Source: an uncultured Coriobacteriaceae bacterium
Lineage (GTDB): Bacteria > Actinomycetota > Coriobacteriia > Coriobacteriales > Atopobiaceae
Reading direction: 5' to 3'
Length of the DNA stretch: 63,168 nt
Assembly: GCA_902795065.1 (NCBI GenBank)
Contig: CADBJR010000013.1
Coordinates: 1 to 63,168 of the forward strand
How positions within the stretch are numbered: position 1 is the stretch's first letter; each line of letters starts with the position of its first letter. Below, piece by piece: positions 1 to 63,168 of this stretch. The position numbers were made by a program, and so were the translations under genes. The notes under the pieces are model-generated. The model was not told the DNA's origin. It made no database searches and saw only the letters and a list, made by a program, of their open reading frames with translations.

Positions 1-217
1 TCTCGTCCTCGTGGGTGAGGCCGCCGGCAGCGAGGAGCGCCTCCACCTTCGCCTCGGTCTCGTCGGCCAGCTCGTAGTCGCGCTGGGCGCGCTCGAGGGT
101 AAGGTCGGGCAGCTGGCCGTCCGGGAAGGTCCACTTGACGATCATGACCTCGTTGTTCTCCACGGTGTTTGCGAAGAAGTCGTCCGCCATCTTACGGATC
201 TCAGGTGAGATGATCAC
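1..217 (-). CDS. Unrecognised protein, N-terminal part only (runs off left edge)
   Basis: The reverse strand reads open from a GTG at 217 to the window edge. The product begins M-I-I-S-P-E-I-R-K-M-A-D-D-F-F and continues with an acidic, helix-rich stretch of about 70 residues without a stop. Codon use is strongly GC-ending, as in the neighbouring real genes, which supports coding on this strand. A GGAG lies 9 bases before the GTG; an in-frame TTG eight codons further upstream is an alternative start. I do not recognise the family. The gene is divergent from the aldolase/PTS operon across an AT-rich spacer, the position where a regulator might sit, but no DNA-binding motif is visible in the part present. 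Confidence 0.5.
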   Translation of the reverse strand, partial: MIISPEIRKMADDFFANTVENNEVMIVKWTFPDGQLPDLTLERAQRDYELADETEAKVEALLAAGGLTHEDE

Positions 218-594
218 AGCCGCGCTCCGTTCTCCCGTCAAGTCGGGCAGGGGAGGCGTCGCAGCAGCCTGCGCGCCTCCTCCATCATAGGCGCTCGGCT
301 TAAAATTGTGAAAAGGATTAACCAAATGGATGCGCAGGGATGAGATGGGTTGCGCCCCGATGCCCTGCCCCGTCCCGCGCGCACATCGAAAGAATATGTA
401 GAAATTATGAATGAAATATATGTAGAAAAAAATAAATGCTGCCTATCGCTATAAAGCAGCACATAACAATATGTGAATATTCATCTAATTTGAAGAAATA
501 TACATCATAAATAGTTTAATAATTGCATGGAGAATCTCAACATCATATGCTCTGCGCAACGTCCGTCCAAGAGCGAATCTATGGAGGCAGGGCA
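218..594 (+). promoter_or_regulatory. AT-rich promoter region upstream of the aldolase/PTS operon
   Basis: This 377-base gap is much richer in A+T than its surroundings, especially 380-525, and I see no convincing gene in it. It contains a perfect inverted repeat, CACATA (460-465) and TATGTG (470-475) separated by four bases, overlapping a second one, TGCTGC (437-442) and GCAGCA (456-461). A TTGAAG at 490-495 and TTTAAT at 515-520 could be a weak -35/-10 pair. The inverted repeat next to a candidate promoter suggests an operator for a sugar-responsive repressor. This is inferred from position and symmetry only. Confidence 0.4.
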
Positions 595-1224
595 ATGGGA
601 AAGATCGAAATCTCCGAGTATCCGATCGTCACAGTCATTCTCAGAGGCTATTCGTACGAGCAGAACCGTGCGGTGGTTTCGCAGCTTGTGGGCACCAAGT
701 TCAATGCAGTCGAGATAGCCATGAACACTCCGGGCGCACCGGAAATCATCTCGCGTCTCGTCGACGAGTTCGGCGACGACCTCCTCATCGGCGCCGGAAC
801 CGTCATCTCCGAGAAGCGCGCGCATGAGGCGGCTGAGGCCGGTGCTCGCTTTGTCCTCTCGCCCATCTGCTTCACCCCCCAGATCTTCGAGATCTGCAGG
901 GCGAACGAGATGTTCTGCGTCCCCGCAGCGTGCACGCCCACCGAGGTCTGGAACATGCTCGAGATGGGCGCAGACATCGTCAAGGTGTATCCCGCCTCGA
1001 CGCTCGGACCGTCGTACTTCCAGGCAATCCAGGCCCCGCTCAACCCGATGCCCCTCATGGCGGTGGGCGGCGTGAATCCGGGCAATTTCCAGTCCTTCTT
1101 CGATGGGGGCGCCACGTACGTGGGCATCGGCAACGGCATCTTCGCCCCGGAGGACATCCACGCCTGCAACATCGAGGGCATCAGGGCGTCCGTCGAGAGC
1201 TTCGAGCAGAAAGTCAGGTGGTAG
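595..1224 (+). CDS. KDPG/KDPGal-type aldolase (Eda family)
   Basis: A 209-residue protein of the 2-dehydro-3-deoxy-phosphogluconate/phosphogalactonate aldolase family, close to the usual 205-215 residues. These enzymes split a 2-keto-3-deoxy-6-phospho sugar acid into pyruvate and glyceraldehyde 3-phosphate through a lysine Schiff base. Visible features are R17 in VILRG, E40 in NAVEIAMNTPG (general acid/base position), the GAGTV strand, and the Schiff-base lysine K130 in DIVKVYPAS. The ATG at 595 is preferred over the in-frame ATG at 523 because GGAGG lies just before it and the family N-terminus begins here. It is the first gene of an operon with PTS components and a galactonate-dehydratase-like enzyme, so KDPGal is more likely than KDPG as substrate (inference). 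Confidence 0.88.
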   Translation: MGKIEISEYPIVTVILRGYSYEQNRAVVSQLVGTKFNAVEIAMNTPGAPEIISRLVDEFGDDLLIGAGTVISEKRAHEAAEAGARFVLSPICFTPQIFEICRANEMFCVPAACTPTEVWNMLEMGADIVKVYPASTLGPSYFQAIQAPLNPMPLMAVGGVNPGNFQSFFDGGATYVGIGNGIFAPEDIHACNIEGIRASVESFEQKVRW

Positions 1225-1226
1225 GC

Positions 1227-1691
1227 ATGGCATTCCTCAACCTTCCCGAGAACGACATCTTCCTAGGCATCGAGGCCGAGAGCTCGGAGGAGGCGCTCGC
1301 GATCGTGTGCGCGAAGCTCCTCGACGAGGGAAAGATCAAGGAGGGGTACCTCGAGGCCATCCTCGCCCGCGAGGCTGAGTATCCCACGGGCCTCGACCTC
1401 GAGGGGATCAACGTCGCCATCCCCCACACGGACTGGATCTGGTCGAACACGACGCAGCTCGTGGTCGCCACGTTCGCCAAGCCCGTGACATGGCACAGCA
1501 TGGAGGACCCGGACGAGACCGTCGACGTCTCGATGATGATCATGAGCCTCTTCGACGACCCGTCCCATCAGATCGAGGCGCTCACGAAGATCATGGGGGT
1601 CGTCCAGGATCAGGGGCTTGTTGCACGCCTAGCCGGTAGCAGCAGCGTGCAGGAGATAGCTCAGGCATTCATCCAGCGAGAGGAGCAGTAA
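1227..1691 (+). CDS. PTS EIIA component, galactitol/fructose type
   Basis: A 154-residue cytoplasmic phosphocarrier of the PTS_EIIA_2 fold. The phospho-accepting histidine is H67 in the motif INVAIPHTD. The sequence follows the IIA-Gat pattern: an N-terminal helix pair, the IPH motif, then a helical C-terminus. It starts two bases after the aldolase stop, and its TAA overlaps the ATG of the IIB gene by one base, so translation of the three PTS subunits is probably coupled. It takes phosphate from HPr and passes it to the IIB cysteine. Confidence 0.88.
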   Translation: MAFLNLPENDIFLGIEAESSEEALAIVCAKLLDEGKIKEGYLEAILAREAEYPTGLDLEGINVAIPHTDWIWSNTTQLVVATFAKPVTWHSMEDPDETVDVSMMIMSLFDDPSHQIEALTKIMGVVQDQGLVARLAGSSSVQEIAQAFIQREEQ

Positions 1692-1987
1692 TGGAGAAGA
1701 AGACCATCATCGTTTGCTGTGGATCGTCGATGATCACCTCCACGGTGGCAGTCGCGAAGGTCAAGGAGGTGGCGGCGAGCATCGGAGCGCCCGAGCCGCG
1801 CATCATCCAGTGCAAGTTCGCCGAGGTCCTCGCCAACCTTTCGACCCATGACGTGGACTTCATCGTCCCGACCGGCAAGCTCAAGGTCGATGTCGGCGGC
1901 GTGCCCGTCATCAAGGGCACCGCGTTCGTGACCGGCATCGGCGAGGACAAGGTCAAGGCGGAGATCGCCGAGGCGCTGAAGGCCTAG
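1691..1987 (+). CDS. PTS EIIB component, galactitol type (GatB-like)
   Basis: A 98-residue protein with the lactose/galactitol IIB fold. The phospho-cysteine is C10 in the N-terminal loop VCCGSSM, directly before the glycine as in GatB. It lies between IIA and IIC and shares one base with the IIA stop codon. It is expected to phosphorylate the incoming sugar at the IIC channel. The exact substrate cannot be read from the sequence. Confidence 0.88.
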   Translation: MEKKTIIVCCGSSMITSTVAVAKVKEVAASIGAPEPRIIQCKFAEVLANLSTHDVDFIVPTGKLKVDVGGVPVIKGTAFVTGIGEDKVKAEIAEALKA

Positions 1988-2019
1988 GCAGAGACTGAGA
2001 GAGAAGAGAGGAAACGATT

Positions 2020-3288
2020 ATGGATATCGTGATTACCGGCCTCCAGACCATCGCCGGCCTCGGCCCCATGGTCATGATGCCGATCATCATCATGGTGCTC
2101 GGACTTATCTTCAGGGTCCCGTTCAAGACGCTCATCCGCTCCGCGTTCCTCGTGGGCATCGGCTTCGCGGGCGTCAACATGGTCATCAACTGGTTCGTCG
2201 CCCAGGTGTCCGGCTCCGTTGCCGGCATGGTTGCCAACTGGGGCATCCAGACCTCCATCATGGACGTGGGCTGGCCTGCGCGCGCAGCTGCGACCTGGGC
2301 CTTCCCCCTGGCTGCCGTCGTCGTCTTCGTCGTCCTCGGCATCAACGCCGTGATGCTCATCACCAAGACGACCCGCACCGTCATGGTCGACTTCTGGTCC
2401 TACAACCACTTCATCTTCACCGGCGCCCTCGTCTGGTATGCGAGCGGTCAGAACACGATCATCGCCCTCATCGCCGCCGCGCTCGATGCCATCATCACCT
2501 TCAAGCTCGCAGACTGGACCACGCCGTACGTCGAGGATTACTTCGAGCTCGAGGGCGTGAACTTCCCCACGTCCAACTCCGTCTGCTGGGCTCCGGTCGC
2601 CTATCTCCTGAACAAGCTCTGGGACATCATCCCCGGCATCAACAAGATCGACATCTCGCCTGAGGGCGTCCAGGAGCGCTTCGGCTTCCTCGGCGAGCCC
2701 ATGTTCCTCGGCTTCATCATCGGCTGCATTATCTCGCTGCTCGCCGGCGACCCCGTCGACACCATCCTCATCATCGGCATGTCCACGTCCGCTGCCATGG
2801 TCCTCACCCCCAAGATGATGCAGATCCTCATGGAAGGCCTCATGCCCTTTGCGAACGCCGTCAAGGAAGTCCTCTCCAAGCGCTTCCCCGACTCCGACTT
2901 CACCATGGGCATCGACGCTGCCCTGACCATCGCCAACGACTCCTGCATCACCGTCGGCATCATCATGGTCCCCATCACGCTCGTCCTCGCCGTCGTCCTT
3001 CCCGGCAACGGCCTGCTGCCCATGGCCGACATCGCCTACATGGCGATGTGGCTCGCTGCCTGGCCCTGCGCCTTCTCGAACGGCAACGTCTTCCGCGGCG
3101 TCCTCTCTACCACGATCATCACCTGCATGATGCTCTGGATCGCCACGCTGCTCGCTCCCGTGCACACCCAGCTTGCCATTTCGGGCGGCTTCACCCTCCC
3201 CGAGGGCATGGCCCTCATCTCCACCGAGGATGCAGGCGAGCACCTCATCGGCTTCATCTTCCAGTTCATCGCAGGACTCTTCGCCTAA
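2020..3288 (+). CDS. PTS EIIC component, galactitol family (GatC-like)
   Basis: A 422-residue polytopic membrane protein with about ten to twelve hydrophobic segments and the overall layout of the EIIC-GAT family, whose members are typically 420-460 residues. It begins with a short amphipathic stretch and a strongly hydrophobic helix rich in M, I and G. A GAGAGG ribosome site precedes the ATG. Together with the two preceding genes it forms a complete IIA-IIB-IIC permease. The family transports galactitol and related polyols or sugar derivatives; the linked sugar-acid enzymes suggest a substrate that feeds an acid pathway (inference). Confidence 0.88.
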   Translation: MDIVITGLQTIAGLGPMVMMPIIIMVLGLIFRVPFKTLIRSAFLVGIGFAGVNMVINWFVAQVSGSVAGMVANWGIQTSIMDVGWPARAAATWAFPLAAVVVFVVLGINAVMLITKTTRTVMVDFWSYNHFIFTGALVWYASGQNTIIALIAAALDAIITFKLADWTTPYVEDYFELEGVNFPTSNSVCWAPVAYLLNKLWDIIPGINKIDISPEGVQERFGFLGEPMFLGFIIGCIISLLAGDPVDTILIIGMSTSAAMVLTPKMMQILMEGLMPFANAVKEVLSKRFPDSDFTMGIDAALTIANDSCITVGIIMVPITLVLAVVLPGNGLLPMADIAYMAMWLAAWPCAFSNGNVFRGVLSTTIITCMMLWIATLLAPVHTQLAISGGFTLPEGMALISTEDAGEHLIGFIFQFIAGLFA

Positions 3289-3313
3289 GCCCAGATCCCA
3301 TCTGCTGAGAACG

Positions 3314-3347
3314 GGAGGGCGGGGCAGCGTTGGCGGTCCCGCCCTCC
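3314..3347 (+). terminator. Intercistronic GC-rich hairpin between PTS genes and dehydratase
   Basis: GGAGGGCGGG at 3314-3323 pairs perfectly with CCCGCCCTCC at 3338-3347 across a 14-base loop. No U-run follows, so it is more likely a partial terminator or an mRNA-processing or stability element that sets different levels for the PTS and enzyme genes. Confidence 0.5.
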
Positions 3348-3365
3348 GTGCCAGAAAGGAAGATC

Positions 3366-4511
3366 ATGAAAATCGTTTCCGTCGACATGTATGAGATCAA
3401 GCCCCGCTGGATCTTCTGCCGCGTGATGACCGATGAGGGAATCGACGGTTGGGGCGAGATGATATCGGGCACCAAGACCGAGACCGTCGTCGCCGGTGCG
3501 CGCGAGCTCTCGAAGCGCATCATCGGCCGCAACCCCTTCGAGATCGAGCGTATCTGGCAGGAGCTGCACCGTTCGTTCTTCCGCGGCGGCCCCATCAACG
3601 GCAGCATCATCTCGGGTCTCGAGATGGCGCTCTGGGATATCAAGGGCAAGGCGTTCGGCGTTCCCGTCTACGAGCTTCTCGGCGGTGCGGCGCGCGACCG
3701 CATCAAGGTCTACTCCTGGATCGGCGGCGACCGTCCGTCCGATGTCGTCGAGCAGGCTCGTGACCGCGTCGAGCGCGGCTTCGATGCCGTGAAGATGAAC
3801 GGTACCGAGGAGCTCCACTACATCGATTCGTACGACAAGGTCCAGGCTGTCGTCGACCGCGTGTCGTCGATCCGCGAGGCCTTCGGCGATGGCCTGGGCA
3901 TCGGCGTCGACTTCCACGGACGCGTGCACAAGCCCATGGCCAAGGTGTTGGCGAAGGCCCTCGAGCCCTACCACCCGATGTTCCTCGAGGAAGTCGTCCT
4001 GCCCGAGAACTGGGAGGTCTTCCCACAGATTGCCTCCGAGGTCGCCGTCCCGCTCGCCACGGGCGAGCGCCTCTACAGCCGCTGGGAGTTCAAGCGGCTC
4101 TTCCAGCAGGGCGCCGTCGACGTGATCCAGCCGGACGTCGCGCTGTGCGGAGGCATCCTCGAGACGCGCAAGATCTGCGCAATGGCTGAGGCCTTCGACA
4201 TCGCCGCCGCCCCCCACGCCCCGTACGGCCCCGTCGCCCTTGCGGCGACCCTCCAGGTCGACGCCTGCACGCCCAACGTCTTCATCCAGGAGCAGAGCCT
4301 CGGCATCCACTACAATAAGGGCTTCGACCTGCTCGACTTCATCAAGAACAAGGAGGTCTTCCAGTACAAGGACGGATTCGTCGACCTGCCCACGCTCCCC
4401 GGCCTCGGTCTCGAGATGGATATCGACCGCATCGAGGAGGTCGCTGCCGAGGGCCTCGTCTGGTCGAATCCGAGCTGGAAGAACTACGACGGTACCATCG
4501 CGGAGTGGTAG
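3366..4511 (+). CDS. dgoD: D-galactonate dehydratase-like enolase-superfamily enzyme (DgoD family)
   Basis: A 381-residue protein, almost the same length as E. coli DgoD (382). The family dehydrates an aldonate to the 2-keto-3-deoxy acid. Metal ligands align one residue earlier than in DgoD: D182 in GVDFHGR, E208 in FLEEVV, E234 in ATGERLY. The acid/base histidine is H284 in APHAPYGP, and E309 lies in FIQEQS. The ATG at 3366 with AAGGAAG before it is preferred over the in-frame start at 3330, which would add 12 unconserved residues. The operon contains no sugar-acid kinase, so the real substrate could be a 6-phospho-aldonate; that part is inference. Confidence 0.85.
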   Translation: MKIVSVDMYEIKPRWIFCRVMTDEGIDGWGEMISGTKTETVVAGARELSKRIIGRNPFEIERIWQELHRSFFRGGPINGSIISGLEMALWDIKGKAFGVPVYELLGGAARDRIKVYSWIGGDRPSDVVEQARDRVERGFDAVKMNGTEELHYIDSYDKVQAVVDRVSSIREAFGDGLGIGVDFHGRVHKPMAKVLAKALEPYHPMFLEEVVLPENWEVFPQIASEVAVPLATGERLYSRWEFKRLFQQGAVDVIQPDVALCGGILETRKICAMAEAFDIAAAPHAPYGPVALAATLQVDACTPNVFIQEQSLGIHYNKGFDLLDFIKNKEVFQYKDGFVDLPTLPGLGLEMDIDRIEEVAAEGLVWSNPSWKNYDGTIAEW

Positions 4512-4514
4512 AGC

Positions 4515-5426
4515 ATGATTAACACGGTCACCGGTCCCGTCAAGGCGTCAAAGCTGGGAACGACCTACATCCACGAGCACGTGATCGTACATCCCAACGA
4601 GCTCCCCGCGTTCGAGCCCTACTCGCTCACCAACGTCGATAAGAGCTCGCGCGAGGTCGAGAGCTTCGTACGTGCGGGCGGGTCGACCATCGTCGACCTC
4701 ACCCCGCTCAACTTCGGACGCGACCCCGATGCGCTCTACGAGGTCTCGATGCGCACCGGCGCCACCATCGTCTTCACCACGGGCTTCCACAAGGATGCGC
4801 ACATCCCCCGCTGGTTCTTCGAGATGGGCGACGCCGAGATCGCGGAGGTCATCGAGGGCGAGATCGAGCATGGCGTCGGGGAACTCCACCTAAAGCCCGG
4901 CGTCGTCAAGGTGGGCACCAGCCTGGACGCCATCCTTCCCTCCGAGAAGCGCGCGATCCGGATCTGCTCGTCGGTGGCGCGCAACGCGGGGTTGGCGATG
5001 GTCACCCACTGCGACAAGGGGCGACTCGCCCTCGAGCAGCTCGCTGAGATCTCCGCGCGTGGCGTCGAACTGGAGCATGTGTGCGTGTCCCATACCGACC
5101 TCACGCTCGATGCGGACTACCTCAAGCGCGTGATGGATACGGGAGCGTGCATCAGCTTCGACCATGTCGGGCGCGACCTCGAGGGCGGTGACCACGAGCG
5201 CGTCTCCATCCTCGCCGAGCTGGTCCGGTCGGGTTATGGTGACCGGGTCTGCCTGGCGGGGGATATGGGGAAGAAGTCGTACCTACCAGCCTATGGCGGA
5301 AAGCCCGGCTTCGCGTACATCCTCACGACGCTGCGCGACAGGCTGCTCGAGCACATCGACGCGAGGGACTTCGAACGCATGGTGCGCGATAACCCTCAGC
5401 GCGTGCTTGACGGGTACGAATCGTAG
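4515..5426 (+). CDS. Phosphotriesterase-family metal hydrolase, probable (phospho)sugar lactonase
   Basis: A 303-residue member of the amidohydrolase superfamily, PTE/COG1735 branch. The binuclear metal site is visible: H20 and H22 in TTYIHEH, the carbamylated-lysine position K132 in GVVKVGT, H165 in MVTHCDKG, H193 in CVSHTDL and D250 in LAGDMGKK. Several members of this branch in sugar-catabolic operons are lactonases, some of them acting on phosphorylated lactones. It begins three bases after the dgoD-like stop, so it is co-translated with that gene. Opening the lactone just before dehydration fits this position. Misannotation as phosphotriesterase or paraoxonase would be a common error. 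Confidence 0.75.
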   Translation: MINTVTGPVKASKLGTTYIHEHVIVHPNELPAFEPYSLTNVDKSSREVESFVRAGGSTIVDLTPLNFGRDPDALYEVSMRTGATIVFTTGFHKDAHIPRWFFEMGDAEIAEVIEGEIEHGVGELHLKPGVVKVGTSLDAILPSEKRAIRICSSVARNAGLAMVTHCDKGRLALEQLAEISARGVELEHVCVSHTDLTLDADYLKRVMDTGACISFDHVGRDLEGGDHERVSILAELVRSGYGDRVCLAGDMGKKSYLPAYGGKPGFAYILTTLRDRLLEHIDARDFERMVRDNPQRVLDGYES

Positions 5427-5520
5427 CGTTCGTACCCTTCCCGCACTGCCGATCCGAGCCCTTACGCTATCGTTAGGTGATAGCGAGGAGTCGTCCCCTT
5501 CGAGGGTTAGGAGAGCGGCT

Positions 5521-6546
5521 ATGGCCCGGTGGACAGTTGCATCGACTGCCGTCACCTTCGGATATGTGTCTCCGAGGGCGGTCGAGCGCCTTGAGAAGGC
5601 AGGGTGCAAGGTGCGGCTCAATCCATACGGCCGGCCGCTCTCCACGCAGGAGATGGTCGAGTTCGCAGGCAAGGCAGATGCGATCGTACTGGGCAACGAC
5701 ATCCTGTCCGCGAAGTGCATCCGCAAGCTCAAGAAGCTCAAGCTCATCGCGCGCTACGGCGTGGGCTTCGACGGCGTCGACCTCCACGAAGCCCTCATGA
5801 ACAATATCCAGGTGACCGCGGCGCCCGCATCGAACCGGGAGGAGACGGCCGATTTCACGATGGGCCTGATCCTGAACCTCGCCCGCCATATCTCGGTGAT
5901 GTCGAACAACCTCAAGGCGGGCGTCTGGGAGAAGCGCGCCGGAATAAGCCTGTACGGCAAGACGATCGGCATCATCGGCGTGGGCCAGGTCGGCTCTGCG
6001 GTCGCGCGCCGGGCGATGGGCTTCGGGCTCGACGTCCTCGGCTACGACATCGACCAGCGCTCGGAACCTACGGTCTACGGGCTCGTGTACACGACGCTGA
6101 ACGATCTGCTCAGGCGCTCGGATATCGTCACCCTCCACCTGCCGTTGAACTCGAGCTCGAAGAACCTCATTGGGGCGAAGGAGCTCCGGCTCCTCAAGCC
6201 GAGCGCGATGCTCATCAACACCGCCCGATCGGGCGTGATCCGCGAGGAGGCGCTCGAGAAGGCGCTCATGACCAAGCAGCTCGCAGCCTATGCCACCGAC
6301 GTCTTCGATGAGGAGCCGCCTGTTGCGAAGGATTACTTCAGATACGACAACGTGCTGGTTACCCCGCATGTCGCAGGCTCGACGATAGAATCCGCCGACC
6401 GCATGGGCGACATCGTCGTCGACAACATCCTCGCGGCGATGGACGGTCTCGAACCACCCGACCTGGTTACTCCGAAGAACCTCTTCGCGGATTCCCTCGG
6501 CGTCCATCGGCCGATGGCGTATCTCGCCCCGCTCGACGAGAGATAG
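5521..6546 (+). CDS. D-2-hydroxyacid dehydrogenase, NAD-binding
   Basis: A 341-residue protein of the phosphoglycerate/hydroxypyruvate dehydrogenase family. The Rossmann motif is GVGQVGSAVA, the substrate-binding arginine is in NTARSGVIRE, and the catalytic glutamate and histidine lie in VFDEEPP and VTPHVAGST. The start at 5521 has AGGAGA upstream and gives a normal N-terminal domain. The 94-base gap before it contains a small hairpin (CGCTATC 5465-5471 with GATAGCG 5479-5485). It may belong to the same regulon as the preceding sugar-acid genes, but its substrate is not deducible. A C-terminal tail of about 25 residues follows the last conserved helix. Confidence 0.82.
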   Translation: MARWTVASTAVTFGYVSPRAVERLEKAGCKVRLNPYGRPLSTQEMVEFAGKADAIVLGNDILSAKCIRKLKKLKLIARYGVGFDGVDLHEALMNNIQVTAAPASNREETADFTMGLILNLARHISVMSNNLKAGVWEKRAGISLYGKTIGIIGVGQVGSAVARRAMGFGLDVLGYDIDQRSEPTVYGLVYTTLNDLLRRSDIVTLHLPLNSSSKNLIGAKELRLLKPSAMLINTARSGVIREEALEKALMTKQLAAYATDVFDEEPPVAKDYFRYDNVLVTPHVAGSTIESADRMGDIVVDNILAAMDGLEPPDLVTPKNLFADSLGVHRPMAYLAPLDER

Positions 6547-6563
6547 GGCGTCGTGCAGAGGCG

Positions 6564-7604
6564 TCAAATCAGTCCGAACATCCCGGCGGCGGTTCCGAAC
6601 GTGAAATGGATGAGCGCGAGGCCCCAGATGGAGCGCTGCTTGCGGTAGATGACGCCGAACACGCCCAGAAGCACCGCAGCACCCAGCATGAAGTAGGGGC
6701 TGTAGTGCAGATGGATTGCGGCGAACATCAGGGTGGAGATCGCGATGGCGATGGTCTCGCTCTTCTCGTGTGCGATGACGTGCGTCAGGCTCTCCTGCAT
6801 GATGCCGCGCGAGAGGAACTCCTGGACGACGGCGGTGAGGGCGTAGGGGAAGATGCGCGCGGGTCCCATCCACGACGGGTCGTAGAACGTCTCGGGATGG
6901 ACGATGATTCCCGGCGCGACCCGCATGAGGATGAGCTTCGCCACGGCGAAGAACGCGATGAGGCCGAGGCTGGCGATGCCGTCAACCTTGAGGTTGTGGG
7001 CGAGGTTCTTCGTGCCGAGGCCGAGGTCGGCGAGCGTGAGCGAGGTGTTCTTGTAGACGACGAAGCCGAGGATCACGCCGAGCACCTCGAGGACGATCGT
7101 GAAGGTGGGCGGCTCGAACGGCCTTCCGTAGTAGTTCCAGAATGCGTAGCAGAAGACCGCGAGGCACAGGTAGACGATGCCCGAGAGGAACACGAACGTC
7201 GACTCGCGGCGCAGATGCTCGAGGCGCTCCTCCTCGGAGACGTCCGTGCACGTGATGACGAGGTACGAGCCCCCGTCGGACTCCTCGACAAGCGAGCTCG
7301 TGACGAGCAGCATGTAGCGCGTGCCGTCAGGCGCCGTGAACGGGCAGCGGCCCAGATTGCGGACGCCCTTGTTGTGGACCGCCTGCAGGAACACCTCGTA
7401 GAACTCGTCGTTCTCCGCCGCGGCGTGGGCGGCGAAGTACTGCCCGAAGGGCTTGCCCACGTAGGGGCCGATGCCCATGATGCTGCACGCGGGGTCGTTG
7501 GCATAGACGATCGTGCCGCGCGGGCCCAGCGCGATGGCGCAGCCGGGCATGTCGGCGAGTACGCGGTCGCCGTAGGCGCTGGCGGTCGTGGTCAGGGTGT
7601 CCAT
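6564..7604 (-). CDS. PAS-sensor / CPBP (CAAX-type) membrane protease fusion
   Basis: A 346-residue protein. Residues 10-125 form a PAS-like domain (strand AIALGPRGTIVYAND, a later DGTRYMLLVTS strand and a conserved TCTDVSEEE end). A short helix leads into a membrane region from about residue 136 with the CPBP/Abi signature: QEFLSRG (E262, R266), the AAIHLHYS motif (H298) and LALIHFTFG (H333). CPBP proteins are intramembrane metalloproteases such as Rce1. GAGGAGG sits seven bases before the ATG at 7604, which rules out the much longer upstream reading frame. A sensory PAS domain on a CPBP protease is unusual. Confidence 0.8.
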   Translation of the reverse strand: MDTLTTTASAYGDRVLADMPGCAIALGPRGTIVYANDPACSIMGIGPYVGKPFGQYFAAHAAAENDEFYEVFLQAVHNKGVRNLGRCPFTAPDGTRYMLLVTSSLVEESDGGSYLVITCTDVSEEERLEHLRRESTFVFLSGIVYLCLAVFCYAFWNYYGRPFEPPTFTIVLEVLGVILGFVVYKNTSLTLADLGLGTKNLAHNLKVDGIASLGLIAFFAVAKLILMRVAPGIIVHPETFYDPSWMGPARIFPYALTAVVQEFLSRGIMQESLTHVIAHEKSETIAIAISTLMFAAIHLHYSPYFMLGAAVLLGVFGVIYRKQRSIWGLALIHFTFGTAAGMFGLI

Positions 7605-7669
7605 GCTGAGCCTCCTCGATGCAGGTGCTCCTGCCATTCTGCCACAACCGGTCGGCGGTCGAGCGCTGG

Positions 7670-8542
7670 TTATCCGAGCAGCGCCGCGACCTCTCCCAGA
7701 CGGCTCTCGAAGCTCACGCCGCGCATCTCGAAATCGGGCTGCTCGCGCGTGATGACCATGGCGTCGCGCACGAAGTCGCCGGCGAACGCGGTCGCGTCGT
7801 AGAGCGAGCGTCCGCACATGATCGCCGCGAGCAGCGCGCTCGCGTAGAGGTCGCCCGTGCCGTGGAGCATGTAGGGCAGCAGCTCGCTCGTGAGCTCGGC
7901 GAACTCGATGTCGGCGCCGCAGAGGTAGTTGCGGATGAGGCCGTCGCCGCGCACCACGCCCTTGAGCACGACGGTCTTCGCGCCCATGGCGAGCAGCGCG
8001 TCGGCGTAGTCGCGGATCTTCTCGACGCTCACGTCCTGGCCCTCGTAGGGGATGCCGGTGAGGATGGATGCCTCGGTGAGGTTGGGGGTGAGGACGTCGG
8101 CGCCGTCGACGAGGGCGGCCATCGCCTGGCAGAGCTCCTCGGTGTAGGTGGCGTAGCGCTGGCCGCCGTCGCCCATCACAGGGTCGACGAAGCGGATCGC
8201 CTGCGGATGCTCGCGATAGAGGCGCTGGATGGCGGCGACCTGCTCGGCTGCCCCGAGGAAGCCGGAGTAGACCGCGTCGACCTCGACCTTCTCGGCGACC
8301 CATGCGTCGAGGTAGGGCTCGAGCATCTCGGTGGTGTCGTGCATATGGAAGACCGGGTAGCGCGTGTGCGCCGAGAAGAGCCCGGTGGGGACGGGGCAGA
8401 CATCGCAGCCCGCGGCGGAGAGCACGGGGATGGCCACGCCGAGCGAGCACTTGCCGTAGCCGCACAGATCATGAACCGCAGCGATGCGGGGGATGTAGTT
8501 GGCCTTGCGATCGTAGAGATGAACGTCATGTGCCGTTCGCAT
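7670..8542 (-). CDS. Pyridoxamine/pyridoxal kinase (PfkB-like, PdxY type)
   Basis: A 290-residue vitamin B6 kinase. Conserved points are the N-terminal HDLCGYGKCSL loop, VDPVMGDGG, LTPNLTEA, VVLKG and the GTGDLYAS anion-hole/catalytic aspartate motif. It phosphorylates pyridoxal, pyridoxamine or pyridoxine in salvage of PLP. AAGGAG lies eight bases before the ATG at 8542. It is divergent from deoC and faces the same way as the PAS-CPBP gene, with a 65-base gap between them. Confidence 0.9.
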   Translation of the reverse strand: MRTAHDVHLYDRKANYIPRIAAVHDLCGYGKCSLGVAIPVLSAAGCDVCPVPTGLFSAHTRYPVFHMHDTTEMLEPYLDAWVAEKVEVDAVYSGFLGAAEQVAAIQRLYREHPQAIRFVDPVMGDGGQRYATYTEELCQAMAALVDGADVLTPNLTEASILTGIPYEGQDVSVEKIRDYADALLAMGAKTVVLKGVVRGDGLIRNYLCGADIEFAELTSELLPYMLHGTGDLYASALLAAIMCGRSLYDATAFAGDFVRDAMVITREQPDFEMRGVSFESRLGEVAALLG

Positions 8543-8668
8543 GCTAGCTCCTTTCAGAGGTGCCTGAAGCTCCGAATAGTTTAATCCATATTTGGAAGGT
8601 GGACTATAGTTGGTAACAGGCAGGAATCATGGATATGATGAACGACGCGCCGTGAAGAAGGAGAACCC

Positions 8669-9310
8669 ATGGAACTCAACGCCTTTATCGACCACACCAA
8701 CCTCAAGCCGAACGCCACCGCCGCCGACATCGAGAAGCTCTGCGACGAGGCGCGCGCGCACGGCTTCGCCACCGTCGCCATCAACGGCTGCTGGACCGCG
8801 CTTGCGGCCGAGCGCCTCGCAGGGTCGGGCGTGGGCGTCTCGACCTGCATCGGGTTCCCCCTCGGCGCCATGACGACCGAGGCGAAGGCCTTCGAGGCCG
8901 CCCGCGCCGTCGCGGACGGGACCACCGAGATCGATATGGTCGTGAACGTCGGCCGCCTCATCCAAGGCGACGACGACTACGTGACGCGCGACATCGCGGC
9001 CGTGGTCGAGGCAGCGCCGGGCATCCCCGTGAAGGTCATCCTCGAGTGCTGCCTGCTCGATGACGGGCAGATCGTGCGCGGCTGCAAGGACAGCGTTGCC
9101 GCCGGCGCGGCGTTCGTGAAGACGAGCACGGGCTTCTCCAAGGGAGGCGCGACGCTCCACGATGTGGCGCTCATGCGCGCCGCCGTGGGCGACGGCTGCA
9201 GGGTCAAGGCCGCGGGCGGCATCCACAACGCCGACGAGGCGCGCGCCATGATCGAGGCCGGCGCCGACCGCATCGGCACGAGCTCGGGCATCGCCATCGT
9301 CGAAGGGTAG
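8669..9310 (+). CDS. deoC: Deoxyribose-phosphate aldolase
   Basis: A 213-residue class I aldolase converting 2-deoxyribose 5-phosphate to acetaldehyde and glyceraldehyde 3-phosphate in deoxynucleoside salvage. The Schiff-base lysine is in AAFVKTSTGF, and the second conserved lysine is in RVKAAGGI. The N-terminal FIDHTNLKPNAT motif is typical. AAGGAG precedes the ATG. No other deo gene is nearby, so it appears monocistronic or co-transcribed with the ligase gene downstream. Confidence 0.93.
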   Translation: MELNAFIDHTNLKPNATAADIEKLCDEARAHGFATVAINGCWTALAAERLAGSGVGVSTCIGFPLGAMTTEAKAFEAARAVADGTTEIDMVVNVGRLIQGDDDYVTRDIAAVVEAAPGIPVKVILECCLLDDGQIVRGCKDSVAAGAAFVKTSTGFSKGGATLHDVALMRAAVGDGCRVKAAGGIHNADEARAMIEAGADRIGTSSGIAIVEG

Positions 9311-9315
9311 CCGCC

Positions 9316-9321
9316 CTATAA
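9316..9321 (+). promoter_or_regulatory. Candidate -10 element for the MurT-like gene
   Basis: A perfect TATAAT lies just after the deoC stop and covers the first base of the in-frame ATG at 9321. A -10 here would put the RNA start near 9328, which excludes the ATG at 9321 and supports the GTG at 9354, which has its own AAAGGGG ribosome site. No clear -35 is visible. Confidence 0.5.
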
Positions 9322-9353
9322 TGGTGGATGCTGGAGCCGGCGAAAGGGGTCCC

Positions 9354-11567
9354 GTGTCACAGTCCAAGAAGAGCGCGCGCTTCCGTCTGGCGATGGGAGC
9401 GGGCAAAGCGGCCAACGCCGTCCTGACCGCCCTCAAGCGCAAGGGCGGGCAGCTTCCCGGCGTCATCGCCGAGAAGATCGACCCCGACTTCCTCGCGCAC
9501 ATCGGAAAGCCCGGGCGCATCGTCTTCGTGACCGGCACCAACGGCAAGACCACCACGACCAACCTCCTCGACGACCTGCTCGCCGACAACGGCTTCGACC
9601 TGGTCACCAACCGGGCGGGCAGCAACACGATCAACGGCATCGAGAGCTCGCTCATCAAGAACGCGGATCTCTCGGGCAACCAGCGCCTGCAGGTCGCGTG
9701 CATGGAGCTCGACGAGCTCTCGAGCAGGCTCGTCCTGCCGCACGTCACGCCCGACCTGCTGCTCGTCTGCAACCTCTACCGCGACTCGTTCATGCGCAAC
9801 GCGAATCCGGACTACATCTTCAGCGTGCTCTCCTCGAGCATCTCCCCGATGACCGAGCTCGTGCTGAACGCCGACGACCTGATCTCGTGCCGTCTCGCCC
9901 CGCAGGCGGAGAAGCGCACGTACTACTCGATTGGCCGCCTCGCCGACGATACCGACGGCCCGCAGGGCATCGCGTGCGACCTGACCGCGTGCCCCGAGTG
10001 CGGATCGGCGCTCGCCTACGACTACTGCCACCTCCGCCATCTCGGCAAGGCGCGCTGCACGCACTGCGGCTTCACCAACTCGGAGCCCGACTTCGAGGTG
10101 GTGCGCGTCGACCGAGAGGCGGGCACCTTCACCGTGCGCGAGAACCGCGAGCCCGGCGCCCCCGAGCACGACTACCGCATCGCGGCCTACACGATCACCA
10201 ACCTCTACAACCTGCTTGCCGCCGTGACCGTGGCGCGTAGGATGGGCGTCTCCGCCGAGGCGATCGCCGCCTCGCTCGACCGCGGCATCAACATCACGAA
10301 GCTGCGCTACAGCGACGAGGAGATCTGCGGCGTGCGCCTGGTCAACGTCGCGGCCAAGGGCGAGAACAGCACCGCGACCTCCACGGCAATCCAGACCATC
10401 TGCCGCGAGCCGGGGCGCAAGGCCGTGGCCTTCATCATGAGCGACTACTATCTGGCCACCAACCCCTACTCGTCGGAGTACACGGGCTGGTACTACCAGA
10501 CCGACTTCGAGTACCTCGTCGACCCGCTCGTCGAGCAGATCGTGGTGGTGGGGGCGCGCGGCGAGGACCTGATGCTGCGCCTTCTGCTCGCGGGCATCGA
10601 TCCCGCGCGCATCAGGCTCGTCCCCGATGCCGAGGCCGCCGCACGCGCGATCCGCCTCGACGGCATCGACAGCGTTGTCGTCGCCTACGACATCTTCAAC
10701 GGAGCCCAGGTCGAGCGCCTGAACGCCGGGGTGCGCGAGCGCCTCGAGAAGGGCGATAGCGTATCTGCGGAGGCGCCGGCGCGCGGCATGGCGGGTGTGC
10801 CCGTTCCCGCCGACCAGGGTGCCGGCACCACCGTCGAGATCCTCTATCCCGAGTTCGGCAACCAGGCTGGTGACAACGGCAACGCCCTCTACCTGCGCGC
10901 ATGCCTTCCCGGAGCGGATTTCATCGAGACGCCGTACGGCGCGGAGCCCGCATTCGCGACCCGCGACGTCTCCGCAGTCGTCCTCGCGAGCATGACCGAG
11001 CGCCACCAGCAGCTCGCCGCCGAGGCGCTCCGGCCCTACGCGGCGCGTCTCGCCGAGCTCGCCGACGCGGGCGTCCCGATGCTGTTCACCCATAGCGCCG
11101 CCGAGCTGCTCGGCAGCTCCTTCGGCACGCCCGGCGGGGGAGAGGCGCAGGGGCTCTCGATCCTGCCCTTCTCGACGCGCACCGACATGCCCAAGCGCTA
11201 CCTCTGCTCCACCGTGGGCTCCTTCGAGCCGGGTGACGGCAGCGACGCCATCGAGCTTCTGGGCTTCAAGATCCAGTTCACCCAGACGACCGCGACGGAC
11301 GACGCCGCTCCGTTCTGCAGCCTCGAGCGCGGCTGGGGCCGCTCCGAGGGCGATACGCTCGAGGGATTCCGCCGCGGCGGCCTCATCGCGACGTGGATGC
11401 TCGGCCCGATCCTGCCGACCAACCCTTCGTTCGCACGCTGGTTCTGCGAGCGGATCGCGGGCGCTCCCGTCGTGCTCGCCTTCGAGGACGAGGCACGTGC
11501 GGCATACGACGTGCGCCGCGCCGACCTCACGCACCCGCTTCCCAAGGGCAAGTCCATCAACCCGTAA
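9354..11567 (+). CDS. MurT-like Mur ligase fused to a GatD-like amidotransferase domain lacking catalytic residues
   Basis: A 737-residue protein. Residues 1-470 resemble MurT: Mur-ligase P-loop GTNGKTT (61-67), a Cys4 zinc ribbon (C213, C216, C235, C238) inserted in the central domain, and a DUF1727-like C-terminal domain. Residues 493-720 align with GatD: the GDNGN signature (507-510), the GVPMLF strand and the GPIL motif. In GatD the nucleophile lies in AICGG and its histidine in YFHGPIL; here the equivalent stretches read LFTHSAAELLG (577-587) and TWMLGPIL (680-687), so both are absent. The MurT aspartate segment, normally ADGxDxSW, is also changed (near 369-380). MurT and GatD are normally separate and amidate lipid II D-Glu. 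This looks like a non-glutaminase paralog. The GTG start is chosen from the TATAAT at 9316. Confidence 0.82.
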   Translation: MSQSKKSARFRLAMGAGKAANAVLTALKRKGGQLPGVIAEKIDPDFLAHIGKPGRIVFVTGTNGKTTTTNLLDDLLADNGFDLVTNRAGSNTINGIESSLIKNADLSGNQRLQVACMELDELSSRLVLPHVTPDLLLVCNLYRDSFMRNANPDYIFSVLSSSISPMTELVLNADDLISCRLAPQAEKRTYYSIGRLADDTDGPQGIACDLTACPECGSALAYDYCHLRHLGKARCTHCGFTNSEPDFEVVRVDREAGTFTVRENREPGAPEHDYRIAAYTITNLYNLLAAVTVARRMGVSAEAIAASLDRGINITKLRYSDEEICGVRLVNVAAKGENSTATSTAIQTICREPGRKAVAFIMSDYYLATNPYSSEYTGWYYQTDFEYLVDPLVEQIVVVGARGEDLMLRLLLAGIDPARIRLVPDAEAAARAIRLDGIDSVVVAYDIFNGAQVERLNAGVRERLEKGDSVSAEAPARGMAGVPVPADQGAGTTVEILYPEFGNQAGDNGNALYLRACLPGADFIETPYGAEPAFATRDVSAVVLASMTERHQQLAAEALRPYAARLAELADAGVPMLFTHSAAELLGSSFGTPGGGEAQGLSILPFSTRTDMPKRYLCSTVGSFEPGDGSDAIELLGFKIQFTQTTATDDAAPFCSLERGWGRSEGDTLEGFRRGGLIATWMLGPILPTNPSFARWFCERIAGAPVVLAFEDEARAAYDVRRADLTHPLPKGKSINP

Positions 11568-11570
11568 CGG

Positions 11571-11648
11571 CTTTCTGTCGGAGGGACAGGTTGTTTGACA
11601 GGAAACGGCTTCGTTTCCTGTCAAACAACCTGTCCCTCCGACAGAAAG
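11571..11648. repeat. Perfect 37-bp inverted repeat with 4-base loop
   Basis: The left arm at 11571-11607 and the right arm at 11612-11648 are exact reverse complements over 37 bases, separated by GCTT. The structure begins three bases after the MurT-like stop codon. There is no U-run after the stem. The arm carries the words CTGTCGGAGGGACAG and TTTGACAGGAAACG. It is far longer than an ordinary terminator; RNA from it would be a long duplex. Confidence 0.95.
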
Positions 11649-11719
11649 CACGCCTGCCCCACCATCCCATCACGTTGCGCTACCATAGGGGATGTCCGAC
11701 CGCGCGAATGGAGGCCACC

Positions 11720-12493
11720 ATGAACCGCGAACCCGTCTCCTGGTGGAGCGAGCACCTGCAGAAGGATATCAACCTGATCGTCTACGGCGACTCGGGCTAC
11801 CCGATCATCGCCTTCCAGGCGCAGGGCTCCAAGTGCAACAACTTCGAGGATTTCGGCATGATCGACACCCTCTCCGACTATCTCGAGGAGGGCATCATCC
11901 AGATCTTCTCGGTGGATAACTTCGACGAGGACAGCTGGTCCGCCGTTGGAGCAGACCCCGCATGGCGCGCCGAGCGCCAGGAGGCGTACTTCTCGTTCGT
12001 CACCGAGGAGCTCGTCCCGTTCGTGCACGACTACGCCAACACCGACCTGCGCCCGCTTGCGACGGGCTGCTCGATGGGCGCCACCCACGCCGCGATCGCC
12101 GTGCTGCGCCGCCCGGACCTCTTCCAGGGATGCATCGCGCTCTCCGGCGTCTACGACGCGGCGTACTTCTTCGGCGACTACATGGACGGCACCCTCTACG
12201 AGAACTCGCCGGTCACGTTCATGCCCAACATGCCCTACGACCACCCCTATATCGAGCTCTACTGCCAGCGCCAGATCGTGCTCTGCGTGGGCCAGGGCGC
12301 CTGGGAGGACGAGGGCATCCGCACCGAGCGCATCCTCGACGAGGCGTTCCGCAAGCGCGGCATCTCGGCATGGTGCGACTACTGGGGCTTCGACGTCAAC
12401 CATGACTGGCCGTGGTGGAAGAAGCAGATCCGCTACTTCCTCCCCATCGTGCTCGACGACATCAAGGACATGCTCGTAGCCGGAACGTACTAG
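11720..12493 (+). CDS. Esterase-family alpha/beta hydrolase
   Basis: A 257-residue protein of the putative-esterase (esterase D-like) family. The nucleophile elbow is ATGCSMGATHA (G-C-S-M-G), and a candidate catalytic histidine is in VNHDWPWWKKQ near the C-terminus. There is no signal peptide, so it acts in the cytoplasm. GGAGG is positioned seven bases before the ATG at 11720. An ATP-grasp gene follows after 21 bases and the two probably form one unit. The substrate is unknown. Confidence 0.78.
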   Translation: MNREPVSWWSEHLQKDINLIVYGDSGYPIIAFQAQGSKCNNFEDFGMIDTLSDYLEEGIIQIFSVDNFDEDSWSAVGADPAWRAERQEAYFSFVTEELVPFVHDYANTDLRPLATGCSMGATHAAIAVLRRPDLFQGCIALSGVYDAAYFFGDYMDGTLYENSPVTFMPNMPYDHPYIELYCQRQIVLCVGQGAWEDEGIRTERILDEAFRKRGISAWCDYWGFDVNHDWPWWKKQIRYFLPIVLDDIKDMLVAGTY

Positions 12494-12514
12494 CCCGCTG
12501 AAGCGAGGAACGAC

Positions 12515-13714
12515 ATGAACTTCGTTTTCATCTCGCCCCAATTCCCCGAGACCTACTGGAATTGGTGCGATCGACTGCGCCGCAACGGCGTGAACGTGCT
12601 CGGCATCGGCGACACGCCCTACGACAACATCCCCTGGCAGCTCAAGAACGTGCTCACCGAGTACTACTGGCTGCCGTCGCTCGAGGACTACGACCAGGTC
12701 TACCGCGCCGTCGCGTTCTTCTCGTGGAAGTACGGCAAGATCGACTGGCTCGAGTCGAACAACGAGTACTGGCTGGGCCAGGACGCGCGCCTGCGCGACG
12801 ACTTCAACATCACCACGGGAGCCGGCGCCGAGCAGGTCGCCGTGTGGCAGAGCAAGGCCGGCATGAAGCCGCTCTACGCGGCGGGCAACGTGCCGACCGC
12901 GCGCCAGGTGCGCGTCGCGAGCGCCGATGATGCGGAAGCCGCCCGCGCGTTCGCCGTGCAGGCGGGCTACCCGCTCTTCGCGAAGCCCGAGGTAGGTGTG
13001 GGCTCCGGCGGTGCGTTCAAGATCGCCGACGAGGCGGCGCTCGAGGACTTCCTCGCAGCCGAGAAGGATGGGTCCTACGTCCTCGAGGAGTTCGTCACGG
13101 GCGACATCTGCAGCTACGACGCGATCGTCGACAGCAACGGCGACCCGCTCTTCGAGAACCAGGAGGAGTTCCCGCCGTCGATGGAGGAGGTCGTGCGCCT
13201 CCAGCTCGACGTGAGCTACTTCTCTCGTCCCGCCGTCGATCCCAAGCTCCAGGCGCTCGGCCGCGCCGCGGTCAAGTCGTTCGGCCTCAAGAGCCGCTTC
13301 GTGCACATGGAGTTCTTCCGCCTCAAGGAGGCCAAGGAGGGCCTCGGCGACGTGGGCGACTACGTCGGCCTCGAGGTCAACGTGCGCCCGCCCGGAGGCT
13401 TCACGCCCGACATCCTCAACTTCGCCCATTCGACCGACGTCTACCAGATCTGGGCGGACATGGTGTGCTTCGACGAACGCCGTCTGCCCGAGAGCGAAGA
13501 CCAGGGCTTCTGCGTGTACGCCAGCAGGCGCGACATCTACGCCTATGCGCACTCCGACGCCGAGGTGCGCGAGCGCTATGGCGGGGCGATCCGCATGAGC
13601 GGACGCATGGCCTACGCGCTCTCCGACGACCTCGGAAACTACTTCTACATGGCCCGCTTCGGCACCGAGGCAGAGCTCGAGGAGTTCGTCTCCTTCGTGC
13701 AGACCCAGGCATAG
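12515..13714 (+). CDS. ATP-grasp family ligase, substrate unknown
   Basis: A 399-residue ATP-grasp enzyme. After an N-terminal Rossmann-like pre-domain (residues 1-110) comes the ATP-binding region with YPLFAKPEVGVGSGG (glycine-rich loop and lysine), SYVLEEFVTGDICSYD, and the metal-binding GLEVNVRPPGGFTPD (E and N ligands). Such enzymes form an acyl-phosphate and join it to an amine or thiol. Close partners are an esterase-type hydrolase upstream and a membrane protein downstream. No biotin or purine-pathway hallmark is visible. The specific reaction is not deducible. Confidence 0.75.
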   Translation: MNFVFISPQFPETYWNWCDRLRRNGVNVLGIGDTPYDNIPWQLKNVLTEYYWLPSLEDYDQVYRAVAFFSWKYGKIDWLESNNEYWLGQDARLRDDFNITTGAGAEQVAVWQSKAGMKPLYAAGNVPTARQVRVASADDAEAARAFAVQAGYPLFAKPEVGVGSGGAFKIADEAALEDFLAAEKDGSYVLEEFVTGDICSYDAIVDSNGDPLFENQEEFPPSMEEVVRLQLDVSYFSRPAVDPKLQALGRAAVKSFGLKSRFVHMEFFRLKEAKEGLGDVGDYVGLEVNVRPPGGFTPDILNFAHSTDVYQIWADMVCFDERRLPESEDQGFCVYASRRDIYAYAHSDAEVRERYGGAIRMSGRMAYALSDDLGNYFYMARFGTEAELEEFVSFVQTQA

Positions 13715-13722
13715 GCGCTGCC

Positions 13723-14574
13723 ATGCAGGACGGTGCAGCCGCTGCTTGCTCCAAGTACCGCGACGTGTCCGCGCAGAAGGCCGCCGGCTCGTGGCGCGCC
13801 CGCGTCGGCATCATCGATGCGGTCGCGATCGCCCTGCTCGCCATGATCTCGCTCGGCTACCTCCTCGCGCCGGATCTGCCGCCGCACATGTTCTGGGTCC
13901 TGCTCATCGCCGACGTCTGCATCCTCTACACGCAGTGGATGCTCAAGCTGAGGAACTCGAACGAGCTCGTGAAGATCGACACGCACGACTGCGACCCCGC
14001 CAAGCTCGTGAAGGTCATCGACATGATCGAGCCCGCGCTGCACAGCAAGACCGCCCGGCAATCGTTCAACGTGGTCTACGCGGTCTGCTGCGGTCAGATG
14101 GGCTACGACGACATCGCGCTCGAATGGGCAGACCACGTCGAGTCGGGCAACCCCCGCAATCCCCGGATCAGGCTCATGCTCATCAACATCCGCACCTCGG
14201 CGGCGAAGCACCGCAACGACGCGGGCACGCTCCAGATGATGCGCTCGCACGCGGAGGCCCTCAAGGCGGGTGCAGGACGCGACGCCGACCTGCTGAGCGC
14301 CGCGGATGCCCTGATCGCCTCGATCGACCGCAAGCTCGCGCTGATGGTGGGAAACTACGCGAAGGTCCGCGAGCTGAACGACGTGATCGCGCGCCATGCG
14401 GCGATGCCGCAGGCGAGGGTGTCGAGCGAGTACGACCGTGCTGAGCTCGAGGATGCGCTCGGGAACACAGCCGCGGCGTTCCCGCACTACGCGTACGTCG
14501 CGGAGCATGGCGGAACCCTCATGATCCAGCGTCTCGCGCAGGAGTGGCTCGACGCCCACAGCCTCGGCGAATAA
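13723..14574 (+). CDS. Membrane-anchored protein of unknown function
   Basis: A 283-residue protein with two closely spaced transmembrane helices near the N-terminus (about residues 30-50 and 57-78) and a cytoplasmic helical C-terminal domain of about 200 residues whose alternating A/L/E pattern resembles TPR-like repeats. It starts eight bases after the ATP-grasp stop, so it is likely co-translated with it. I do not recognise a named family. The architecture suggests a scaffold at the membrane. Confidence 0.7.
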   Translation: MQDGAAAACSKYRDVSAQKAAGSWRARVGIIDAVAIALLAMISLGYLLAPDLPPHMFWVLLIADVCILYTQWMLKLRNSNELVKIDTHDCDPAKLVKVIDMIEPALHSKTARQSFNVVYAVCCGQMGYDDIALEWADHVESGNPRNPRIRLMLINIRTSAAKHRNDAGTLQMMRSHAEALKAGAGRDADLLSAADALIASIDRKLALMVGNYAKVRELNDVIARHAAMPQARVSSEYDRAELEDALGNTAAAFPHYAYVAEHGGTLMIQRLAQEWLDAHSLGE

Positions 14575-14652
14575 CGCCGCGAACCTCGCGATTTTCCGTA
14601 AGCTGCGTTACTATATTCCTGCACGGACCGCACCATCCGAAAGGCAATCCCC

Positions 14653-15267
14653 TTGACCAAGCTGGAGAACGAGGCCGCTGGCGACTTCAACGCGCGCGCC
14701 GCCCATTCGCGGAGCGTCGCGCGCATGGGCATCATCGCCGCCATCTATGCGGCGCTCACCCTCGCCACCATGCTCTTCCTCGGCGGCCTCGCCTGGGGTC
14801 CCGTCCAGTTCCGCATCTCCGAGGCGGTCTGCGTGCTCGCGCTCTTCACCGCCGACGCGATCCCCGGCCTCGCCCTCGGCTGCGCCATCGCCAACATCGC
14901 CAACATCGTCATCGCCGGCCTCGGCACGCTCGGCCTGCTCGACGTGGTCTTCGGCACCCTGGCGACCGTGCTCGCGGCCCTCTTCACCTGGCGTTTCCGC
15001 GAGCGCCCCACGCTCGCCATCGCGGGCCCGGTCATCGCGAACGCCCTCATCGTCCCCGCGTACCTTCCGATCCTGCTCAAGGGCATGGGGTTCTACACGA
15101 TCCCCTTCACGTCCATCTCGCTCGACGACAACTACCTGCTGATGTATCTGTTCGGCCTCATAACCACGGGCATCGGGGAGGCGGTCGTCATGTACGTGCT
15201 CGGCCTGCCGCTCGCCCGGGCCCTCTCGCAGACCACGCTCTTCAAGTCGATGGGGGAGGATCGGTAG
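14653..15267 (+). CDS. queT: QueT-type ECF transporter S component (queuosine precursor)
   Basis: A 204-residue membrane protein with about six helices matching the QueT (DUF988) family. Recognisable features are AAIYAALT in the first helix and GPVQFRISEAVCVLALF after it. The family binds queuosine precursors such as preQ1/preQ0 and uses the shared EcfAAT energising module, which is not encoded here. The start is a TTG with AAGG about nine bases upstream; no in-frame ATG gives the complete first helix with a ribosome site. A TATATT at about 14613 may be the -10. I saw no clear preQ1 riboswitch in the short leader. Confidence 0.82.
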   Translation: MTKLENEAAGDFNARAAHSRSVARMGIIAAIYAALTLATMLFLGGLAWGPVQFRISEAVCVLALFTADAIPGLALGCAIANIANIVIAGLGTLGLLDVVFGTLATVLAALFTWRFRERPTLAIAGPVIANALIVPAYLPILLKGMGFYTIPFTSISLDDNYLLMYLFGLITTGIGEAVVMYVLGLPLARALSQTTLFKSMGEDR

Positions 15268-15272
15268 GGCAG

Positions 15273-16658
15273 ATGCGCAGCTGGTTCGCACACCACCGCT
15301 CGTTCACCGTGCGCATCGCCCTCATCGTGGGCGTCGTGGTGCTGCTCCTGCTCCTCTCGCTCGGCATCGCCAACGAGGACATCATCGCCACCATGATCTC
15401 GGGCGCGGGCCTCGCGGTCGTCATCGTCATCGGCGGCACCATCCTGCTCGTGCCCGATGCCGCGCGCCTGCAGGCGACCGAGCGCACCCTCATGATGGCG
15501 TCGAACACGCTCGAGCACGTCCGCGGCGGCCTCACAGCCGAGAGCTGCAACATCATCTGCCAGCTGCTGCTCCCCGAGACGTCCGCAGCGGGCGTCGCGA
15601 TCACCGACACCGAGAAGGTCGTCGCCTACGCGGGCGAGCTGCCCGCGGACTTCCCGCCCGGCTCGAGCAACACGGCGCCCACGCGCGAGGTGCTCGGAAG
15701 CAAGCGCGTCGAGACGTTCGTCGCCATGGACTCGAGCGACCAGAACTACCGCCCCTTCATCCTCGGCGCCGAGCAGCCCGGCAGGTCGTTCGGCATCATC
15801 GTGCCCCTCTTGATCCAGGACCGCGCGGTGGGCACGATCAAGCTCTACTACCATCAGGGCGTCCAGATCGACCGCACCCAGCTCGCCATCGCGAAGGGCA
15901 TCGGCGAGCTGCTCTCCACGCAGCTCTCTGCCTACGAGCTCGACCGCCAGGCCGAGCTCACGGCGCGCGCCGAGGTCAAGGCGCTGCAGGCGCAGATCAA
16001 CCCCCACTTCCTCTTCAACTCGCTCAACACCATCGCGTCGCTCACCCGCACCGACCCCACGAAGGCGCGCGACCTGCTGCGCGAGTTCTCGGTCTACTTC
16101 AGGCGCACGCTCGACAATCCCGAGACGAGCATCCCGCTCTCGAGCGAGCTCGAGCAGACCCTGCGCTACCTCAATATCGAGAAGGCGCGCTTCGGCGAGG
16201 ACCGCATCATCGTGAGCGAGTCCGTCCAGGACGGTTGCGGCGACGTGCTCGTCCCGGCGTTCCTCGTGCAGCCCATCGTCGAGAACGCGGTGCGCCATGC
16301 CATGCGCGACGAGGGCCCCCTGCATATCGCCATCGACGTAGCGGCCGACGCAAGCGATATACTGGTATCTGTCACGGACGACGGCATGGGCATGGACGAA
16401 GAGGTCGCCGCCAGTGTTCTCGAGGAGACGGCTCCCCCGTCCTCCACGGGCGGAGGCGGAACCGGCATCGCCCTCAAGAACGTCGCGGAGCGCGTCCAGC
16501 GCTTCTTCGGCGAAGGCTCGGGCGTCGATATCGTTTCGAAACTGGGGGAGGGGACCTGCGTCACCCTCCGCCTCGGCGGTGCCGCCAAGCTGCTCGCGGA
16601 ACGCGACGCGGGCACGGAGGCGTCGGAGACCGCGGATCTGCTCGCCACACTGGAGTAA
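15273..16658 (+). CDS. LytS/YehU-type sensor histidine kinase
   Basis: A 461-residue kinase with two N-terminal transmembrane helices (about 12-32 and 44-62), a GAF-like domain (80-225), and the His_kinase/HATPase pair of the LytS class. The phospho-accepting histidine is H245 in QINPHFLFNSLNTI. The N-box is QPIVENAVRHA, and the G-boxes are VTDDGMGM and GTGIALKN. It starts five bases after queT and is followed 12 bases later by its LytTR response regulator, so the three genes form one operon. The ligand is unknown. Confidence 0.88.
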   Translation: MRSWFAHHRSFTVRIALIVGVVVLLLLLSLGIANEDIIATMISGAGLAVVIVIGGTILLVPDAARLQATERTLMMASNTLEHVRGGLTAESCNIICQLLLPETSAAGVAITDTEKVVAYAGELPADFPPGSSNTAPTREVLGSKRVETFVAMDSSDQNYRPFILGAEQPGRSFGIIVPLLIQDRAVGTIKLYYHQGVQIDRTQLAIAKGIGELLSTQLSAYELDRQAELTARAEVKALQAQINPHFLFNSLNTIASLTRTDPTKARDLLREFSVYFRRTLDNPETSIPLSSELEQTLRYLNIEKARFGEDRIIVSESVQDGCGDVLVPAFLVQPIVENAVRHAMRDEGPLHIAIDVAADASDILVSVTDDGMGMDEEVAASVLEETAPPSSTGGGGTGIALKNVAERVQRFFGEGSGVDIVSKLGEGTCVTLRLGGAAKLLAERDAGTEASETADLLATLE

Positions 16659-16670
16659 GGTGGTTCGAAC

Positions 16671-17387
16671 ATGCGCGCAATGATCGTCGATGATGAGGCT
16701 CCCGCCCGCTCCGAGCTGAGGTTTCTCCTCGAGGAGACAGGCCGTATCGACACCATCGTCGAGGCGGCGAGCGCCCGCGAGGCCGTCGAGCGGATGATGG
16801 AGGTCCGCGCGGACGTGCTCTTCCTCGACATCCATATGCCCAAGACCTCCGGCATGCAGCTCGCCGAGGCGCTCCACAAGCTCAAGAATCCCCCCGCGGT
16901 CATCTTCGTCACGGCCTACAGCGAGTACGCGCTCGAGGCCTTCGACGTGAACGCGGTCGACTACCTCATGAAGCCCGTCGAGAGCGACCGCCTCAACCAG
17001 GCGCTCGACAAGGTGTCCGTGCGCGCCAAGCCGCAGCCCACGAGCAAGTCCACGGTCGAGCGCATCCCCGTGGTCAAGAGCGGCCGCAAGGTGCTCGTGC
17101 CGATCGACCAGATCCGCTACATCGAGGCCAAGGACGACTACTCCTGCATCTACACCGACACCGACCGCTACCTCTCCACGATCTCGCTCGCCAAGCTCGA
17201 GCAGAAGCTCGCGCCCAACGGCTTCTTCCGCGTCCATCGCGGCTACATCGTGAACCTCGAGTACGTCGAGGACGTCGAGGTCGTGTCGTCCGGCATCCTC
17301 CAGCTCGGCGTGAACGGCATCGAGGGCAAGAAGATCTCCGTCTCGCGCCGCCGCGTCGTCGCGCTCAAGCGCGCCCTCGGCCTCTAG
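16671..17387 (+). CDS. LytTR-type response regulator
   Basis: A 238-residue regulator. The receiver domain (1-118) carries the acidic pair D7/D8 and phospho-acceptor D53 in LFLDIHMPK; the conserved threonine and lysine follow in FVTAYSEYA and YLMKPV. The C-terminal LytTR DNA-binding domain (about 138-238) shows IRYIEAKDDYSCIYT and FFRVHRGYIVNL. It pairs with the preceding LytS-type kinase. Target promoters cannot be identified in this window. Confidence 0.9.
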   Translation: MRAMIVDDEAPARSELRFLLEETGRIDTIVEAASAREAVERMMEVRADVLFLDIHMPKTSGMQLAEALHKLKNPPAVIFVTAYSEYALEAFDVNAVDYLMKPVESDRLNQALDKVSVRAKPQPTSKSTVERIPVVKSGRKVLVPIDQIRYIEAKDDYSCIYTDTDRYLSTISLAKLEQKLAPNGFFRVHRGYIVNLEYVEDVEVVSSGILQLGVNGIEGKKISVSRRRVVALKRALGL

Positions 17388-17396
17388 GGTCCGCGC

Positions 17397-17858
17397 GTGG
17401 CGAAGCTGCGGTTCGACATCGTCTCCGATACGCACGGCTACCTCTCGCCTGCGCTCCTGTCCGCACTCGATGGTGCCGACGCGATCGTGCATGCGGGCGA
17501 CATCTGCTCGCCGTCCGACTACCGTACGCTCGAGGACATCGCCCCGCTGCACCTGTGCCTCGGCAACAACGACTGGGCATACGACTACGGCCTCCAGATC
17601 AAGAAGACCTGCCTGTTCTACGGCGGCGGCGTGCTCTGGGAGGTCAACCACTACCGCGAGCGCCTCAAGCTGGCGGAGTGCGACATCGCGGTGTGCGGCC
17701 ACACGCACCGTCCCTCCATCGACAACTTCGGCAGGATCATCGTCATGAACCCCGGCAGCCCCACCTTCCCGCGCGGCATGCTCGGCCCCACGATCGGCCG
17801 TGTCATCATCGAGGATGGGACCATCCTCTCCGCCGAGATCGTGCAGCTCAAGAACTAG
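17397..17858 (+). CDS. YfcE/MJ0936-type metallophosphodiesterase
   Basis: A 153-residue calcineurin-like phosphoesterase. Metal-binding motifs are SDTHGY (D-x-H), VHAGDI, LGNNDW, CGHTHRP and the closing MNPGSPTFPRG. Family members hydrolyse simple phosphodiesters in the presence of Mn2+. It starts with GTG nine bases after the response-regulator stop and is probably the last gene of that operon. The length is normal for the family. Confidence 0.87.
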   Translation: MAKLRFDIVSDTHGYLSPALLSALDGADAIVHAGDICSPSDYRTLEDIAPLHLCLGNNDWAYDYGLQIKKTCLFYGGGVLWEVNHYRERLKLAECDIAVCGHTHRPSIDNFGRIIVMNPGSPTFPRGMLGPTIGRVIIEDGTILSAEIVQLKN

Positions 17859-17883
17859 CCTCAGACCGCAAACCTGATTCATC

Positions 17884-17940
17884 GAGGTCGGCAGAAACGG
17901 ACAGAATTTGCCCGTTTCTGTCCCTTTTTGCCGACTTCGT
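17884..17940. repeat. Imperfect 57-base palindrome
   Basis: The whole stretch reads nearly the same on both strands: GTCGGCA near the left end pairs with TGCCGAC near the right end, and CAGAAACGG pairs with CCGTTTCTG inside. It follows the phosphodiesterase gene and precedes the TPR-like gene. TTTTT occurs inside the right arm, not after the stem, so it is not a textbook terminator. It shares the word GGGACAG with the long hairpin at 11571. Confidence 0.75.
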
Positions 17941-17995
17941 CGGGCCAATGCGCGGCATGCTACACTAGCAGCCACACGAAAAGGAGGTGAAGCAC

Positions 17996-19018
17996 ATGTC
18001 GTTCGACCCCAGACGAGAAGATTACCAGCGTCTCGGCCTGCGTTTCGCGCGCGAGCTCGACGGAAGCGATCCCGCGACCGCGGTGCACGCGTTCTCGTCG
18101 TTCGGCAGGCGCTTCGCCAGCATGCGCGACACCCTTCCCCAGTCGGACGCCGACCGCGCGTTCCACCTGGTCGCCGATGCTGCCGTGATGGTGGATTACC
18201 AGCTGCCGTTCGCTCCCGACGAGCAGGTCGACGGGCTGGTCGGCCGTGCGCAGGCGCTGCTCGACGAGGCCGTCGCGCTCGACGGGGGCTGCTACGATGC
18301 GGTCCGCATGAGGTTCGCCGGCACGCGTCCGAGCTTCGAGAGCAGCTACGACTTCCTGAGCGAGCGGGCTCCCGAGGTGCTTGCCGCATGCCGCGCCCAA
18401 GCCGAGGCCGCCGCGGCAGGTTCCTTCCCCGACCGCGCGCGCCTCGGATCCGACATCGCCATGCGCCCGTACTGGCGCTGGATGGCGAACCTCGCGGAGA
18501 AGGCCCTCATCTGCGGGCGCAACCGCGCCTGCATCAAGCTGGCGCACGAGCTGCTCGAGCTCGACCCCTCGGACAGCGCGGATGTGCGCTTCACCTGCGC
18601 GCTCGCGTACGCCAAGCTCGAGGACGAGCAGGGCCTCGACGCCTTCGCCGCCAAGAACGCCGCGCTCGAGCGGGGCATCGGCGCGGAGGACGCGTGGATG
18701 CTGCTCTCGCGTTGCGCGCTCGCCTACAAGCGCCGCGACTTCGACGGCGCGCGGACGCAGCTGCGCCGCATCATCGACGGCTACCCGCACGCCGCGCTCA
18801 ACCTCATGGACCAGAAGGAGCTTCCCGAGGGCGTGTTCTCGCGCCTTGCCGTGGGGCCCGGAACCGAGGACGAGCTGATGCTCGCCATCTCGGAGGCGAC
18901 CGTGCTTCTGCTCGACGGACGCTATCCCTTCGGCGCATGGGTCGAGGAGGAGGCGCGCAGGTTCGCGACCCCGCAGGACCTCGTCGAGCTCGAGGCCTCG
19001 AAGAAGGAGCGGCGATGA
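17996..19018 (+). CDS. TPR-like repeat protein, first of a paralogous pair
   Basis: A 340-residue soluble protein made of helices with repeat units such as ELDPSDSADVRFTCALAYAKLEDE, typical of tetratricopeptide-like folds. No catalytic motif or signal peptide is visible. AAGGAGG at 17981-17987 followed by an eight-base spacer fixes the ATG at 17996 rather than the GTG at 17987, which overlaps that site. The next gene is a paralog and overlaps by four bases, so the two are translationally coupled. The function is unknown; a role in protein-protein contacts is likely. Confidence 0.75.
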   Translation: MSFDPRREDYQRLGLRFARELDGSDPATAVHAFSSFGRRFASMRDTLPQSDADRAFHLVADAAVMVDYQLPFAPDEQVDGLVGRAQALLDEAVALDGGCYDAVRMRFAGTRPSFESSYDFLSERAPEVLAACRAQAEAAAAGSFPDRARLGSDIAMRPYWRWMANLAEKALICGRNRACIKLAHELLELDPSDSADVRFTCALAYAKLEDEQGLDAFAAKNAALERGIGAEDAWMLLSRCALAYKRRDFDGARTQLRRIIDGYPHAALNLMDQKELPEGVFSRLAVGPGTEDELMLAISEATVLLLDGRYPFGAWVEEEARRFATPQDLVELEASKKERR

Positions 19019-19962
19019 ACGCGCGCGAGGAGCTGGTCGAGCGGCTCGCCCTGACGCGCCGCGCCGCGCTCGGCGGCATGTCGGATGCTGCCTTCGAGGA
19101 GCTCAGGCTCGCGGTGCGCGAGGCACCTGAGTCGTTCATCGACACTCCCGCGAACCAGGCGTTCGCTCTGATCGCGCAGGCCCTCGAGCGGTTCGAGCGC
19201 TCCAGCGAGGACGACGACCTGCTCGATGACGACGAGTACCTGAAAGCGCGCCGCAAGCGCCATGCGCGCATGGTGGCGGACTGCGACCAGGCGCTCGCCC
19301 TCGACGAGAGCTGCACCGACGCACGCCTGCTCAAGGCCCTCGCCTCGGAGGACAACCCCGACGTCCTGCTCGGCATGCTGCTCGATATGGAGGAGCCGGT
19401 CGAGGCGGAGGGCGACGCATGGGACGATGTCCTGCTGAGGCCGCAGCTCAGGATCCGCGCCGCTGCCGTGCGCGCCTGCATGGAGACGGCCCGCTACCGC
19501 ATGGCAGTCGAGAAGGCCCGGGCATGCATCGACCTTTCGCCGTCTGATGCGCTGGGGTGCCGCCATTCCGCGGCGCTCGCCTACGCGCGTCTCGAGGACG
19601 AGGCCGGCTTCGAGGAGCTCGATGCGCGGTTCGACCACAGAAGCAGCGCGTGGTCGCTGCTCGCCCGCGCGATCCTCAACTTCAAGCTCGGACGCATGGG
19701 CGCCGCCCGGCGTTCGCTCGCCGGGTTCTCGTCGCTCGTCGAGGGCGGGGCGTACGCGCTGCTGCGTCCGATCCTCGTCGACACGTACATGCCGGACCGG
19801 CCTGCCGTCGCGCCCTGCTGCTACGAGGAGGCGATGTTCGCCGTGCACGAGGCCGATCCGATCATCGTGGACGTTCCCGATTTCGCGTCGTGGGCGGAGA
19901 GCCAGCCTGCCGTACGCGCCGCCGCGCAGGACTACGCTGATAAATACGGCTACGATTGGTAG
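19015..19962 (+). CDS. TPR-like repeat protein, second of a paralogous pair
   Basis: A 315-residue helical protein. Its unit CIDLSPSDALGCRHSAALAY corresponds closely to the repeat of the upstream protein, showing that the two are paralogs. The ATG overlaps the upstream stop codon (ATGA), and AAGGAG lies inside the upstream gene. The middle region is strongly acidic (EDDDLLDDDEY). The function is unknown. The gene is followed by tRNA-Glu. Confidence 0.75.
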   Translation: MNAREELVERLALTRRAALGGMSDAAFEELRLAVREAPESFIDTPANQAFALIAQALERFERSSEDDDLLDDDEYLKARRKRHARMVADCDQALALDESCTDARLLKALASEDNPDVLLGMLLDMEEPVEAEGDAWDDVLLRPQLRIRAAAVRACMETARYRMAVEKARACIDLSPSDALGCRHSAALAYARLEDEAGFEELDARFDHRSSAWSLLARAILNFKLGRMGAARRSLAGFSSLVEGGAYALLRPILVDTYMPDRPAVAPCCYEEAMFAVHEADPIIVDVPDFASWAESQPAVRAAAQDYADKYGYDW

Positions 19963-19999
19963 CAGGCAAGGGTTTTTCTGCTATACTCGCTTGTGCCAC

Positions 20000-20074
20000 G
20001 TCCCCATCGTCTAGCGGCTAGGACATCGCCCTTTCAAGGCGGTAACCGGGGTTCGATTCCCCGTGGGGGCGCCA
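20000..20074 (+). tRNA. tRNA-Glu (anticodon TTC)
   Basis: The cloverleaf reads clearly: acceptor stem GTCCCCA with TGGGGGC, anticodon loop CTTTCAA with anticodon TTC, T-arm GGTTCGATTCC, discriminator G and an encoded CCA at 20072-20074. A TATACT at 19982-19987 is a plausible -10. Confidence 0.95.
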
Positions 20075-20084
20075 TTTGATGACC

Positions 20085-20112
20085 AACGCCACCGTCCAGG
20101 TGGCGTTTCTTG
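20085..20112 (+). terminator. Rho-independent terminator after tRNA-Glu
   Basis: ACGCCACC (20086-20093) pairs with GGTGGCGT (20099-20106) across a five-base loop and is followed by TTCTT. It lies 11 bases after the tRNA CCA end and 27 bases before the next gene start. Confidence 0.7.
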
Positions 20113-20138
20113 TTGGTGATGACCACGGGGAGAAGGCC

Positions 20139-21944
20139 ATGTCCCAACGCAGCTCGGCACCGCTCAGGAAAGATCTCGTGCGCCGCACGCTCAGCCGCTT
20201 CTGGTGGGTGACCAAGAAGAAGCCGTTCGCCACCTTCATGGCGGTCTTCACCTCGGTCGCCTACACGGCGCTGCTCACCTATGCCAACACGTGGATGATG
20301 GGCAAGATCGTCGACCGCGTGCAGGCCGAACCCGTCTCTGCGGACCGGGTCTTCGAGGTGTTCGGCCCCTACATCCTCGCGCTGCTCGCGATCAACGCCG
20401 TGGGGCAGGCATGCTCCAAGCTGCAGGACTGGAGCGTGATGGAGCTCGAGCTCAACGGCAACTACCATCTGGCCCGCCTGTGCTTCGACACGCTCTCCAA
20501 CCAGAGCATGACCTTCCACACCAGTCGTCTCGGCGGAGCGCTCGTGAGCCAGACCAGCCGCTTCATGAGCGGCTACACGGGGCTCGTCGACGTGGTGGTC
20601 TACTCGCTCATCCCCACCATCGCGAGCATCTTCTGCACCATCATCACGCTGGCGCCCGTCGCCCCGCTGTTCGTGGCGATCCTCTTCGCACTGCTCACGC
20701 TCTACGTGGTCGTGGCCTACACCATGTACGAGAGGATCCTGCCCCTCTCCGCTGCGACCGCGGCTGCGCAGAACCGCCTCTCGGGCGTGCTCTCCGATGC
20801 CGTGACCAACATCCTCGCCGTCAAGACCTACGGGCGCGAGGACTACGAGCGCGGCCTGTTCGATGCCGCCGACAAGGACGCGATGGCCGCCGAGAAGCGA
20901 TCAATGAACGCCATGATGGCACGCGGCGCCATGACCTCGACGCTCATCACCATCATCATGCTCGTGACCAGCATCTTCGTGACGGGCGGCAACGCCTGGT
21001 ACGGCATCAGCGCGGGCACGCTCGTGATGATGTTCTCCTACACCTACCAGCTCTCCATGCGCTTCAACTACATCAACTCGATGATGCAGCGCATGAACCG
21101 CGCGGTGGGCGACGCCTCCGAGATGACGCGCATCCTGGATGAGCCGCGCCTGGTGGAGGATGTGCCGGGCGCCAAGCCGCTCGTCGTGCGCGAGGGCGCC
21201 ATCGATTTCGAGGGGCTCGCCTTCCGCTACCTCGACGCCGCCGAGGGCGACTATGTGTTCGAGGGGCTCGACCTGCACGTTCCCGCGGGCCAGCGCCTCG
21301 GCCTCGTGGGGCGCTCGGGGTCGGGAAAGACCACGCTCACCAAGCTGCTCCTGCGCCTCGCCGACGTGCAGGAAGGCCATGTGCTCGTGGATGGCCAGGA
21401 CATCTCCCAGTGCACCCAGCAGTCCCTGCGCCGGCAGATCGCCTACGTGCCGCAGGAGGCCCTGCTCTTCCACCGCTCCATCCGCGAGAACATCGCATAC
21501 GGGCGCCCCGATGCGACCGACGAGGAGATCCGCGAGGCGGCACGTCTCGCCAACGCGCTGGAGTTCATCGACCGGCTGCCCAACGGCATGGACACCATGG
21601 TCGGCGAGCGCGGCGTCAAGCTCTCGGGAGGGCAGCGCCAACGTGTGGCGATCGCCCGCGCGATCCTGGCGGACTGCCCGATCCTCGTGCTCGACGAGGC
21701 GACCTCCGCGCTGGATTCGGAGTCCGAGGCCGCCGTGCAGGGGGCGCTCCAGAACCTCATGGCGGGGCGCACCTCCATCGTGGTTGCGCACCGCCTCTCC
21801 ACCGTCGCCTCGCTCGACCGCATCGTGGTGATCGAGGACGGCAAGATCGTGGAGGACGGCACGCACGCCGAGCTCAGCCAGGCGGGCGGCGTGTACGAGA
21901 CGCTCTGGGACCGCCAGACGGGCGCGTTCCTCGAGGCGGAATAA
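20139..21944 (+). CDS. ABC exporter, fused membrane and ATPase domains
   Basis: A 601-residue half-transporter. About six transmembrane helices occupy residues 25-315 (ABC type-1 exporter fold). The nucleotide-binding domain has Walker A GRSGSGKTT, Q-loop YVPQEAL, signature LSGGQRQRVAIARA, Walker B ILVLDEATSALD and the H-loop VAHRLST. It probably works as a homodimer exporting lipids, peptides or drugs. GGGGAG precedes the ATG at 20139; the upstream in-frame start at 20076 lies directly after the tRNA and would translate the terminator hairpin. Confidence 0.9.
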   Translation: MSQRSSAPLRKDLVRRTLSRFWWVTKKKPFATFMAVFTSVAYTALLTYANTWMMGKIVDRVQAEPVSADRVFEVFGPYILALLAINAVGQACSKLQDWSVMELELNGNYHLARLCFDTLSNQSMTFHTSRLGGALVSQTSRFMSGYTGLVDVVVYSLIPTIASIFCTIITLAPVAPLFVAILFALLTLYVVVAYTMYERILPLSAATAAAQNRLSGVLSDAVTNILAVKTYGREDYERGLFDAADKDAMAAEKRSMNAMMARGAMTSTLITIIMLVTSIFVTGGNAWYGISAGTLVMMFSYTYQLSMRFNYINSMMQRMNRAVGDASEMTRILDEPRLVEDVPGAKPLVVREGAIDFEGLAFRYLDAAEGDYVFEGLDLHVPAGQRLGLVGRSGSGKTTLTKLLLRLADVQEGHVLVDGQDISQCTQQSLRRQIAYVPQEALLFHRSIRENIAYGRPDATDEEIREAARLANALEFIDRLPNGMDTMVGERGVKLSGGQRQRVAIARAILADCPILVLDEATSALDSESEAAVQGALQNLMAGRTSIVVAHRLSTVASLDRIVVIEDGKIVEDGTHAELSQAGGVYETLWDRQTGAFLEAE

Positions 21945-21972
21945 CCGCAAACCAGCTGGATAGTGCATGAAA

Positions 21973-21998
21973 AAGCGCCCGCATCGCTGCGGGCGCTT
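21973..21998. terminator. Hairpin after the ABC exporter
   Basis: AAGCGCCCGCA (21973-21983) pairs perfectly with TGCGGGCGCTT (21988-21998) across a TCGC loop. The A-run on the left would act as a U-run for transcripts from the opposite strand. For the plus-strand gene the U-tract is weak. Confidence 0.6.
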
Positions 21999-22196
21999 GC
22001 CATCCTGCCCTGTTGGAGCTTAGAACTGGAGGGATACGCGCTGCGGTGCCGGCCGCCTCAACAACCGATCGGGAATCGAGAAAGCAGTTTCAAAATGCGA
22101 AGCAGTTTAGCCGCCCGCCGCTTTCAGACCGCGACCGTTCCCGCGTGCTATCATCCACGCTAGGGGGAAATGCACAGCATCGAGAGAGGGGCTGAC

Positions 22197-22793
22197 ATGT
22201 GGCGCCTTGCCTGCCTGCTCATCGGCTATGCGCTTGGCAATCTGCTCTTCGCCGACATCATCGCGAGGCTGCGCTTCCGCTCCTCGATCTTCGAGCTGGG
22301 CAACGGGAACCCTGGCATGGCGAACGTTGCGCGCTCGCTCGGGAGGAATGCCGCCATCGCATGCCTCGCCGGCGATATCCTCAAGGTCGTTGCGGCGGTG
22401 CTCGTCTGCCGCGCGCTCTTTCCCGGCGAACTCCCGCCGTTGGTGCGGGGATGGGCTTGCATCGGTGCGACGCTGGGCCACGACTTCCCCGTCTGGCATG
22501 GTTTCAGGGGAGGCAAGGGCGTGACCACGCTCTCCTCCGCGCTCGCCCTCATCGACTGGCGCGGTGCCTTGGTCGCCGCGCTCGTCGCTGCCGCAGCGGT
22601 CTACCTCACCGGCTATCTGAGCATCGCCGCTGTCGCAGCTGCCGGCGTGTTCGTCATCTGGGCGGCGCTGCTGCTGCCCGCCGAGGCGATCCTTCTCGCG
22701 GCGCTCGTGTTCGCGCTTGCGCTGTACGGTCAGTGGTCCAACCTGCGCGGCATCGGCGACGGGACCGCGAAACGGGACCTCAAGCGTCGGTAG
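22197..22793 (+). CDS. plsY: Acyl-phosphate:glycerol-3-phosphate acyltransferase (PlsY family)
   Basis: A 198-residue integral membrane protein matching PlsY, which makes lysophosphatidic acid from glycerol 3-phosphate and acyl-phosphate. Conserved loops are LGNGNPGMANVAR (usually GSGNIGATNVLR), GDILK, and GHDFPVWHGFRGGKGV. The first loop departs from consensus (Asn-Pro-Gly-Met), so this may be a divergent paralog, not the only PlsY. The start at 22197 has GAGGGG upstream. A TATCAT at about 22148 could be the -10. Confidence 0.82.
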   Translation: MWRLACLLIGYALGNLLFADIIARLRFRSSIFELGNGNPGMANVARSLGRNAAIACLAGDILKVVAAVLVCRALFPGELPPLVRGWACIGATLGHDFPVWHGFRGGKGVTTLSSALALIDWRGALVAALVAAAAVYLTGYLSIAAVAAAGVFVIWAALLLPAEAILLAALVFALALYGQWSNLRGIGDGTAKRDLKRR

Positions 22794-22853
22794 GAGTCTC
22801 CGCATCATGCGCTATGATGGGTCCGCGCGCCAATCATCCGTTAGGAGCCTTCA

Positions 22854-23552
22854 ATGAACTCGTTCTCCTCCAAGCATCCGGTGATCTTCGGCATCATCCT
22901 CATCGTCGCGGCGTTTGTCGTCACGGGTGTGCTCACGGCCCTCACGACCGCCGTGGGGTTCTCGACCGAGGGCGGAACCGTCATCGGGCGCATCGTCGTC
23001 GCGGCTGTGCTGATCCTGTTGTTCCACGCGTGCTTCCACTGGGACAAGTCCTTCTCCGGCATCGCACTCGCGTGGCCCGTGCTCATCGTCGTCGCCTGGA
23101 ACATCGTCTACCACCTGATGGAGGGCGCAGGGTTCGTCGCCGCATCGGCCATCCCCGGCGCCATCCTGGCCGGCTTGGCCCCGGGACTCTTCGAGGAGGT
23201 CATCTTCCGCGGCATCATCATCGACAGGCTGCTCGCCTCAGGCAAGGGCGTCTGGTATTCGCTCATCGTGTCTGCGCTGCTCTTCGCGTTGGTCCATCTT
23301 ACCAACATCGTGGGGATGTCCCTGGCGAACGTCCTCGTGCAGGTGGCCTATTCGCTCGTCATCGGCCTGTTCCTCGGCGCCGTCTACCTTGCGAGCGACG
23401 ATATCGCGGCAGTCATCCTCGCCCACGCCTCCACCGACATCAGCAACCAGATCTTCGCCACCTCCATGGTCGTCGTGTTCCTCATCGTCCTCGCCGTCCT
23501 CGCCGTCTACGCGCTCATGCTTGCGCGCAAGACGGCGGCCGAGGAGCGCTAG
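22854..23552 (+). CDS. CPBP-family intramembrane metalloprotease
   Basis: A 232-residue membrane protein with about seven helices and the CPBP signature: LFEEVIFRG (EExxxR), the ALVHLTN histidine motif, and a final asparagine/histidine pair in LAHASTDISNQ. Members cleave CAAX-like or bacteriocin-related substrates or have self-immunity roles. AGGAG lies eight bases before the ATG. It is the second CPBP protein of the window; unlike that at 6564 it has no sensor domain. Confidence 0.85.
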   Translation: MNSFSSKHPVIFGIILIVAAFVVTGVLTALTTAVGFSTEGGTVIGRIVVAAVLILLFHACFHWDKSFSGIALAWPVLIVVAWNIVYHLMEGAGFVAASAIPGAILAGLAPGLFEEVIFRGIIIDRLLASGKGVWYSLIVSALLFALVHLTNIVGMSLANVLVQVAYSLVIGLFLGAVYLASDDIAAVILAHASTDISNQIFATSMVVVFLIVLAVLAVYALMLARKTAAEER

Positions 23553-23573
23553 CGGGAGCGGCGGGCTGCTGGC

Positions 23574-24926
23574 ATGGCGCGCACCGAAGCGGAGCACTAC
23601 ACGCGCATGACCGAGGCGCCGGTCGCCCCGCTCATCGCGCGACTCGCGGTGCCCACCACGATCTCGCTGCTCGTCACCAGCATCTACAACCTCGTCGACA
23701 CGGCGTTCGTGGGCACGCTCGGCACGAGCGCAAGCGGTGCTGTCGGCATCGTCTTCGGCTTCATGTCCATCATCCAGGCGTTCGGCTTCATGTACGGCAT
23801 GGGCTCGGGCAGCATCATCGCCCGCCTGCTCGGGCAGAAGAACGTCGACGAGGCGAGCGTCGTGGCATCGACGGGCGTCATGCTCTCCTTCCTCACCGGT
23901 CTCGCGATCGCGCTTGTCTCGGCGGTGTTCCTCACTCCGATCGTCTTCCTCATGGGGAGCACCGAGACGATCGCGCCCTACGCGGAGGAGTATGTGCGCT
24001 TCATGCTGATCTCGGCTCCGTTCATGACGGCGAGCTTCACCATGAACCAGATCCTGCGGCTCGAGGGAAAGGCGGCGCTCGGCATGGTCGGCATGACGGC
24101 GGGCTGCTTCCTCAACATCGCGGGCGACGCCGTCTTCATGTTCGGCTTCGGCATGGGCATCACGGGTGCCGGCCTCTCGACCGCGCTCTCGCAGGTCGTG
24201 AGCTTCGGCATCCTGCTCTCGATGTTCCTGCGCGGCAAGTCCACCTCGAAGCTCTCGTCCCGCCTCATCTCACCAACCCCCGAGCGGGTGGCGGATATCG
24301 TGGCGACGGGTTTGCCGAGCCTCATCCGCCAGGGCCTCAACAGCATCACCACCATGCTGCTCAACGCGCAGGCCGCCCTGTTCGGCGACGCCGCGGTGGC
24401 TGCCATGAGCATCGTTGCCCGTATCGTCTTCTTCGCGTTCTCCCTGACGCTGGGCGTCGGGCAGGGGTTCCAGCCGGTGGCGGGCTTCAACTACGGTGCG
24501 GGCAGGTACGGCCGCGTGCGCGACGCCCACCGCGTCACCATCTTCATGGGCGAGGCGCTCGTCGCTGCCATCCTCGTCGTGATGATGCTCTATCCCGCGG
24601 AGCTCCTGCGCATCTTCCGCGATGACCCCGCCGTGATCGAGGTCGGTATCCGCGCGCTCAGGCTGCAGGGCGTCTCGCTGCTCTTCCTGCCGCTCATCGT
24701 TGCCACCGAGATGCTCTATCAGAGCACGGGGCACAAGCTCGGCGCGTCGGTCATGTCGCTGCTGCGCGGCGGCCTCGTCTTCATCCCGCTCATCCTCATC
24801 CTGCCGCGGTTCCGCGGCATCGCGGGTGTCCAAGAGGCGCAGGCGCTCGCCAACGCGTTGATGTTCCTGCCCGCGATCGGATTCGCGGCGCACTTCTTCC
24901 GGGAGCTGCCCGAGGAAGCTGCTTAG
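23574..24926 (+). CDS. MATE-family efflux transporter
   Basis: A 450-residue transporter with twelve predicted helices in two homologous halves, of the NorM/DinF MATE type. Recognisable points are PTTISLLVTSIYNLVDTAFVG in helix 1 and GVGQGFQPVAGFNYGAGRYGR in the second half. It exports cationic drugs or metabolites with Na+ or H+. Its stop codon overlaps the stop codon of the convergent transglutaminase-like gene by two bases. Confidence 0.9.
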   Translation: MARTEAEHYTRMTEAPVAPLIARLAVPTTISLLVTSIYNLVDTAFVGTLGTSASGAVGIVFGFMSIIQAFGFMYGMGSGSIIARLLGQKNVDEASVVASTGVMLSFLTGLAIALVSAVFLTPIVFLMGSTETIAPYAEEYVRFMLISAPFMTASFTMNQILRLEGKAALGMVGMTAGCFLNIAGDAVFMFGFGMGITGAGLSTALSQVVSFGILLSMFLRGKSTSKLSSRLISPTPERVADIVATGLPSLIRQGLNSITTMLLNAQAALFGDAAVAAMSIVARIVFFAFSLTLGVGQGFQPVAGFNYGAGRYGRVRDAHRVTIFMGEALVAAILVVMMLYPAELLRIFRDDPAVIEVGIRALRLQGVSLLFLPLIVATEMLYQSTGHKLGASVMSLLRGGLVFIPLILILPRFRGIAGVQEAQALANALMFLPAIGFAAHFFRELPEEAA

Positions 24927-25903
24927 CCGAGCCAGGCTGTCAGTATTCCCAGACGCCGCTGCTCGCAGACGAGGCCATGGTGTCCGGAGAGATACGCCTC
25001 GGCCTGATCGCGCACGTCATCGTTTGCGAACTTGAGCTCGAGGTATCCGGCGTGCGATGCAAGGGCACGCTCGACGGCGCCGTCGACCCATGCGGGGTCG
25101 AACGTATCGGCGAATCGGTCCGTGCGCTTGAACCAGTCGTGGCCGCCGGTCGTCTCCTCCGGCAGGGGCACCACGGCGGGGATCTCATGGTGGGGGAGTT
25201 CGGCGAGATCGGCGTATGTCAGCCCGAAGTAGTCATGCGCGACGTAGCGGACTCCGGGCCTCTCCTTCGACGTTGCGTTCGCCCAGGTCACATCCATGAA
25301 GCTGTACGCTCCGTCGAGGCGGGCGAGAATCCAGCAGTGGCGGGTTCCCCGGGCACCGCTGAGGTGCAGGCACTCGACGCCCAGCTGCTGCAGCAGGTAC
25401 TGCGCAGCCTTGGTGTAGCCGGTGCATACGGCGCGGTGGTGCACGAGCGGCCCGTAGATGGTGCGGCTCCAGTCGCGCCCGTGATCCCAGCTGCCATCGG
25501 AGGCGATGCGCTCGGTTGCGATCCCCTCCTCATCCTCCTCGTAGTCGACGAGCTGCGCGAGCGTCTCGTAGACGTAGAGCGCCTTGTCCCACTCGGTGCC
25601 GTCGGACGGTGCGAGATCGAGGAGCATCCTGGTCACGCGGTCGATCTCCGCCCTTTCGCGTGCGATCTCGTCGTCGGCAAGGCTGTAGTAGCCGATGCTC
25701 CACGTGTCTGAATCGCCGACCTTCTCGAGCGTGCCGGTCGCCCAGAAGAGCTCGGGGTGGTCGGCGACGGCGGTCCACGCACCGGTGAGGTCGTCGGGCA
25801 GGTGCTTCTTGCGCGCGTGGATCGCCTCGATCACGCGGTCATAGCGCTCGCGACCTGCGTCATCGAGCAGGTTCCTGCGATAAAACGGTGTCCGGTTCTC
25901 CAT
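24923..25903 (-). CDS. Transglutaminase-like cysteine-protease-fold protein
   Basis: A 326-residue protein with a transglutaminase-core domain. The Cys-His-Asp triad is visible as AVCTGYTKAAQYLLQQLG, then RHCWILARLDG and FMDVTWAN. No signal peptide is present with the ATG at 25903. AGAAGGGG six bases upstream supports that start over the longer in-frame alternative at 26122. The N-terminal half is charged and helical. Such bacterial proteins are often proteases or peptidases. It is convergent with the MATE gene and the two stops overlap. Confidence 0.75.
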   Translation of the reverse strand: MENRTPFYRRNLLDDAGRERYDRVIEAIHARKKHLPDDLTGAWTAVADHPELFWATGTLEKVGDSDTWSIGYYSLADDEIARERAEIDRVTRMLLDLAPSDGTEWDKALYVYETLAQLVDYEEDEEGIATERIASDGSWDHGRDWSRTIYGPLVHHRAVCTGYTKAAQYLLQQLGVECLHLSGARGTRHCWILARLDGAYSFMDVTWANATSKERPGVRYVAHDYFGLTYADLAELPHHEIPAVVPLPEETTGGHDWFKRTDRFADTFDPAWVDGAVERALASHAGYLELKFANDDVRDQAEAYLSGHHGLVCEQRRLGILTAWLG

Positions 25904-25988
25904 ATCAGCCCCTTCTTCTGCAACAAGTGTACGTGAACAGTACGGACGGCACCGCTTGCCGTTCTCCACATACCGTTCACATTTGATA

Positions 25989-25998
25989 CACATATGTG
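25989..25998. promoter_or_regulatory. Palindrome upstream of the mannose-type PTS, candidate operator
   Basis: CACATATGTG is a perfect 10-base palindrome. Its halves (CACATA, TATGTG) are the same as those of the palindrome in front of the SorC-type regulator gene at 30774, only arranged the other way. A shared regulator is plausible; this is inference. The rest of the 388-base gap contains the short ORF and hairpin listed separately and no other gene that I can see. Confidence 0.4.
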
Positions 25999-26092
25999 CA
26001 GAACATTCGTTAACAACGTACACAACAATGAAGTTACCGGCCGTCCTGCGAAGCGGCCAGACGTGTCTACTCGATTGGGAGGTCGAACGGAC

Positions 26093-26137
26093 ATGAACGA
26101 GACGATCTTCGCCATCCTGCAAGAAGAGCGTTTCTAA
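26093..26137 (+). CDS. Possible 14-residue leader peptide ahead of PTS genes
   Basis: A short ORF encodes MNETIFAILQEERF. GGGAGG lies ten bases before its ATG, and a stable hairpin starts three bases after its TAA. That arrangement resembles a leader peptide with attenuator upstream of the PTS operon, or the remnant of a lost gene. Coding cannot be proved from one short sequence. Confidence 0.3.
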   Translation: MNETIFAILQEERF

Positions 26138-26140
26138 TTG

Positions 26141-26159
26141 CGCCCACCTGAGGTGGGCG
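26141..26159 (+). promoter_or_regulatory. Hairpin after the leader ORF
   Basis: CGCCCACC (26141-26148) pairs with GGTGGGCG (26152-26159) around a three-base loop. There is no U-run. It could be an attenuator-type or RNA-stability structure in the PTS leader. Confidence 0.45.
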
Positions 26160-26291
26160 AATCCGCGGGCGCTCCACTCCGCATGAAACTACACCTCAAC
26201 CCAGCGCTTCCATGCTGCGTCGGCACATGCCGCTCCGCCGCGATCGTTTCGTCTATGCAAGCGTCGTCAGGCAATGAGGGAGGTGAAACGA

Positions 26292-26771
26292 ATGAAGAAT
26301 CTGGTTCTGGTCCGTATCGATGACCGTCTGATCCACGGCCAGGTCGTCACGCAGTGGATGAAGGACACCCACGCCAACAAGGTGCTCATCATCGATGGCA
26401 AGCTTCCCGAAGATGCGTTCATGAAACGCGTGCTCAAGGCGGCGGCGCCTCCCGGGGTCAAGGTCATCGTCAAGAGCCTTGCCGATTCCGTTCCCTATAT
26501 CCAGGGCGACCCCAAGACCGCTGACGAGGCGATTCTCGTTCTCGTCAAGTACCCCTCCGTTATCGAATACCTCATCGACGCAGGCATCCCCATCCCCAAG
26601 GTCATCCTCGGCGGCATGGGCATCCGCGGCGACCGCAAGGTGTTCAACCGCAATGTCGCGGCCAACGAGGAGGAGGTCGCGTGCATGAAGCGCATCGTCG
26701 AGAAGGGCTCGAGCATGATCTACCAGCTGGTGCCGTCGGACGCGCCGGTAGATGTGAAGACGTATTTCTAG
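26292..26771 (+). CDS. PTS EIIB component, mannose/sorbose family
   Basis: A 159-residue IIB protein. The phospho-histidine is H15 in IDDRLIHGQVVTQW, and the fold length is normal. GGGAGGTG seven bases upstream fixes the ATG at 26292. It takes phosphate from a IIA domain and transfers it to the sugar entering through IIC/IID. No IIA gene lies in the cluster, so a IIA encoded elsewhere must serve it. Confidence 0.9.
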   Translation: MKNLVLVRIDDRLIHGQVVTQWMKDTHANKVLIIDGKLPEDAFMKRVLKAAAPPGVKVIVKSLADSVPYIQGDPKTADEAILVLVKYPSVIEYLIDAGIPIPKVILGGMGIRGDRKVFNRNVAANEEEVACMKRIVEKGSSMIYQLVPSDAPVDVKTYF

Positions 26772-26796
26772 CGACAAGCGAAAGGAGTGAAGGTCT

Positions 26797-27582
26797 ATGA
26801 GCATATTCCAAGCGTTTCTCTGCGGCATCTGCTACTACATGAGTGCAGGCACCTGGATCGTCGGCGTCGGCTTCTACACCTTCGGAAGGGCTCTCATCCA
26901 GGGCTTCTTCACCGGTCTCATCCTAGGCGACCCGATCACGGGAACCATGGTCGGCTGCACCATCCAGCTCATCTACCTGGGCGTCATGTCCACCGGCGGT
27001 TCGTTCCCCGCCGATCAGGCGCTCGCCGGCATCATGGGCACGGCAGCTGCCATCACCGCAGGTCTCTCCGCTGAGGAGGCCATCGCCATCGCAGTGCCCA
27101 TCGGCCTGCTCGGCACGGTTCTCTACAACATCCGCATGGTCTTCGCGACCACCTTCGTGCACCTGGCCGACAAATACGCCGAAGAGGGCAACACCGGCGG
27201 CATCTGGTACGCCAACGTGGTGTGGCCGCAGGTCGCTCTGTTCATCATCTACGCCATCCCGTGCACCCTCGCCTGCTACTTCGGCGCTCCCGCGCTTGCC
27301 AGCGTCGTCGACTCGCTCGCAGGATCCAACGTCATCCGCATCGTCGGTGTCCTCGGCGGCCTGCTGCCCGTCATCGGCATCGCGATGAACATGAAGGCCA
27401 TCTTCAAGGGAGAGGCACGCATCTTCTTCTTCGTGGGCTTCCTGATGGTCGTCTACCTCAACTTCAACATGGTCGCCGTGTCCCTGTTCGCGCTGCTCAT
27501 GGCCCTCGTGTACGTCAACCTCAAGGGTGATGCAGCTGCAAACGCCCTCGCCTTCGCAGAGGAGGATGATGACGATGAGTAA
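26797..27582 (+). CDS. PTS EIIC component, mannose/sorbose family
   Basis: A 261-residue membrane protein of the ManY type. Typical stretches are TFGRALIQGFFTGLILGDP and IYLGVMSTGGSFPADQA. AAGGAG precedes the ATG by about eight bases. The 3' end overlaps the IID start. With IIB and IID it forms one mannose-family permease, which in other bacteria takes up hexoses, hexosamines or fructose-type sugars. Confidence 0.9.
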   Translation: MSIFQAFLCGICYYMSAGTWIVGVGFYTFGRALIQGFFTGLILGDPITGTMVGCTIQLIYLGVMSTGGSFPADQALAGIMGTAAAITAGLSAEEAIAIAVPIGLLGTVLYNIRMVFATTFVHLADKYAEEGNTGGIWYANVVWPQVALFIIYAIPCTLACYFGAPALASVVDSLAGSNVIRIVGVLGGLLPVIGIAMNMKAIFKGEARIFFFVGFLMVVYLNFNMVAVSLFALLMALVYVNLKGDAAANALAFAEEDDDDE

Positions 27583-28402
27583 CGAGGTCAAGAAGGTCTC
27601 CCAGAGCGCCCTCAACAAATGCTTCTGGTACTGGTCGTTCTTCGCACATGCCTGCTACAACTACGAGCGTCTCCAGGGCACCGGCTTCCTGCACTCCATG
27701 TGCCCCATCATCGACGAGCTCTACGACAAGGATGACAAGGAAGGCCGCGCCGTCGCCATGACGCGCCACGCCGCGTTCTTCAACACCGAGCCCCGCGTCG
27801 GCACCGCCATCATCGGCCTCGCCGCCGCCATGGAGGAGCGCATCGCCTCCGGCGAGGAGGAGCTCGCCGAGACGGTCACCTCCGTCAAGACCGGCCTCAT
27901 GGGTCCGCTCGCCGGCATCGGCGACACCCTCATGCAGGCCATCCTCGCTCCGCTGCTGCTCTCGATCGCCATCGGAATCGGCGAGAACGGCAACGTCCTG
28001 GGCCCGATCCTGTATTTCGTCGCCTTCATCGTGATCGCCATCGTCCTGCACCGCATCTTCTTCAACATCGGCTACAACCAGGGCGATGAGGGCATCGCGC
28101 AGCTGCTCGAGAGCGGCGCCATCAACAAGGTCATCGTCGGCGCGGGCGTCATGGGCTGCACCGTCATGGGCGCTCTCGCGGCCAACTACGTGAAGCTCAG
28201 CACCACCGTCGTCGTCCCGTTCACCACGGGCGAGTTCAACCTGCAGGAGAACTTCTTCGACGCCATCATGCCGAAGATGCTCCCGCTGGGCATCACGCTG
28301 CTCGTGTGGTGGCTGATGGACAAGAAGGGCGTCTCCTCGACGAGGATGCTCGTCTACATCGTCATCATCGGCTTCGTCTTGGGCTTCATCGGCATCATCT
28401 AA
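27575..28402 (+). CDS. PTS EIID component, mannose/sorbose family
   Basis: A 275-residue IID protein, a subunit unique to the mannose PTS family. The N-terminal signature KCFWYWSFFAHACYNYERLQ and the later SVKTGLMGPLAGIGDTL are diagnostic. Three in-frame ATGs occur at 27566, 27569 and 27575; 27575 is chosen because GGAGG at 27561-27565 has a nine-base spacing to it, while the other two abut the ribosome site. It overlaps the IIC stop by eight bases. Confidence 0.9.
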   Translation: MSNEVKKVSQSALNKCFWYWSFFAHACYNYERLQGTGFLHSMCPIIDELYDKDDKEGRAVAMTRHAAFFNTEPRVGTAIIGLAAAMEERIASGEEELAETVTSVKTGLMGPLAGIGDTLMQAILAPLLLSIAIGIGENGNVLGPILYFVAFIVIAIVLHRIFFNIGYNQGDEGIAQLLESGAINKVIVGAGVMGCTVMGALAANYVKLSTTVVVPFTTGEFNLQENFFDAIMPKMLPLGITLLVWWLMDKKGVSSTRMLVYIVIIGFVLGFIGII

Positions 28403-28419
28403 GCCCCTTCTTCATGCAT

Positions 28420-28452
28420 GCGGGGGCGGCGGAGCGGATCTGCCGCCCCCGC
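28420..28452 (+). terminator. GC-rich hairpin between IID and alcohol dehydrogenase
   Basis: GCGGGGGCGGC (28420-28430) pairs perfectly with GCCGCCCCCGC (28442-28452). No U-run follows. It is probably a partial terminator or processing stem between PTS and dehydrogenase genes, like the hairpin at 3314. Confidence 0.5.
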
Positions 28453-28481
28453 AGTCTCGCGGTTATCGATCGGAGGACGCC

Positions 28482-29663
28482 ATGCTCGTCGATTTCGTGC
28501 ATCACAACACCGAGAAGATCATCTTCGGCAGGGGAGCCGAGGACGGGGTTGCGGCCGAGGTTGCCGCCTGTGGGGGCACGCGCGTCCTTCTCCACTTCGA
28601 TGCGGGCGGTTTCATCCTCCCGCTCATCGCGCGCATCCGCGCGTGCCTCGAGGCGGAGGGTATCGAGGTGTTCGAGCTCGGCGGCGTCGTCCCCAATCCC
28701 AAGCTCTCGCTCATGAAGGAGGGCTGCGAGCTTGTCCGTGCACACGATATCGACTTCGTGCTCGCCGTCGGTGGCGGCTCGACCATGGATAGCGCGAAGT
28801 ACATCGCCTGCGGAACGTACTACGACGGTGACATCTGGAACCATCCCGGCTTCGCGCCCATCGCCTCGCGCGTCCTTCCGCACGGCGTGGTGGTTACGAT
28901 GCCCGGCACCGGCAGCGACGTGAGCACGGCAGCCGTCTGGCGCGACGACACGGTCGATCCCGAGCGAAAGACCTGCGTGTTCGCACGCGAGATGCGTTTC
29001 GATTTTGCGATCATCGATCCCGAGCTCACCTTCACGCTGCCGCCGTTCCAGACGGCCGCGGGCTGCTTCGACATCATGTCCCACGCCATGGAGGACTACT
29101 TCTGCGTTCCCGATGATGCCGAATTCATCCTTTCCGCCTACGAGGGGGTCATCAACCAAGTGATGGTCGGCGTCAAGCAGGCGCTTGCGAATCCGAGCGA
29201 CTATACAGCGCGCGCCAATATCTGCCGCGTGGCCTATGTGCCGCTCGACGACAGCCTCTCGTCCGGCGTGGCCCGCGGCTACTGCGTCCACAACCTCGAG
29301 AAGCCCATGACCGGCACGTTCCACCGCACGCACGGCGAGATGCTCGCGATTCTCTTCCCTTCGTGGATGCGCTATTGCATGCACATGAACCTTCCGTTGT
29401 TCACGCGCCTGGCCGTCCGCTGCTTCGGTGCGAAGATGGATTACGCGCATCCCGAGGCCACGGTCGAGGAAGGCGTCGCGAATCTCGAGCGCTTCATCGC
29501 CGACATCGGCCTGCCGACGCGCCTCTCGCAGGTCGGCATCGGAGAGGATTCGTTCGGGCCCATGGCGGACCTCGCCATCGAACAGAGCGTGAACGACTAC
29601 ATCGGTCGGGGCATCAAGCTCTACCGCGACGACATCGTGAAGGTCTACGAGCTGGCACGGTAG
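28482..29663 (+). CDS. Iron-containing alcohol dehydrogenase (NADPH-dependent butanol-dehydrogenase type)
   Basis: A 393-residue class III alcohol dehydrogenase. The nucleotide loop is VGGGSTMDSAK, followed by MPGTGSDVST. Metal ligands are D and H in CFDIMSHAMEDY, H in YCVHNLE and H in RTHGEML. GGAGG is eight bases before the ATG. It reduces aldehydes or oxidises alcohols with NAD(P)H. Its place directly after the PTS genes suggests it handles a product of that sugar or polyol, or balances redox during its fermentation. Confidence 0.87.
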   Translation: MLVDFVHHNTEKIIFGRGAEDGVAAEVAACGGTRVLLHFDAGGFILPLIARIRACLEAEGIEVFELGGVVPNPKLSLMKEGCELVRAHDIDFVLAVGGGSTMDSAKYIACGTYYDGDIWNHPGFAPIASRVLPHGVVVTMPGTGSDVSTAAVWRDDTVDPERKTCVFAREMRFDFAIIDPELTFTLPPFQTAAGCFDIMSHAMEDYFCVPDDAEFILSAYEGVINQVMVGVKQALANPSDYTARANICRVAYVPLDDSLSSGVARGYCVHNLEKPMTGTFHRTHGEMLAILFPSWMRYCMHMNLPLFTRLAVRCFGAKMDYAHPEATVEEGVANLERFIADIGLPTRLSQVGIGEDSFGPMADLAIEQSVNDYIGRGIKLYRDDIVKVYELAR

Positions 29664-29761
29664 AAGGAGATCCGATATGTGCGCGGAAAACGCTGCTCGG
29701 CGCAGCGCCAATCTCCGCTCAGGGCTGCTCCTCCGATAGGGTGGCGGGCAGAGCGTGCCTG

Positions 29762-30751
29762 CTAGCCGAGGGAATCTTCCTCAAGGGCGATGAGCTCCTG
29801 CGCCGTGATCATGTCGGTCACGAGGCAGTTGATGTAGCCCGCCTTGATGGCGCTGTGGATACCGCGGACCTTGTCGGCGCCTCCGGCGACGCAGAGCACG
29901 CGGTCGATCACCCTGAGCTGCTCGAAGGAGATGGCGTTTCTCACGAACTCCCGCTCGAGCTCGATCTCGCTGCCGTCGGAGCGGAAATAGCGCGTGAGGA
30001 TATCGCCCACGGTATCCTCTCCGATCACCAGCTGACGGTACTGCTCGGATGCCTCGTTCAGGCTGAACGAGGCGGGGACCTCGTGGTAGCGCACGCCAAG
30101 GCCTACGATGACCGTATCGACCTTCTCCCAGTTATGGAGCAGCTCGTCGTGGCTCTGCACGGAGAACTCGCTGCCCGACTCCGGCGCATGCGTGACGATG
30201 GGGACGTTGGTGAAGTAGCTGCGTGCGCCCAACGCCGAAGCGATGTTGTTGACGATGATATTCGCCTGCGTCTGCGGGTCGGAGGAGCTCGTGGTGCCGA
30301 TCGCGGGCATGAACAGCACGTCGTTGCTGAGGCCGCGCTGCTGCAGCGTCTTCGAGATCGCATAGAGCGCCGAGCCGAAACCCAGTGCGACAACCCTGCT
30401 CTGCGCGAGGAAGTCGGGGAGGATCTCGTTGGTCTTCGATGCGAGCACCTCGTTCATGGCGTGGAACGAAAGACGCTGGTACTCCGGCTCGGTCATCTCG
30501 GCGACGGCGGCGAATTTGAGATCGAAGCGACGGCGGAGGTGCTCCTCGAGCTCGGCGGCCGCGCGGTCGAGCGGGTTCGCCACCACGAACGTCACGACCT
30601 TGCGCTCCTTGGCCTTGTCGAGCAGGCGCGAGATGTAGCTGCGGCTGAAACCGACCGCCTTGGCGATGGCATCCTGCGGCATGTCGTCGAGGTAGTACAT
30701 CTTGGCGATCTGGTAGAGCAGATAGTCGTCGTTGCCGTTGAGGGCGTCCAT
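29762..30751 (-). CDS. SorC/DeoR-family sugar-binding transcriptional regulator
   Basis: A 329-residue regulator. The N-terminal helix-turn-helix reads MPQDAIAKAVGFSRSYISRLL (residues 24-44 approximately), followed by a sugar-phosphate-binding domain with VVALGFGSA and DTVIVGLGVR. SorC proteins sense phosphorylated sugars. It is convergent with the PTS/alcohol-dehydrogenase operon and probably controls it. The ATG at 30751 is chosen; a TTG at 30772 would lie against the palindrome in front of the gene. The ribosome site is weak. Confidence 0.85.
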   Translation of the reverse strand: MDALNGNDDYLLYQIAKMYYLDDMPQDAIAKAVGFSRSYISRLLDKAKERKVVTFVVANPLDRAAAELEEHLRRRFDLKFAAVAEMTEPEYQRLSFHAMNEVLASKTNEILPDFLAQSRVVALGFGSALYAISKTLQQRGLSNDVLFMPAIGTTSSSDPQTQANIIVNNIASALGARSYFTNVPIVTHAPESGSEFSVQSHDELLHNWEKVDTVIVGLGVRYHEVPASFSLNEASEQYRQLVIGEDTVGDILTRYFRSDGSEIELEREFVRNAISFEQLRVIDRVLCVAGGADKVRGIHSAIKAGYINCLVTDMITAQELIALEEDSLG

Positions 30752-30773
30752 AGCAATCCCATCTGTGTGCAAT

Positions 30774-30787
30774 TATGTGCGCACATA
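30774..30787. promoter_or_regulatory. 14-base palindrome in front of the SorC-type gene, candidate autoregulatory operator
   Basis: TATGTGCGCACATA is a perfect palindrome 22 bases upstream of the regulator ATG. It contains the halves TATGTG and CACATA, also seen at 25989 in front of the PTS operon and at 460-475 in front of the aldolase operon. Autoregulation is inferred. Confidence 0.5.
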
Positions 30788-30893
30788 TATGATAAGCGGC
30801 AGAACCCATTTGAATGCCCTGGAATCGATGCTCATCTCCGATTGGCGCCATCTGCTACGCTAGCGCATGGATGGAGCGGAGAGGGGAGCGCAC

Positions 30894-31685
30894 ATGGCCA
30901 GCAACTTCACGCACGCGATCGTCCGCAGGCCGTCGCGGTCGGTGATCGACGGCATCGCGGACTTCGCGAACGAGGGCAAGCCGATCTACGAAAAGGCCCT
31001 CGAGCAGCACGACGCCTACATCGCCGCGCTCGAGGCGGCCGGGCTCGAGGTCACGGTCCTACCCGCGCTCGAGGAGTTCCCCGACAGCGTCTTCGTGGAG
31101 GACACCTGCATCATCACGCCCGCGGGCGTCGTGGTCGACCGTCCCGGTGCGCCGTCGCGCCTGCACGAGCCCGATCACATGGTCCCCACGCTGCGCACGT
31201 TCTTCGCGGACGAGCAGATCAAGTTCATCGAGGCTCCCGGCACGCTCGAGGGCGGCGATGTCATGATGGTCGACGACCATTACTATGTGGGCCGATCCGC
31301 ACGCACCAACGACGAGGGGTTCCGCCAGTTCGCGGCATTCCTTGCCGCATGGGGATTCACCGCAGAGCAGGTGGAACTCGAGCGCATCCTGCACCTCAAG
31401 ACAGGATGCACCTACCTCGAGGACGGCCGCCTGCTCGCCGCGGGCGAGATGTGGGAGCGTCCGCTCTACCGCGAGTCGGGACGCTTCTCCGAGATCTTCC
31501 ACGTACCCGACGCGGAGGCGTACGCCGCCGACGCCGTGCGCATCAACGATTGCGTGATCATGTCCGCAGGCTACCCCAGCGTGCGCGCGCAGATCGGCGC
31601 GTGGGGATACCGCGTCATCGAGCTCGAGATGAGCGAGTTCCGCAAGATCGACGGGTCGATCACCTGCCTGTCGCTGCGCTGGTAG
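30894..31685 (+). CDS. Dimethylarginine dimethylaminohydrolase-like amidinohydrolase
   Basis: A 263-residue protein of the arginine-deiminase/DDAH fold. The catalytic cysteine is near the C-terminus in SITCLSLRW, the histidine is in LHLKTGCTYLED, and guanidine-binding acids lie in SVFVEDTC and GTLEGGDVMM. The family hydrolyses N-omega-methylated arginines or related guanidino compounds to citrulline. The ATG at 30894 has GAGGGGAG upstream and a TACGCT -10-like box near 30855. It stands alone, convergent with the GH13 gene. Confidence 0.85.
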   Translation: MASNFTHAIVRRPSRSVIDGIADFANEGKPIYEKALEQHDAYIAALEAAGLEVTVLPALEEFPDSVFVEDTCIITPAGVVVDRPGAPSRLHEPDHMVPTLRTFFADEQIKFIEAPGTLEGGDVMMVDDHYYVGRSARTNDEGFRQFAAFLAAWGFTAEQVELERILHLKTGCTYLEDGRLLAAGEMWERPLYRESGRFSEIFHVPDAEAYAADAVRINDCVIMSAGYPSVRAQIGAWGYRVIELEMSEFRKIDGSITCLSLRW

Positions 31686-31690
31686 GCTGC

Positions 31691-32977
31691 CTAGACGAGG
31701 AAGATGGCAGGCGAGCCGCCAGTCTCCATCCTGCCATCGCGCACCTCGATGGGCGTGGCGTCGATCAGGTTGATGTAGCAGCCGTCCGGGGCGTCGACCT
31801 GCACCTCGGATGCCCCGCCACGCAGGGGGAACACGCCGATGGCGCGGCCCCAGTCGCCTTCGCGCTCCAGCACCGCAAGGTCCCTCTCATCGTCAGCGTG
31901 CCAGCGGAAGAAGTCCTCGCTGCCAAGCGCCTCATGCTTGATCTGCGCGAGCCTCGTGATGAGCGGCGAGAGGTCGGTGCCCGTCTCCCAGCCAACGGTA
32001 TCGCGGTCGAAGAGGCTCGGGCGATGGTCCGCGCCGACCTCCTGGCCTGCGTACACGAGGGTCGTCCCCTTGAGGAAGAAGATGAACGCCGTGAGGCTCT
32101 CGAGCGAGAGCCCGCGGCCGAGCCGTCCTGCGATGCGGTCGGTGTCGTGGTTCTCGAGGTAGCGCAGCTTGTTGAAGCCGCGCGGGTAGGCGCTCTCCTG
32201 GAAATCGATAAGGTCGAGGTAATGGGAGAGGGGAGCCTTGCCGGCGAGCCAGCGGTCGAAGACGGTCTGGATATCGTAGGTGTACTCGATGTCGAAGGCC
32301 GCGTAGGCCTCCGTGTCGGTGGCGCAGTACAGCCCGCGCCTGCGCATCTCGGCGGCGAACTCGCGGTGGACTGTCTCGGCGAGCCAGATGCAGCCGGGTC
32401 TCACCTGCTCGACGGCTGCGCGCGCCCGCTCCCAGAACTCCACGGGAACGAACGAGGCGACGTCGCAGCGGAAGCCGTCCACGTAGCGCGCCCAGAAGCA
32501 GAGCGACTCGATCTGGTAGTCCCAGAGCGCGGGGTCGGCGAAGTAGTCGAGGTCGATGATGTCGGTCCAGTCGCCCACATGGTTTCCGGGGTTTCCGTCG
32601 GGCTTCCTGTAGAACCACTCGGGGTGCGTCTCCCACAGCACCGAGTCGGGCGAGGTGTGGTTGTAGACCACGTCGATCATGCACTTCATGCCCTGTGCGT
32701 GGATGGCGTCGACGAGCGCCTCGAAATCCTCGAGTGTTCCGTACTCGGGGTTGACCGAGCGGTAGTCGCGGTTGGCATAGGGGCTTCCGAGCGTTCCTTT
32801 GCGTGCCTTCTCGCCGATGGGGTGGATGGGTATGAGCCAGATCGCGTCGGCGCCGAGCGCGCGGATGCGCGGCAGGTCGTCGATGAGCGCGCGGAATGTG
32901 CCCTCCGGCGTATGGTTGCGCACGAAGACCGAGTAGATGACGGCCTGCTGGAGGCTCTCGTTGATGGTGTGCGGCAT
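31691..32977 (-). CDS. GH13 alpha-amylase-family glycosidase, cytoplasmic
   Basis: A 428-residue (beta/alpha)8 enzyme. GH13 conserved regions are MIDVVYNHTS, DGFRCDVASF (nucleophile Asp), WLAETVH (acid/base Glu) and ENHDTDR (third Asp). No signal peptide, so it acts on internalised maltodextrins. GAAGGAG precedes the ATG at 32977. It is divergent from the LacI/maltodextrin operon, and its promoter side faces the tandem operator array, so it is very likely part of the same regulon. The exact specificity (amylase, neopullulanase or glucosidase) is open. Confidence 0.87.
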   Translation of the reverse strand: MPHTINESLQQAVIYSVFVRNHTPEGTFRALIDDLPRIRALGADAIWLIPIHPIGEKARKGTLGSPYANRDYRSVNPEYGTLEDFEALVDAIHAQGMKCMIDVVYNHTSPDSVLWETHPEWFYRKPDGNPGNHVGDWTDIIDLDYFADPALWDYQIESLCFWARYVDGFRCDVASFVPVEFWERARAAVEQVRPGCIWLAETVHREFAAEMRRRGLYCATDTEAYAAFDIEYTYDIQTVFDRWLAGKAPLSHYLDLIDFQESAYPRGFNKLRYLENHDTDRIAGRLGRGLSLESLTAFIFFLKGTTLVYAGQEVGADHRPSLFDRDTVGWETGTDLSPLITRLAQIKHEALGSEDFFRWHADDERDLAVLEREGDWGRAIGVFPLRGGASEVQVDAPDGCYINLIDATPIEVRDGRMETGGSPAIFLV

Positions 32978-33107
32978 GGATGCTCCTTCCTCGCTTCCCA
33001 TCCCATTGTGACACAGCCCAAGCCGATGCCTGCAACCGATCGGCGGTCAGAATACGACCGTTTGCCGGACATGCGGAACCGTTCGCCGAGCAACGCGGAT
33101 GCGGTTT

Positions 33108-33137
33108 TTGACAGCACGCGCGTGAACAGGGCATTAT
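33108..33137 (+). promoter_or_regulatory. Candidate promoter of the LacI/maltodextrin operon
   Basis: A perfect -35 TTGACA (33108-33113) is followed after 18 bases by CATTAT (33132-33137), four of six matches to the -10 consensus. The RNA start would fall near 33144, exactly where the operator-like array begins. Confidence 0.55.
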
Positions 33138-33143
33138 TCTTTC

Positions 33144-33215
33144 GGAACCGTTTCCAGTAGCGTTTCCAGTAGCGTTTCCAGTAGCGTTTCCAGTAGCGTT
33201 TCCAGTAACGTTTCC
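33144..33215 (+). repeat. Tandem 12-base repeat array, probable multi-copy LacI operator
   Basis: GGAACCGTTTCC at 33144-33155 is a near-perfect LacI-family operator. It is followed by five contiguous 12-base units: four identical AGTAGCGTTTCC and one AGTAACGTTTCC, each carrying the half-site CGTTTCC in the same phase. A further GGTTTCC follows about 12 bases later. The array lies at the presumed transcription start and within the leader of the LacI gene. Confidence 0.85.
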
Positions 33216-33250
33216 GATCCAGCGGTTTCCAGGGGAACAAGAAGGAGTCC

Positions 33251-34282
33251 ATGGCGACCATCAAGGACATCGCAGCCTATTGCAATGTTGCCGTAAGCAC
33301 CGTCTCGCGTGCGCTCAACGATCATCCCGACGTGAGCGCCGAAACGCGTCGGAAGGTGCTCGACGCCGTCCATAGCCTCCACTACGTTCCCAACAACGCG
33401 GCGCGCGACCTCGTGCTTCCCCAGAGCGATTCCATCGGCCTCGTGGTGCGCGGTGCCGAGAACCCCTTCTTCACGCCCATCATCCGCGCAGTCGAGAAGG
33501 CGTGCGAGGACCTGGGCTACACGATGGTGCTCCACCAGATTCCCGCCGGTGGAGACGAGGTGGGGGAGGGTGCGCGCCTCGTCCAGTCCAAGCGCCTCCG
33601 CGGCCTCATCATGCTCGGCGGACGCTACGACTACACGAGCGACGATGTCTCGGCGATCGGGGTTCCGTTCGTATGCTGCACCTACACCAACCACTTCGGC
33701 GACCTCGATGCAGGTTCGTTCTCGTCCGTCTCGATCGACGACAAGGCCGAGGCGTATCGCGCCGTCAAGCAGCTCATCGACAACGGCCACACCAAGATCG
33801 CGATTCTCCTTGACTCGAAGACCGACCGCTCCATCAGCGAGCGCCGTTTCTGCGGATACTGCGAAGCGCTAGCCGACGCCGGCATCTCCCTTGACGAGGG
33901 GCTTGCGTGCGAGACGGTCGAGTTCAACATGGGGGCCGCGTTCGCGTGCGTCGAGCGCTTCATCGCAGAGCGCCCCGACATCACGGCGATCTTCTCCGTG
34001 GCCGACACCATGGCGATCGCGGCGATGAAAGCCATCGCCAACGCCGGACGCACCATTCCCGATGACATCTCGATCATCTCCATCGACGGTATCGAGATGT
34101 CGCTCTACACCGTGCCCACGCTCACCACGCTCGTCCAGCCGAAGGCGCTCATCGGTGAGAAGGCAGTCGAGATCCTGGTTGATGTGCTGGACAACGGCGG
34201 AAAGACCCGCCACGTCCGGCTTGAGACAACCCTGAGGCCCGGGGGTACCGTGGGCCGCGTACATTCCGTGGACTTGGCGTGA
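33251..34282 (+). CDS. LacI-family transcriptional regulator of the maltodextrin operon
   Basis: A 343-residue repressor. The N-terminal helix-turn-helix with hinge helix is typical: TIKDIAAYCNVAVSTVSRAL and later YVPNNAAR. The periplasmic-binding-like effector domain follows (QSDSIGLVV to the C-terminus). AAGGAG lies before the ATG at 33251. Only 31 bases separate it from the binding-protein gene, so it is probably co-transcribed with the whole transport operon and autoregulated through the array in its leader. Confidence 0.9.
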   Translation: MATIKDIAAYCNVAVSTVSRALNDHPDVSAETRRKVLDAVHSLHYVPNNAARDLVLPQSDSIGLVVRGAENPFFTPIIRAVEKACEDLGYTMVLHQIPAGGDEVGEGARLVQSKRLRGLIMLGGRYDYTSDDVSAIGVPFVCCTYTNHFGDLDAGSFSSVSIDDKAEAYRAVKQLIDNGHTKIAILLDSKTDRSISERRFCGYCEALADAGISLDEGLACETVEFNMGAAFACVERFIAERPDITAIFSVADTMAIAAMKAIANAGRTIPDDISIISIDGIEMSLYTVPTLTTLVQPKALIGEKAVEILVDVLDNGGKTRHVRLETTLRPGGTVGRVHSVDLA

Positions 34283-34313
34283 AGGACGCTGAGCAAAGAC
34301 AGGAGGAGTAAGT

Positions 34314-35636
34314 ATGAGCACCAACCTTTCCCGTAGGGCCTTCCTCGGCACCACCGGCCTCATGGCCGCAAGCCTCGCCGCATGCGGCGGCGGCAACGGC
34401 GGCGGCGAGGGCGGCGACGAGGGCGGCGACGCCGCAGCGACCGGCAGCGTGTACTGGCTGAACTTCAAGCCCGAGCTTGATGAGACCGTCCAGTCCCTCG
34501 CCACCAAGTACACCGAGACCACCGGCGTGCCCGTGAAGGCCGTCACCGCCGCTTCCGGCACCTATCAGCAGACCCTTCTCTCCGAGATGGACAAGACCGA
34601 CGCCCCCACGCTCTTCATCATCGGCAACGCCGCCGGCGTCAAGGAGTGGGGCGACTACGCGATGGACCTCAAGGGCACCGCTATCGAGTCCGAGCTCTCC
34701 ACCGATGCCTACAACCTGTATGACGAGAGCGGCAAGCTCGTCTCCATGGGCTACTGCTACGAGTGCTACGGCATCGTCGCCAACGCCGACCTCATCGCCA
34801 AGGCCGGCCACGACATCGCCGACATCAAGGACTTCGAGAGCCTGAAGGCCGTCGCCGAGGACATCCACGCCCGCGCTGCCGAGCTCGGTTTCGACGCCTT
34901 CGTCGCCGCCGACATGGACGACAGCTCCAGCTGGCGCGTCACCGGCCACCTCGCCAACCTCGTGTACTACTACGAGGAGCAGGATCAGGGCAAGTTCGAC
35001 TCCACCACCTCCTCGATCTCCGACAAGTACCTCCCGAACTACAAGAACATCTACGACCTGATGATCAACAACTCCTGCACCGAGCCCACCGCGCTCGCGA
35101 CCGGCGGCCATGATCCCGCGAACCAGTTCTCCACGGGCCAGGCCTGCTTCTTCCTGACCGGCTCCTGGGACTACACCGGCCTCTCCGCCGCGCAGCCCAG
35201 CGTCAAGATGCTCCCGTACTACTGCGGTGTCGCCGGTGAGGAGAAGGCCGGCCTCAACTGCGGTACCGAGAACTGCTGGGCCATCAACGCCAACGCCTCC
35301 GACGCCGACAAGCAGGCCACGATGGACTTCATGGTCTGGCTGGTCTCCGACCCCGAGGCCTCCGGCGCCCTCGTCGAGCAGCTCGGCATCCTGCCGTACA
35401 AGAACGCCGCTCCTTCCACGAACGGCTTCCTGAACGACGCCGCCGCCTACACCGACAACGGCTGCTACGTCATGGACTGGGCCACCAACTACCAGCCCAA
35501 CGTCGACCAGTACCGTGCCGCCCTGGTCTCCGCGCTGAACGCCTACAACGCCGACCAGTCCGACGCCAACTGGGCCGCCGTCAAGACCGCCTTCGTCGAT
35601 GGCTGGGCAACCCAGTGGGCCGCTGCCAACGCATAA
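34314..35636 (+). CDS. Sugar ABC transporter substrate-binding lipoprotein
   Basis: A 440-residue extracellular binding protein (family 1). The signal peptide has a lipobox LAAC with the acylated cysteine at C24 and a twin-arginine motif SRRAFLG at residues 6-12, so Tat export followed by lipidation is likely. A flexible Gly-rich acidic linker (25-43) leads to the binding domain. It is the first transport gene after the LacI regulator. The linked MalQ and GH13 enzymes point to maltodextrins as ligand. Confidence 0.88.
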   Translation: MSTNLSRRAFLGTTGLMAASLAACGGGNGGGEGGDEGGDAAATGSVYWLNFKPELDETVQSLATKYTETTGVPVKAVTAASGTYQQTLLSEMDKTDAPTLFIIGNAAGVKEWGDYAMDLKGTAIESELSTDAYNLYDESGKLVSMGYCYECYGIVANADLIAKAGHDIADIKDFESLKAVAEDIHARAAELGFDAFVAADMDDSSSWRVTGHLANLVYYYEEQDQGKFDSTTSSISDKYLPNYKNIYDLMINNSCTEPTALATGGHDPANQFSTGQACFFLTGSWDYTGLSAAQPSVKMLPYYCGVAGEEKAGLNCGTENCWAINANASDADKQATMDFMVWLVSDPEASGALVEQLGILPYKNAAPSTNGFLNDAAAYTDNGCYVMDWATNYQPNVDQYRAALVSALNAYNADQSDANWAAVKTAFVDGWATQWAAANA

Positions 35637-35660
35637 GCTGGCACAACAGAACATCACGTT

Positions 35661-35691
35661 GATGGGCGGGCGGATCACCGTCCGCCCCATC
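35661..35691 (+). promoter_or_regulatory. Intercistronic hairpin between binding protein and permease genes
   Basis: GGGCGGA (35668-35674) pairs with TCCGCCC (35681-35687), with GATGGG/CCCATC available as an alternative outer stem. A stem at this place is common in binding-protein operons and keeps the binding-protein mRNA at a higher level than the permease mRNA. Confidence 0.55.
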
Positions 35692-35736
35692 CCCTTACCA
35701 ACCCTCTTCAGTGCACGGAAAGGAGTTGAAACTAGC

Positions 35737-36627
35737 GTGGTATCCAGAAACTCCATCAGGACGACGACCCGCAAATGGTCGTGGCTGTTCATCGGCCCCG
35801 TCGTGGCAGCGTTCATCATCGGCTTCGTGTGGCCGTTCTTCCAGGGCATCTATCTGTCGTTCTGCAAGTTCAAGACCATCTCGAGCGCCGAGTTCATCGG
35901 TCTCGGGAATTACGGCAAGGCCCTCGCCGACGTGAGCTTCCAGCATTCGTTCTGGTACACCGCCCTCACCGCCGTGGTGAGCCTCGTGCTCATCAACGTG
36001 CTGGCGTTCATGGTCGCCTACCTGCTCACGCAGAACCTCAAGGGCTCCAACATCTTCCGTACGGTGTTCTTCATGCCCAACCTCATCGGCGGCATCGTGC
36101 TCGGCTACATCTGGTCGATGATCTTCGACGGCATCCTCAGCGCGTACAGCACCTCGATCCTGCTCAACACCACCTACGGCTTCTGGGGCCTGATCATCCT
36201 CATGTGCTGGCAGCAGGTCGGCTACATGATGATCATCTACATCGCAGGCCTGCAGGCCGTCCCGGAGGACATGCTCGAAGCTGCGAAGATCGACGGCGCG
36301 AACAAGTGGCAGACCCTCTTCCAGGTCACCATCCCCAACGTCATGCCGTCCATCACCATCTGCATGTTCCTCTCGCTGACCAACGGCTTCAAGCTGTTCG
36401 ACCAGAACCTCGCGCTCACGGGCGGCCTCCCCTACATCATCAACCCTGATGGCTCCACCGTGAACACCACCGAGATGCTGGCCCTCAACATCTACAACAC
36501 CTTCTACACATCGGGCGCCGCCTCGCGCGGCGTGGCCCAGGCCAAGGCAGTGCTCTTCTTCATCCTGGTCGCCGGCCTCGGACTTGCGCAGCTCGCCTAC
36601 ACCCGCAAGAGGGAGGTGCAGCAGTAA
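35737..36627 (+). CDS. Maltodextrin-type ABC transporter permease (MalF-like)
   Basis: A 296-residue permease with six transmembrane helices and the EAA loop EAAKIDGANKWQTLFQVTIP, which contacts the ATPase. The start is a GTG at 35737 with AGGAG 11 bases upstream; an upstream ATG frame (35599) would begin inside the previous gene. Its stop codon overlaps the next ATG by one base. It lacks the extra N-terminal helices of E. coli MalF, as usual for Gram-positive homologs. Confidence 0.88.
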   Translation: MVSRNSIRTTTRKWSWLFIGPVVAAFIIGFVWPFFQGIYLSFCKFKTISSAEFIGLGNYGKALADVSFQHSFWYTALTAVVSLVLINVLAFMVAYLLTQNLKGSNIFRTVFFMPNLIGGIVLGYIWSMIFDGILSAYSTSILLNTTYGFWGLIILMCWQQVGYMMIIYIAGLQAVPEDMLEAAKIDGANKWQTLFQVTIPNVMPSITICMFLSLTNGFKLFDQNLALTGGLPYIINPDGSTVNTTEMLALNIYNTFYTSGAASRGVAQAKAVLFFILVAGLGLAQLAYTRKREVQQ

Positions 36628-37490
36628 TGGCAACCAAGGAACAGACCCTCGCGACCGAGCGCCGCACCAAGACCATCCTCTCCGTGGTGCTCGCCATCAT
36701 CTGCGTCATCTACTGCCTGCCCGTCGTGGCCGTCGTCATCAACTCGTTCAAGGGCAACACCTTCGTCAAGACCGAGACGTTCGCCCTTCCCAACGAGCAA
36801 AGCTTCGTCGGCTTCGACAACTTCATCAAGGGCATGACGTTCGGCAACTACCCGTTCGCCAATTCCGTCCTGTACAGCGCGATCATCACCGTGCTTTCCA
36901 CCGCCCTCATCCTGATCTTCTGCTCGATGGCGGCTTGGTACATCGCACGCGTCGACTCCATCTTCTGCAAGATCGTCTACTTCCTGTGCGTCTTCTCGAT
37001 GGTCGTGCCGTTCCAGATGGTCATGTTCACCCTCTCCAAGACGGCCGACACCCTGAAGCTCAACACCCCGTGGACCATCCCCATCGTCTACCTGGGCTTC
37101 GGAGCGGGCTTGGCGATCTTCATGTTCGTGGGCTTCGTCAAGTCGATCCCGCTCGAGATCGAGGAAGCGGCCGCCATCGACGGTTGCGGTCCCGTCCGCA
37201 CCTTCTTCGAGGTCGTGCTCCCCATGCTCAAGCCCACGCTCATCTCGGTGGGCATCCTCGAGATCATGTGGGTGTGGAACGACTACCTGCTGCCGGTGCT
37301 CGTGCTCGACATCAACAAGTACCGCACGATCCCCATCCACATCCAGTACCTCAAGGGCAGCTACGGCACGGTTGACCTGGGTGCGACGATGGCACTCATC
37401 CTGCTGTCGATCATTCCGGTCATCATCTTCTACCTCGCGTGCCAGAAGCACATCATCAAGGGCGTCGCTGCAGGCGCTGTGAAGGGCTAG
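36627..37490 (+). CDS. Maltodextrin-type ABC transporter permease (MalG-like)
   Basis: A 287-residue permease with six helices. The EAA motif reads EEAAAIDGCGPVRTFFEVVLPML. It shares one base with the preceding stop codon, so its translation is coupled to that of the MalF-like partner. Together they form the membrane channel of the importer. Confidence 0.88.
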   Translation: MATKEQTLATERRTKTILSVVLAIICVIYCLPVVAVVINSFKGNTFVKTETFALPNEQSFVGFDNFIKGMTFGNYPFANSVLYSAIITVLSTALILIFCSMAAWYIARVDSIFCKIVYFLCVFSMVVPFQMVMFTLSKTADTLKLNTPWTIPIVYLGFGAGLAIFMFVGFVKSIPLEIEEAAAIDGCGPVRTFFEVVLPMLKPTLISVGILEIMWVWNDYLLPVLVLDINKYRTIPIHIQYLKGSYGTVDLGATMALILLSIIPVIIFYLACQKHIIKGVAAGAVKG

Positions 37491-37493
37491 GTC

Positions 37494-38987
37494 ATGGACC
37501 GCTCTGCTGGAATAATCCTCCCCATCTACGCGCTGCCGTCCCCGTACGGGATCGGCACGATGGGACAGGCCGCCCTCGACTTCGTGGACTTCCTCGCCGA
37601 GGCCGGGCAGGCCTGGTGGCAGGTGCTCCCGATCGGCCCCACGTCGTTCGGCGACTCTCCCTACCAGAGCCCGTCGACTTTCGCGGGCAACCCCAACTTC
37701 ATCGACCTCGACATGCTGGTCGATGACGGGTTGCTGCTGCAGGACGAGGTGGATGCCGTGACGTGGTGCGACGACCCCGCGCGCGTCGACTACGAGCTCC
37801 TCTTCCGCGAGCGCCCGGCCATCCTGCGCAAGGCGTATCTGCGCGGTTGGAAGCGCGACGAGAAGAAGGTCGCCGCGTTCGCGGCGGACAACGCCGGCTG
37901 GCTGGACGACTACGCGCTGTTCATGGCCGTGAAGCGCCATTTCGGCATGGGCGCGTGGACCGAATGGCCCGATGAGGACATCCGCCTCCACAGGCCCCAG
38001 GCCATCGCGGAATACCGCGAGAAGCTTGCGGACGAGGTGCGCTTCAACGAGTACGTGCAGTATCTCTTCTACGCGCAGTGGGACGCGCTGCACGCCTATG
38101 CCCGCAAGAAGGGCGTCAAGCTGATGGGCGACCTGCCCATCTACGTGGCGCTCGACTCCGCGGACGTCTGGGCCAACCCCAGCGACTTCATGCTCGACAA
38201 GCGCAACATGCCCACCGAGGTCGCGGGCGTCCCGCCCGACGCCTTCACCGCCGACGGACAGCTCTGGGGCAACCCCCTCTATGACTACCAGGCCATGGAG
38301 GCCGACGGCTTCGATTGGTGGATCAGGCGCATCGCGGGTGCCGAGAAGCTCTACGACATGATCCGCATCGATCACTTCCGCGGATTCGAGAGCTTCTGGG
38401 CGGTTCCCGTGGACGAGAAGACCGCACGCAACGGGCGCTGGGTCAAGGGCCCCGGCATGAAGCTCGTGGGGACGCTGATCAGGTGGTTCCCGCAGCTCAG
38501 CTTCATCGCCGAGGACCTGGGCTACGCCACGCCCGAGGTGGCGCAGCTCCTCGCCGACTCCGGCCTGCCCGGCATGAAGGTGCTCGAGTTCGCCTTCGAC
38601 TCGCGCGACACGTCCGGCAACTCCTATCAGCCCCACAACTACGGGCGCAACTGCGCCTGCTACGTGGGCACGCACGACAACGACACGATCGTGGGCTGGC
38701 TCGAGAGCGCCGATCCCGCGGATATCGACGTCGCCGTGAAGTACCTCGGCCTCAACAGGCGCGAGGGTTACGCATGGGGCTTCATCCGCGGCGGCATGGC
38801 GAGCGTGGCAGACCTGTTCGTGGCGCAGATGCAGGATTATCTCGAGCTGGGCGGATACGCCCGGACCAATACCCCCGGCACGTCGGGAAACAACTGGCAG
38901 TGGCGCATGCTGACCGGGCAGGCGACGCCTGCGCTGGCAAAGCGCATCGCCACGATGACTAAGATGTATGGAAGGAGTGCTCGATAA
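37494..38987 (+). CDS. malQ: 4-alpha-glucanotransferase (amylomaltase)
   Basis: A 497-residue GH77 enzyme that disproportionates imported maltodextrins. Recognisable family blocks are GDSPYQSPSTFAGNPNFIDL, GDLPIYVALDSADVW, MIRIDHFRGFESFW (nucleophile Asp), FIAEDLGYATPEV (acid/base Glu) and GTHDNDTI. It starts three bases after the permease stop, inside the transport operon. Confidence 0.93.
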   Translation: MDRSAGIILPIYALPSPYGIGTMGQAALDFVDFLAEAGQAWWQVLPIGPTSFGDSPYQSPSTFAGNPNFIDLDMLVDDGLLLQDEVDAVTWCDDPARVDYELLFRERPAILRKAYLRGWKRDEKKVAAFAADNAGWLDDYALFMAVKRHFGMGAWTEWPDEDIRLHRPQAIAEYREKLADEVRFNEYVQYLFYAQWDALHAYARKKGVKLMGDLPIYVALDSADVWANPSDFMLDKRNMPTEVAGVPPDAFTADGQLWGNPLYDYQAMEADGFDWWIRRIAGAEKLYDMIRIDHFRGFESFWAVPVDEKTARNGRWVKGPGMKLVGTLIRWFPQLSFIAEDLGYATPEVAQLLADSGLPGMKVLEFAFDSRDTSGNSYQPHNYGRNCACYVGTHDNDTIVGWLESADPADIDVAVKYLGLNRREGYAWGFIRGGMASVADLFVAQMQDYLELGGYARTNTPGTSGNNWQWRMLTGQATPALAKRIATMTKMYGRSAR

Positions 38988-38989
38988 CT

Positions 38990-40183
<1,194 letters not shown>

Positions 40184-40230
40184 GCACGTTTCCAACGAGA
40201 GACTGACTCCTGCCTCTCTTCCTTCCGGGT

Positions 40231-40256
40231 GGGGCCGTACCTTCGGGTGCGGTCCC
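40231..40256 (+). terminator. Hairpin with TTCG tetraloop at end of the maltodextrin operon
   Basis: GGGGCCGTACC (40231-40241) pairs with GGTGCGGTCCC (40246-40256), allowing G-U pairs, around a TTCG tetraloop. The run of U after it is poor, but its place 47 bases after the last gene of a long operon fits a terminator. Confidence 0.55.
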
Positions 40257-40264
40257 ATCTGTCT

Positions 40265-40348
40265 GTGACGATTCTCCTCGTGACGATTCTCCTCGTAGGA
40301 CTTTTGTCAGCTTTTTGATGACAAAAGTCCTACGAGGAGAATCGTCAC
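40265..40348. repeat. Perfect 30-bp inverted repeat with a duplicated left-arm segment
   Basis: 40280-40309 and 40319-40348 are exact reverse complements over 30 bases with a nine-base loop. The first 15 bases of the left arm (GTGACGATTCTCCTC) occur a second time directly before it, at 40265-40279, as an exact tandem copy. It lies in the gap between the maltodextrin operon and the next small gene. Confidence 0.95.
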
Positions 40349-40465
40349 GCGATGAGGACTGCCATTCTTAATCTTCCCTTCATGTTGGCCTCATGCGGAT
40401 TGGGTATACCTATAGTCGACGCGGGCGAGGGGCGCCTGCGAGGACTCTTTGGAAAGGAGACCACC

Positions 40466-40699
40466 ATGATCACGATGTTCGTTATCGGCATGCTTGCCCT
40501 CTCGATCGGCCTCCGTGCCATCGGGTTCGCCATGCGCTGCCTCGGAGGCGTCATGCGCCTGTTCTTCGGCCTGTTCGGCATCCTGCTCATGCCGCTGTGC
40601 CTGTTCTTCTCGCTCGCATGGGGGCTCGGAAGCATCGTCCTCCCCATCCTGGGAATCATGTTCGTGCTGCAGCTGATCCTTCCCGAGCAAGCTGCGTAG
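40466..40699 (+). CDS. Small hydrophobic membrane protein
   Basis: A 77-residue protein with two or three hydrophobic segments and few charges. AAAGGAGA lies about eight bases before the ATG at 40466, a better site than any for the in-frame ATG at 40352. A TATACC/TATAGT region near 40405 may be its promoter. The family is unknown to me. It is followed by a good terminator, so it is a separate unit. Confidence 0.6.
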   Translation: MITMFVIGMLALSIGLRAIGFAMRCLGGVMRLFFGLFGILLMPLCLFFSLAWGLGSIVLPILGIMFVLQLILPEQAA

Positions 40700-40724
40700 C
40701 AGAACCGCAAACAGCCCTCTGACC

Positions 40725-40752
40725 AGCGCCTCGCAACCGCGGGGCGCTTTTC
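40725..40752 (+). terminator. Rho-independent terminator
   Basis: AGCGCCTCGC (40725-40734) pairs along its full length with GCGGGGCGCT (40739-40748), allowing one G-U pair, around AACC and followed by TTT. It ends the small membrane-protein transcript. Confidence 0.75.
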
Positions 40753-40855
40753 GGTCGCACGAAAAAGCAGCCGAGGGTTGGTGGATGCGCCGGGCGCGCT
40801 ACCATACTGTAGATGGTGCCGGCAAGCAGATAGGCACCAACAGAAAGGCACGACC

Positions 40856-41830
40856 ATGAGCTTCCGCGACAACCTCCAGCACCTCCGCGCTACGCGCAAC
40901 ATGACCCAGGAGCAGCTTGCCATGCTGGTGGGCGTCTCCCGCCAGTCCGTCACCAAGTGGGAGGCCGAGCGCGCCTACCCCGAGATGGACAAGCTCATCA
41001 AGCTCACCCAGATCTTCGACTGCACCCTCGACGAGCTCGTCTCGGGCGATCTCACGGGACGCGTGGCGGAGCCGGCGAAGGCGATTCCCGCGACAGCCGC
41101 GCTCGCCGACATCACGGGCTATGACGAGCACCAGATCAAGTTCGCGAACCGCATCGCGACGGGCGTGGCCTTCATCCTTCTCGGTCTCACCCTCGCCTCC
41201 CTGTTCGACGGGGTCGAGTTCGGGCCGATTCCCGTCGACGCGCTTCCGGTGGGCTCCCTGTTCGCGGGCATCATCGCAGGCATCTCGTTCATCATCCCCG
41301 CGTGCATGGATGACACCGCCTTCAAGCGCGCCCACCCCTTCGTCGAGAACTTCTACACCGCCGAGCAGGAGCAGCAGGCACGCCACGAGTTCGGCATCCA
41401 GCTCACCGTGGGCATCGGCTTCGTGCTCGCCGGCGTCGCGTCGGGTGCGCTGGGAGACAACCGCTTCATCCACGCGCTCTTCTTCGCCTGCATTACGGTC
41501 GGCGCCTTCATTCTCGTGCGCGGAGGCATCAGGGCCGGCCGCATCGACGTGGAGGAGTACAACATCGACGCCCTCTCAGAGCTCACCGAGGAGGAGGTCG
41601 CCTCCATCGTGGGTGAGGAGCGCGCCGCCAAGGTGCTCGCGAGGACGCGCCGCAGCAAGCTCGTCGGCGCAGCCTGCAGCATCATTATGATCCTCGCAAC
41701 GATCGTCGGCCTCTGCCTGATGTTCTACGGCGAGCCATACTTCTGGATGGCATGGTTCGTGGGCGGCCTGCTCTGCGGCGTCGCCGCCCTCATCCCCGCG
41801 CTGGTCTCGTCGCTCGCGAAAGTGCAGTAG
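40856..41830 (+). CDS. XRE-family DNA-binding domain fused to a membrane domain
   Basis: A 324-residue protein. The N-terminal Cro/XRE helix-turn-helix (residues 1-62; MTQEQLAMLVGVSRQSVTKWE) is joined to a C-terminal region with about six transmembrane helices arranged as three pairs. The DNA-binding part would be tethered to the membrane. AAAGG precedes the ATG at 40856. Membrane-anchored XRE regulators are known in Gram-positive bacteria, often sensing envelope or peptide signals. The target is unknown. Confidence 0.8.
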   Translation: MSFRDNLQHLRATRNMTQEQLAMLVGVSRQSVTKWEAERAYPEMDKLIKLTQIFDCTLDELVSGDLTGRVAEPAKAIPATAALADITGYDEHQIKFANRIATGVAFILLGLTLASLFDGVEFGPIPVDALPVGSLFAGIIAGISFIIPACMDDTAFKRAHPFVENFYTAEQEQQARHEFGIQLTVGIGFVLAGVASGALGDNRFIHALFFACITVGAFILVRGGIRAGRIDVEEYNIDALSELTEEEVASIVGEERAAKVLARTRRSKLVGAACSIIMILATIVGLCLMFYGEPYFWMAWFVGGLLCGVAALIPALVSSLAKVQ

Positions 41831-41880
41831 GCCTGCCGGTGCCGCGATGCAGTGCGATCGAGCGCCTATTTGAGGGAATA

Positions 41881-42020
41881 AGGTTGACTTGGTGGTTTTA
41901 TACGGGGAGGTACCGTAGTAAGCCACCAAGTCAACCTCATCCATGATTGAAAAGACCAGATATCGGAGAGTAGTATCGAGTTGACTTGGTGACGCTTATC
42001 AAAACAGGCACCAAGTCAAC
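41881..42020. repeat. Four alternating copies of GTTGACTTGGTG upstream of tmRNA
   Basis: A 15-base inverted repeat (41881-41895 with 41923-41937) and a 12-base inverted repeat (41980-41991 with 42009-42020) both use the word GTTGACTTGGTG and its complement. A smaller TACGG/CCGTA stem lies within the first. The orientation order is forward, reverse, forward, reverse. The region lies between the XRE-membrane gene and tmRNA, and I see no gene in it. Confidence 0.92.
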
Positions 42021-42130
42021 CTTTGTAGCGGTTCCGCATGCTGTTCAGAAGGCGTTATCGCGGGGTACCGGAGGCAATGCCGAGAAAAAAGAGGGATATA
42101 TGCTCTCTGCATAAGCCCTGCCGTTCGGGG

Positions 42131-42136
42131 TATACT
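42131..42136 (+). promoter_or_regulatory. Candidate -10 of the tmRNA gene
   Basis: TATACT lies 70 bases upstream of the mature 5' end. This would give a pre-tmRNA leader of about 60 bases. No strong -35 is visible. Confidence 0.4.
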
Positions 42137-42205
42137 CTCGATACGCCGGTGGCAGCCGGCACGGACCTTGACATTCGCATGGTGGCAGATCGGCCCCAAA
42201 CCTGT

Positions 42206-42568
42206 GGGGGCGACTGGTTTCGACAGGGTGTGTTTGAGACGGGCAGCAGGCCGTGGTCTCCTCGCCACGTAAAACAGGGGTACCGTCAAATGAATTGACA
42301 ACAACACTTACCAGGGCTATGCCCTCGCTGCTTAATAAACAAGTAGCCGCGGATCCGGAGGTCTTCTCCTGCTTCCGGTGACGCGTCATTCAGGGAGATG
42401 CGCTGCGCGGACGTAGCGGGTATGCTGCGCAGCAAAGATCGAACCGGCTAGGGCGTGCGGAGCGGGTCGCTCGGCACCAAGCGCCCGAAACCTTTCGAGC
42501 GACTGAGCCTGGAGACACCTATCAGGAACGTGCTTTGGACCGGAGTTCGATTCTCCGCGCCTCCACCA
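42206..42568 (+). ncRNA. ssrA: Transfer-messenger RNA (tmRNA)
   Basis: A 363-base one-piece tmRNA. The acceptor stem GGGGGCG (42206-42212) pairs with CGCCTCC near the 3' end and the CCA is encoded (42566-42568). The 5' GACTGGTTTCGAC D-arm region and the 3' GGAGTTCGATTCTCC T-arm are clear. The tag frame reads DNNTYQGYALAA from the GAC at 42297 and stops with TAA at 42333-42335; the ALAA end is the usual protease degron. It releases stalled ribosomes and labels the unfinished protein. Confidence 0.95.
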
Positions 42569-42629
42569 TGTATGTCCGAGCCCCGGCAGCGATGCCGGGG
42601 CTCTTATTTCGGTCTTCTCGGGAGCGCTG

Positions 42630-42821
42630 GCACGGAAAGCCCCCGTTTCTAGCACGAAGGGCACATATTCCGAGGTATTTGGGTCCCAAATCGCCATCGA
42701 GCGGATACACCGCTTGCATTTCCGCAGGTAGGACGGGTGCCGATATGGCTCCGATGGAGATCCGATACCCAAAAACCTCGGAATATGTGCCCTTCGTGCT
42801 AGAAACGGGGGCTTTCCGTGC
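42630..42821. repeat. 192-base element: 55-bp inverted repeat with one mismatch (copy 1)
   Basis: The left arm 42630-42684 and right arm 42767-42821 are reverse complements at 54 of 55 positions; the 82-base loop contains smaller complementary words. It fills the space between tmRNA and the convergent DUF1667 gene, ending 11 bases from that gene's stop codon. A diverged relative lies at 50289-50458. Shared core words are TTTCTxGCAC, CATATTCCGAGG or its variants, and TCGCCATCG near the loop. Confidence 0.95.
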
Positions 42822-42831
42822 ACGGGCGGTG

Positions 42832-43194
42832 CTATGACGTCGGCAGATCGCGTGCTGCGACTACATCGACACCTGTGCCGCACACGTTGGCGAGAACCAC
42901 ATCGCCCATGCGGAGCGGTGCAGCCACATGTATGGCGTTCACCTGTGCCAAGCAGTCGTGCAGCAGCTCGCGTGGGACTGGCGCGGTGCCCTGGACGGCC
43001 AGCCTCCGCAGGGGAGAGCCCTCCGCGGCGACGGTGGTGGTGAGCGTGCGTAGGGGGTGCGTGTGCTCGGCGAGGGCGTACTCGAGTCCGCGCTTGCACG
43101 AGTGGCCGCTCACCTCGAGGGCATCGGGCTCGCCTGCGACGGTGATGCAGCAGCTGCGCGGGCAGATGATGCAGGTGTAGGTGCTCTCAGCCAT
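42832..43194 (-). CDS. DUF1667 family cysteine-rich protein
   Basis: A 120-residue protein with the DUF1667 pattern: TCIICPRSCCITV near the N-terminus and SGHSCKRGLEYALAE after it, four conserved cysteines likely to bind a metal or Fe-S cluster. The family is found next to GlpA/GlpB-like FAD dehydrogenases and probably passes electrons with them. The ATG follows the upstream stop codon without a gap (TAGATG). It is the last gene of the minus-strand operon. Confidence 0.87.
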   Translation of the reverse strand: MAESTYTCIICPRSCCITVAGEPDALEVSGHSCKRGLEYALAEHTHPLRTLTTTVAAEGSPLRRLAVQGTAPVPRELLHDCLAQVNAIHVAAPLRMGDVVLANVCGTGVDVVAARDLPTS

Positions 43195-44460
43195 CTAACC
43201 CACCTCCACGATCTCGAGCGTCGGTGCGGCGCCTGCGGGTACCCGCGCCTCCAGCGAGAGCATGCTGGCAGGTGCGACGGCAACCAGCCGCTTGCGCGCC
43301 AGGATTACTCCGCCCGCGACCACACGCAGCTCCACGCGCTCGGCGGGATGCTGCACACGGCAGAAGAAGCGCAGGTCGCGGGGTCCATCTCCCACCTGCA
43401 CACGCTGTGGGACGCACGCGCCCACATTGCCCGCTGTCGTCACGGGCAGATAGGGGCGCTCGTCCGGGCATCCAGCGTCAAGCCACGCGCACGCGCCGCG
43501 CGCCGCCAGCTCGCCCGATTCGCTCACATAGTCCACGAGGTCGAAGACGATGCTCACGTTGCCCGATGCGAAGATGCCGGGCACGTTGGTCATGAAGGTG
43601 TCGTCCAGCATGGGTCCGCGGGTCACGGGATCGAGCTCCACGCCCGCCTGCTTCGACAGCTCGTTCTCGGGGATGAGGCCCACGGCGAGGACGAGCAGGT
43701 CGCAGGGTACGTAGCGCTCGGTGCCGGCAACGGGCTTGCCGTCTGCTCCGCGTGCGGCAACGGTGACCCCCTCAAGGCGGTGCTTTCCGTGCACGCGCGA
43801 CACCATGTGCGAGAGGCGCAGGGGGATGCCGTAGTCCTCGAGGCACTGCACGACGTTGCGCGCCAGGCCGCCCGGATGGTCCATGATCTCGTAGACGCCC
43901 TCGACCTCGATGCCCTCGAGCGCCATGCGGCGCGCCATGATGAGCCCGATGTCGCCGGATCCGAGAATCACGGCGTGCGTCCCGGGCAGATAGCCCTCCA
44001 CGTTGATGTAGCGCTGCGCAGCGCCCGCGGTGATGACGCCTTGGGGGCGCTCGCCGTGGAGCAGCACCTGCGCTGCCGTGCGTTCGCGGCAGCCCATGGC
44101 GAGGATGACCGCGCCCGCGCGCACGTGCACCATGCCGTCGGTCGGGTTGGTCGCCCAGATCTCGCGGTTCGCCGCAAGCTCGAGCACCATCGTGTCGAGC
44201 AGCACCTCGATGCGCGCGCCGTCGGTCCGCGCCGCTTCGAGCCGGTCGATGAAGCGCTGCGCGTAGGTGCAGCCGCTCACGGACTCGCCGAAGCGGAGCA
44301 GCCCGAAGCCGTCGTGGATGCACTGCTGCAGGATGCCGCCCAGCTCGGTGTTGCGCTCGAGGATGGCGCAGCTGCGTCCGCGGTGCGCGACCTCGAGGGC
44401 GGCTGCCAACCCCGCAGGACCACCGCCGATGACGGCGACGTCAACGCTCAGCTCACGCAC
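43195..44460 (-). CDS. NAD(P)/FAD-dependent oxidoreductase (GlpB-like partner)
   Basis: A 421-residue flavoprotein. The FAD motif is VAVIGGGPAGLAAALE at the N-terminus, a second dinucleotide motif is VILGSGDIGLIMARR, and the late FAD motif reads GIFASGNVS. A redox pair of the thioredoxin-reductase type is not visible. In related operons this protein sits between the glycerol-3-phosphate-dehydrogenase-like protein and DUF1667, probably carrying electrons. It overlaps the upstream gene by eight bases. Confidence 0.87.
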   Translation of the reverse strand: MRELSVDVAVIGGGPAGLAAALEVAHRGRSCAILERNTELGGILQQCIHDGFGLLRFGESVSGCTYAQRFIDRLEAARTDGARIEVLLDTMVLELAANREIWATNPTDGMVHVRAGAVILAMGCRERTAAQVLLHGERPQGVITAGAAQRYINVEGYLPGTHAVILGSGDIGLIMARRMALEGIEVEGVYEIMDHPGGLARNVVQCLEDYGIPLRLSHMVSRVHGKHRLEGVTVAARGADGKPVAGTERYVPCDLLVLAVGLIPENELSKQAGVELDPVTRGPMLDDTFMTNVPGIFASGNVSIVFDLVDYVSESGELAARGACAWLDAGCPDERPYLPVTTAGNVGACVPQRVQVGDGPRDLRFFCRVQHPAERVELRVVAGGVILARKRLVAVAPASMLSLEARVPAGAAPTLEIVEVG

Positions 44461-46345
44461 GGCCGCTCACCTCCCCGCTGCCCCCACGGCTGTCGCAGCG
44501 CAGCACCTCGCTTCCAGGGCCGTGCAGGCACACCTCGGTGGGGTCGCAGCCCAGCTCGCGGGCGATGATCTCGAGCACGCGCGGTTGGCAGAAGCCGCCT
44601 TGGCAGCGACCCATGCCCGCGCGGCAACGCCGCTTGATGGCGTCGATAGACCGCGGCACGATGGGCGCGCGCAGCACGTCGAGGATCTCGCCCTCGGTGA
44701 TGCCCTCGCAACGGCAGACGATGCGTCCGTACTCGGGCCGCTCGGCGATGAGTGCGTCGCGCTCCTCGTGCGAGAGCTCGCGCAGGCGCACGGGGCGGTC
44801 GCGGCGCGGGTTGAATGCGGGGTTCTCGCCCACGGGGCGCTCCTCGCGCGCCGCGTCTTCGCGGATGATGCCGGCCACCATGCACGCGATGGCGGGGGAG
44901 GAGCCCACGCCGGGGCTCTGGATGGCGCCCGCCTGCACGAGACCGCGGGTGACCTCGCTCATGCCGATCTGGAAGTCCTCGGAGAAGTCCGCGGGGCGCG
45001 AGCCGGCGAACAGGCGGATGATGTCGCGCTCGGAGACCTCGGGATTCTCGTTGATGGCCATGATGAAGCCGAGCTCCTCGTCGGTGGTGCGCGTCTCCTG
45101 TTTGTCGGGCACCTCTGTGGCCGATGGACCGATGAGGATGTTGCGGTCCGGCGTGAACTCCATGCCGCCGCCCTTGGAGTTGGGGTCGCGTCCCTGCTTC
45201 TTCTCGGGGTTCATGTGGCCCGTGAGATGCCGGTACATGGGCGGCTTGGCCTTGTCGATGATGGCGATCGTGCCGCGACGCGGGTGGATCGTGAAGAGGC
45301 GGTCGCCCGCCATCGCCGAGATCTCGTCGGAATAGGCGCCGGCGGCGTTGACCACGTAGCGGCAGCGGATGAGGCCGCGGCTGGTGAGCACGCCGGTGAT
45401 GCGGCGGCTTCCCTCCTCGCCGTCCTCCACACCGGCGATGCGCTCGGTCTCCACGCGGCAGACGGGTGTATCGAGCATGACGCGCACGCCGTTGGCCGCG
45501 GCGTTCTCGGCGAGCGCGACGACGACCTCGTAGGTGTTGACGCGTCCCTGGCTGGGCATCCACAGGCCCATGACCGGCTTGTGGCCGTACTCGGCGAGGG
45601 TGTGCTCGATCTCGAGGCACTGCTTGCCATCGATGAGGCGCGGGCGCCAGTCGCCGTTGCGCACGGCGGTCTTGAACTCGTCTGCCAGCTCGTCGATGTC
45701 CTCGGGATCCTCCACGTAGAGCAGGTCGCCGCAGCGATCGAACGAGAAGCCCAGCTCGTCGGCAAGCTGGTCCCACATGCGGTTGCCGAGCACGCTCATC
45801 TCGGCTTTGAGGGTGCCGGGAGTGACGCCGCCCGCATGGTGGACGCCGCCATTGTTTGCCTTGGATGCCCCACAGGCGACGTCCTCCGCCGCCTCGACGG
45901 CGATGACGCGCAGGTCGGTGCGGGAGAGCTCGCGGCAGATCGCAGCGCCCACGATGCCCAGGCCCACCACCACGACGTCGCACTCGGCGAGAAGACAGGC
46001 CTTCTCGCCCGCTGCGATCCAGGTGGAGTAGTCGCGTCGGGGGATGTCGACGTCCGCGGCGGTCATGTCGCTCACCACGTTGCGCACGCCCGCGACCTTG
46101 GCCACGGCGTGCGCGAGGTCGCAGAGCTGCTGGTAGCTGGCGCACTGGCCTGAGAGCGTCACCACGCCGCGGAAGTCGCATGAGGCGGAGATGCCCGCGG
46201 CGACGTCCGGGAAGCGCTCCGCCACGCATGCCAGCACGCGTGCGGCCAGCTCCTCGCGCTGTGCGGCGTCGAGCCGCTGGGCGCGGATGCGCTGCCAGGG
46301 GCGCTCGCCCTGCTCATCCTGCAGAAGCACGAACCCGTAACCCAT
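44453..46345 (-). CDS. Glycerol-3-phosphate-dehydrogenase-like flavoprotein with N-terminal BON and C-terminal [2Fe-2S] domains
   Basis: A 630-residue protein with three parts. Residues 15-100 resemble a BON domain (GVVTLSGQCASYQQL and AGVRNVVSDM). Residues 120-480 are a GlpA/GlpO-type FAD oxidoreductase with VVVGLGIVGAAICREL and NAAGAYSDEI. The C-terminal part (about 545-600) is a BFD-like [2Fe-2S] domain with CRCEG and CRAGMGRCQGGFC. It probably oxidises glycerol 3-phosphate or a related polyol phosphate. The N-terminal BON domain is not part of standard GlpA. Its start shares one base with the stop of the kinase gene. Confidence 0.82.
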   Translation of the reverse strand: MGYGFVLLQDEQGERPWQRIRAQRLDAAQREELAARVLACVAERFPDVAAGISASCDFRGVVTLSGQCASYQQLCDLAHAVAKVAGVRNVVSDMTAADVDIPRRDYSTWIAAGEKACLLAECDVVVVGLGIVGAAICRELSRTDLRVIAVEAAEDVACGASKANNGGVHHAGGVTPGTLKAEMSVLGNRMWDQLADELGFSFDRCGDLLYVEDPEDIDELADEFKTAVRNGDWRPRLIDGKQCLEIEHTLAEYGHKPVMGLWMPSQGRVNTYEVVVALAENAAANGVRVMLDTPVCRVETERIAGVEDGEEGSRRITGVLTSRGLIRCRYVVNAAGAYSDEISAMAGDRLFTIHPRRGTIAIIDKAKPPMYRHLTGHMNPEKKQGRDPNSKGGGMEFTPDRNILIGPSATEVPDKQETRTTDEELGFIMAINENPEVSERDIIRLFAGSRPADFSEDFQIGMSEVTRGLVQAGAIQSPGVGSSPAIACMVAGIIREDAAREERPVGENPAFNPRRDRPVRLRELSHEERDALIAERPEYGRIVCRCEGITEGEILDVLRAPIVPRSIDAIKRRCRAGMGRCQGGFCQPRVLEIIARELGCDPTEVCLHGPGSEVLRCDSRGGSGEVSGRA

Positions 46346-47886
46346 CAGTACAGCTCCTTCGCAATTCCGGAGATGGCGCCCACGAGCAGGTCGTAGCGCC
46401 TGAGCGCCTTATCGTATGCCTCGCGTGTGGCGGGGTCGGGCTCGAAGGTGCGGTCGATGCCGCCGGCGCCCGTGAGCTCGGCGGCCTGCTCGACGCTCTT
46501 CCAAACGCCCACACCCACGCCGGCGAGCATGGCGGCACCCAGCGCGGCCGCATCCTGCGTGTTGCGCATGGTGACGACGCGCCTGCCCAGCACGTCGGCT
46601 TTGATCTGGCACCAGAGGGGGCTGTTGGACGCTCCGCCCAGGCAGCGCACCTCCTCGATGCGCTGGCCGGTGGCCGCTTCGGTGCAGTCGACCATGCGGC
46701 GCACGTTCATCGCCGACGCCTCGAGGAACGCGCGGGCGATATGGGCGCGCGTGTGCTGCAGGTTGAGGCCGTAGAGGAGGCCCTTCCCGTACTGGTTGGT
46801 GTCGGGCGCTCCCGCTCCCTCGAAGTGCGGGAGCAGCACCAGCCCGTCCGAGCCTGCGGGCACGGTGGCGGCCATCTCGTCCATGGCCTCGTAGGCCGGT
46901 TGTCCGCCTGCCTGTTCCTCTGCGAGTTCGTCGGCGAAGAGCTGGTCGCGGAGCCAGCGGAACATGATGCCGCCCTTGGCGCCCATGTTGAGCAGGTAGC
47001 GCCCGGGTTCCACGCCGTAGAAGCAGGCCAGCTCGCCGTCCGGGTCGAGGACGGGTGCGTCGGCCATCGTGCAGACGGTGGTGAGGGCGCCGGTGGATTC
47101 GCTGAAGGTTCCCGGCGCGACGTTGCCCACGCCGATCGTGCCGCAGGCGGTGTCGAGGCCGCCCTGCACGATCGCGAGCGTGCGCGGCAGGCCCAGCTCG
47201 TCGGCGACCTCGGGCAGGATGGTGCCGAGCGGCGTCGCGCTGGGCAGCACCGGGGGCAGCACGCCCTCGTCGATGCCCAGACGTCCGAGCATCTCGGGCC
47301 ACCACGCGCCGGTGCGGATGTCGAGCATGTACGAGGAGCACCACAGCGACGGCTCGCCGATGGCGCGGCCTGCGAGGCGCAGGAAGAACCAATCCTCGAG
47401 CAGCACGATCCTGCTCGTGCGCGCGAGAACGTCGGGGCGGTTGCGGCGCATCCAGAGGATCTTCGCCGCGGGATAGAGCGAGATGATGGGTCCCTGGCCG
47501 GTGCGCTCGAGGATTTCCTCGGCGCCGAACCACGCGTTGATCTGCTCGGCTTCGGCCTGGGCGCGCGTGTCCATCCACACGATGAAGTTGCCCATGGGCT
47601 CGCCGTCGGCGTCGAGGAAGGTGAGCGTCTCGCCCTGCACCGAGAGGCTCATGGCGATGATGGCCGCGCGATTGATCCCCGCGGTGTCGAGGACGCGCTG
47701 GAGGCAGGTCTTGAAGGCGCCCCAGTAGACGTCGGGGCTCTGCTCGACCACGCCGGTGGTCGGGGTGATGAGGGTGTGCTCCACGGTGTTGACCGCCACC
47801 GCGCGACCGTCCGTGTCGAAGAGGCCCACCTTTACGGCGGTGGTGCCCAGATCGGCTCCGATGAGGTAGCGCCGCTCGTCGCCCAT
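46345..47886 (-). CDS. FGGY-family carbohydrate kinase (glycerol-kinase/xylulokinase type)
   Basis: A 513-residue kinase of normal family length. The first phosphate-binding loop is GADLGTTAVKVGLFD, and the second domain shows STGALTTVCT and GGASNSPLWCQI. The ATG at 47886 has GGGAGGAG upstream. First gene of a four-gene operon with the FAD dehydrogenase, its partner and DUF1667. Glycerol would be the simplest substrate, but the sequence also looks like xylulokinases, so another polyol or ketose is possible. Confidence 0.82.
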   Translation of the reverse strand: MGDERRYLIGADLGTTAVKVGLFDTDGRAVAVNTVEHTLITPTTGVVEQSPDVYWGAFKTCLQRVLDTAGINRAAIIAMSLSVQGETLTFLDADGEPMGNFIVWMDTRAQAEAEQINAWFGAEEILERTGQGPIISLYPAAKILWMRRNRPDVLARTSRIVLLEDWFFLRLAGRAIGEPSLWCSSYMLDIRTGAWWPEMLGRLGIDEGVLPPVLPSATPLGTILPEVADELGLPRTLAIVQGGLDTACGTIGVGNVAPGTFSESTGALTTVCTMADAPVLDPDGELACFYGVEPGRYLLNMGAKGGIMFRWLRDQLFADELAEEQAGGQPAYEAMDEMAATVPAGSDGLVLLPHFEGAGAPDTNQYGKGLLYGLNLQHTRAHIARAFLEASAMNVRRMVDCTEAATGQRIEEVRCLGGASNSPLWCQIKADVLGRRVVTMRNTQDAAALGAAMLAGVGVGVWKSVEQAAELTGAGGIDRTFEPDPATREAYDKALRRYDLLVGAISGIAKELY

Positions 47887-48079
47887 GGCTCCTCCCGTCT
47901 CCATGTGGCATGCATATCATGGCCACTTGTCTATGTTCCGACACACCGGGACGCGCGTCACGCGCCTTTCGACGTGCAGTCGTGCGGGCTGGACGAATGG
48001 AGGGGAAGGAGGATCCTCCAGGAGGGGATACAATGGGTTCCGAACCAGAACAGATCCGTTGAGTCCGAGAGGATGCGTG

Positions 48080-49780
48080 ATGTGCATGAAGCTCGTCGTT
48101 ATCGGTGGTGTCACCGGCGGTATGTCCACGGCGGCGCGTCTGAGGCGCCTCGACCCCACGGCGCAGATCGTCGTCTTCGAGCGCGGCGAGAACGTGTCGT
48201 TCTCGAACTGCGCCCTGCCGTACTATCTGGGCGGCGTCGTCGCGCAGAGCGAGAGCCTCATCCTGATGACGCCTGCATCGCTCAAGCGCCAGCACGACCT
48301 CGACGTGCGCGTGCGCTGCGAGGTCACCGCCATCAACCGCGACCGCAAGACGGTCACGGTGCTCGACCTCGCGTCCGGCGAAACCTTCGAGGAGCCCTAC
48401 GACAAGCTCATGCTCGCCCCCGGTGCGAGTCCCATCATGCCGAAGAGCATCGCCGGCATCGACCGTGCCAACGTGTTCAGCGTGCGCAACGTGGGCGATG
48501 TCGTGGCCATCAAGCAGGCGGTCGACCAGATCGAGCGCGTCGCCGTGGTCGGCGGCGGCTTCATCGGCGTCGAGGTCGCCGAGAACCTCAAGAACGCGGG
48601 CAAGCAGGTCGCCCTCATCGAGGGCACCGACCAGATCCTCGCCCCGTTCGACTACGACATGGTCCAGATCCTGCACAAGGAGCTCGACGACAACGGCGTC
48701 GAGCTGCACCTCTCGTCCACCGTCACCGCCATCGACGACGAGGGCGTCACGGTCAAGACCGCGCAGGGCGAGCAGCTCATCCCCGCCCAGGCCGTCATCA
48801 TGGCCATCGGCGTGGCGCCCGAGACCAAGCTCGCCGTGGACGCGGGCCTCGAGCTGGGCGAGACGCGCGGCATCCGCGTGAACAGCAACTACCAGACCTC
48901 CGACCCCGACATCTACGCCGTGGGCGACGCCATCGAGACTTACGACGCGCTCGCGCACCGCTGGGGCAGGCTCGCGCTCGCAGGCCCCGCCCAGCGCCAG
49001 GCGCGCGCCGCAGCCGACCACATGCGCGGCATGCCGGTCTCCAACAGGGGCTACATCGGGTCGTCCTGCCTGCGCGTGTTCGGACGCAACGCCGCCTGCA
49101 CCGGCCTCTCCGAGAAGGCCGCCAAGGCCGCCGGGTACTCCTACGACTCGGTCATGCTCTTCCCGACCGACAAGGTGGGCATCATGCCCGGCAGCCACTA
49201 CCTTGCGTTCAAGCTGGTCTTCGAGGTGCCCACGGGCAAGATCCTCGGCGCGCAGGCCATCGGCGCGGGCGAGGCGGACAAGCGCGTGGACGTCATCGCC
49301 ACGATGATCACCATGGGCGGCACCATCGCCGACCTCAAGGACCTTGAGCTGTGCTACGCGCCGCTCTTCTCCACCGCGAAGGACGTGGTCAACTTCGCCG
49401 CGCTCATCGCCGAGAACGTGCTCACCGGCCGCATGCCGCAGGTGCACGTGAGCGAGGTGCGCGGGCTCGTCGAGAGCGGCGCCTACATCGTCGACGTGCG
49501 CGAGGAGGGCGAGTTCGCGCGCGGGCACCTCAAGGGCGCCCACAACGTTCCGCTGTCGCAGCTGCGCTCGCGCATGGACGAGATCCCGCGCGATGTACCC
49601 GTCTACCTGCATTGCCGCTCGAGCCAGCGCAGCTACTACGCGCTGTGCTGCCTGCGCGGCAACGGCTGGACCAACGTGGTCAACATCAGCGGCTCGTTCC
49701 TGGGCATCAGCCTGTACGAGTACTTCAACGACAAGATGCTCGGCCGCGAGCCCATCGTCACGGCATACAACTGCAACTAG
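48080..49780 (+). CDS. CoA-disulfide-reductase-like flavoprotein fused to a rhodanese domain
   Basis: A 566-residue protein of the CoADR-RHD type. The FAD loop is VVIGGVTGGMSTAARLRR, the redox-active cysteine is C44 in SFSNCALPYYLGG, the NAD-binding loop is VAVVGGGFIGVEVAE and the later FAD motif is IYAVGDAIE. The C-terminal rhodanese domain (about 470-566) has the loop LHCRSSQRS with its catalytic cysteine. Such enzymes reduce CoA disulfide, persulfides or polysulfides with NADH. GAGAGG seven bases upstream favours the ATG at 48080 over that at 48086. Confidence 0.88.
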   Translation: MCMKLVVIGGVTGGMSTAARLRRLDPTAQIVVFERGENVSFSNCALPYYLGGVVAQSESLILMTPASLKRQHDLDVRVRCEVTAINRDRKTVTVLDLASGETFEEPYDKLMLAPGASPIMPKSIAGIDRANVFSVRNVGDVVAIKQAVDQIERVAVVGGGFIGVEVAENLKNAGKQVALIEGTDQILAPFDYDMVQILHKELDDNGVELHLSSTVTAIDDEGVTVKTAQGEQLIPAQAVIMAIGVAPETKLAVDAGLELGETRGIRVNSNYQTSDPDIYAVGDAIETYDALAHRWGRLALAGPAQRQARAAADHMRGMPVSNRGYIGSSCLRVFGRNAACTGLSEKAAKAAGYSYDSVMLFPTDKVGIMPGSHYLAFKLVFEVPTGKILGAQAIGAGEADKRVDVIATMITMGGTIADLKDLELCYAPLFSTAKDVVNFAALIAENVLTGRMPQVHVSEVRGLVESGAYIVDVREEGEFARGHLKGAHNVPLSQLRSRMDEIPRDVPVYLHCRSSQRSYYALCCLRGNGWTNVVNISGSFLGISLYEYFNDKMLGREPIVTAYNCN

Positions 49781-49794
49781 GGGAGTTGATCGAT

Positions 49795-50241
49795 ATGGCG
49801 GAGAAGATGACCGAGGCGCTGGCCAACGAGATGATGGACCAAGGCTACCACTGCTCGCAGGTCGTTCTCATGCACGCTGCCGAGGTGCTCGGTCGCGACA
49901 AGGACGACGCCCTGCGCATCTCGTCCGGCTTGGGCGGCGGGCTCTTCCACGGCGAGGTGTGCGGCACCGTGAGCGCGGCTGCCGTTGCCATCAGCATGAA
50001 GTACGGATTCCACGAGCCCAACCCTGGCGAGATCGACGACCTGCTCAAGGCCAAGGTGCACGAGTTCGAGGACCGCTTCATCGAGCGCTTCGGGTCGCTG
50101 CGCTGCAAGGAGCTTCTGGGCGGATACGACTGCCTGCTGCCCGAGGACGGCCAAGCCGAGGGCGTTCCCGAGGATCCGTGGGAGCATTGCGGCGCGTACT
50201 GCGCGTATGCCTGCGAGCTGCTCGACGATCTGCTGGGCTAG
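49795..50241 (+). CDS. C_GCAxxG_C_C family redox-type protein
   Basis: A 148-residue protein of the family defined by a Cys, a G-C-A/T-x-x-G segment and a C-terminal Cys pair. Here they are [21 protein letters not shown] and DCLLP followed by [13 protein letters not shown]. It starts 14 bases after the CoADR-rhodanese gene with a GGGGAG site and is likely co-transcribed. Members are common in anaerobes and are thought to be redox or metal-binding. Pairing with a disulfide/persulfide reductase fits that idea. Confidence 0.83.
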
Positions 50242-50288
50242 CAGGCTCTGGACAACGGACCGAACCGGCCGTGCGCAGAACAATGCGA

Positions 50289-50458
50289 TTTCTGGCACAA
50301 AGTGCGCTTATTCCGAGGTTTTCCGGCCTCATTTTCCCATCGGCGGAATAAGGGGTTCGCAAAACCGCAGGTCAGAGAGCCGCCACTTTTGCCCTATAGT
50401 CCCCCGATGGCGATTCCGCATCGAAAAACCTCGGAAAAAGTGCACCTTGTGCCAGAAA
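50289..50458. repeat. Long inverted repeat, diverged relative of the element at 42630 (copy 2)
   Basis: The core arms 50289-50322 and 50425-50458 are complementary at 31 of 34 positions, and pairing extends outward with interruptions on both sides. The arms contain TTTCTGGCAC and TTCCGAGGTTTT, and the loop-proximal part has CCCATCGGCGG and GATGGCGATTCCG, matching the element at 42630. It lies between the C_GCAxxG gene and the release-factor-like gene. Confidence 0.88.
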
Positions 50459-50500
50459 CGGCGCTTCTCCGTGCCAGTCGCCCGCGCTACCATTGTCCGC

Positions 50501-50878
50501 ATGGAGGACATGCAGCTCACATACCATGAGTACGCCGAGTTCGCGGCGCTCTCGCTCGAGGAGCTCTCGGAGCAGTGCGAGGCCGAGGCGTTCCATGCGT
50601 CCGGCCCGGGTGGACAGGGCGTCAACACGGCGGATTCCGCCGTTCGCATGCGCCACATCCCCACTGGCATCGTCGCGGTGAGCCGCGAGGAGCGCAGCCA
50701 GCTCCGCAACCGCCAGCTCTGCCTCGAGAAGATCCGTGCGGAGCTCAAGCGACGCTCGAAGAAGCCCAAGGTCCGCGTGAACACGCATCCCACCAAGGCA
50801 TCGGTGGCGCGCCGCCTGGCCGAGAAGCGCCGTGATGCCGAGATCAAGCGCCTGCGCCGCCGTCCCGAGGACGAGTAG
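50501..50878 (+). CDS. Stand-alone peptide-chain-release-factor domain protein (ArfB-like)
   Basis: A small protein of 125 residues with only the catalytic release-factor domain: the GGQ motif in [16 protein letters not shown] and a basic C-terminal tail rich in K and R ([14 protein letters not shown]). That layout matches ArfB/ICT1-type proteins, which release stalled ribosomes. A TACCAT at 50488-50493 would start RNA near 50500, so the ATG at 50501 may be leaderless; the ATG at 50510 has GGAGG only two bases away. Either gives nearly the same protein. Confidence 0.82.
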
Positions 50879-50971
50879 CCCGGCTCCCTTGTCAACCCTG
50901 TTACAAAAAAGCAGCTCCGACATGGCCTGCGCTATCCTGTTCGATGCACCGCCATCTTCGAAAGGATCGCC

Positions 50972-52654
50972 ATGTCCGAGCCCATGCCTTCGATGACCGT
51001 CGTCGAGATGCTCCGCAAGAACGTCGCGCTCTATCCCGACGAGGTCGCCCTCGTCGAGGTCAATCCCGAGGTCCAGGAGCCCCTCCGCGTCTCGTGGCGC
51101 GATTTCGACCTCGTCCACTCCACCGACACCGAGCCCTACCGCCGCCAGATCACCTGGCGCGTGTTCGACGAGAAGGCCAATCGCTTCGCCAACCTGCTGC
51201 TCTCGCGCGGCATCGGCAAGGGCGACAAGGTCGCCATCCTGCTCTACAACTGCCTCGAGTGGCTGCCCATCTACTTCGGTATCCTCAAGACGGGCGCCGT
51301 TGCCGTGCCGCTCAACTTCCGCTACACCGGCGCCGAGATCCAATACTGCCTCACGAAGGCCGAGGCCGACGCCCTCATCTTCGGTCCCGAGTTCACGAGC
51401 CGCGTGGTGGATCGTCTCGAGGTCATCTCGCGCAACCGCCTGCTGTTCTTCGTGGGTGGCGTCTGCCCCGACTTCGCCGAGGACTACTACGAGCTCTCGT
51501 GCAACTGCCCGAGCAACGATCCGCGCATCCCCATCACGCTCGACGAAGACGGCGCCATCTACTACTCCAGCGGCACCACGGGTTTCCCCAAGGCCATCCT
51601 GCACCCGCACATGTCGCTCGCGCAGGCTGCCGAGATGGAGGCGCGTCACCACGAGACCGTCCACGATGACGTCTTTCTCTGCATCCCGCCGCTCTACCAC
51701 ACGGGCGCCAAGTTCCACTGGATGGGTTCGCTCTACACGGGCGGCCGTGCGGTGCTCCTGCGCGGCGTCTCGCCTCGCACCATCCTCGAAACGGTGAGCT
51801 CCGAGGGCTGCACCAACGTGTGGCTGCTCGTGCCGTGGGCGCAGGACATCCTCATGGCCATCGAGAGCGGCGAGCTCAAGCTGGAGGACTACAAGCTCGA
51901 CCAGTGGCGTCTCATGCACATCGGCGCGCAGCCCGTGCCCAAGAGCCTCATCCGCAGGTGGAAGCAGATCTTCCCGCATCACGACTACGACACCAACTAC
52001 GGCCTCTCCGAGAGCACCGGCCCCGGCTGCGTGCATCTGGGCCTGGAGAACATCGACCACGTGGGCGCCATCGGCGTGCCCGGCTACCGCTGGGAGTGCA
52101 AGGTCTGCTCCGATCAGCAGGGCACCGAGGTGCCGCAGGGCGAAACGGGCGAGCTGTGGGTGAAGGGCCCCGGCGTCATGCGCTGCTACTACAACGACCC
52201 CAAGGCCACCGCGGAGACGCTGCACGACGGATGGCTGCTCACCGGCGACATGGCGCGCGTGGACGACGATGGCTTCATCTGGCTCGTCGACCGCAAGAAG
52301 GACGTCATCATCATGGGCGGCGAGAACATCTACCCCGTGCAGATCGAGGATTTCCTCGCGGGCTACCCCGCCATCCAGGACGTGGCCGTCATCGGCATCC
52401 CCGACGAGCGCCTCGGCGAGGTGAGCTGCGCCATCATCCAGCTCAAGCCCGGCCATCTCGACGCCGAGGGCAACCCCACCGATATCACCGAGCAGGACAT
52501 CCGGGACTACTGCCTCGACTTGCCGCGCTATAAGCGTCCGCGCAAGATCATCTTCGCGCCGGTGCCGCGCAACCCCACGGGCAAGATCGAGAAGCCTGCG
52601 CTGCGCGCCAAGTACGGCGCCGAGAACCTCGTCGACCGCGAGAACCAAGCGTAA
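50972..52654 (+). CDS. AMP-forming acyl-CoA synthetase
   Basis: A 560-residue member of the ANL superfamily. The P-loop is YYSSGTTGFPK, the A5-type motif NYGLSEST, the hinge region follows LLTGDMARV with VDRKKDVIIMGGENIYP, and the catalytic lysine is in NPTGKIEK. It joins a carboxylic acid to CoA through an acyl-adenylate. GAAAGGA lies before the ATG. The indolepyruvate oxidoreductase genes follow after 77 bases, so an arylacetate is the likely substrate (inference). Confidence 0.88.
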   Translation: MSEPMPSMTVVEMLRKNVALYPDEVALVEVNPEVQEPLRVSWRDFDLVHSTDTEPYRRQITWRVFDEKANRFANLLLSRGIGKGDKVAILLYNCLEWLPIYFGILKTGAVAVPLNFRYTGAEIQYCLTKAEADALIFGPEFTSRVVDRLEVISRNRLLFFVGGVCPDFAEDYYELSCNCPSNDPRIPITLDEDGAIYYSSGTTGFPKAILHPHMSLAQAAEMEARHHETVHDDVFLCIPPLYHTGAKFHWMGSLYTGGRAVLLRGVSPRTILETVSSEGCTNVWLLVPWAQDILMAIESGELKLEDYKLDQWRLMHIGAQPVPKSLIRRWKQIFPHHDYDTNYGLSESTGPGCVHLGLENIDHVGAIGVPGYRWECKVCSDQQGTEVPQGETGELWVKGPGVMRCYYNDPKATAETLHDGWLLTGDMARVDDDGFIWLVDRKKDVIIMGGENIYPVQIEDFLAGYPAIQDVAVIGIPDERLGEVSCAIIQLKPGHLDAEGNPTDITEQDIRDYCLDLPRYKRPRKIIFAPVPRNPTGKIEKPALRAKYGAENLVDRENQA

Positions 52655-52662
52655 CTGCATTT

Positions 52663-52710
52663 CCCCCAATGGGGGATACTCCCCCAATGGGGGAACTCCC
52701 TTATTGGGGG
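52663..52710. repeat. Nested short palindromes CCCCCAATGGGGG (family copy 1)
   Basis: CCCCCAATGGGGG occurs at 52663-52675 and again at 52681-52693, joined by ATACT, and a third partner, ATTGGGGG, follows at 52703-52710. Several mutually exclusive hairpins can form. The layout TTTCCC, GGGGATACTCCCC, GGGGAA also occurs on the opposite strand at 62655-62690. It lies just upstream of the ribosome site of iorA. Confidence 0.85.
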
Positions 52711-52731
52711 TTCCAGAAGAGAGGGAACGAC

Positions 52732-54501
52732 ATGAGCAAGCAGCTGCTTTCGGGCAACGAGGCCATCGCGCAGGGAGCGTGGGAGGCCGGCGTCGCCGTG
52801 GGCGTGGCCTATCCGGGCACCCCGTCCACCGAGACGCTCGAGAACTTCGTCACCAAGGAGGGCGTGTACGCCGAGTGGGCGCCCAACGAGAAGGTCGCGC
52901 TCGAGGTGGGCCTCGGATCCGCCATGGGAGGCGTGCGCAGCCTCGTCACCATGAAGCACGTGGGCGTCAACGTGGCCGCCGACCCCTTCATGAGCGCCGC
53001 CAACACCGGCGTCAACGCGGGCCTCGTGCTGCTCGCCGCCGACGACCCCAGCTGCTACAGCAGCCAGAACGAGCAGGACTCGCGCCACTACGCCGCCTTC
53101 GGTCGCATCCCGTGCCTCGACCCGGCCGACAGCCAGGAGGCCTACGAGATGGCGCAGCAGGCCTTCGACATCTCCGAGCAGTTCGACACCGTGGTCATGC
53201 TCCACGAGACCATGCGCATCGCGCACACCAAGACCCTCGTCGACGTGGTGGGCGAGCGCACCGCCCTCGAGCCGCGCGCCTACGAGAGCCGCCCCGAGAA
53301 GTTCGTCATGATGCCCGCCAACGCCGTGCGCCGCACGCTGGCCGCCAACGACCGCGAGGATGCGCTCATCGCGTGGGCGGAGGAGACCCCGCTCAACCGC
53401 GTCGAGATGCGCGACACCAAGGTCGGCATCATCTGCGCCGGCGCCCTCTACGTGCACGTGCGCGAGGCGCTGCCCGAGGCATCCATCCTCAAGCTCGGCG
53501 TCACCTGGCCGCTTCCGCCCGCCAAGCTCGCGGCGTTCGCTGCCGTCTGCGACAACGTCTACGTGGTCGAGGAGGCCTGCACCTACCTCGAGACGCGTGT
53601 CCGCGCGCTCGGCATCCCCGTGTGCGATCCGCCTGCCAGCCGCCTGCCGCGCTCCGGCGAGGTCATGCCCGCGCACATCCGCGCAGCGTTCGGCGTCGCT
53701 GACCCCGCGCATCTTGCGCCCGCCGAGGGCCTGCCCCCGCGTCCGCCCGCGTTCTGCGTCGGCTGCCCGCATCGCCTGGTCTACTGCGAGCTGCGCCGCC
53801 TCAAGGCCATCGTCACCGGCGACATCGGCTGCTACACGCTGGGCGCCGTTGCACCGTACCGCTCCGTGGACTCCGTCATCGACATGGGCGCATCGCTCTC
53901 GATGGCGCACGGCATGGAGCTCGCGGGCGTCGCCGAGCGCACAGGCCGTCCTGTGGTGGGCGTCATCGGCGACTCCACCTTCGCGCACTCCGGCATCACG
54001 AGCCTGCTCGGCACCGTCTACAACGGCGGCAAGGGCACGCTCTGCATCCTCGACAACCGCACCACGGCCATGACCGGCACGCAGGGCAACCCCGTGAACG
54101 GCGTCACGCTGGCCGAGCAGGCCGCGCGCGTGAACCCGCTCGACGTGCCCGCCGGCAAGCAGCTCGATCTGGTCAAGCTCTGCGAGGCCATCGGCGTGGA
54201 TGAGGTCGAGCAGGTCGACGCGCAGGACCTCAAGGCTGTCCGCGCGGCTCTCAAGAGCGCCGTCAGCCATACCGACAAGCTCTCGGTCATCATCTTCAAG
54301 AGCCCGTGCCGCCTCATCGACCGCTCGCGCAAGCCCATGCCCACCATCGTGGACTGCCGCCGCTGCGGCACCTGCGTCAAGATCGGCTGCCCTGCGCTCG
54401 GCAAGGACGAGACGGGCCACCCCGTGATCGACCCCACCCAGTGCATCGGCTGCGGCCAGTGCGCGCAGTCCTGCCCCTTCGGCTGCATCAAGGAGGCCTA
54501 A
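52732..54501 (+). CDS. iorA: Indolepyruvate ferredoxin oxidoreductase, alpha subunit
   Basis: A 589-residue IorA. The N-terminal pyrimidine-binding region begins LLSGNEAIAQGAWEAGV and AYPGTPSTE. The thiamine-diphosphate domain shows GDSTFAHSGI and LDNRTTAMTG. The C-terminal ferredoxin-like part has Cys motifs CRRCGTCVKIGC and CIGCGQCAQSC for two [4Fe-4S] clusters. It oxidatively decarboxylates aryl pyruvates to aryl-acetyl-CoA and reduces ferredoxin. GAGAGGGA lies before the ATG at 52732. Confidence 0.93.
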   Translation: MSKQLLSGNEAIAQGAWEAGVAVGVAYPGTPSTETLENFVTKEGVYAEWAPNEKVALEVGLGSAMGGVRSLVTMKHVGVNVAADPFMSAANTGVNAGLVLLAADDPSCYSSQNEQDSRHYAAFGRIPCLDPADSQEAYEMAQQAFDISEQFDTVVMLHETMRIAHTKTLVDVVGERTALEPRAYESRPEKFVMMPANAVRRTLAANDREDALIAWAEETPLNRVEMRDTKVGIICAGALYVHVREALPEASILKLGVTWPLPPAKLAAFAAVCDNVYVVEEACTYLETRVRALGIPVCDPPASRLPRSGEVMPAHIRAAFGVADPAHLAPAEGLPPRPPAFCVGCPHRLVYCELRRLKAIVTGDIGCYTLGAVAPYRSVDSVIDMGASLSMAHGMELAGVAERTGRPVVGVIGDSTFAHSGITSLLGTVYNGGKGTLCILDNRTTAMTGTQGNPVNGVTLAEQAARVNPLDVPAGKQLDLVKLCEAIGVDEVEQVDAQDLKAVRAALKSAVSHTDKLSVIIFKSPCRLIDRSRKPMPTIVDCRRCGTCVKIGCPALGKDETGHPVIDPTQCIGCGQCAQSCPFGCIKEA

Positions 54502-54503
54502 CC

Positions 54504-55136
54504 ATGCCGCATGACACCTCAACCAACTACGGCGTCGCCGAGGGCGGCGCGAAGGTCGTGCTCGACGGCACCAAGACCATCCTGCTTGTGGGCGTGGGCG
54601 GCCAGGGAACCATCCTCGCCGGCCAGCTTCTCGCCATGGTGGCTGCCGACGCCGGCCTGGATGTCAAGGTCTCCGAGATCCACGGCATGAGCCAGCGCGG
54701 CGGCTCCGTCTCCACCGTGGTGCGCGTGGGCGAGAAGGTCGAGAGCATGGTCTGCGACCCCGGCTGCGCCGACATCGTGGTGGCGTTCGAGGCCGTCGAG
54801 GCCCTGCGCGCGCAGCAGTTCCTGCGCGACGGCGGCACCATGTTCGTGAACGACGAGCAGATCGTACCCGTCTCGGTCAACGTGGGCAACTTCACGATGC
54901 CCGCCGACACCGAGGAGCGCCTGGCTGCGATCGGCGCCGTCCGCATCGATGCGGGCGAGATCGCGCGTGCGGCGGGCAGCCCCAAGAGCACGAACGTGGT
55001 GCTGGTGGGCGCGCTTTCCACGGCGCTGCCCTTCTCGGTGGAGGAGTGGCAGGACGCCATCAGGCGCCGCGTGCCGCCCAAGACTATCGACGCCAACCTC
55101 GAGGCCTTCGCGAAGGGTCGTGCAGCCGTCGCATAA
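54504..55136 (+). CDS. iorB: Indolepyruvate ferredoxin oxidoreductase, beta subunit
   Basis: A 210-residue IorB, the 2-oxoacid oxidoreductase gamma-type domain. The N-terminal GVGGQGTILAGQLLA and MSQRGGSVSTVVRVG are characteristic. It starts two bases after iorA with AGGAGG inside the alpha gene. A 20-residue N-terminal extension precedes the first strand. Together with iorA and the CoA synthetase it forms a pathway from aromatic amino-acid pyruvates to arylacetates. Confidence 0.92.
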   Translation: MPHDTSTNYGVAEGGAKVVLDGTKTILLVGVGGQGTILAGQLLAMVAADAGLDVKVSEIHGMSQRGGSVSTVVRVGEKVESMVCDPGCADIVVAFEAVEALRAQQFLRDGGTMFVNDEQIVPVSVNVGNFTMPADTEERLAAIGAVRIDAGEIARAAGSPKSTNVVLVGALSTALPFSVEEWQDAIRRRVPPKTIDANLEAFAKGRAAVA

Positions 55137-55636
55137 GGCGTTTTCTCAGTCGACAAACCATACCCTTTTCGATACTTATTCGGGCTCCGATTTCGCGAGC
55201 CCGAATAGCTTTGCTAAATGGCGTGTTAATTCTGTCGCCTGCGGGCATCTTCCAACGTGGTGACGGTGGGGCTCATCTTCCACACACGACAGGACTACGC
55301 CAAGCTGGTGTAGATTCTTCTCGACGAGAAATAACATGCACTTCACGTGGCTTATTCGGCTTCCGTTTTCGAGAGCCCGAATAGTTGTGACAAAGTGCAT
55401 AGTATTTTCCGCGCACCCCTCAGCATTCGCGACGCATTTCCCGACACCAAGGATGTTCCTGCTTGCAGCCTTAAATGCGCGGTGAAGTCCATGCGATTTG
55501 ATGAGCAATTATGTAACAGGTGCTGCGCAATTGCCTGGACATGGCAGCGTGGGACGGCTCCTCCCGTCATCCCCGAGTGACTCGCGAACGACGCGCAAAC
55601 ATTGAGCATTCGAAAGGCGCGCGGGTGGTTTGCAAT
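55137..55636. repeat. Gene-poor spacer with two related hairpin repeats
   Basis: Two related sequences lie about 180 bases apart: 55167-55221 and 55349-55403, both beginning CTTATTCGG and ending GAGCCCGAATAG. Each can fold; in the first, TATTCGGGCTC pairs with GAGCCCGAATA perfectly. Between and after them base composition drops towards A+T. Reverse-strand open stretches here end in similar short peptides only because of the repeat, and I see no convincing gene. The region marks the left edge of the defence-like island. Confidence 0.7.
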
Positions 55637-55879
55637 TTACGCAGGTCGGTCAACGTCCTTGAACAGGTAAGAGTGCTCAACGCCAAGGCCCTGCGAGATC
55701 TTGACGAGGTTCTTTATCGCGGGATTGCGTTTGCCCGCCTCAACTTCGTTGAGATATGCGCGGTGAATGCCGATGCTCTTGGCGAGGTCGGTCTGCGTCC
55801 AGCCCTTCTCCTCGCGAATCTGACCGATCCGCTCGCCCAGGCGGGTGATGATCAAATCTGTGCTCGGCTGAGTGCTCAT
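55637..55879 (-). CDS. Cro/XRE-family controller-like regulator (left copy)
   Basis: An 80-residue single-domain helix-turn-helix protein: IREEKGWTQTDLAKSIGIH and the recognition region RAYLNEVEAGKRNPAI. Size and layout match Cro-like and restriction-modification controller (C) proteins. No ribosome site precedes the ATG; a CATGCT box ends six bases upstream, so the mRNA is probably leaderless. The C-terminal SYLFKDVDRPA is identical to that of the regulator at 57280, showing a duplication. Confidence 0.85.
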   Translation of the reverse strand: MSTQPSTDLIITRLGERIGQIREEKGWTQTDLAKSIGIHRAYLNEVEAGKRNPAIKNLVKISQGLGVEHSYLFKDVDRPA

Positions 55880-55888
55880 ACATAAAGC

Positions 55889-55990
55889 ATGACTGTCACT
55901 TTTAAATGACCTGTCACTAATAAGCGTATACGCTCACTAGCACACATAAGCAACAGTCTAATGACGAGTTATATCTAAAACATGTCATTA
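55889..55990. promoter_or_regulatory. Repeat-rich control region between left regulator and fic
   Basis: Direct repeats ATGACTGTCACT (55889-55900) and ATGACCTGTCACT (55906-55918), a perfect 12-base palindrome AGCGTATACGCT (55923-55934), and an inverted repeat TAATGAC (55959-55965) with GTCATTA (55984-55990) are packed between the divergent genes. TATAGT at 55998-56003 could be the fic -10. These are likely operator sites for the XRE proteins. Confidence 0.6.
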
Positions 55991-56041
55991 AAATGATATA
56001 GTAGGCTTCTAATGCCACAAAACTGTTCTTAGGAGCGCTGG

Positions 56042-57208
56042 ATGAAGTGGACGGACAACGGACAAGGATTCATTCGTAGAAACTTGGCAGGAAAGTTGGA
56101 GTACCAGTCATTTGTGCCCGCACCTCTCGACAGCGTTGTTCCCACTGATCTTTCCGATGAAACGATCCGCCTGCTTAGTGCGTGCTCGCGCAAACTTGGC
56201 GAGCTCGAAGGCATGCTGCGCTTCGTGCCCAACGCGCCAATGTACCTAGCGATGTATGTTCGTAAGGAAGCGCTGCTGTCTGCACAAATCGAAGGAACGC
56301 AATGTACTTTCGAAGACATCCTTAACCCAGACAACACGGCGCTTATCCATCGCGATGTTGTTGACGTTGTCAATTACGTTAAGGCTATAGAGTATGCGGT
56401 TCGTAGGATGGAGGAGCTCCCCCTTTGCATGAGGCTGTTGAAGGAGGTGCACTCCATCTTGCTGGCTGATGTCAGGGGATCAGAGAAGAGCCCGGGAGAG
56501 ATTCGGACATCTCAGAATTGGATTGGTCCGGCTGGTTCGACGCTGAAAAACGCCGCTTTCATTCCGCCGAATATCGAGGATATGAACAATGCCCTGCGCG
56601 ACCTTGAGACATTCATCAATGAGCACGAGGATATAGATCCAGTTGTAAAAGCCTCGCTCGTGCATTATCAGTTCGAGACAATCCACCCGTTTCTTGATGG
56701 AAATGGTAGGTTGGGCAGGTTGCTCATCACGCTGTCGCTCATGAACGATCACGCACTGAGCGCTGCGGTGTTTTATCCGTCATACCAGCTCAAGCTGCGC
56801 AGATCAGAGTATTACGAGAGGCTTATGGCTGTTCGTGAACGTGGGGAGTACGCGCGATGGGTGGCTTTCTTCTGCGAGTGCATGCAAGCTAGCGCTGAGG
56901 ATGCGGTTGGGTCTCTTGAACGCCTTGTTACGCTGCACAATGATAATCTGTGGCTAATTAATAGTTCGCTCGGTAGATCGGCGTCTAACGGGCAGCGCCT
57001 TCTGGAACTGCTCGAAGGCAATCCTATTGTCGATACTGCGTTTATTGCTGCTAGGCTGGATATATCGAGGTCTACCGCAGGCAATCTGGTTAAGGATTTT
57101 CAGAATCTTGGAATACTTGTGCAAAAGGAAAAGGCAAGGCAGCGCTACAGGACATTTCTCTATGAGGACTATCTGAGCATCCTAAGTCAGGGAAGCACGC
57201 CCCTGTAG
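56042..57208 (+). CDS. Fic-domain protein with C-terminal winged helix
   Basis: A 388-residue Fic protein. The active-site motif is HPFLDGNGRLGR (H215), which usually AMPylates target proteins. An inhibitory helix of the (S/T)xxxE(G/N) type precedes it: SAQIEG with S80 and E84, a class II arrangement. The C-terminus (about 310-380) reads like a winged helix-turn-helix (DTAFIAARLDISRSTAGNLVKD). GGAG lies seven bases before the ATG. Base composition is lower in G+C than in the core genes, and it lies between two duplicated regulators. Confidence 0.9.
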   Translation: MKWTDNGQGFIRRNLAGKLEYQSFVPAPLDSVVPTDLSDETIRLLSACSRKLGELEGMLRFVPNAPMYLAMYVRKEALLSAQIEGTQCTFEDILNPDNTALIHRDVVDVVNYVKAIEYAVRRMEELPLCMRLLKEVHSILLADVRGSEKSPGEIRTSQNWIGPAGSTLKNAAFIPPNIEDMNNALRDLETFINEHEDIDPVVKASLVHYQFETIHPFLDGNGRLGRLLITLSLMNDHALSAAVFYPSYQLKLRRSEYYERLMAVRERGEYARWVAFFCECMQASAEDAVGSLERLVTLHNDNLWLINSSLGRSASNGQRLLELLEGNPIVDTAFIAARLDISRSTAGNLVKDFQNLGILVQKEKARQRYRTFLYEDYLSILSQGSTPL

Positions 57209-57246
57209 GCATTTCGAAACGATGTAATTTGCAGAGAAAGATACAT

Positions 57247-57278
57247 GCGGCGCCTGGGAAGCTGGGCGCCGTTTGCTA
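57247..57278. terminator. Terminator between fic and right regulator
   Basis: CGGCGCC (57248-57254) pairs with GGCGCCG (57265-57271) and is followed by a T-rich stretch. It lies between convergent genes and may serve both. Confidence 0.6.
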
Positions 57279-57279
57279 T

Positions 57280-57522
57280 TTATGCAGGTCGGTCGACGTC
57301 CTTGAACAGGTAAGAGAGCTCGATTCCCAAGCCCTGCGAGATCTTGATGAGATTGTCGATGGCCACGTTCCGGCGGCCCTTTTCGACATCGATAAGGTAC
57401 GTGCGCTCGATACCCACCATTGCAGAGAATTTGTACTGCGAGAGGCCCTGGCCTTCTCGCAGATCTCGAATCCTTAAACCCAGATTCCGCCTGATGGCAG
57501 CTGTGTTCCCTTCGGTATCCAT
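57280..57522 (-). CDS. Cro/XRE-family controller-like regulator (right copy)
   Basis: An 80-residue single-domain helix-turn-helix protein, paralogous to that at 55637. The helix-turn-helix reads LREGQGLSQYKFSAMVGIE and TYLIDVEKGRRNVAI. No ribosome site is present; TATGCT ends six bases before the ATG, giving a leaderless mRNA with the same spacing as its paralog. It is divergent from the methylase gene at 57638, the usual place for a C protein of a restriction-modification system. Confidence 0.86.
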   Translation of the reverse strand: MDTEGNTAAIRRNLGLRIRDLREGQGLSQYKFSAMVGIERTYLIDVEKGRRNVAIDNLIKISQGLGIELSYLFKDVDRPA

Positions 57523-57565
57523 GCGACAAGCATAGGGGTCGAAAATCAGCTACCAGTATCCGAAA

Positions 57566-57600
57566 AGCCACTAGCAGTGTTAGACTGCAAACCAGTGGCT
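57566..57600. promoter_or_regulatory. Inverted repeats between right regulator and methylase, candidate C-box
   Basis: AGCCACT (57566-57572) is the complement of AGTGGCT (57594-57600). Inside lies CAGT-GTTAG-ACTG (57575-57587). The symmetrical sites are centred in the short space between divergent genes, as operators of controller proteins are. TATAAG at 57601-57606 may be the -10 of the methylase gene. Confidence 0.55.
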
Positions 57601-57637
57601 TATAAGTTACCCCCATGAATATGGAGCAAGATTTCGG

Positions 57638-58321
57638 ATGGAGGGCCAAGTCAAATCACGAGATCGCGTGCGCGAGCACGGCGAGGTATTTACCAATCCG
57701 CGCGAGGTCAACGCGATGCTCGACATGGTCAAGCAGGAAACCGAGCGCATTGAGTCGCGTTTCCTGGAGCCTGCCTGCGGCGACGGAAACTTTCTCATCG
57801 AGATCATTCGTCGCAAGATGGCCGTTGTTAAAGCGCGCTACGCCAAAAGTCCCAGCGAGTACGAGCGCTACGCGTTTCTCGCGGCATCGAGCATCTACGG
57901 TGTCGAGCTTCTCCAGGACAACGTGGAGGAGTGCCGTAAGCGCCTCTTCGAATTCATCAAAGGCGAGGCCGAGAAGACCCTCAAATCCAACCTCGAGCCC
58001 GCGTTTCTCGATGCCGTCGCATACGTGCTGGAGCGCAACATCCTCTGCGGAGATGCGCTCACCCTCAAAGCCAACGACGGCGAACCGATCATCTTCTCCG
58101 AGTGGTCGTTCGCGATGGGCGACAAGGTCAAGCGCCGCGACTTCCGCCTGGACGAGCTGCTCGAGGGCGGTGGCGACAAAAATGGCCAGATGTCGCTCTT
58201 TGGCGCAAGCATGACGCCAACAAGCAGCTGGGAATGGGACGAGGAGATCAACGCCTACATTCCCGCGCCCATACGGGAATATCCGCTCTGCGACTGGCGG
58301 GAGGTGCGTGCCTATGGCTGA
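57638..58321 (+). CDS. SAM-dependent methylase-like subunit without NPPY motif
   Basis: A 227-residue protein with the SAM-binding motif I in FLEPACGDGNFLIEI preceded by HGEVFTNPREVNAML. Motif IV (NPPY) of adenine methylases is not present; the chain ends soon after the region where it would be. It overlaps the following methylase ORF by eight bases, so the two are probably made together and may form a complex. GGAG lies 11 bases before the ATG. It is probably the accessory methylase part of the restriction-modification locus. Confidence 0.75.
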   Translation: MEGQVKSRDRVREHGEVFTNPREVNAMLDMVKQETERIESRFLEPACGDGNFLIEIIRRKMAVVKARYAKSPSEYERYAFLAASSIYGVELLQDNVEECRKRLFEFIKGEAEKTLKSNLEPAFLDAVAYVLERNILCGDALTLKANDGEPIIFSEWSFAMGDKVKRRDFRLDELLEGGGDKNGQMSLFGASMTPTSSWEWDEEINAYIPAPIREYPLCDWREVRAYG

Positions 58322-59921
58322 CCTCTTTGCCGCGGCATACAACCCTGACGTTCTCACGTGCCTGGCGAACCTCTCCAACGACGAGGTGTTCACGCCGCCT
58401 GAGCTGGCAAACCAGGTGCTCGATATGCTGCCTAATGAGCTGTGGAGCGATGCAAGCGCCACCTTCCTCGACCCCTGCTGCAAGAGCGGCGTGTTTTTGC
58501 GCGAGATTGCCAAGCGGCTGATCGTGGGGTTGGCAGATCAGATTCCCGACCTGCAGGAGCGCGTGGACCACATCTTCCAGAAGCAGCTCTTTGGCATCGC
58601 GATCACCGAGCTCACGAGCCTGCTTTCGCGCCGGAGCCTCTACTGCTCCAAGTGGCCCAACGGCAAGTACTCGGTTACGCGGTTTGAAAGCGCCGAGGGC
58701 AATCTGCGCTTTCGTGAGTGCCAGCACACGTGGGTGAACGGAAGGTGCTCGTTCTGCGGCGCGTCCAAGAAGGAGCTGGGGGACGGGCGAGAAGGGCTCG
58801 AGACCCACGCCTACGAGTTCATCCACCTCAAGAACCCCGAGGAGCTGTTCAACATGAAGTTCGACGTCATCGTGGGCAACCCGCCGTATCAGCTCAGCGA
58901 TGGTGGGGGAAACGGATCCAGCGCAACACCAATTTACCAGCTATTCGTCCAGCAAGCGATGAGGCTCTCTCCACGGCACCTTTCAATGATTATTCCAGCG
59001 CGATGGTATTCGGGCGGAAAAGGGCTTGATTCGTTTAGGTCAGAAATGTTGGCAGACAAGAGGCTGCGCAAACTTGTCACCTACCAGGATTCGCGCGAGT
59101 GCTTCAGCGGTGTCGATATTGCCGGCGGTGTCTGCTATTTCCTTTGGAAAAGAGACGAGCATGGGATGTGCGAAGTCGAAACACATGAAGCGGGATTCGT
59201 ATCGCGAGAAACTCGCTCGTTAGACGAGTATCCCATATTTGTTCCGAGCAACACAGCCGTTGGCATTGTCCGTAAAGTATTGAATGGTCAAGAAACGACA
59301 TTCGACGCAGTTGTAAGATCGCGCCGTCCGTTCGGAATTGGCTCAGATAATCCAGACGAGAACGGAGAGTTGGGATATCGCTGGCGTGGTGGACTGAATC
59401 GAATTAGACGCAGTGCGGTTGTTTCAGGAAATGAGATGGTCGACCTATGGAAAGTCATCGTCTCAAAAGCAAGCGCTGAGCATGCCGGTCAGTCTGACAA
59501 AAATGGTCAGAGAAAGATTCTGACAGTGGTCGAGACGCTTCCACCAGACTGTGTCTGCAGCGAGACTTATTTAGTCGTTGACGCGTTTAACGACAAACAA
59601 AAAGCACTGAGGCTTGAGTCATATCTGCGTACAAAAATAGTTAGGTTCTTAATCTGGCAAGCGACTCCGACGCAAAACATATCAAAGAGCTGTTTCCAGT
59701 TCGTTCCTATCCAGGACTTCTCGAAGCCATGGACCGACGAAGAGCTCTACGCCAAGTACGGCCTCACGGATGAAGAAATCGCCTTTATCGAGTCGATGAT
59801 CAAGGCGCGCGTCCGCAGATTTACGCCTATGAGGATAAGAATCCCAATCACAAGGGTCTTCTCAAGATCGGATATACCGCCATCGACGTGGAGAAGCGCG
59901 CTGCTCAGCAGTTCCCGGTGA
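58314..59921 (+). CDS. Eco57I-like adenine-specific DNA methyltransferase
   Basis: A 535-residue protein. Motif I is FLDPCCKSGVFLREI and motif IV is VIVGNPPYQLS, the catalytic tetrapeptide of N6-adenine methylases. A small Cys/His cluster (CQHTWVNGRCSFCG) may bind zinc. The C-terminal half is the probable target-recognition region. The last 40 or so residues after EEIAFIESMIKA are basic and unlike the family end; they are an out-of-frame reading of sequence that codes for the nuclease domain of the next gene, so the true stop may have been lost. The ATG at 58314 overlaps the upstream stop region. Confidence 0.85.
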   Translation: MADLFAAAYNPDVLTCLANLSNDEVFTPPELANQVLDMLPNELWSDASATFLDPCCKSGVFLREIAKRLIVGLADQIPDLQERVDHIFQKQLFGIAITELTSLLSRRSLYCSKWPNGKYSVTRFESAEGNLRFRECQHTWVNGRCSFCGASKKELGDGREGLETHAYEFIHLKNPEELFNMKFDVIVGNPPYQLSDGGGNGSSATPIYQLFVQQAMRLSPRHLSMIIPARWYSGGKGLDSFRSEMLADKRLRKLVTYQDSRECFSGVDIAGGVCYFLWKRDEHGMCEVETHEAGFVSRETRSLDEYPIFVPSNTAVGIVRKVLNGQETTFDAVVRSRRPFGIGSDNPDENGELGYRWRGGLNRIRRSAVVSGNEMVDLWKVIVSKASAEHAGQSDKNGQRKILTVVETLPPDCVCSETYLVVDAFNDKQKALRLESYLRTKIVRFLIWQATPTQNISKSCFQFVPIQDFSKPWTDEELYAKYGLTDEEIAFIESMIKARVRRFTPMRIRIPITRVFSRSDIPPSTWRSALLSSSR

Positions 59922-62566
59922 TTCAGCCGGGGGAGGGCAAACCCTACAAGATCGTTTTCGCCGAGTCCGCTATGCGCGAGGATGGCACATCATTCATGGA
60001 CCATGAGGTGCACAAACGCCTCGAGCACAACGGTTTCGAGAACATGGGTGGCGAGTGGTACCGCTGCGATGTCGCGGCTGTGCGCAACGCGTGGCTCGAG
60101 GTGCGTGACCGCAAGGACTACGAGAACCGCCGCATCTACTCGTTCGGCATGCGCCCCGAGCAGAAGGACGCTGTCGACAGGACCTACCTCTACTACCGCG
60201 ACTCAGAGAACGCCGGCGCCGCCGCACCCAAGTTCCTCTGGAATGCCAAGATGCGCTTTGGCAAAACGTTCGTCACCTATGAGCTCGCCAAAAAGATGGA
60301 CATGAAGCGCGTGCTCGTGCTCACGTTCAAGCCCGCCGTGGAGGACGCGTGGCAGGAGGATCTCGAGACCCACAAGGACTTCGAGGGATGGCAGTTCGTT
60401 TGCCGCGACGGCCTGCAGTATGAGGAATGCGATCCCGCACGCCCCATCGTGTGCTTTGGCTCCTTCCAGGATTACCTGGGCTATGACAAGGAGACCGGCG
60501 GCATCAAGCCGCGCAACGAGTGGGTGCACCTCGAGGACTGGGACCTGGTTGTTTTCGACGAATATCACTTTGGAGCATGGCGCGACAACGCCAAGAAGCT
60601 CTTCGACGGCTCCGAGGAAGGCGCCGATGAGCGTGCTGATGACGCCGAGGAGGCCGCCAAGGGCAACAGCCTCAACGAGACGTGGCTGCCCATCGTCGCA
60701 CGCCGCTACCTCTACCTCTCGGGCACGCCGTTCCGCGCGCTCAACTCCGGCGAGTTCATCGAAGAGCAGATCTACTCGTGGACCTACTCCGACGAGCAGC
60801 GCGCCAAGGCAAGCTGGGTGGGGGAGGACAACCCCTACGCGGCGCTTCCGCGCATGGTGCTCATGACCTACAAGATGCCCGACGACATCACCAAGATCGC
60901 GCGGCAGGGCGAGTTCGACCAGTTCGACCTCAACGTGTTCTTCTCCGCGGAGGGCAAGGGCAAGGCGGCACAGTTCAAATACAAGGATTACGTGCAGAAA
61001 TGGCTCGACCTCATACGCGGATCGCTGCTCTCGACCACGGTAGACGAGCTCAAGTTGGGCGCGGAGAAGCCGCCCATGCCCTACTCGGACGCACGTCTGC
61101 TGAACGTGCTCACGCACACGCTGTGGTTTTTGCCCAACGTAGCCTCGTGCTACGCCATGAAGAACCTGCTGGCCGAGAAGCAGAATGCGTTTTACCACGA
61201 CTACCGGGTCATCTGCTGCGCTGGCAATGAGGCGGGCATGGGCGTGGACGCTCTCACGCCGGTGCGCAAGGCCATGGGCGACCCGCTCAAGACCAAGACC
61301 ATCACGCTCTCGTGTGGCAAACTCACCACCGGTGTGACCGTGCGCCCGTGGGGCGGCATCCTCATGCTCCGCAACCTGCGAAGCCCCGAGACGTACTTCC
61401 AGGCGGCCTTCCGCGTGCAGAGCCCGTGGGAGATCGACGGTGAGGGCGGCCGCGTGAACATGAAGGAGCAGGCCTATATCTTCGACTTCGCGCTCGACCG
61501 CGCCATTGGCATGATCTCCGACTACTCGACGCGCCTCTCCACAGGCGGCGAGAATCCCGAGCGCATGGTGGGGGAGTTCATCAAATTCCTGCCCGTGCTG
61601 GCCTACGACGGATCCGCGATGCGCGAGGTCAATGCCGCCGAGATCCTCGACATGGCGATGGCGGGCACCACGGCCACGCTGCTCGCGCGCCGCTGGGAGA
61701 GCGCGCTTCTGGTGAACGTGGACAATGACACGCTGCTCCGCATCTTGGGCAACGAGCGTGCGCTTGCCGCGCTCATGAGCATCGAGGGGTTCCGCTCGCT
61801 CAACAAGGACATCGAGACCATCATCAACCGGAGCGAGGCCGTCAAGAAGGCCAAAAAGGAAGGCGAGGCTCCGAGCAAGAAAAAGAAGGAGGAGCTCACC
61901 GCCGCAGAGAAGGAGCTCAAGAGCAAGCGCAAGGAGATCCAAGAGAAGCTCATCAAGTTTGCTACGCGCATCCCAGTGTTCATGTACCTCACCGACTTCC
62001 GCGAGGCGTGTCTCAAAGACGTGATCACGCAGCTCGAACCTGCGCTGTTCAAGCGCGTGACCGGTCTCGACGTGGCGGATTTCGAGCTGCTGGTTTCGCT
62101 CGGCGTGTTCAACGACTCGCTCATGAACGACGCGGTGTACAAATTCCGCCGCTACGAGGATTCAAGCCTCTCCTACACGGGCATCGATCGCCATGAGGGC
62201 GAGCGCGTGGGTCTGTACGACACGTCGCTTTCCGAGGCGGACTACCTGCTGGAAAAGAAGCGTGAGAGTGCGGCCATGCGGCCGATCGTTGTTGAGGTGC
62301 CTGCGAAGGTTGACGAGGCGGAGAAGCCTGCGCAGGCTGCGCCCGAGCCTGAGCCCGCGGAACCTGCGGATGACAGTCCGCACGAAGAGGGCTGGACCAT
62401 GGACGACCTTTACGAGCTCTCCGTAGGCGATGCGGTGTTTCACAAGGCCTTCGGCTATGGACCCATCACCGATCTCACCGAGAACCGCATCACCGTTCTT
62501 CTCGCGGGCAAGAAGCGCACGTTCGAGTTCCCGAGCATCTTTGAGAGCGGATTCCTGAGCCTGTAG
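59888..62566 (+). CDS. Restriction helicase subunit (DEAD-like) with truncated T5orf172/GIY-YIG-like N-terminus
   Basis: An 892-residue protein. Superfamily II helicase motifs are KMRFGKTFVTYE (motif I), VVFDEYHFG (DEYH box) and LSGTPFRAL (motif III); the second RecA domain has TTGVTVRPWGG and QAAFRVQSPW. The C-terminus has a UvrD-like GDAVFHKAFGYGPI tail after a charged linker. The first part (EKRAAQQFP to WLEVRD) is the rest of a T5orf172 nuclease domain whose first strand (IYAYEDKNP, LLKIGYT) lies upstream in the same frame but without a standard start codon. GTG 59888 is the first possible start. A frameshift or deletion at the methylase junction is likely. Confidence 0.8.
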   Translation: MEKRAAQQFPVIQPGEGKPYKIVFAESAMREDGTSFMDHEVHKRLEHNGFENMGGEWYRCDVAAVRNAWLEVRDRKDYENRRIYSFGMRPEQKDAVDRTYLYYRDSENAGAAAPKFLWNAKMRFGKTFVTYELAKKMDMKRVLVLTFKPAVEDAWQEDLETHKDFEGWQFVCRDGLQYEECDPARPIVCFGSFQDYLGYDKETGGIKPRNEWVHLEDWDLVVFDEYHFGAWRDNAKKLFDGSEEGADERADDAEEAAKGNSLNETWLPIVARRYLYLSGTPFRALNSGEFIEEQIYSWTYSDEQRAKASWVGEDNPYAALPRMVLMTYKMPDDITKIARQGEFDQFDLNVFFSAEGKGKAAQFKYKDYVQKWLDLIRGSLLSTTVDELKLGAEKPPMPYSDARLLNVLTHTLWFLPNVASCYAMKNLLAEKQNAFYHDYRVICCAGNEAGMGVDALTPVRKAMGDPLKTKTITLSCGKLTTGVTVRPWGGILMLRNLRSPETYFQAAFRVQSPWEIDGEGGRVNMKEQAYIFDFALDRAIGMISDYSTRLSTGGENPERMVGEFIKFLPVLAYDGSAMREVNAAEILDMAMAGTTATLLARRWESALLVNVDNDTLLRILGNERALAALMSIEGFRSLNKDIETIINRSEAVKKAKKEGEAPSKKKKEELTAAEKELKSKRKEIQEKLIKFATRIPVFMYLTDFREACLKDVITQLEPALFKRVTGLDVADFELLVSLGVFNDSLMNDAVYKFRRYEDSSLSYTGIDRHEGERVGLYDTSLSEADYLLEKKRESAAMRPIVVEVPAKVDEAEKPAQAAPEPEPAEPADDSPHEEGWTMDDLYELSVGDAVFHKAFGYGPITDLTENRITVLLAGKKRTFEFPSIFESGFLSL

Positions 62567-62654
62567 GCCCTTCTCGGCGTGTTATTGTGTTTGCGCGTGA
62601 GCAGGGCCTTGTTCCCGCGGCGTTCTTGCCAACTAAAGAGGGCGCCCGCTCCGC

Positions 62655-62690
62655 AATTCCCAGAAAGGGGAGTATCCCCAAAATGGGAAA
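62655..62690. repeat. Nested palindrome (family copy 2, opposite strand)
   Basis: TTCCCA (62657-62662) pairs with TGGGAA (62684-62689), and inside GGGGA pairs with TCCCC around GTA. Read on the other strand the order TTTCCC, GGGGATACTCCCC, GGGAA is that of the element at 52661-52697. It lies between two direct copies of GGGCGCCCGCTCCG (62640-62653 and 62693-62706). Confidence 0.8.
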
Positions 62691-62692
62691 AA

Positions 62693-62724
62693 GGGCGCCC
62701 GCTCCGAGGCGGAGCGGGCGCTTT
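62693..62724. terminator. Strong GC hairpin between convergent genes
   Basis: GCGCCCGCTCC (62695-62705) pairs perfectly with GGAGCGGGCGC (62711-62721) and is followed by TTT on the plus strand, with a run of A upstream serving as U-run for the minus strand. It probably terminates both the restriction operon and the amidohydrolase. Confidence 0.75.
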
Positions 62725-62756
62725 CAGGAAGGAAGAGGGACAGAGGAGAGGGGTTT

Positions 62757-63168
62757 CTATCCCTCGTAGACGACCTTGCCGCCGAAGATGGTGTAGACGA
62801 CGTTCGCCTCGTAGATCCTGGTGGGATCCATCTTGCTGATGTCCTGGTCGAGGACGACGAAGTCGGCCTTCTTGCCCACCTCGATGGAGCCGAGGATGTC
62901 CTCGAAGCCCATCTGGCGTGCGCACCAGATGGTGTAGCACTTGAGCGCCTCTTCGAAGGTGACAACCTCGTCGGCGTTGCGGACCTGGGCGGGATCATCG
63001 GCGTCGCCGGGATAGGGCGAGCCCTGGGTGAGGGCGCACTGGATGCCGGCGAGCGGGCGGTAGTCGGGGGTGATGGGGTAGTCGGCACCGGAGGTCATGA
63101 ACATGCCGGCGTCGATGCGGGTGCGCATGTTGTACTCGCGGCCGAAGCGCTCGGGACCGAACATCTGG
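62757..63168 (-). CDS. Amidohydrolase, YtcJ-like, C-terminal part only (runs off right edge)
   Basis: The last 136 residues of a metal-dependent amidohydrolase. SGADYPITPDYRPLAGI carries the late metal-site aspartate region, and the C-terminal ILGSIEVGKKADFVVLDQD plus VVYTIFGGKVVYEG is the usual end of the family's small beta domain. Members hydrolyse amide or N-acyl bonds. The start lies outside the window. Confidence 0.85.
   Translation of the reverse strand, partial: QMFGPERFGREYNMRTRIDAGMFMTSGADYPITPDYRPLAGIQCALTQGSPYPGDADDPAQVRNADEVVTFEEALKCYTIWCARQMGFEDILGSIEVGKKADFVVLDQDISKMDPTRIYEANVVYTIFGGKVVYEG

Follow-up and report, generated by a model that had tools for sequence, protein, structure and literature searches.

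The stretch of DNA that we analyzed (63,168 nt from an uncultured Coriobacteriaceae bacterium, here called the window) encodes a fused MurT-GatD protein that, like its relatives, has lost its glutaminase residues and retained its ligase, a conclusion that is well supported. The glutaminase loss is old and lineage-wide, and it marks a monophyletic Coriobacteriales lineage under purifying selection (the dead lineage). The enzyme of this lineage probably completes cell-wall precursors using ammonia, or some other small amine, that it draws from the surroundings and not from glutamine. Our preferred reading, to which we assign a probability of roughly one half, is that the window protein would act as an ATP-dependent lipid II D-Glu ligase on free ammonia, with the dead GatD as its obligatory partner.

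Loss of the glutaminase residues and retention of the ligase

The gene is a single open frame running from a GTG codon at 9354 to the stop at 11567, with the sequence AAAGGGG immediately 5' of it; translation could alternatively begin at an ATG at 9321 (Table 1). The earlier note had described MurT and GatD as joined in one chain, and we indeed found one 737-aa ORF whose two parts both match their counterparts in the PDB. MurT chains were the best PDB matches (residues 16-440 with S. aureus MurT, E 2.8e-48), and the protein passed the MurT_C threshold (PF08353, 52.1 bits against a cut-off of 25). The scores for the NCBIfam equivalogs NF045635 and NF052464 (147.8 and 185.4 bits) were below the 800-bit cut-off, to which we attach little weight because canonical Coriobacteriales MurTs fall short as well. 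In the GatD part, phmmer aligned residues 544-701 with S. aureus GatD (E 1e-8), residues 491-695 matched S. pyogenes GatD, and NCBIfam concurred on the assignment. The AlphaFold model of the window protein had a pLDDT of 88.2 and a pTM of 0.86. Its MurT part superimposed on S. pyogenes MurT (9sqj) with a Z of 28.1 and an rmsd of 3.8 over 395 residues, and its GatD part on S. pneumoniae GatD (6fqb_E) with a Z of 26.6 and an rmsd of 2.3 over 224 residues. The GatD part is thus predicted by the model to have a normal GatD fold (class I GATase, GatD type). The active-site geometry was assessed from alignments and fold scores, not from model coordinates.

The catalytic residues of the S. aureus enzyme are Cys94 and His189 of GatD and Asp349 of MurT (PMC6113224), and GatD Arg128 serves in glutamine capture (PMC5871853). 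His580 of the window protein was placed opposite Cys94 and Leu683 opposite His189 by phmmer to PDB, by MAFFT (73 GatD rows plus two PDB anchors) and by hhalign profile-profile comparison alike. The earlier note had read the nucleophile elbow as FTHSA and the catalytic-His segment as WMLGPIL, and these concordant alignments bore it out: neither the Cys nor the His is present at its active-site position. The scaffold signatures GDNGN and GPIL, which it had reported as kept, were both present in the family alignment. Among the 33 intact dead-lineage GatDs, the Cys position is occupied by Gly in 23 and by His in 10, and the His position by Ile, Leu or Ala (a 34th row, a frame-shifted MAG fragment, lies outside this set). 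None of the 33 keeps the catalytic Cys or His, versus 39 out of 39 canonical GatDs from the same bacterial family that keep both, so that the triad loss is not a chance event. The gate/cap Tyr is Ala or Gly across the lineage and ENHGGRT has become KIQFTQ. At the Arg128 column Lys (12), Arg (6) and Glu (3) are the leading residues, with Lys in the window protein, in an alignment made uncertain by a neighbouring insertion with an invariant Arg. The GDNGN Asp was present in 31 of 34 sequences, and new near-invariant residues (Q, E, R, K, Q and W) appear in the dead pocket region. At the level of sequence, the composite triad of Cys, His and Asp has been lost together with the gate Tyr, and the glutamine-capturing Arg appears not to be conserved across the lineage.

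On the MurT side, the residues K59, T60, N85, E108, R133, D134, R138 and N267 (S. aureus numbering), reported as important for the ligase (PMC6113224, PMC6085368), were kept in 31-33 of 33 dead-lineage MurTs, as were the four Cys of the ribbon. Asn85, in the GAN motif, has been proposed to bind the acceptor carboxylate (PMC6085368), and E108 is a Mg ligand in S. aureus MurT (PMC6113224). D137 and E141, loop residues whose removal has a minor effect (PMC6113224, PMC6085368), were lost. The interface Trp (W352) was present in 33/33, and the GatD Gly and Pro that face it were kept in 33-34 of 34; this Trp and Gly are the conserved interface pair in pneumococcus (PMC6085368). The intact P-loop and Cys4 ribbon described earlier were found at residues 61-66 (GTNGKT) and 213/216/235/238, and the ADGxDxSW segment is altered as the earlier note had it, with Tyr376 aligned to Asp349. 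Across the lineage this Asp is replaced by Tyr (28) or Phe (5). The MurT face towards GatD was rebuilt further, with KNPxG changed to KGEN, D355 to Gln and a new invariant Glu, and the DNAAD stretch, which has been compared with the amino-acid-binding motif of MurE (PMC6113224), gave way to a longer segment with new conservation, whose end reads E-Y/F-x-G-W. Of the 22 positions in the C-terminal region that are invariant in canonical MurTs, 10 were lost and 10 kept; for the N-terminal/P-loop region the figures were 4 lost and 20 kept of 27. As far as sequence comparison goes, selection has maintained the GatD fold, the conserved MurT-contact residues and the ligase's ATP/acceptor site.

Table 1. 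Features of the MurT-GatD gene and its surroundings in the window
Feature	Position	Strand	Basis
Fused MurT-pseudoGatD gene, 737 aa	9354..11567	+	GTG start, RBS-like AAAGGGG at 9343-9349
MurT-like Mur ligase part, ~residues 16-466, Mur_ligase_M and MurT_C	9399..10751	+	Family and PDB matches, model
P-loop GTNGKT, residues 61-66, intact	9534..9551	+	MurT family alignment
Asn91, equivalent to conserved MurT Asn85 (GAN motif), kept 33/33	9624..9626	+	MurT family alignment
Glu118, equivalent to S. aureus MurT E108, kept 33/33	9705..9707	+	MurT family alignment
Cys4 zinc-ribbon-like insertion (C213, C216, C235, C238), intact	9990..10067	+	MurT family alignment
KGENSTA in place of canonical KNPxG; KGxN conserved in dead lineage	10356..10376	+	MurT family alignment
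SSEYTGW, Tyr376 replaces triad Asp349, interface Trp379 kept	10470..10490	+	MurT family alignment
Linker between MurT and GatD parts	10752..10823	+	Model pLDDT ~55 in residues 471-480
GatD-like class I glutaminase fold (predicted) without catalytic residues	10824..11564	+	Model vs 6fqb
GNQAGDNGN, GDNGN kept, Ala505 replaces conserved gate/cap Tyr (S. pneumoniae Y30, S. aureus Y17)	10857..10883	+	GatD family alignment
FTHSA, degenerate nucleophile elbow, His580 in place of Cys94	11085..11099	+	Three alignments
KIQFTQ replacing canonical ENHGGRT	11268..11285	+	GatD family alignment
WMLGPIL, Leu683 in place of His189, GPIL kept	11394..11414	+	Three alignments
Slot neighbours: QueT-like, LytS-type histidine kinase, LytTR regulator, YfcE-type phosphodiesterase	14653..17855	+	Conserved gene order

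Distribution and chromosomal setting of the dead lineage

Dead-type MurT-GatD was found in 41 Coriobacteriales genomes, among them Lancefieldella, Atopobium-like genomes, many Collinsella and rumen Atopobiaceae, with cultured strains included. Among 396 sampled genomes of the phylum, only those of Coriobacteriales contained the lineage; the two catalytic positions were read in the 12 best-scoring GatDs of other orders, and all 12 retain Cys and His. Trees placed the dead lineage on one side of a branch, apart from canonical Coriobacteriales MurTs, with a FastTree support of 0.967, and the same split in a smaller tree set had an SH-aLRT of 95. Codon comparisons gave dN/dS values of 0.09-0.30, with the MurT and GatD halves alike. 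The most basal member (L178, the second dead pair of genome G037) has a long branch and an unsure position in the tree, and its MurT retains the triad Asp; this position is Asn in family f9 and Tyr or Phe in the core. The L178 pair (5830-8140, contig C136) is very divergent and carries VTGNAQEL and STWAMGPALV. G037 thus holds two dead types, and an intact GatD was not found there.

Following a suggestion of the earlier note, we searched the window's own genome (97% complete, 53 contigs) for a second, intact murT-gatD pair and found no further MurT or GatD; the sole GATase_3 match was HisH. By profile search, canonical GatD was not detected in 39 of the 41 dead-type genomes and occurred beside the dead type only in G051 and G191. 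G191 and G204 each carry two different dead pairs. Two divergent dead pairs stand in tandem in L053/L177 (Collinsella vaginalis) and in L176 (G204), differing in the D349 replacement (Phe versus Tyr) and in MurT R133, which is Gly in one. A close copy of the gene in a MAG (L039, 700-2945) has a frame break near residue 565-580 that is possibly an assembly error. A defence role of the window protein was considered and dropped, as PADLOC gave no match.

Dead pairs are either fused (the window clade and the C. tanakaei group) or split as murT-gatD (Lancefieldella and others, many Collinsella), with the reversed order gatD-murT in some Collinsella (L048, L050, L051, L052). Fusion of intact pairs likewise occurs in several genera, spread over three Coriobacteriales families. 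The fusion, which the earlier note had presented as part of the novelty, is therefore incidental, since numerous dead pairs are encoded by two genes and numerous intact ones are fused.

The chromosomal slot of the dead pair is conserved, with the order NifJ, (ArcC), murT-gatD, (QueT, GT2), histidine kinase, LytTR and phosphodiesterase. The canonical split pairs that we inspected were located outside this slot. An intact fused MurT-GatD in inverted orientation occupied it in all nine genomes examined, from genus g33 plus G058 of a second genus (L126, L183-L186, L189, L190, L192, L193), and G057, with a dead pair in the slot, belongs to the same genus as G058. The gene order suggests, as its simplest reading, that one type replaced the other in place. 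Occupation of one slot by dead and intact pairs also suggests that they can stand in for each other and serve a shared need. The carbamate kinase ArcC was considered as a supplier of ammonia; although next to the pair in 11 of 28 loci, it is not specific, because NifJ-ArcC adjacency occurs without MurT (L140) and ArcC is present elsewhere in the window's own genome. Directly 3' of the MurT-GatD gene (11720-13714) lie esterase-like and ATP-grasp-like ORFs with no NCBIfam match, common to the nearest relatives (L039, L041) and absent from the other loci.

Ammonia and the competing explanations

In the ammonia-dependent scheme, MurT would still phosphorylate the alpha-carboxylate of D-Glu in lipid II (or lipid I), and the dead GatD would complete the active site as an obligatory structural partner. 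Free ammonia, perhaps entering via the opened dead pocket, would take the place of glutamine as nitrogen source, and the product would again be D-isoglutamine. We favor this scheme because of two precedents. The S. aureus MurT/GatD C94G complex lost glutamine-dependent lipid II amidation but kept NH3-dependent amidation at pH 8.5 (Munch et al. 2012, PMC3266927), and human CPS1, which lost its glutaminase Cys, takes free ammonia (PMC4655335). The natural Cys-to-Gly change, present in 23 of the 33 intact relatives, is the same as C94G. Since the C94G complex amidates with NH3 and MurT alone was never active (PMC3266927), the dead GatD would still be needed as a partner. We also counted in favor the retained ligase and partner-contact residues, the 39 of 41 genomes without canonical GatD, the slot sharing, the dN/dS values and the confident model. 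Against it we counted that the rebuilt MurT face exceeds what a simple ammonia user would need, and that the canonical enzyme takes NH3 at pH 8.5 only, not at 7.5 (PMC3266927). Glutamine synthetase, present in 66/66 genomes checked, was a further point against; a shortage of glutamine accordingly does not account for the loss.

A different amine, such as an amino acid, might instead be joined to the D-Glu alpha-carboxyl, or another acceptor used, with the dead pocket or the rebuilt MurT C-domain binding the amine. The uneven loss of MurT invariants towards the C-terminus, the replacement of the MurE-like DNAAD and the new near-invariants of the pocket are consistent with this, as are the divergent dead pairs in tandem and the two genomes with a dead and an intact pair together. 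The product may indeed differ, because G051 and G191 keep canonical GatD and G191 and G204 have two dead pairs. However, the slot can be taken by an intact canonical fusion, and the recorded wall chemistry is just L-Lys-D-Asp (L. parvula, A4alpha, PMC3035223), with position 2 unremarkable or maybe never examined. The peptidoglycan types found, this one and A4beta L-Orn-D-Asp of Olsenella uli, were not decisive between the readings. We therefore regard another amine or acceptor as possible but rather unlikely. The bolder proposal, that the lineage represents a novel type of lipid II ligase adding a non-ammonia amine to the stem-peptide D-Glu with the dead glutaminase as an amine-binding or gating domain, is somewhat less likely again; if true, common Coriobacteriales of the gut and mouth would carry a peptidoglycan modification not yet described.

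The earlier note had offered a regulatory pseudo-amidotransferase, or use of free ammonia or another acceptor; the latter has become the leading reading and the former is not favored. A regulatory or scaffolding complex that makes no product and senses lipid II or a nucleotide would fit the complete triad loss and the LytS/LytTR two-component system adjoining in many loci. It is nonetheless improbable, because the dead-type MurT is usually the only MurT in its genome and 31-33 of the 33 MurTs retain the residues for ATP, Mg and acceptor. We consider it very improbable that a cryptic glutaminase persists with relocated catalytic residues, for instance with His580 or others taking over. The GDNGN Asp, and the His that stands in for the nucleophile within the window's subclade, would agree with it, but most relatives have Gly there, and the elbow, oxyanion region, Cys and Arg128 (the last in an uncertain alignment) are all altered; in S. 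aureus, C94A, H189A or R128A alone abolishes glutaminase activity (PMC5871853). Sequencing error, pseudogene formation or relaxed decay has next to no likelihood: although one close MAG copy (L039) is frame-shifted, decay of the lineage is contradicted by the dN/dS values and by the fact that over 30 assemblies, cultured strains among them, show the same changes.

MurT-GatD is described as a universal feature of Actinobacteria, and several pathogens require it for viability (PMC6085368). In the literature that we found it is always a glutamine-dependent pair, with which a lineage that dismantled but retained its glutaminase contrasts; no link between MurT-GatD and Coriobacteria appeared in the literature searched. 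The dead lineage offers a test of whether GatD has a second, structural job, and may illustrate how an amidotransferase turns into an ammonia- or amine-dependent ligase. The graded loss of the Asp, from L178 through f9 to the core, may represent natural intermediates, with the tree place of L178 uncertain. Unusual wall chemistry would be predicted in Lancefieldella and Collinsella.

Comparison with known systems

The closest known systems are the canonical MurT/GatD lipid II isoglutaminyl synthases of S. aureus, S. pneumoniae and S. pyogenes (PDB 6gs2, 6fqb, 9sq9). The Mur-ligase middle and C domains, Cys4 insertion, P-loop, Mg and acceptor residues, GatD fold, interface Trp and Gly/Pro are common to both. 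In contrast to these, the dead lineage is without the Cys/His/Asp triad, its glutamine-capturing Arg appears not to be conserved, its gate Tyr is Ala or Gly and its KNPxG and DNAAD segments are rebuilt; the window protein, in addition, is one chain. The intact fused MurT-GatDs of other Coriobacteriales (L126 of G087, L127/L128 of family f3, L136 of G343) are alike in domain order and fusion, and those of g33 and G058 share the chromosomal slot, but they form a separate clade with the triad present (ICGG/ICGS, YLHGP, ADGxDxSW). S. aureus GatD C94G carries the Cys-to-Gly change of most natural relatives and retains NH3-dependent amidation, whereas it is a single change studied in vitro with NH3 activity at pH 8.5 only. 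Human CPS1 likewise kept its class I glutaminase domain after loss of the Cys and its synthetase takes free ammonia; the synthetase itself is unrelated, so that the likeness is an analogy in mechanism and not homology of the whole enzyme.

Follow-up and report, generated by a model that had tools for sequence, protein, structure and literature searches.

Within the 63,168-nucleotide stretch of DNA analysed here (the window), a palindromic element, B, lies at 50289..50458 on the forward (+) strand, between a C_GCAxxG_C_C gene and a gene encoding an RF-1 domain (GGQ) protein, P0001 (50501..50878, +). A second element, A (42627..42824, +), has as its left neighbour a tmRNA gene (42206..42568, +), whose own terminator is at 42578-42603. 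The two elements have the same orientation and flank a segment (42832..50241) with DUF1667, Pyr_redox, DAO, FGGY kinase, CoADR-type and C_GCAxxG_C_C open reading frames, which agrees with a reading made earlier from the sequence alone, in which they bracketed a kinase/dehydrogenase operon and CoADR genes.

The left arm of B (TTTCTGGCAC..TTATTCCGAGGTTTT, 50289..50322, +) pairs at 31 of 34 positions with the right arm (50425..50458, +), a count of the sequence-only reading that was reproduced by an inverted-repeat scan; the right arm was also recognized by motif comparison with A. Alignment with all copies of the genus places the asymmetric loop core (CCATCGG..CAAAACCGCAGGTCAGAG) at 50331..50380 (+), and the fold and pair counts show that CCATCGG at 50337-50343 pairs with an inner mirrored box, CCGATGG, at 50404..50410 (+). 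In A, the arms are at 42630-42684 and 42767-42821 (+, inverted-repeat scan) and the loop core at 42688-42737 (+). As previously described, TTTCTxGCAC, TTCCGAGG and CCATCG follow each other in one order in both A and B, together with the mirrored half. The real unit is larger than the span first given. Fold, alignment and inverted-repeat scan give A the ends TGGCAC..GTGCAC, from TGGCAC at 42628 to about 42824, while alignment with A, C47 and C14b places the right outer end of B (..CTCCGTGCCAG) at 50459..50477 (+), with GTGCCA at 50471-50476; the left outer end of B is degraded. Element A is the longer of the two and its pairing is almost perfect. Compared with dinucleotide shuffles, the single-strand fold of B has a z of -8.3 as RNA and -6.9 as DNA, and the fold of A has a z of -16.0. 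In the window as a whole, the scan found no more than four inverted repeats that score comparably, and two of these are A and B.

A dispersed family of palindromes between genes

Element B is one copy of a dispersed, undescribed family of DNA palindromes located between genes. A search with B revealed six full TTCCGAGG-type copies and one half copy interrupted at its centre, and these six full copies served to build a covariance model, with which the genome and its relatives were searched. This draft genome (G000, 53 contigs) contains about 16 members of three arm types, a number that, like those for the relatives, rests on model searches of draft sequence, several of the relatives being incomplete. 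The earlier description of two tmRNA-linked copies was therefore too narrow: the tmRNA gene adjoins A only, and the other copies adjoin unrelated genes. Members recovered by the covariance model include C9, which is of type I with ..GAATTTTCCGCG, and C38a, C38b, C10, C19, C40 and C3, which have type II arms (..TGGCGTTTTTCCGGACTTGTCGGCGG); two more diverged palindromes flank a gene on C35. The unit measures 165-220 bases, with arms of about 65 bases and a conserved loop of about 50 bases, and the asymmetric loop core CCATCGGG..GTTTGCGCAGGTCAG is common to all members. In most copies the distance to a stop codon is about 100 bases or less, and the neighbouring genes are often convergent.

Members were also found with the covariance model in four genomes of the same genus (G001-G004), with E-values down to 3e-27. 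Their length, outer ends and inner boxes are as in G000 and their arm sequences are different, being TTCCGCAG/TTCCGCGC in G001 and G003 and TTTTCCGCGG in G004. The same-genus copies are mostly at shared sites with the same flanking genes, which shows that many are orthologous. The site of B, between the C_GCAxxG_C_C and RF-1 domain genes, is common to G000 and G004, A is found behind the tmRNA gene in both G000 and G001, and elements precede the RF-1 domain gene in G000, G001 and G004. A search for an exact core pattern yielded a single, isolated match among the genome contigs, located in an unrelated MAG, and zero matches in IMG/VR, plasmids and phages; this search was nearly empty because the arm sequence is too species-specific. 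No description of this palindrome family was found in the open-access literature.

Several sites are empty or have lost their copy, as the sequence-only reading had anticipated for a mobile element. In G001, the 7.7 kb between the right ends of A and B, comprising the segment and B itself, are absent, and the tmRNA gene, one element and the RF-like gene occur in succession. At the A site of G004, only a 24-base scar, TGGAAACGGGCCTTATCTGCTCGA, lies between the tmRNA gene and DUF1667, and the copy at the C21 site is missing in G004 and G003, where unrelated small hairpins are found. A constant target-site duplication is visible neither in the copies nor at two identical 200-base units in G002, although old copies could have lost one.

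Some further features of these sites were observed. The short RF-1 domain (GGQ) gene and the tmRNA gene of G001, with the element alone between them, are two candidate ribosome-rescue genes in adjacent positions. In G004 (C3:10200-10650, L274), the 3' end of the tmRNA gene and its terminator are partly duplicated behind the gene. Two oppositely oriented palindromes in G003 (C19:40757-42322) bracket a single open reading frame of 317 aa, of secreted type by its start, in a cassette-like manner. An insertion-sequence-like end, CCAAGAAAATGTCCGCACCCCC, is present inside two different palindromes of G000, C47 (1-100) and C40 (1-35), and another insertion seemingly interrupts a palindrome centre at C19:35654. 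The palindromes may be preferred landing sites of insertion sequences.

Paired changes and concerted arm evolution

When 31 type I elements were aligned without use of structure, 80.7% of cells paired, compared with 35-46% in a slid control. Two-sided changed cells number 221 (shuffles, 106), and the score for covariation is 0.349, whereas the shuffled and slid controls reach 0.173 and at most 0.124, respectively; these values come from elements collected by a structure-including model and hence biased to paired ones, a bias that the slid control and the comparison of orthologues ease but do not remove. The compensatory changes were counted in 13 orthologue comparisons, in which 78 pairs had changed on both sides with Watson-Crick pairing kept, 29 on one side, and 8 on both sides with pairing lost. 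Preservation of pairing despite sequence change, which had been proposed from A and B, thus stands well above the shuffled and slid controls, and pairing is kept more often than it is broken.

The earlier reading attributed this preservation either to selection on structure or to correction of one arm by the other. Mismatches of the G.T kind showed no clear excess over A.C (92 versus 77 overall, 28 versus 17 in the outer arm), where RNA under selection would be expected to show one, which suggests pairing at the level of DNA rather than RNA. Similarly, flipped centres in two orthologue pairs favour a DNA-level process.

Arm identity is 0.92 within a copy, falling to 0.74 when copies of one genome are compared and to 0.66 when the comparison is between genomes. 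At an orthologous site, C14a in G000 and C123 in G004, the neighbouring proteins are 88-99% identical and the centre is largely kept; both arms carry TTATTCCGAGG in one species and ATTTTCCGCGG in the other, each being its own genome's usual arm. The pairs C31a/C13a and C52/C13c show ten paired arm changes, zero one-sided changes and an inverted centre, and in C31b/C13b the outer left arm differs while nearly all else is identical. The differences at these four pairs of sites look like conversion or inversion events rather than point mutations accumulated one by one over time. Two palindromes of G002 share an identical stretch of exactly 200 bases, beyond which their flanks are unrelated, which indicates that the palindrome is copied or converted as a discrete unit.

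The PAP gene beside the palindromes

One protein family of about 330-400 aa, named PAP here, is recurrent among the flanking open reading frames. Its genes adjoin C9 and the C9 orthologues, and others sit between two palindromes: C38a and C38b, the identical pair of G002, and the pair on C35. In G000, each palindrome type goes with its own PAP gene, type I at C9, type II on both sides at C38 and a third type on both sides at C35. When 140 genomes of the family were searched, 21 close PAP loci turned up in 15 of them. With a geometry filter that was set after a first look (loop 85-125, length 140-215, within 400 bases of the locus), matching palindromes were found beside 12 of 20 close PAP loci and 1 of 48 controls (Fisher p 2e-7), the controls being distant PAP paralogues (1/10), RAYT-type loci (0/11) and tmRNA/RF-like loci (0/27). 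Outside the genus, a palindrome lies beside 7 of 11 PAP loci (p 7e-6). The unfiltered count is 13 of 21 PAP loci versus 3 of 28 controls, after removal of control loci that hold A or its orthologue. The strict scan left 8 of the 20 PAP loci without a palindrome, and on reading, C84, C35 and the contig-end locus C85 do have one.

The loop core of B was also recovered in most PAP-side palindromes of other genera. A loop profile trained on genus g1 alone recognizes the loops of PAP-side palindromes in g5, g54, g9 and g2 (z 3.5-6.5 versus shuffles), whose arms are unrelated. Poor scores were obtained for G108 of g28 (z 2.1, marginal) and for one g9 palindrome, G160a (z -0.5). What is new here is that palindromes of this shape flank PAP genes with unrelated arms and mostly the same loop core. 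Two covariance-model matches by distant PAP-like genes, G010.C61 and G009.C15, were dropped as members of the family since their loops did not fit (z -0.8 and 1.8).

PAP is similar to proteins that are abundant in the lineage, and the distant paralogues are mostly free of palindromes. It was absent from the phages and IMG/VR sequences searched, and one distant match of 25% was found in a Collinsella aerofaciens record. To judge from its gene content and this single match, the host of the palindromes is probably a coriobacterium. At the site where PAP lies between palindromes in G000 and G002, G001 (C36, L277) has a distant PAP paralogue between hairpins TTACCAAGTAC..GTACTTGGTAA, and G003 (C4, L276) has a relic of that paralogue. 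In genus g28 (L310, L311, L320), PAP genes contain one in-frame TAG, which is common to two species. Two such TAG-bearing loci in G108, about 14.5 kb apart and in opposite orientation, represent a duplication of the PAP locus that is identical over its whole 4 kb, so that these copies do not give the boundaries of the unit.

The close PAP clade received zero Pfam, NCBIfam and PADLOC assignments, PADLOC giving nothing beyond a weak ZorC match. Among 29 PAP relatives, three match REase_MTES_1575 (best 3.8e-6) and three DUF559 (best 0.003). A structural model made from 29 sequences reached a pLDDT of 89.3 and a pTM of 0.88, compared with a pLDDT of 42 from six sequences. Residues 192-303 of this model align with the catalytic domain of I-Bth0305I (3r3p; Z 10.5, rmsd 2.5, 94 of 97 residues), a match that stands above most unrelated rows, and the C-terminal domain aligns with Vsr (1vsr) at Z 7.9. 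Foldseek returned no significant E-value, with the I-Bth0305I chain at a probability of 0.85, and the PAP sequence profile matched the same chain at E 0.066. In the palindrome-associated clade, E195, D236, E247 and H254 are invariant and D263 nearly so, the residues being compared by sequence order. Residues 1-187 resemble the AbiEi antitoxin 6y8q with Z 7.1 over 116 residues, a range where unrelated matches occur, and the AbiEi_1 Pfam model matched one PAP member only (E 0.08). PAP is thus predicted to consist of an AbiEi-resembling N-terminal domain and a C-terminal nuclease domain of the EDxHD/Vsr type.

Known systems and competing explanations

REPINs are dispersed, extragenic repeats with one repeat type per RAYT enzyme gene (PMC3116915). 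The palindromes resemble the REPIN/RAYT system in being extragenic and of low to moderate copy number, with genome-typical arms, rare movement and old common sites, and in having a separate repeat type beside each paralogous enzyme gene, although here the partner is PAP. A REPIN consists of two short conserved inverted REPs of 20-40 bp and a spacer, whereas the palindromes combine an asymmetric, conserved loop with covarying arms some 65 bases long; likewise, RAYT is a Y1 HUH transposase, whereas PAP is a protein of the EDxHD/Vsr type. With I-Bth0305I and Vsr, PAP shares the predicted C-terminal fold and possibly an E..D..ExY..H..D residue pattern; in contrast to them, it has an AbiEi-like N-terminal part, no intron was seen around its gene, and palindromes flank it. 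The AbiEi antitoxin may share the fold of the N-terminal part and differs in that PAP is fused to a predicted nuclease domain. In size, intergenic position, hairpin potential and MITE-like dispersal, the palindromes are similar to ERIC, RUP, Correia/NEMIS, enterobacterial RU and other stem-loop families (PMC2267715). What defines those families is a conserved sequence. Here, by contrast, arm sequence is replaced over time with pairing and loop retained, and the palindromes are associated with a dedicated gene that is not a transposase gene.

On balance, we consider it somewhat more probable than not that B is a solo copy of a REPIN-like palindrome family that is kept and homogenized by its own homing-type nuclease, PAP. 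EDxHD homing endonucleases, a kind of enzyme that spreads DNA through cutting and repair, have been reviewed (PMC3943268). PAP would recognize either the loop core or the hairpin in its extruded form, and would nick or break the palindrome DNA; repair templated by another copy or by the opposite arm could then spread palindromes and flip their centres, and could bring the arms into agreement within a copy and within a genome. We infer that cutting of palindromes by PAP, followed by repair, is the copying route. Such a route would explain the concerted arms, the paired changes without a G.T excess, the centre flips, the exact duplication and the losses. Most solo copies are far from a PAP gene and old, being common to species, and movement must therefore be rare. 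Somewhat more doubtful than otherwise, in our judgement, is the broader proposal of a selfish or domesticated class of repeat in which a homing-type nuclease acts in trans on solo palindromes and break repair, not transposition, drives compensatory arm evolution.

Few non-coding repeats of bacteria are as common as those of the REP type; their copying route is debated, and RAYT transposases are the known class of partner. If the proposed role of PAP is true, a nuclease of the Vsr/EDxHD type, with palindromes whose arms covary and are nevertheless similar within one genome, would be a second partner class, which would suggest that a REP-like way of life has arisen more than once. It would also offer an explanation for compensatory change without the usual G.U excess, a signature that could pass for RNA structure in other genomes, and would permit a direct test, in which arm types are compared with nuclease alleles, of nuclease-driven conversion of arms or copies.

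Much of the same evidence was weighed for other explanations. The palindromes are discrete, dispersed units with inverted ends, sometimes missing at a site, and genes other than PAP are likewise enclosed by pairs of copies (A/B; C19a/C19b of G003), as would be expected of ordinary MITEs, that is, deletion derivatives of an insertion sequence mobilized by an end-recognizing transposase, with PAP as a passenger between two copies. This is unlikely, however, since no gene with such ends occurs among the TGGCACGGAAA matches of this draft genome, no clear target duplication is visible, the conserved part is the central loop and not the ends alone, and PAP adjoins palindromes with unrelated arms in several genera. 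About as improbable is a passive palindrome, in which template switching during replication equalizes the arms of each copy with no dedicated enzyme and PAP merely shares variable spots with the palindromes. Quasipalindrome correction is an established replication error and would account for arms that agree better within a copy than between copies, but it leaves unexplained the arm type common to a whole genome, the shift towards it at orthologous sites, the loop conserved across genera beside PAP and the association counts.

Pairing selected on a transcript, in a structured RNA or a 3' end element such as a terminator or mRNA stabilizer, has only a small probability. Strong predicted folding and the position of most copies near stop codons, often between convergent genes, are in its favour, as is the resemblance of the loop to half of a local terminator hairpin (CCGCAGGTC). 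Yet the mismatch counts given above show no clear preference for G.T, and the centre, which flips between orthologues, occurs in both orientations relative to transcription, which disfavours an orientation-dependent RNA function. A and B have no T tract or terminator call, and in Rfam only the tmRNA and one tRNA of the window were matched, the palindromes being unmatched. An intrinsic terminator, with a short GC hairpin and a T run, was rejected as a candidate because the terminator scan was empty in A and B, so that neither source yielded the known terminator family against which the sequence-only reading had cautioned. Equally small is the probability that the palindromes are operators to which the AbiEi-like part of PAP binds, regulating its own and other genes, while the nuclease targets other DNA, e.g. 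that of phages. AbiEi-type antitoxins bind inverted repeats at their own promoter, and the resemblance of the N-terminal part to such an antitoxin (Z 7.1) and the palindromes flanking the gene would fit. Against this, the palindromes frequently lie downstream of the PAP gene, solo copies are mainly at gene 3' ends, arms of 65 bases with a loop of 50 bases are unlike an operator, and the weak ZorC match was the sole result from PADLOC. Least probable by far is a classical REPIN moved by a RAYT transposase. This genome has six RAYT-type genes and the population style is the same, but none of 14 Y1_Tnp loci in five genomes has a palindrome within 1.5 kb, the only match being a chance one of 21 bases. 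Several RAYT-type loci are instead bordered by another small repeat, GGGACAGG, and RAYT was rejected as the partner.

Two observations concern other hairpins and repeats in these genomes. Terminator-like hairpins behind tRNA genes (L020, L028, L037) use a half-site, CCGCAGGTCAGAG, that equals the palindrome centre, and the loop core may therefore derive from a terminator. Small REP families, namely GGGACAGG, GAACAGAGGGACGG, CAGTTGTTTGTA and GCCGCAAAGTTGGGCA, coexist in these genomes (RAYT loci L228-L233, and L021, L022 and L136).
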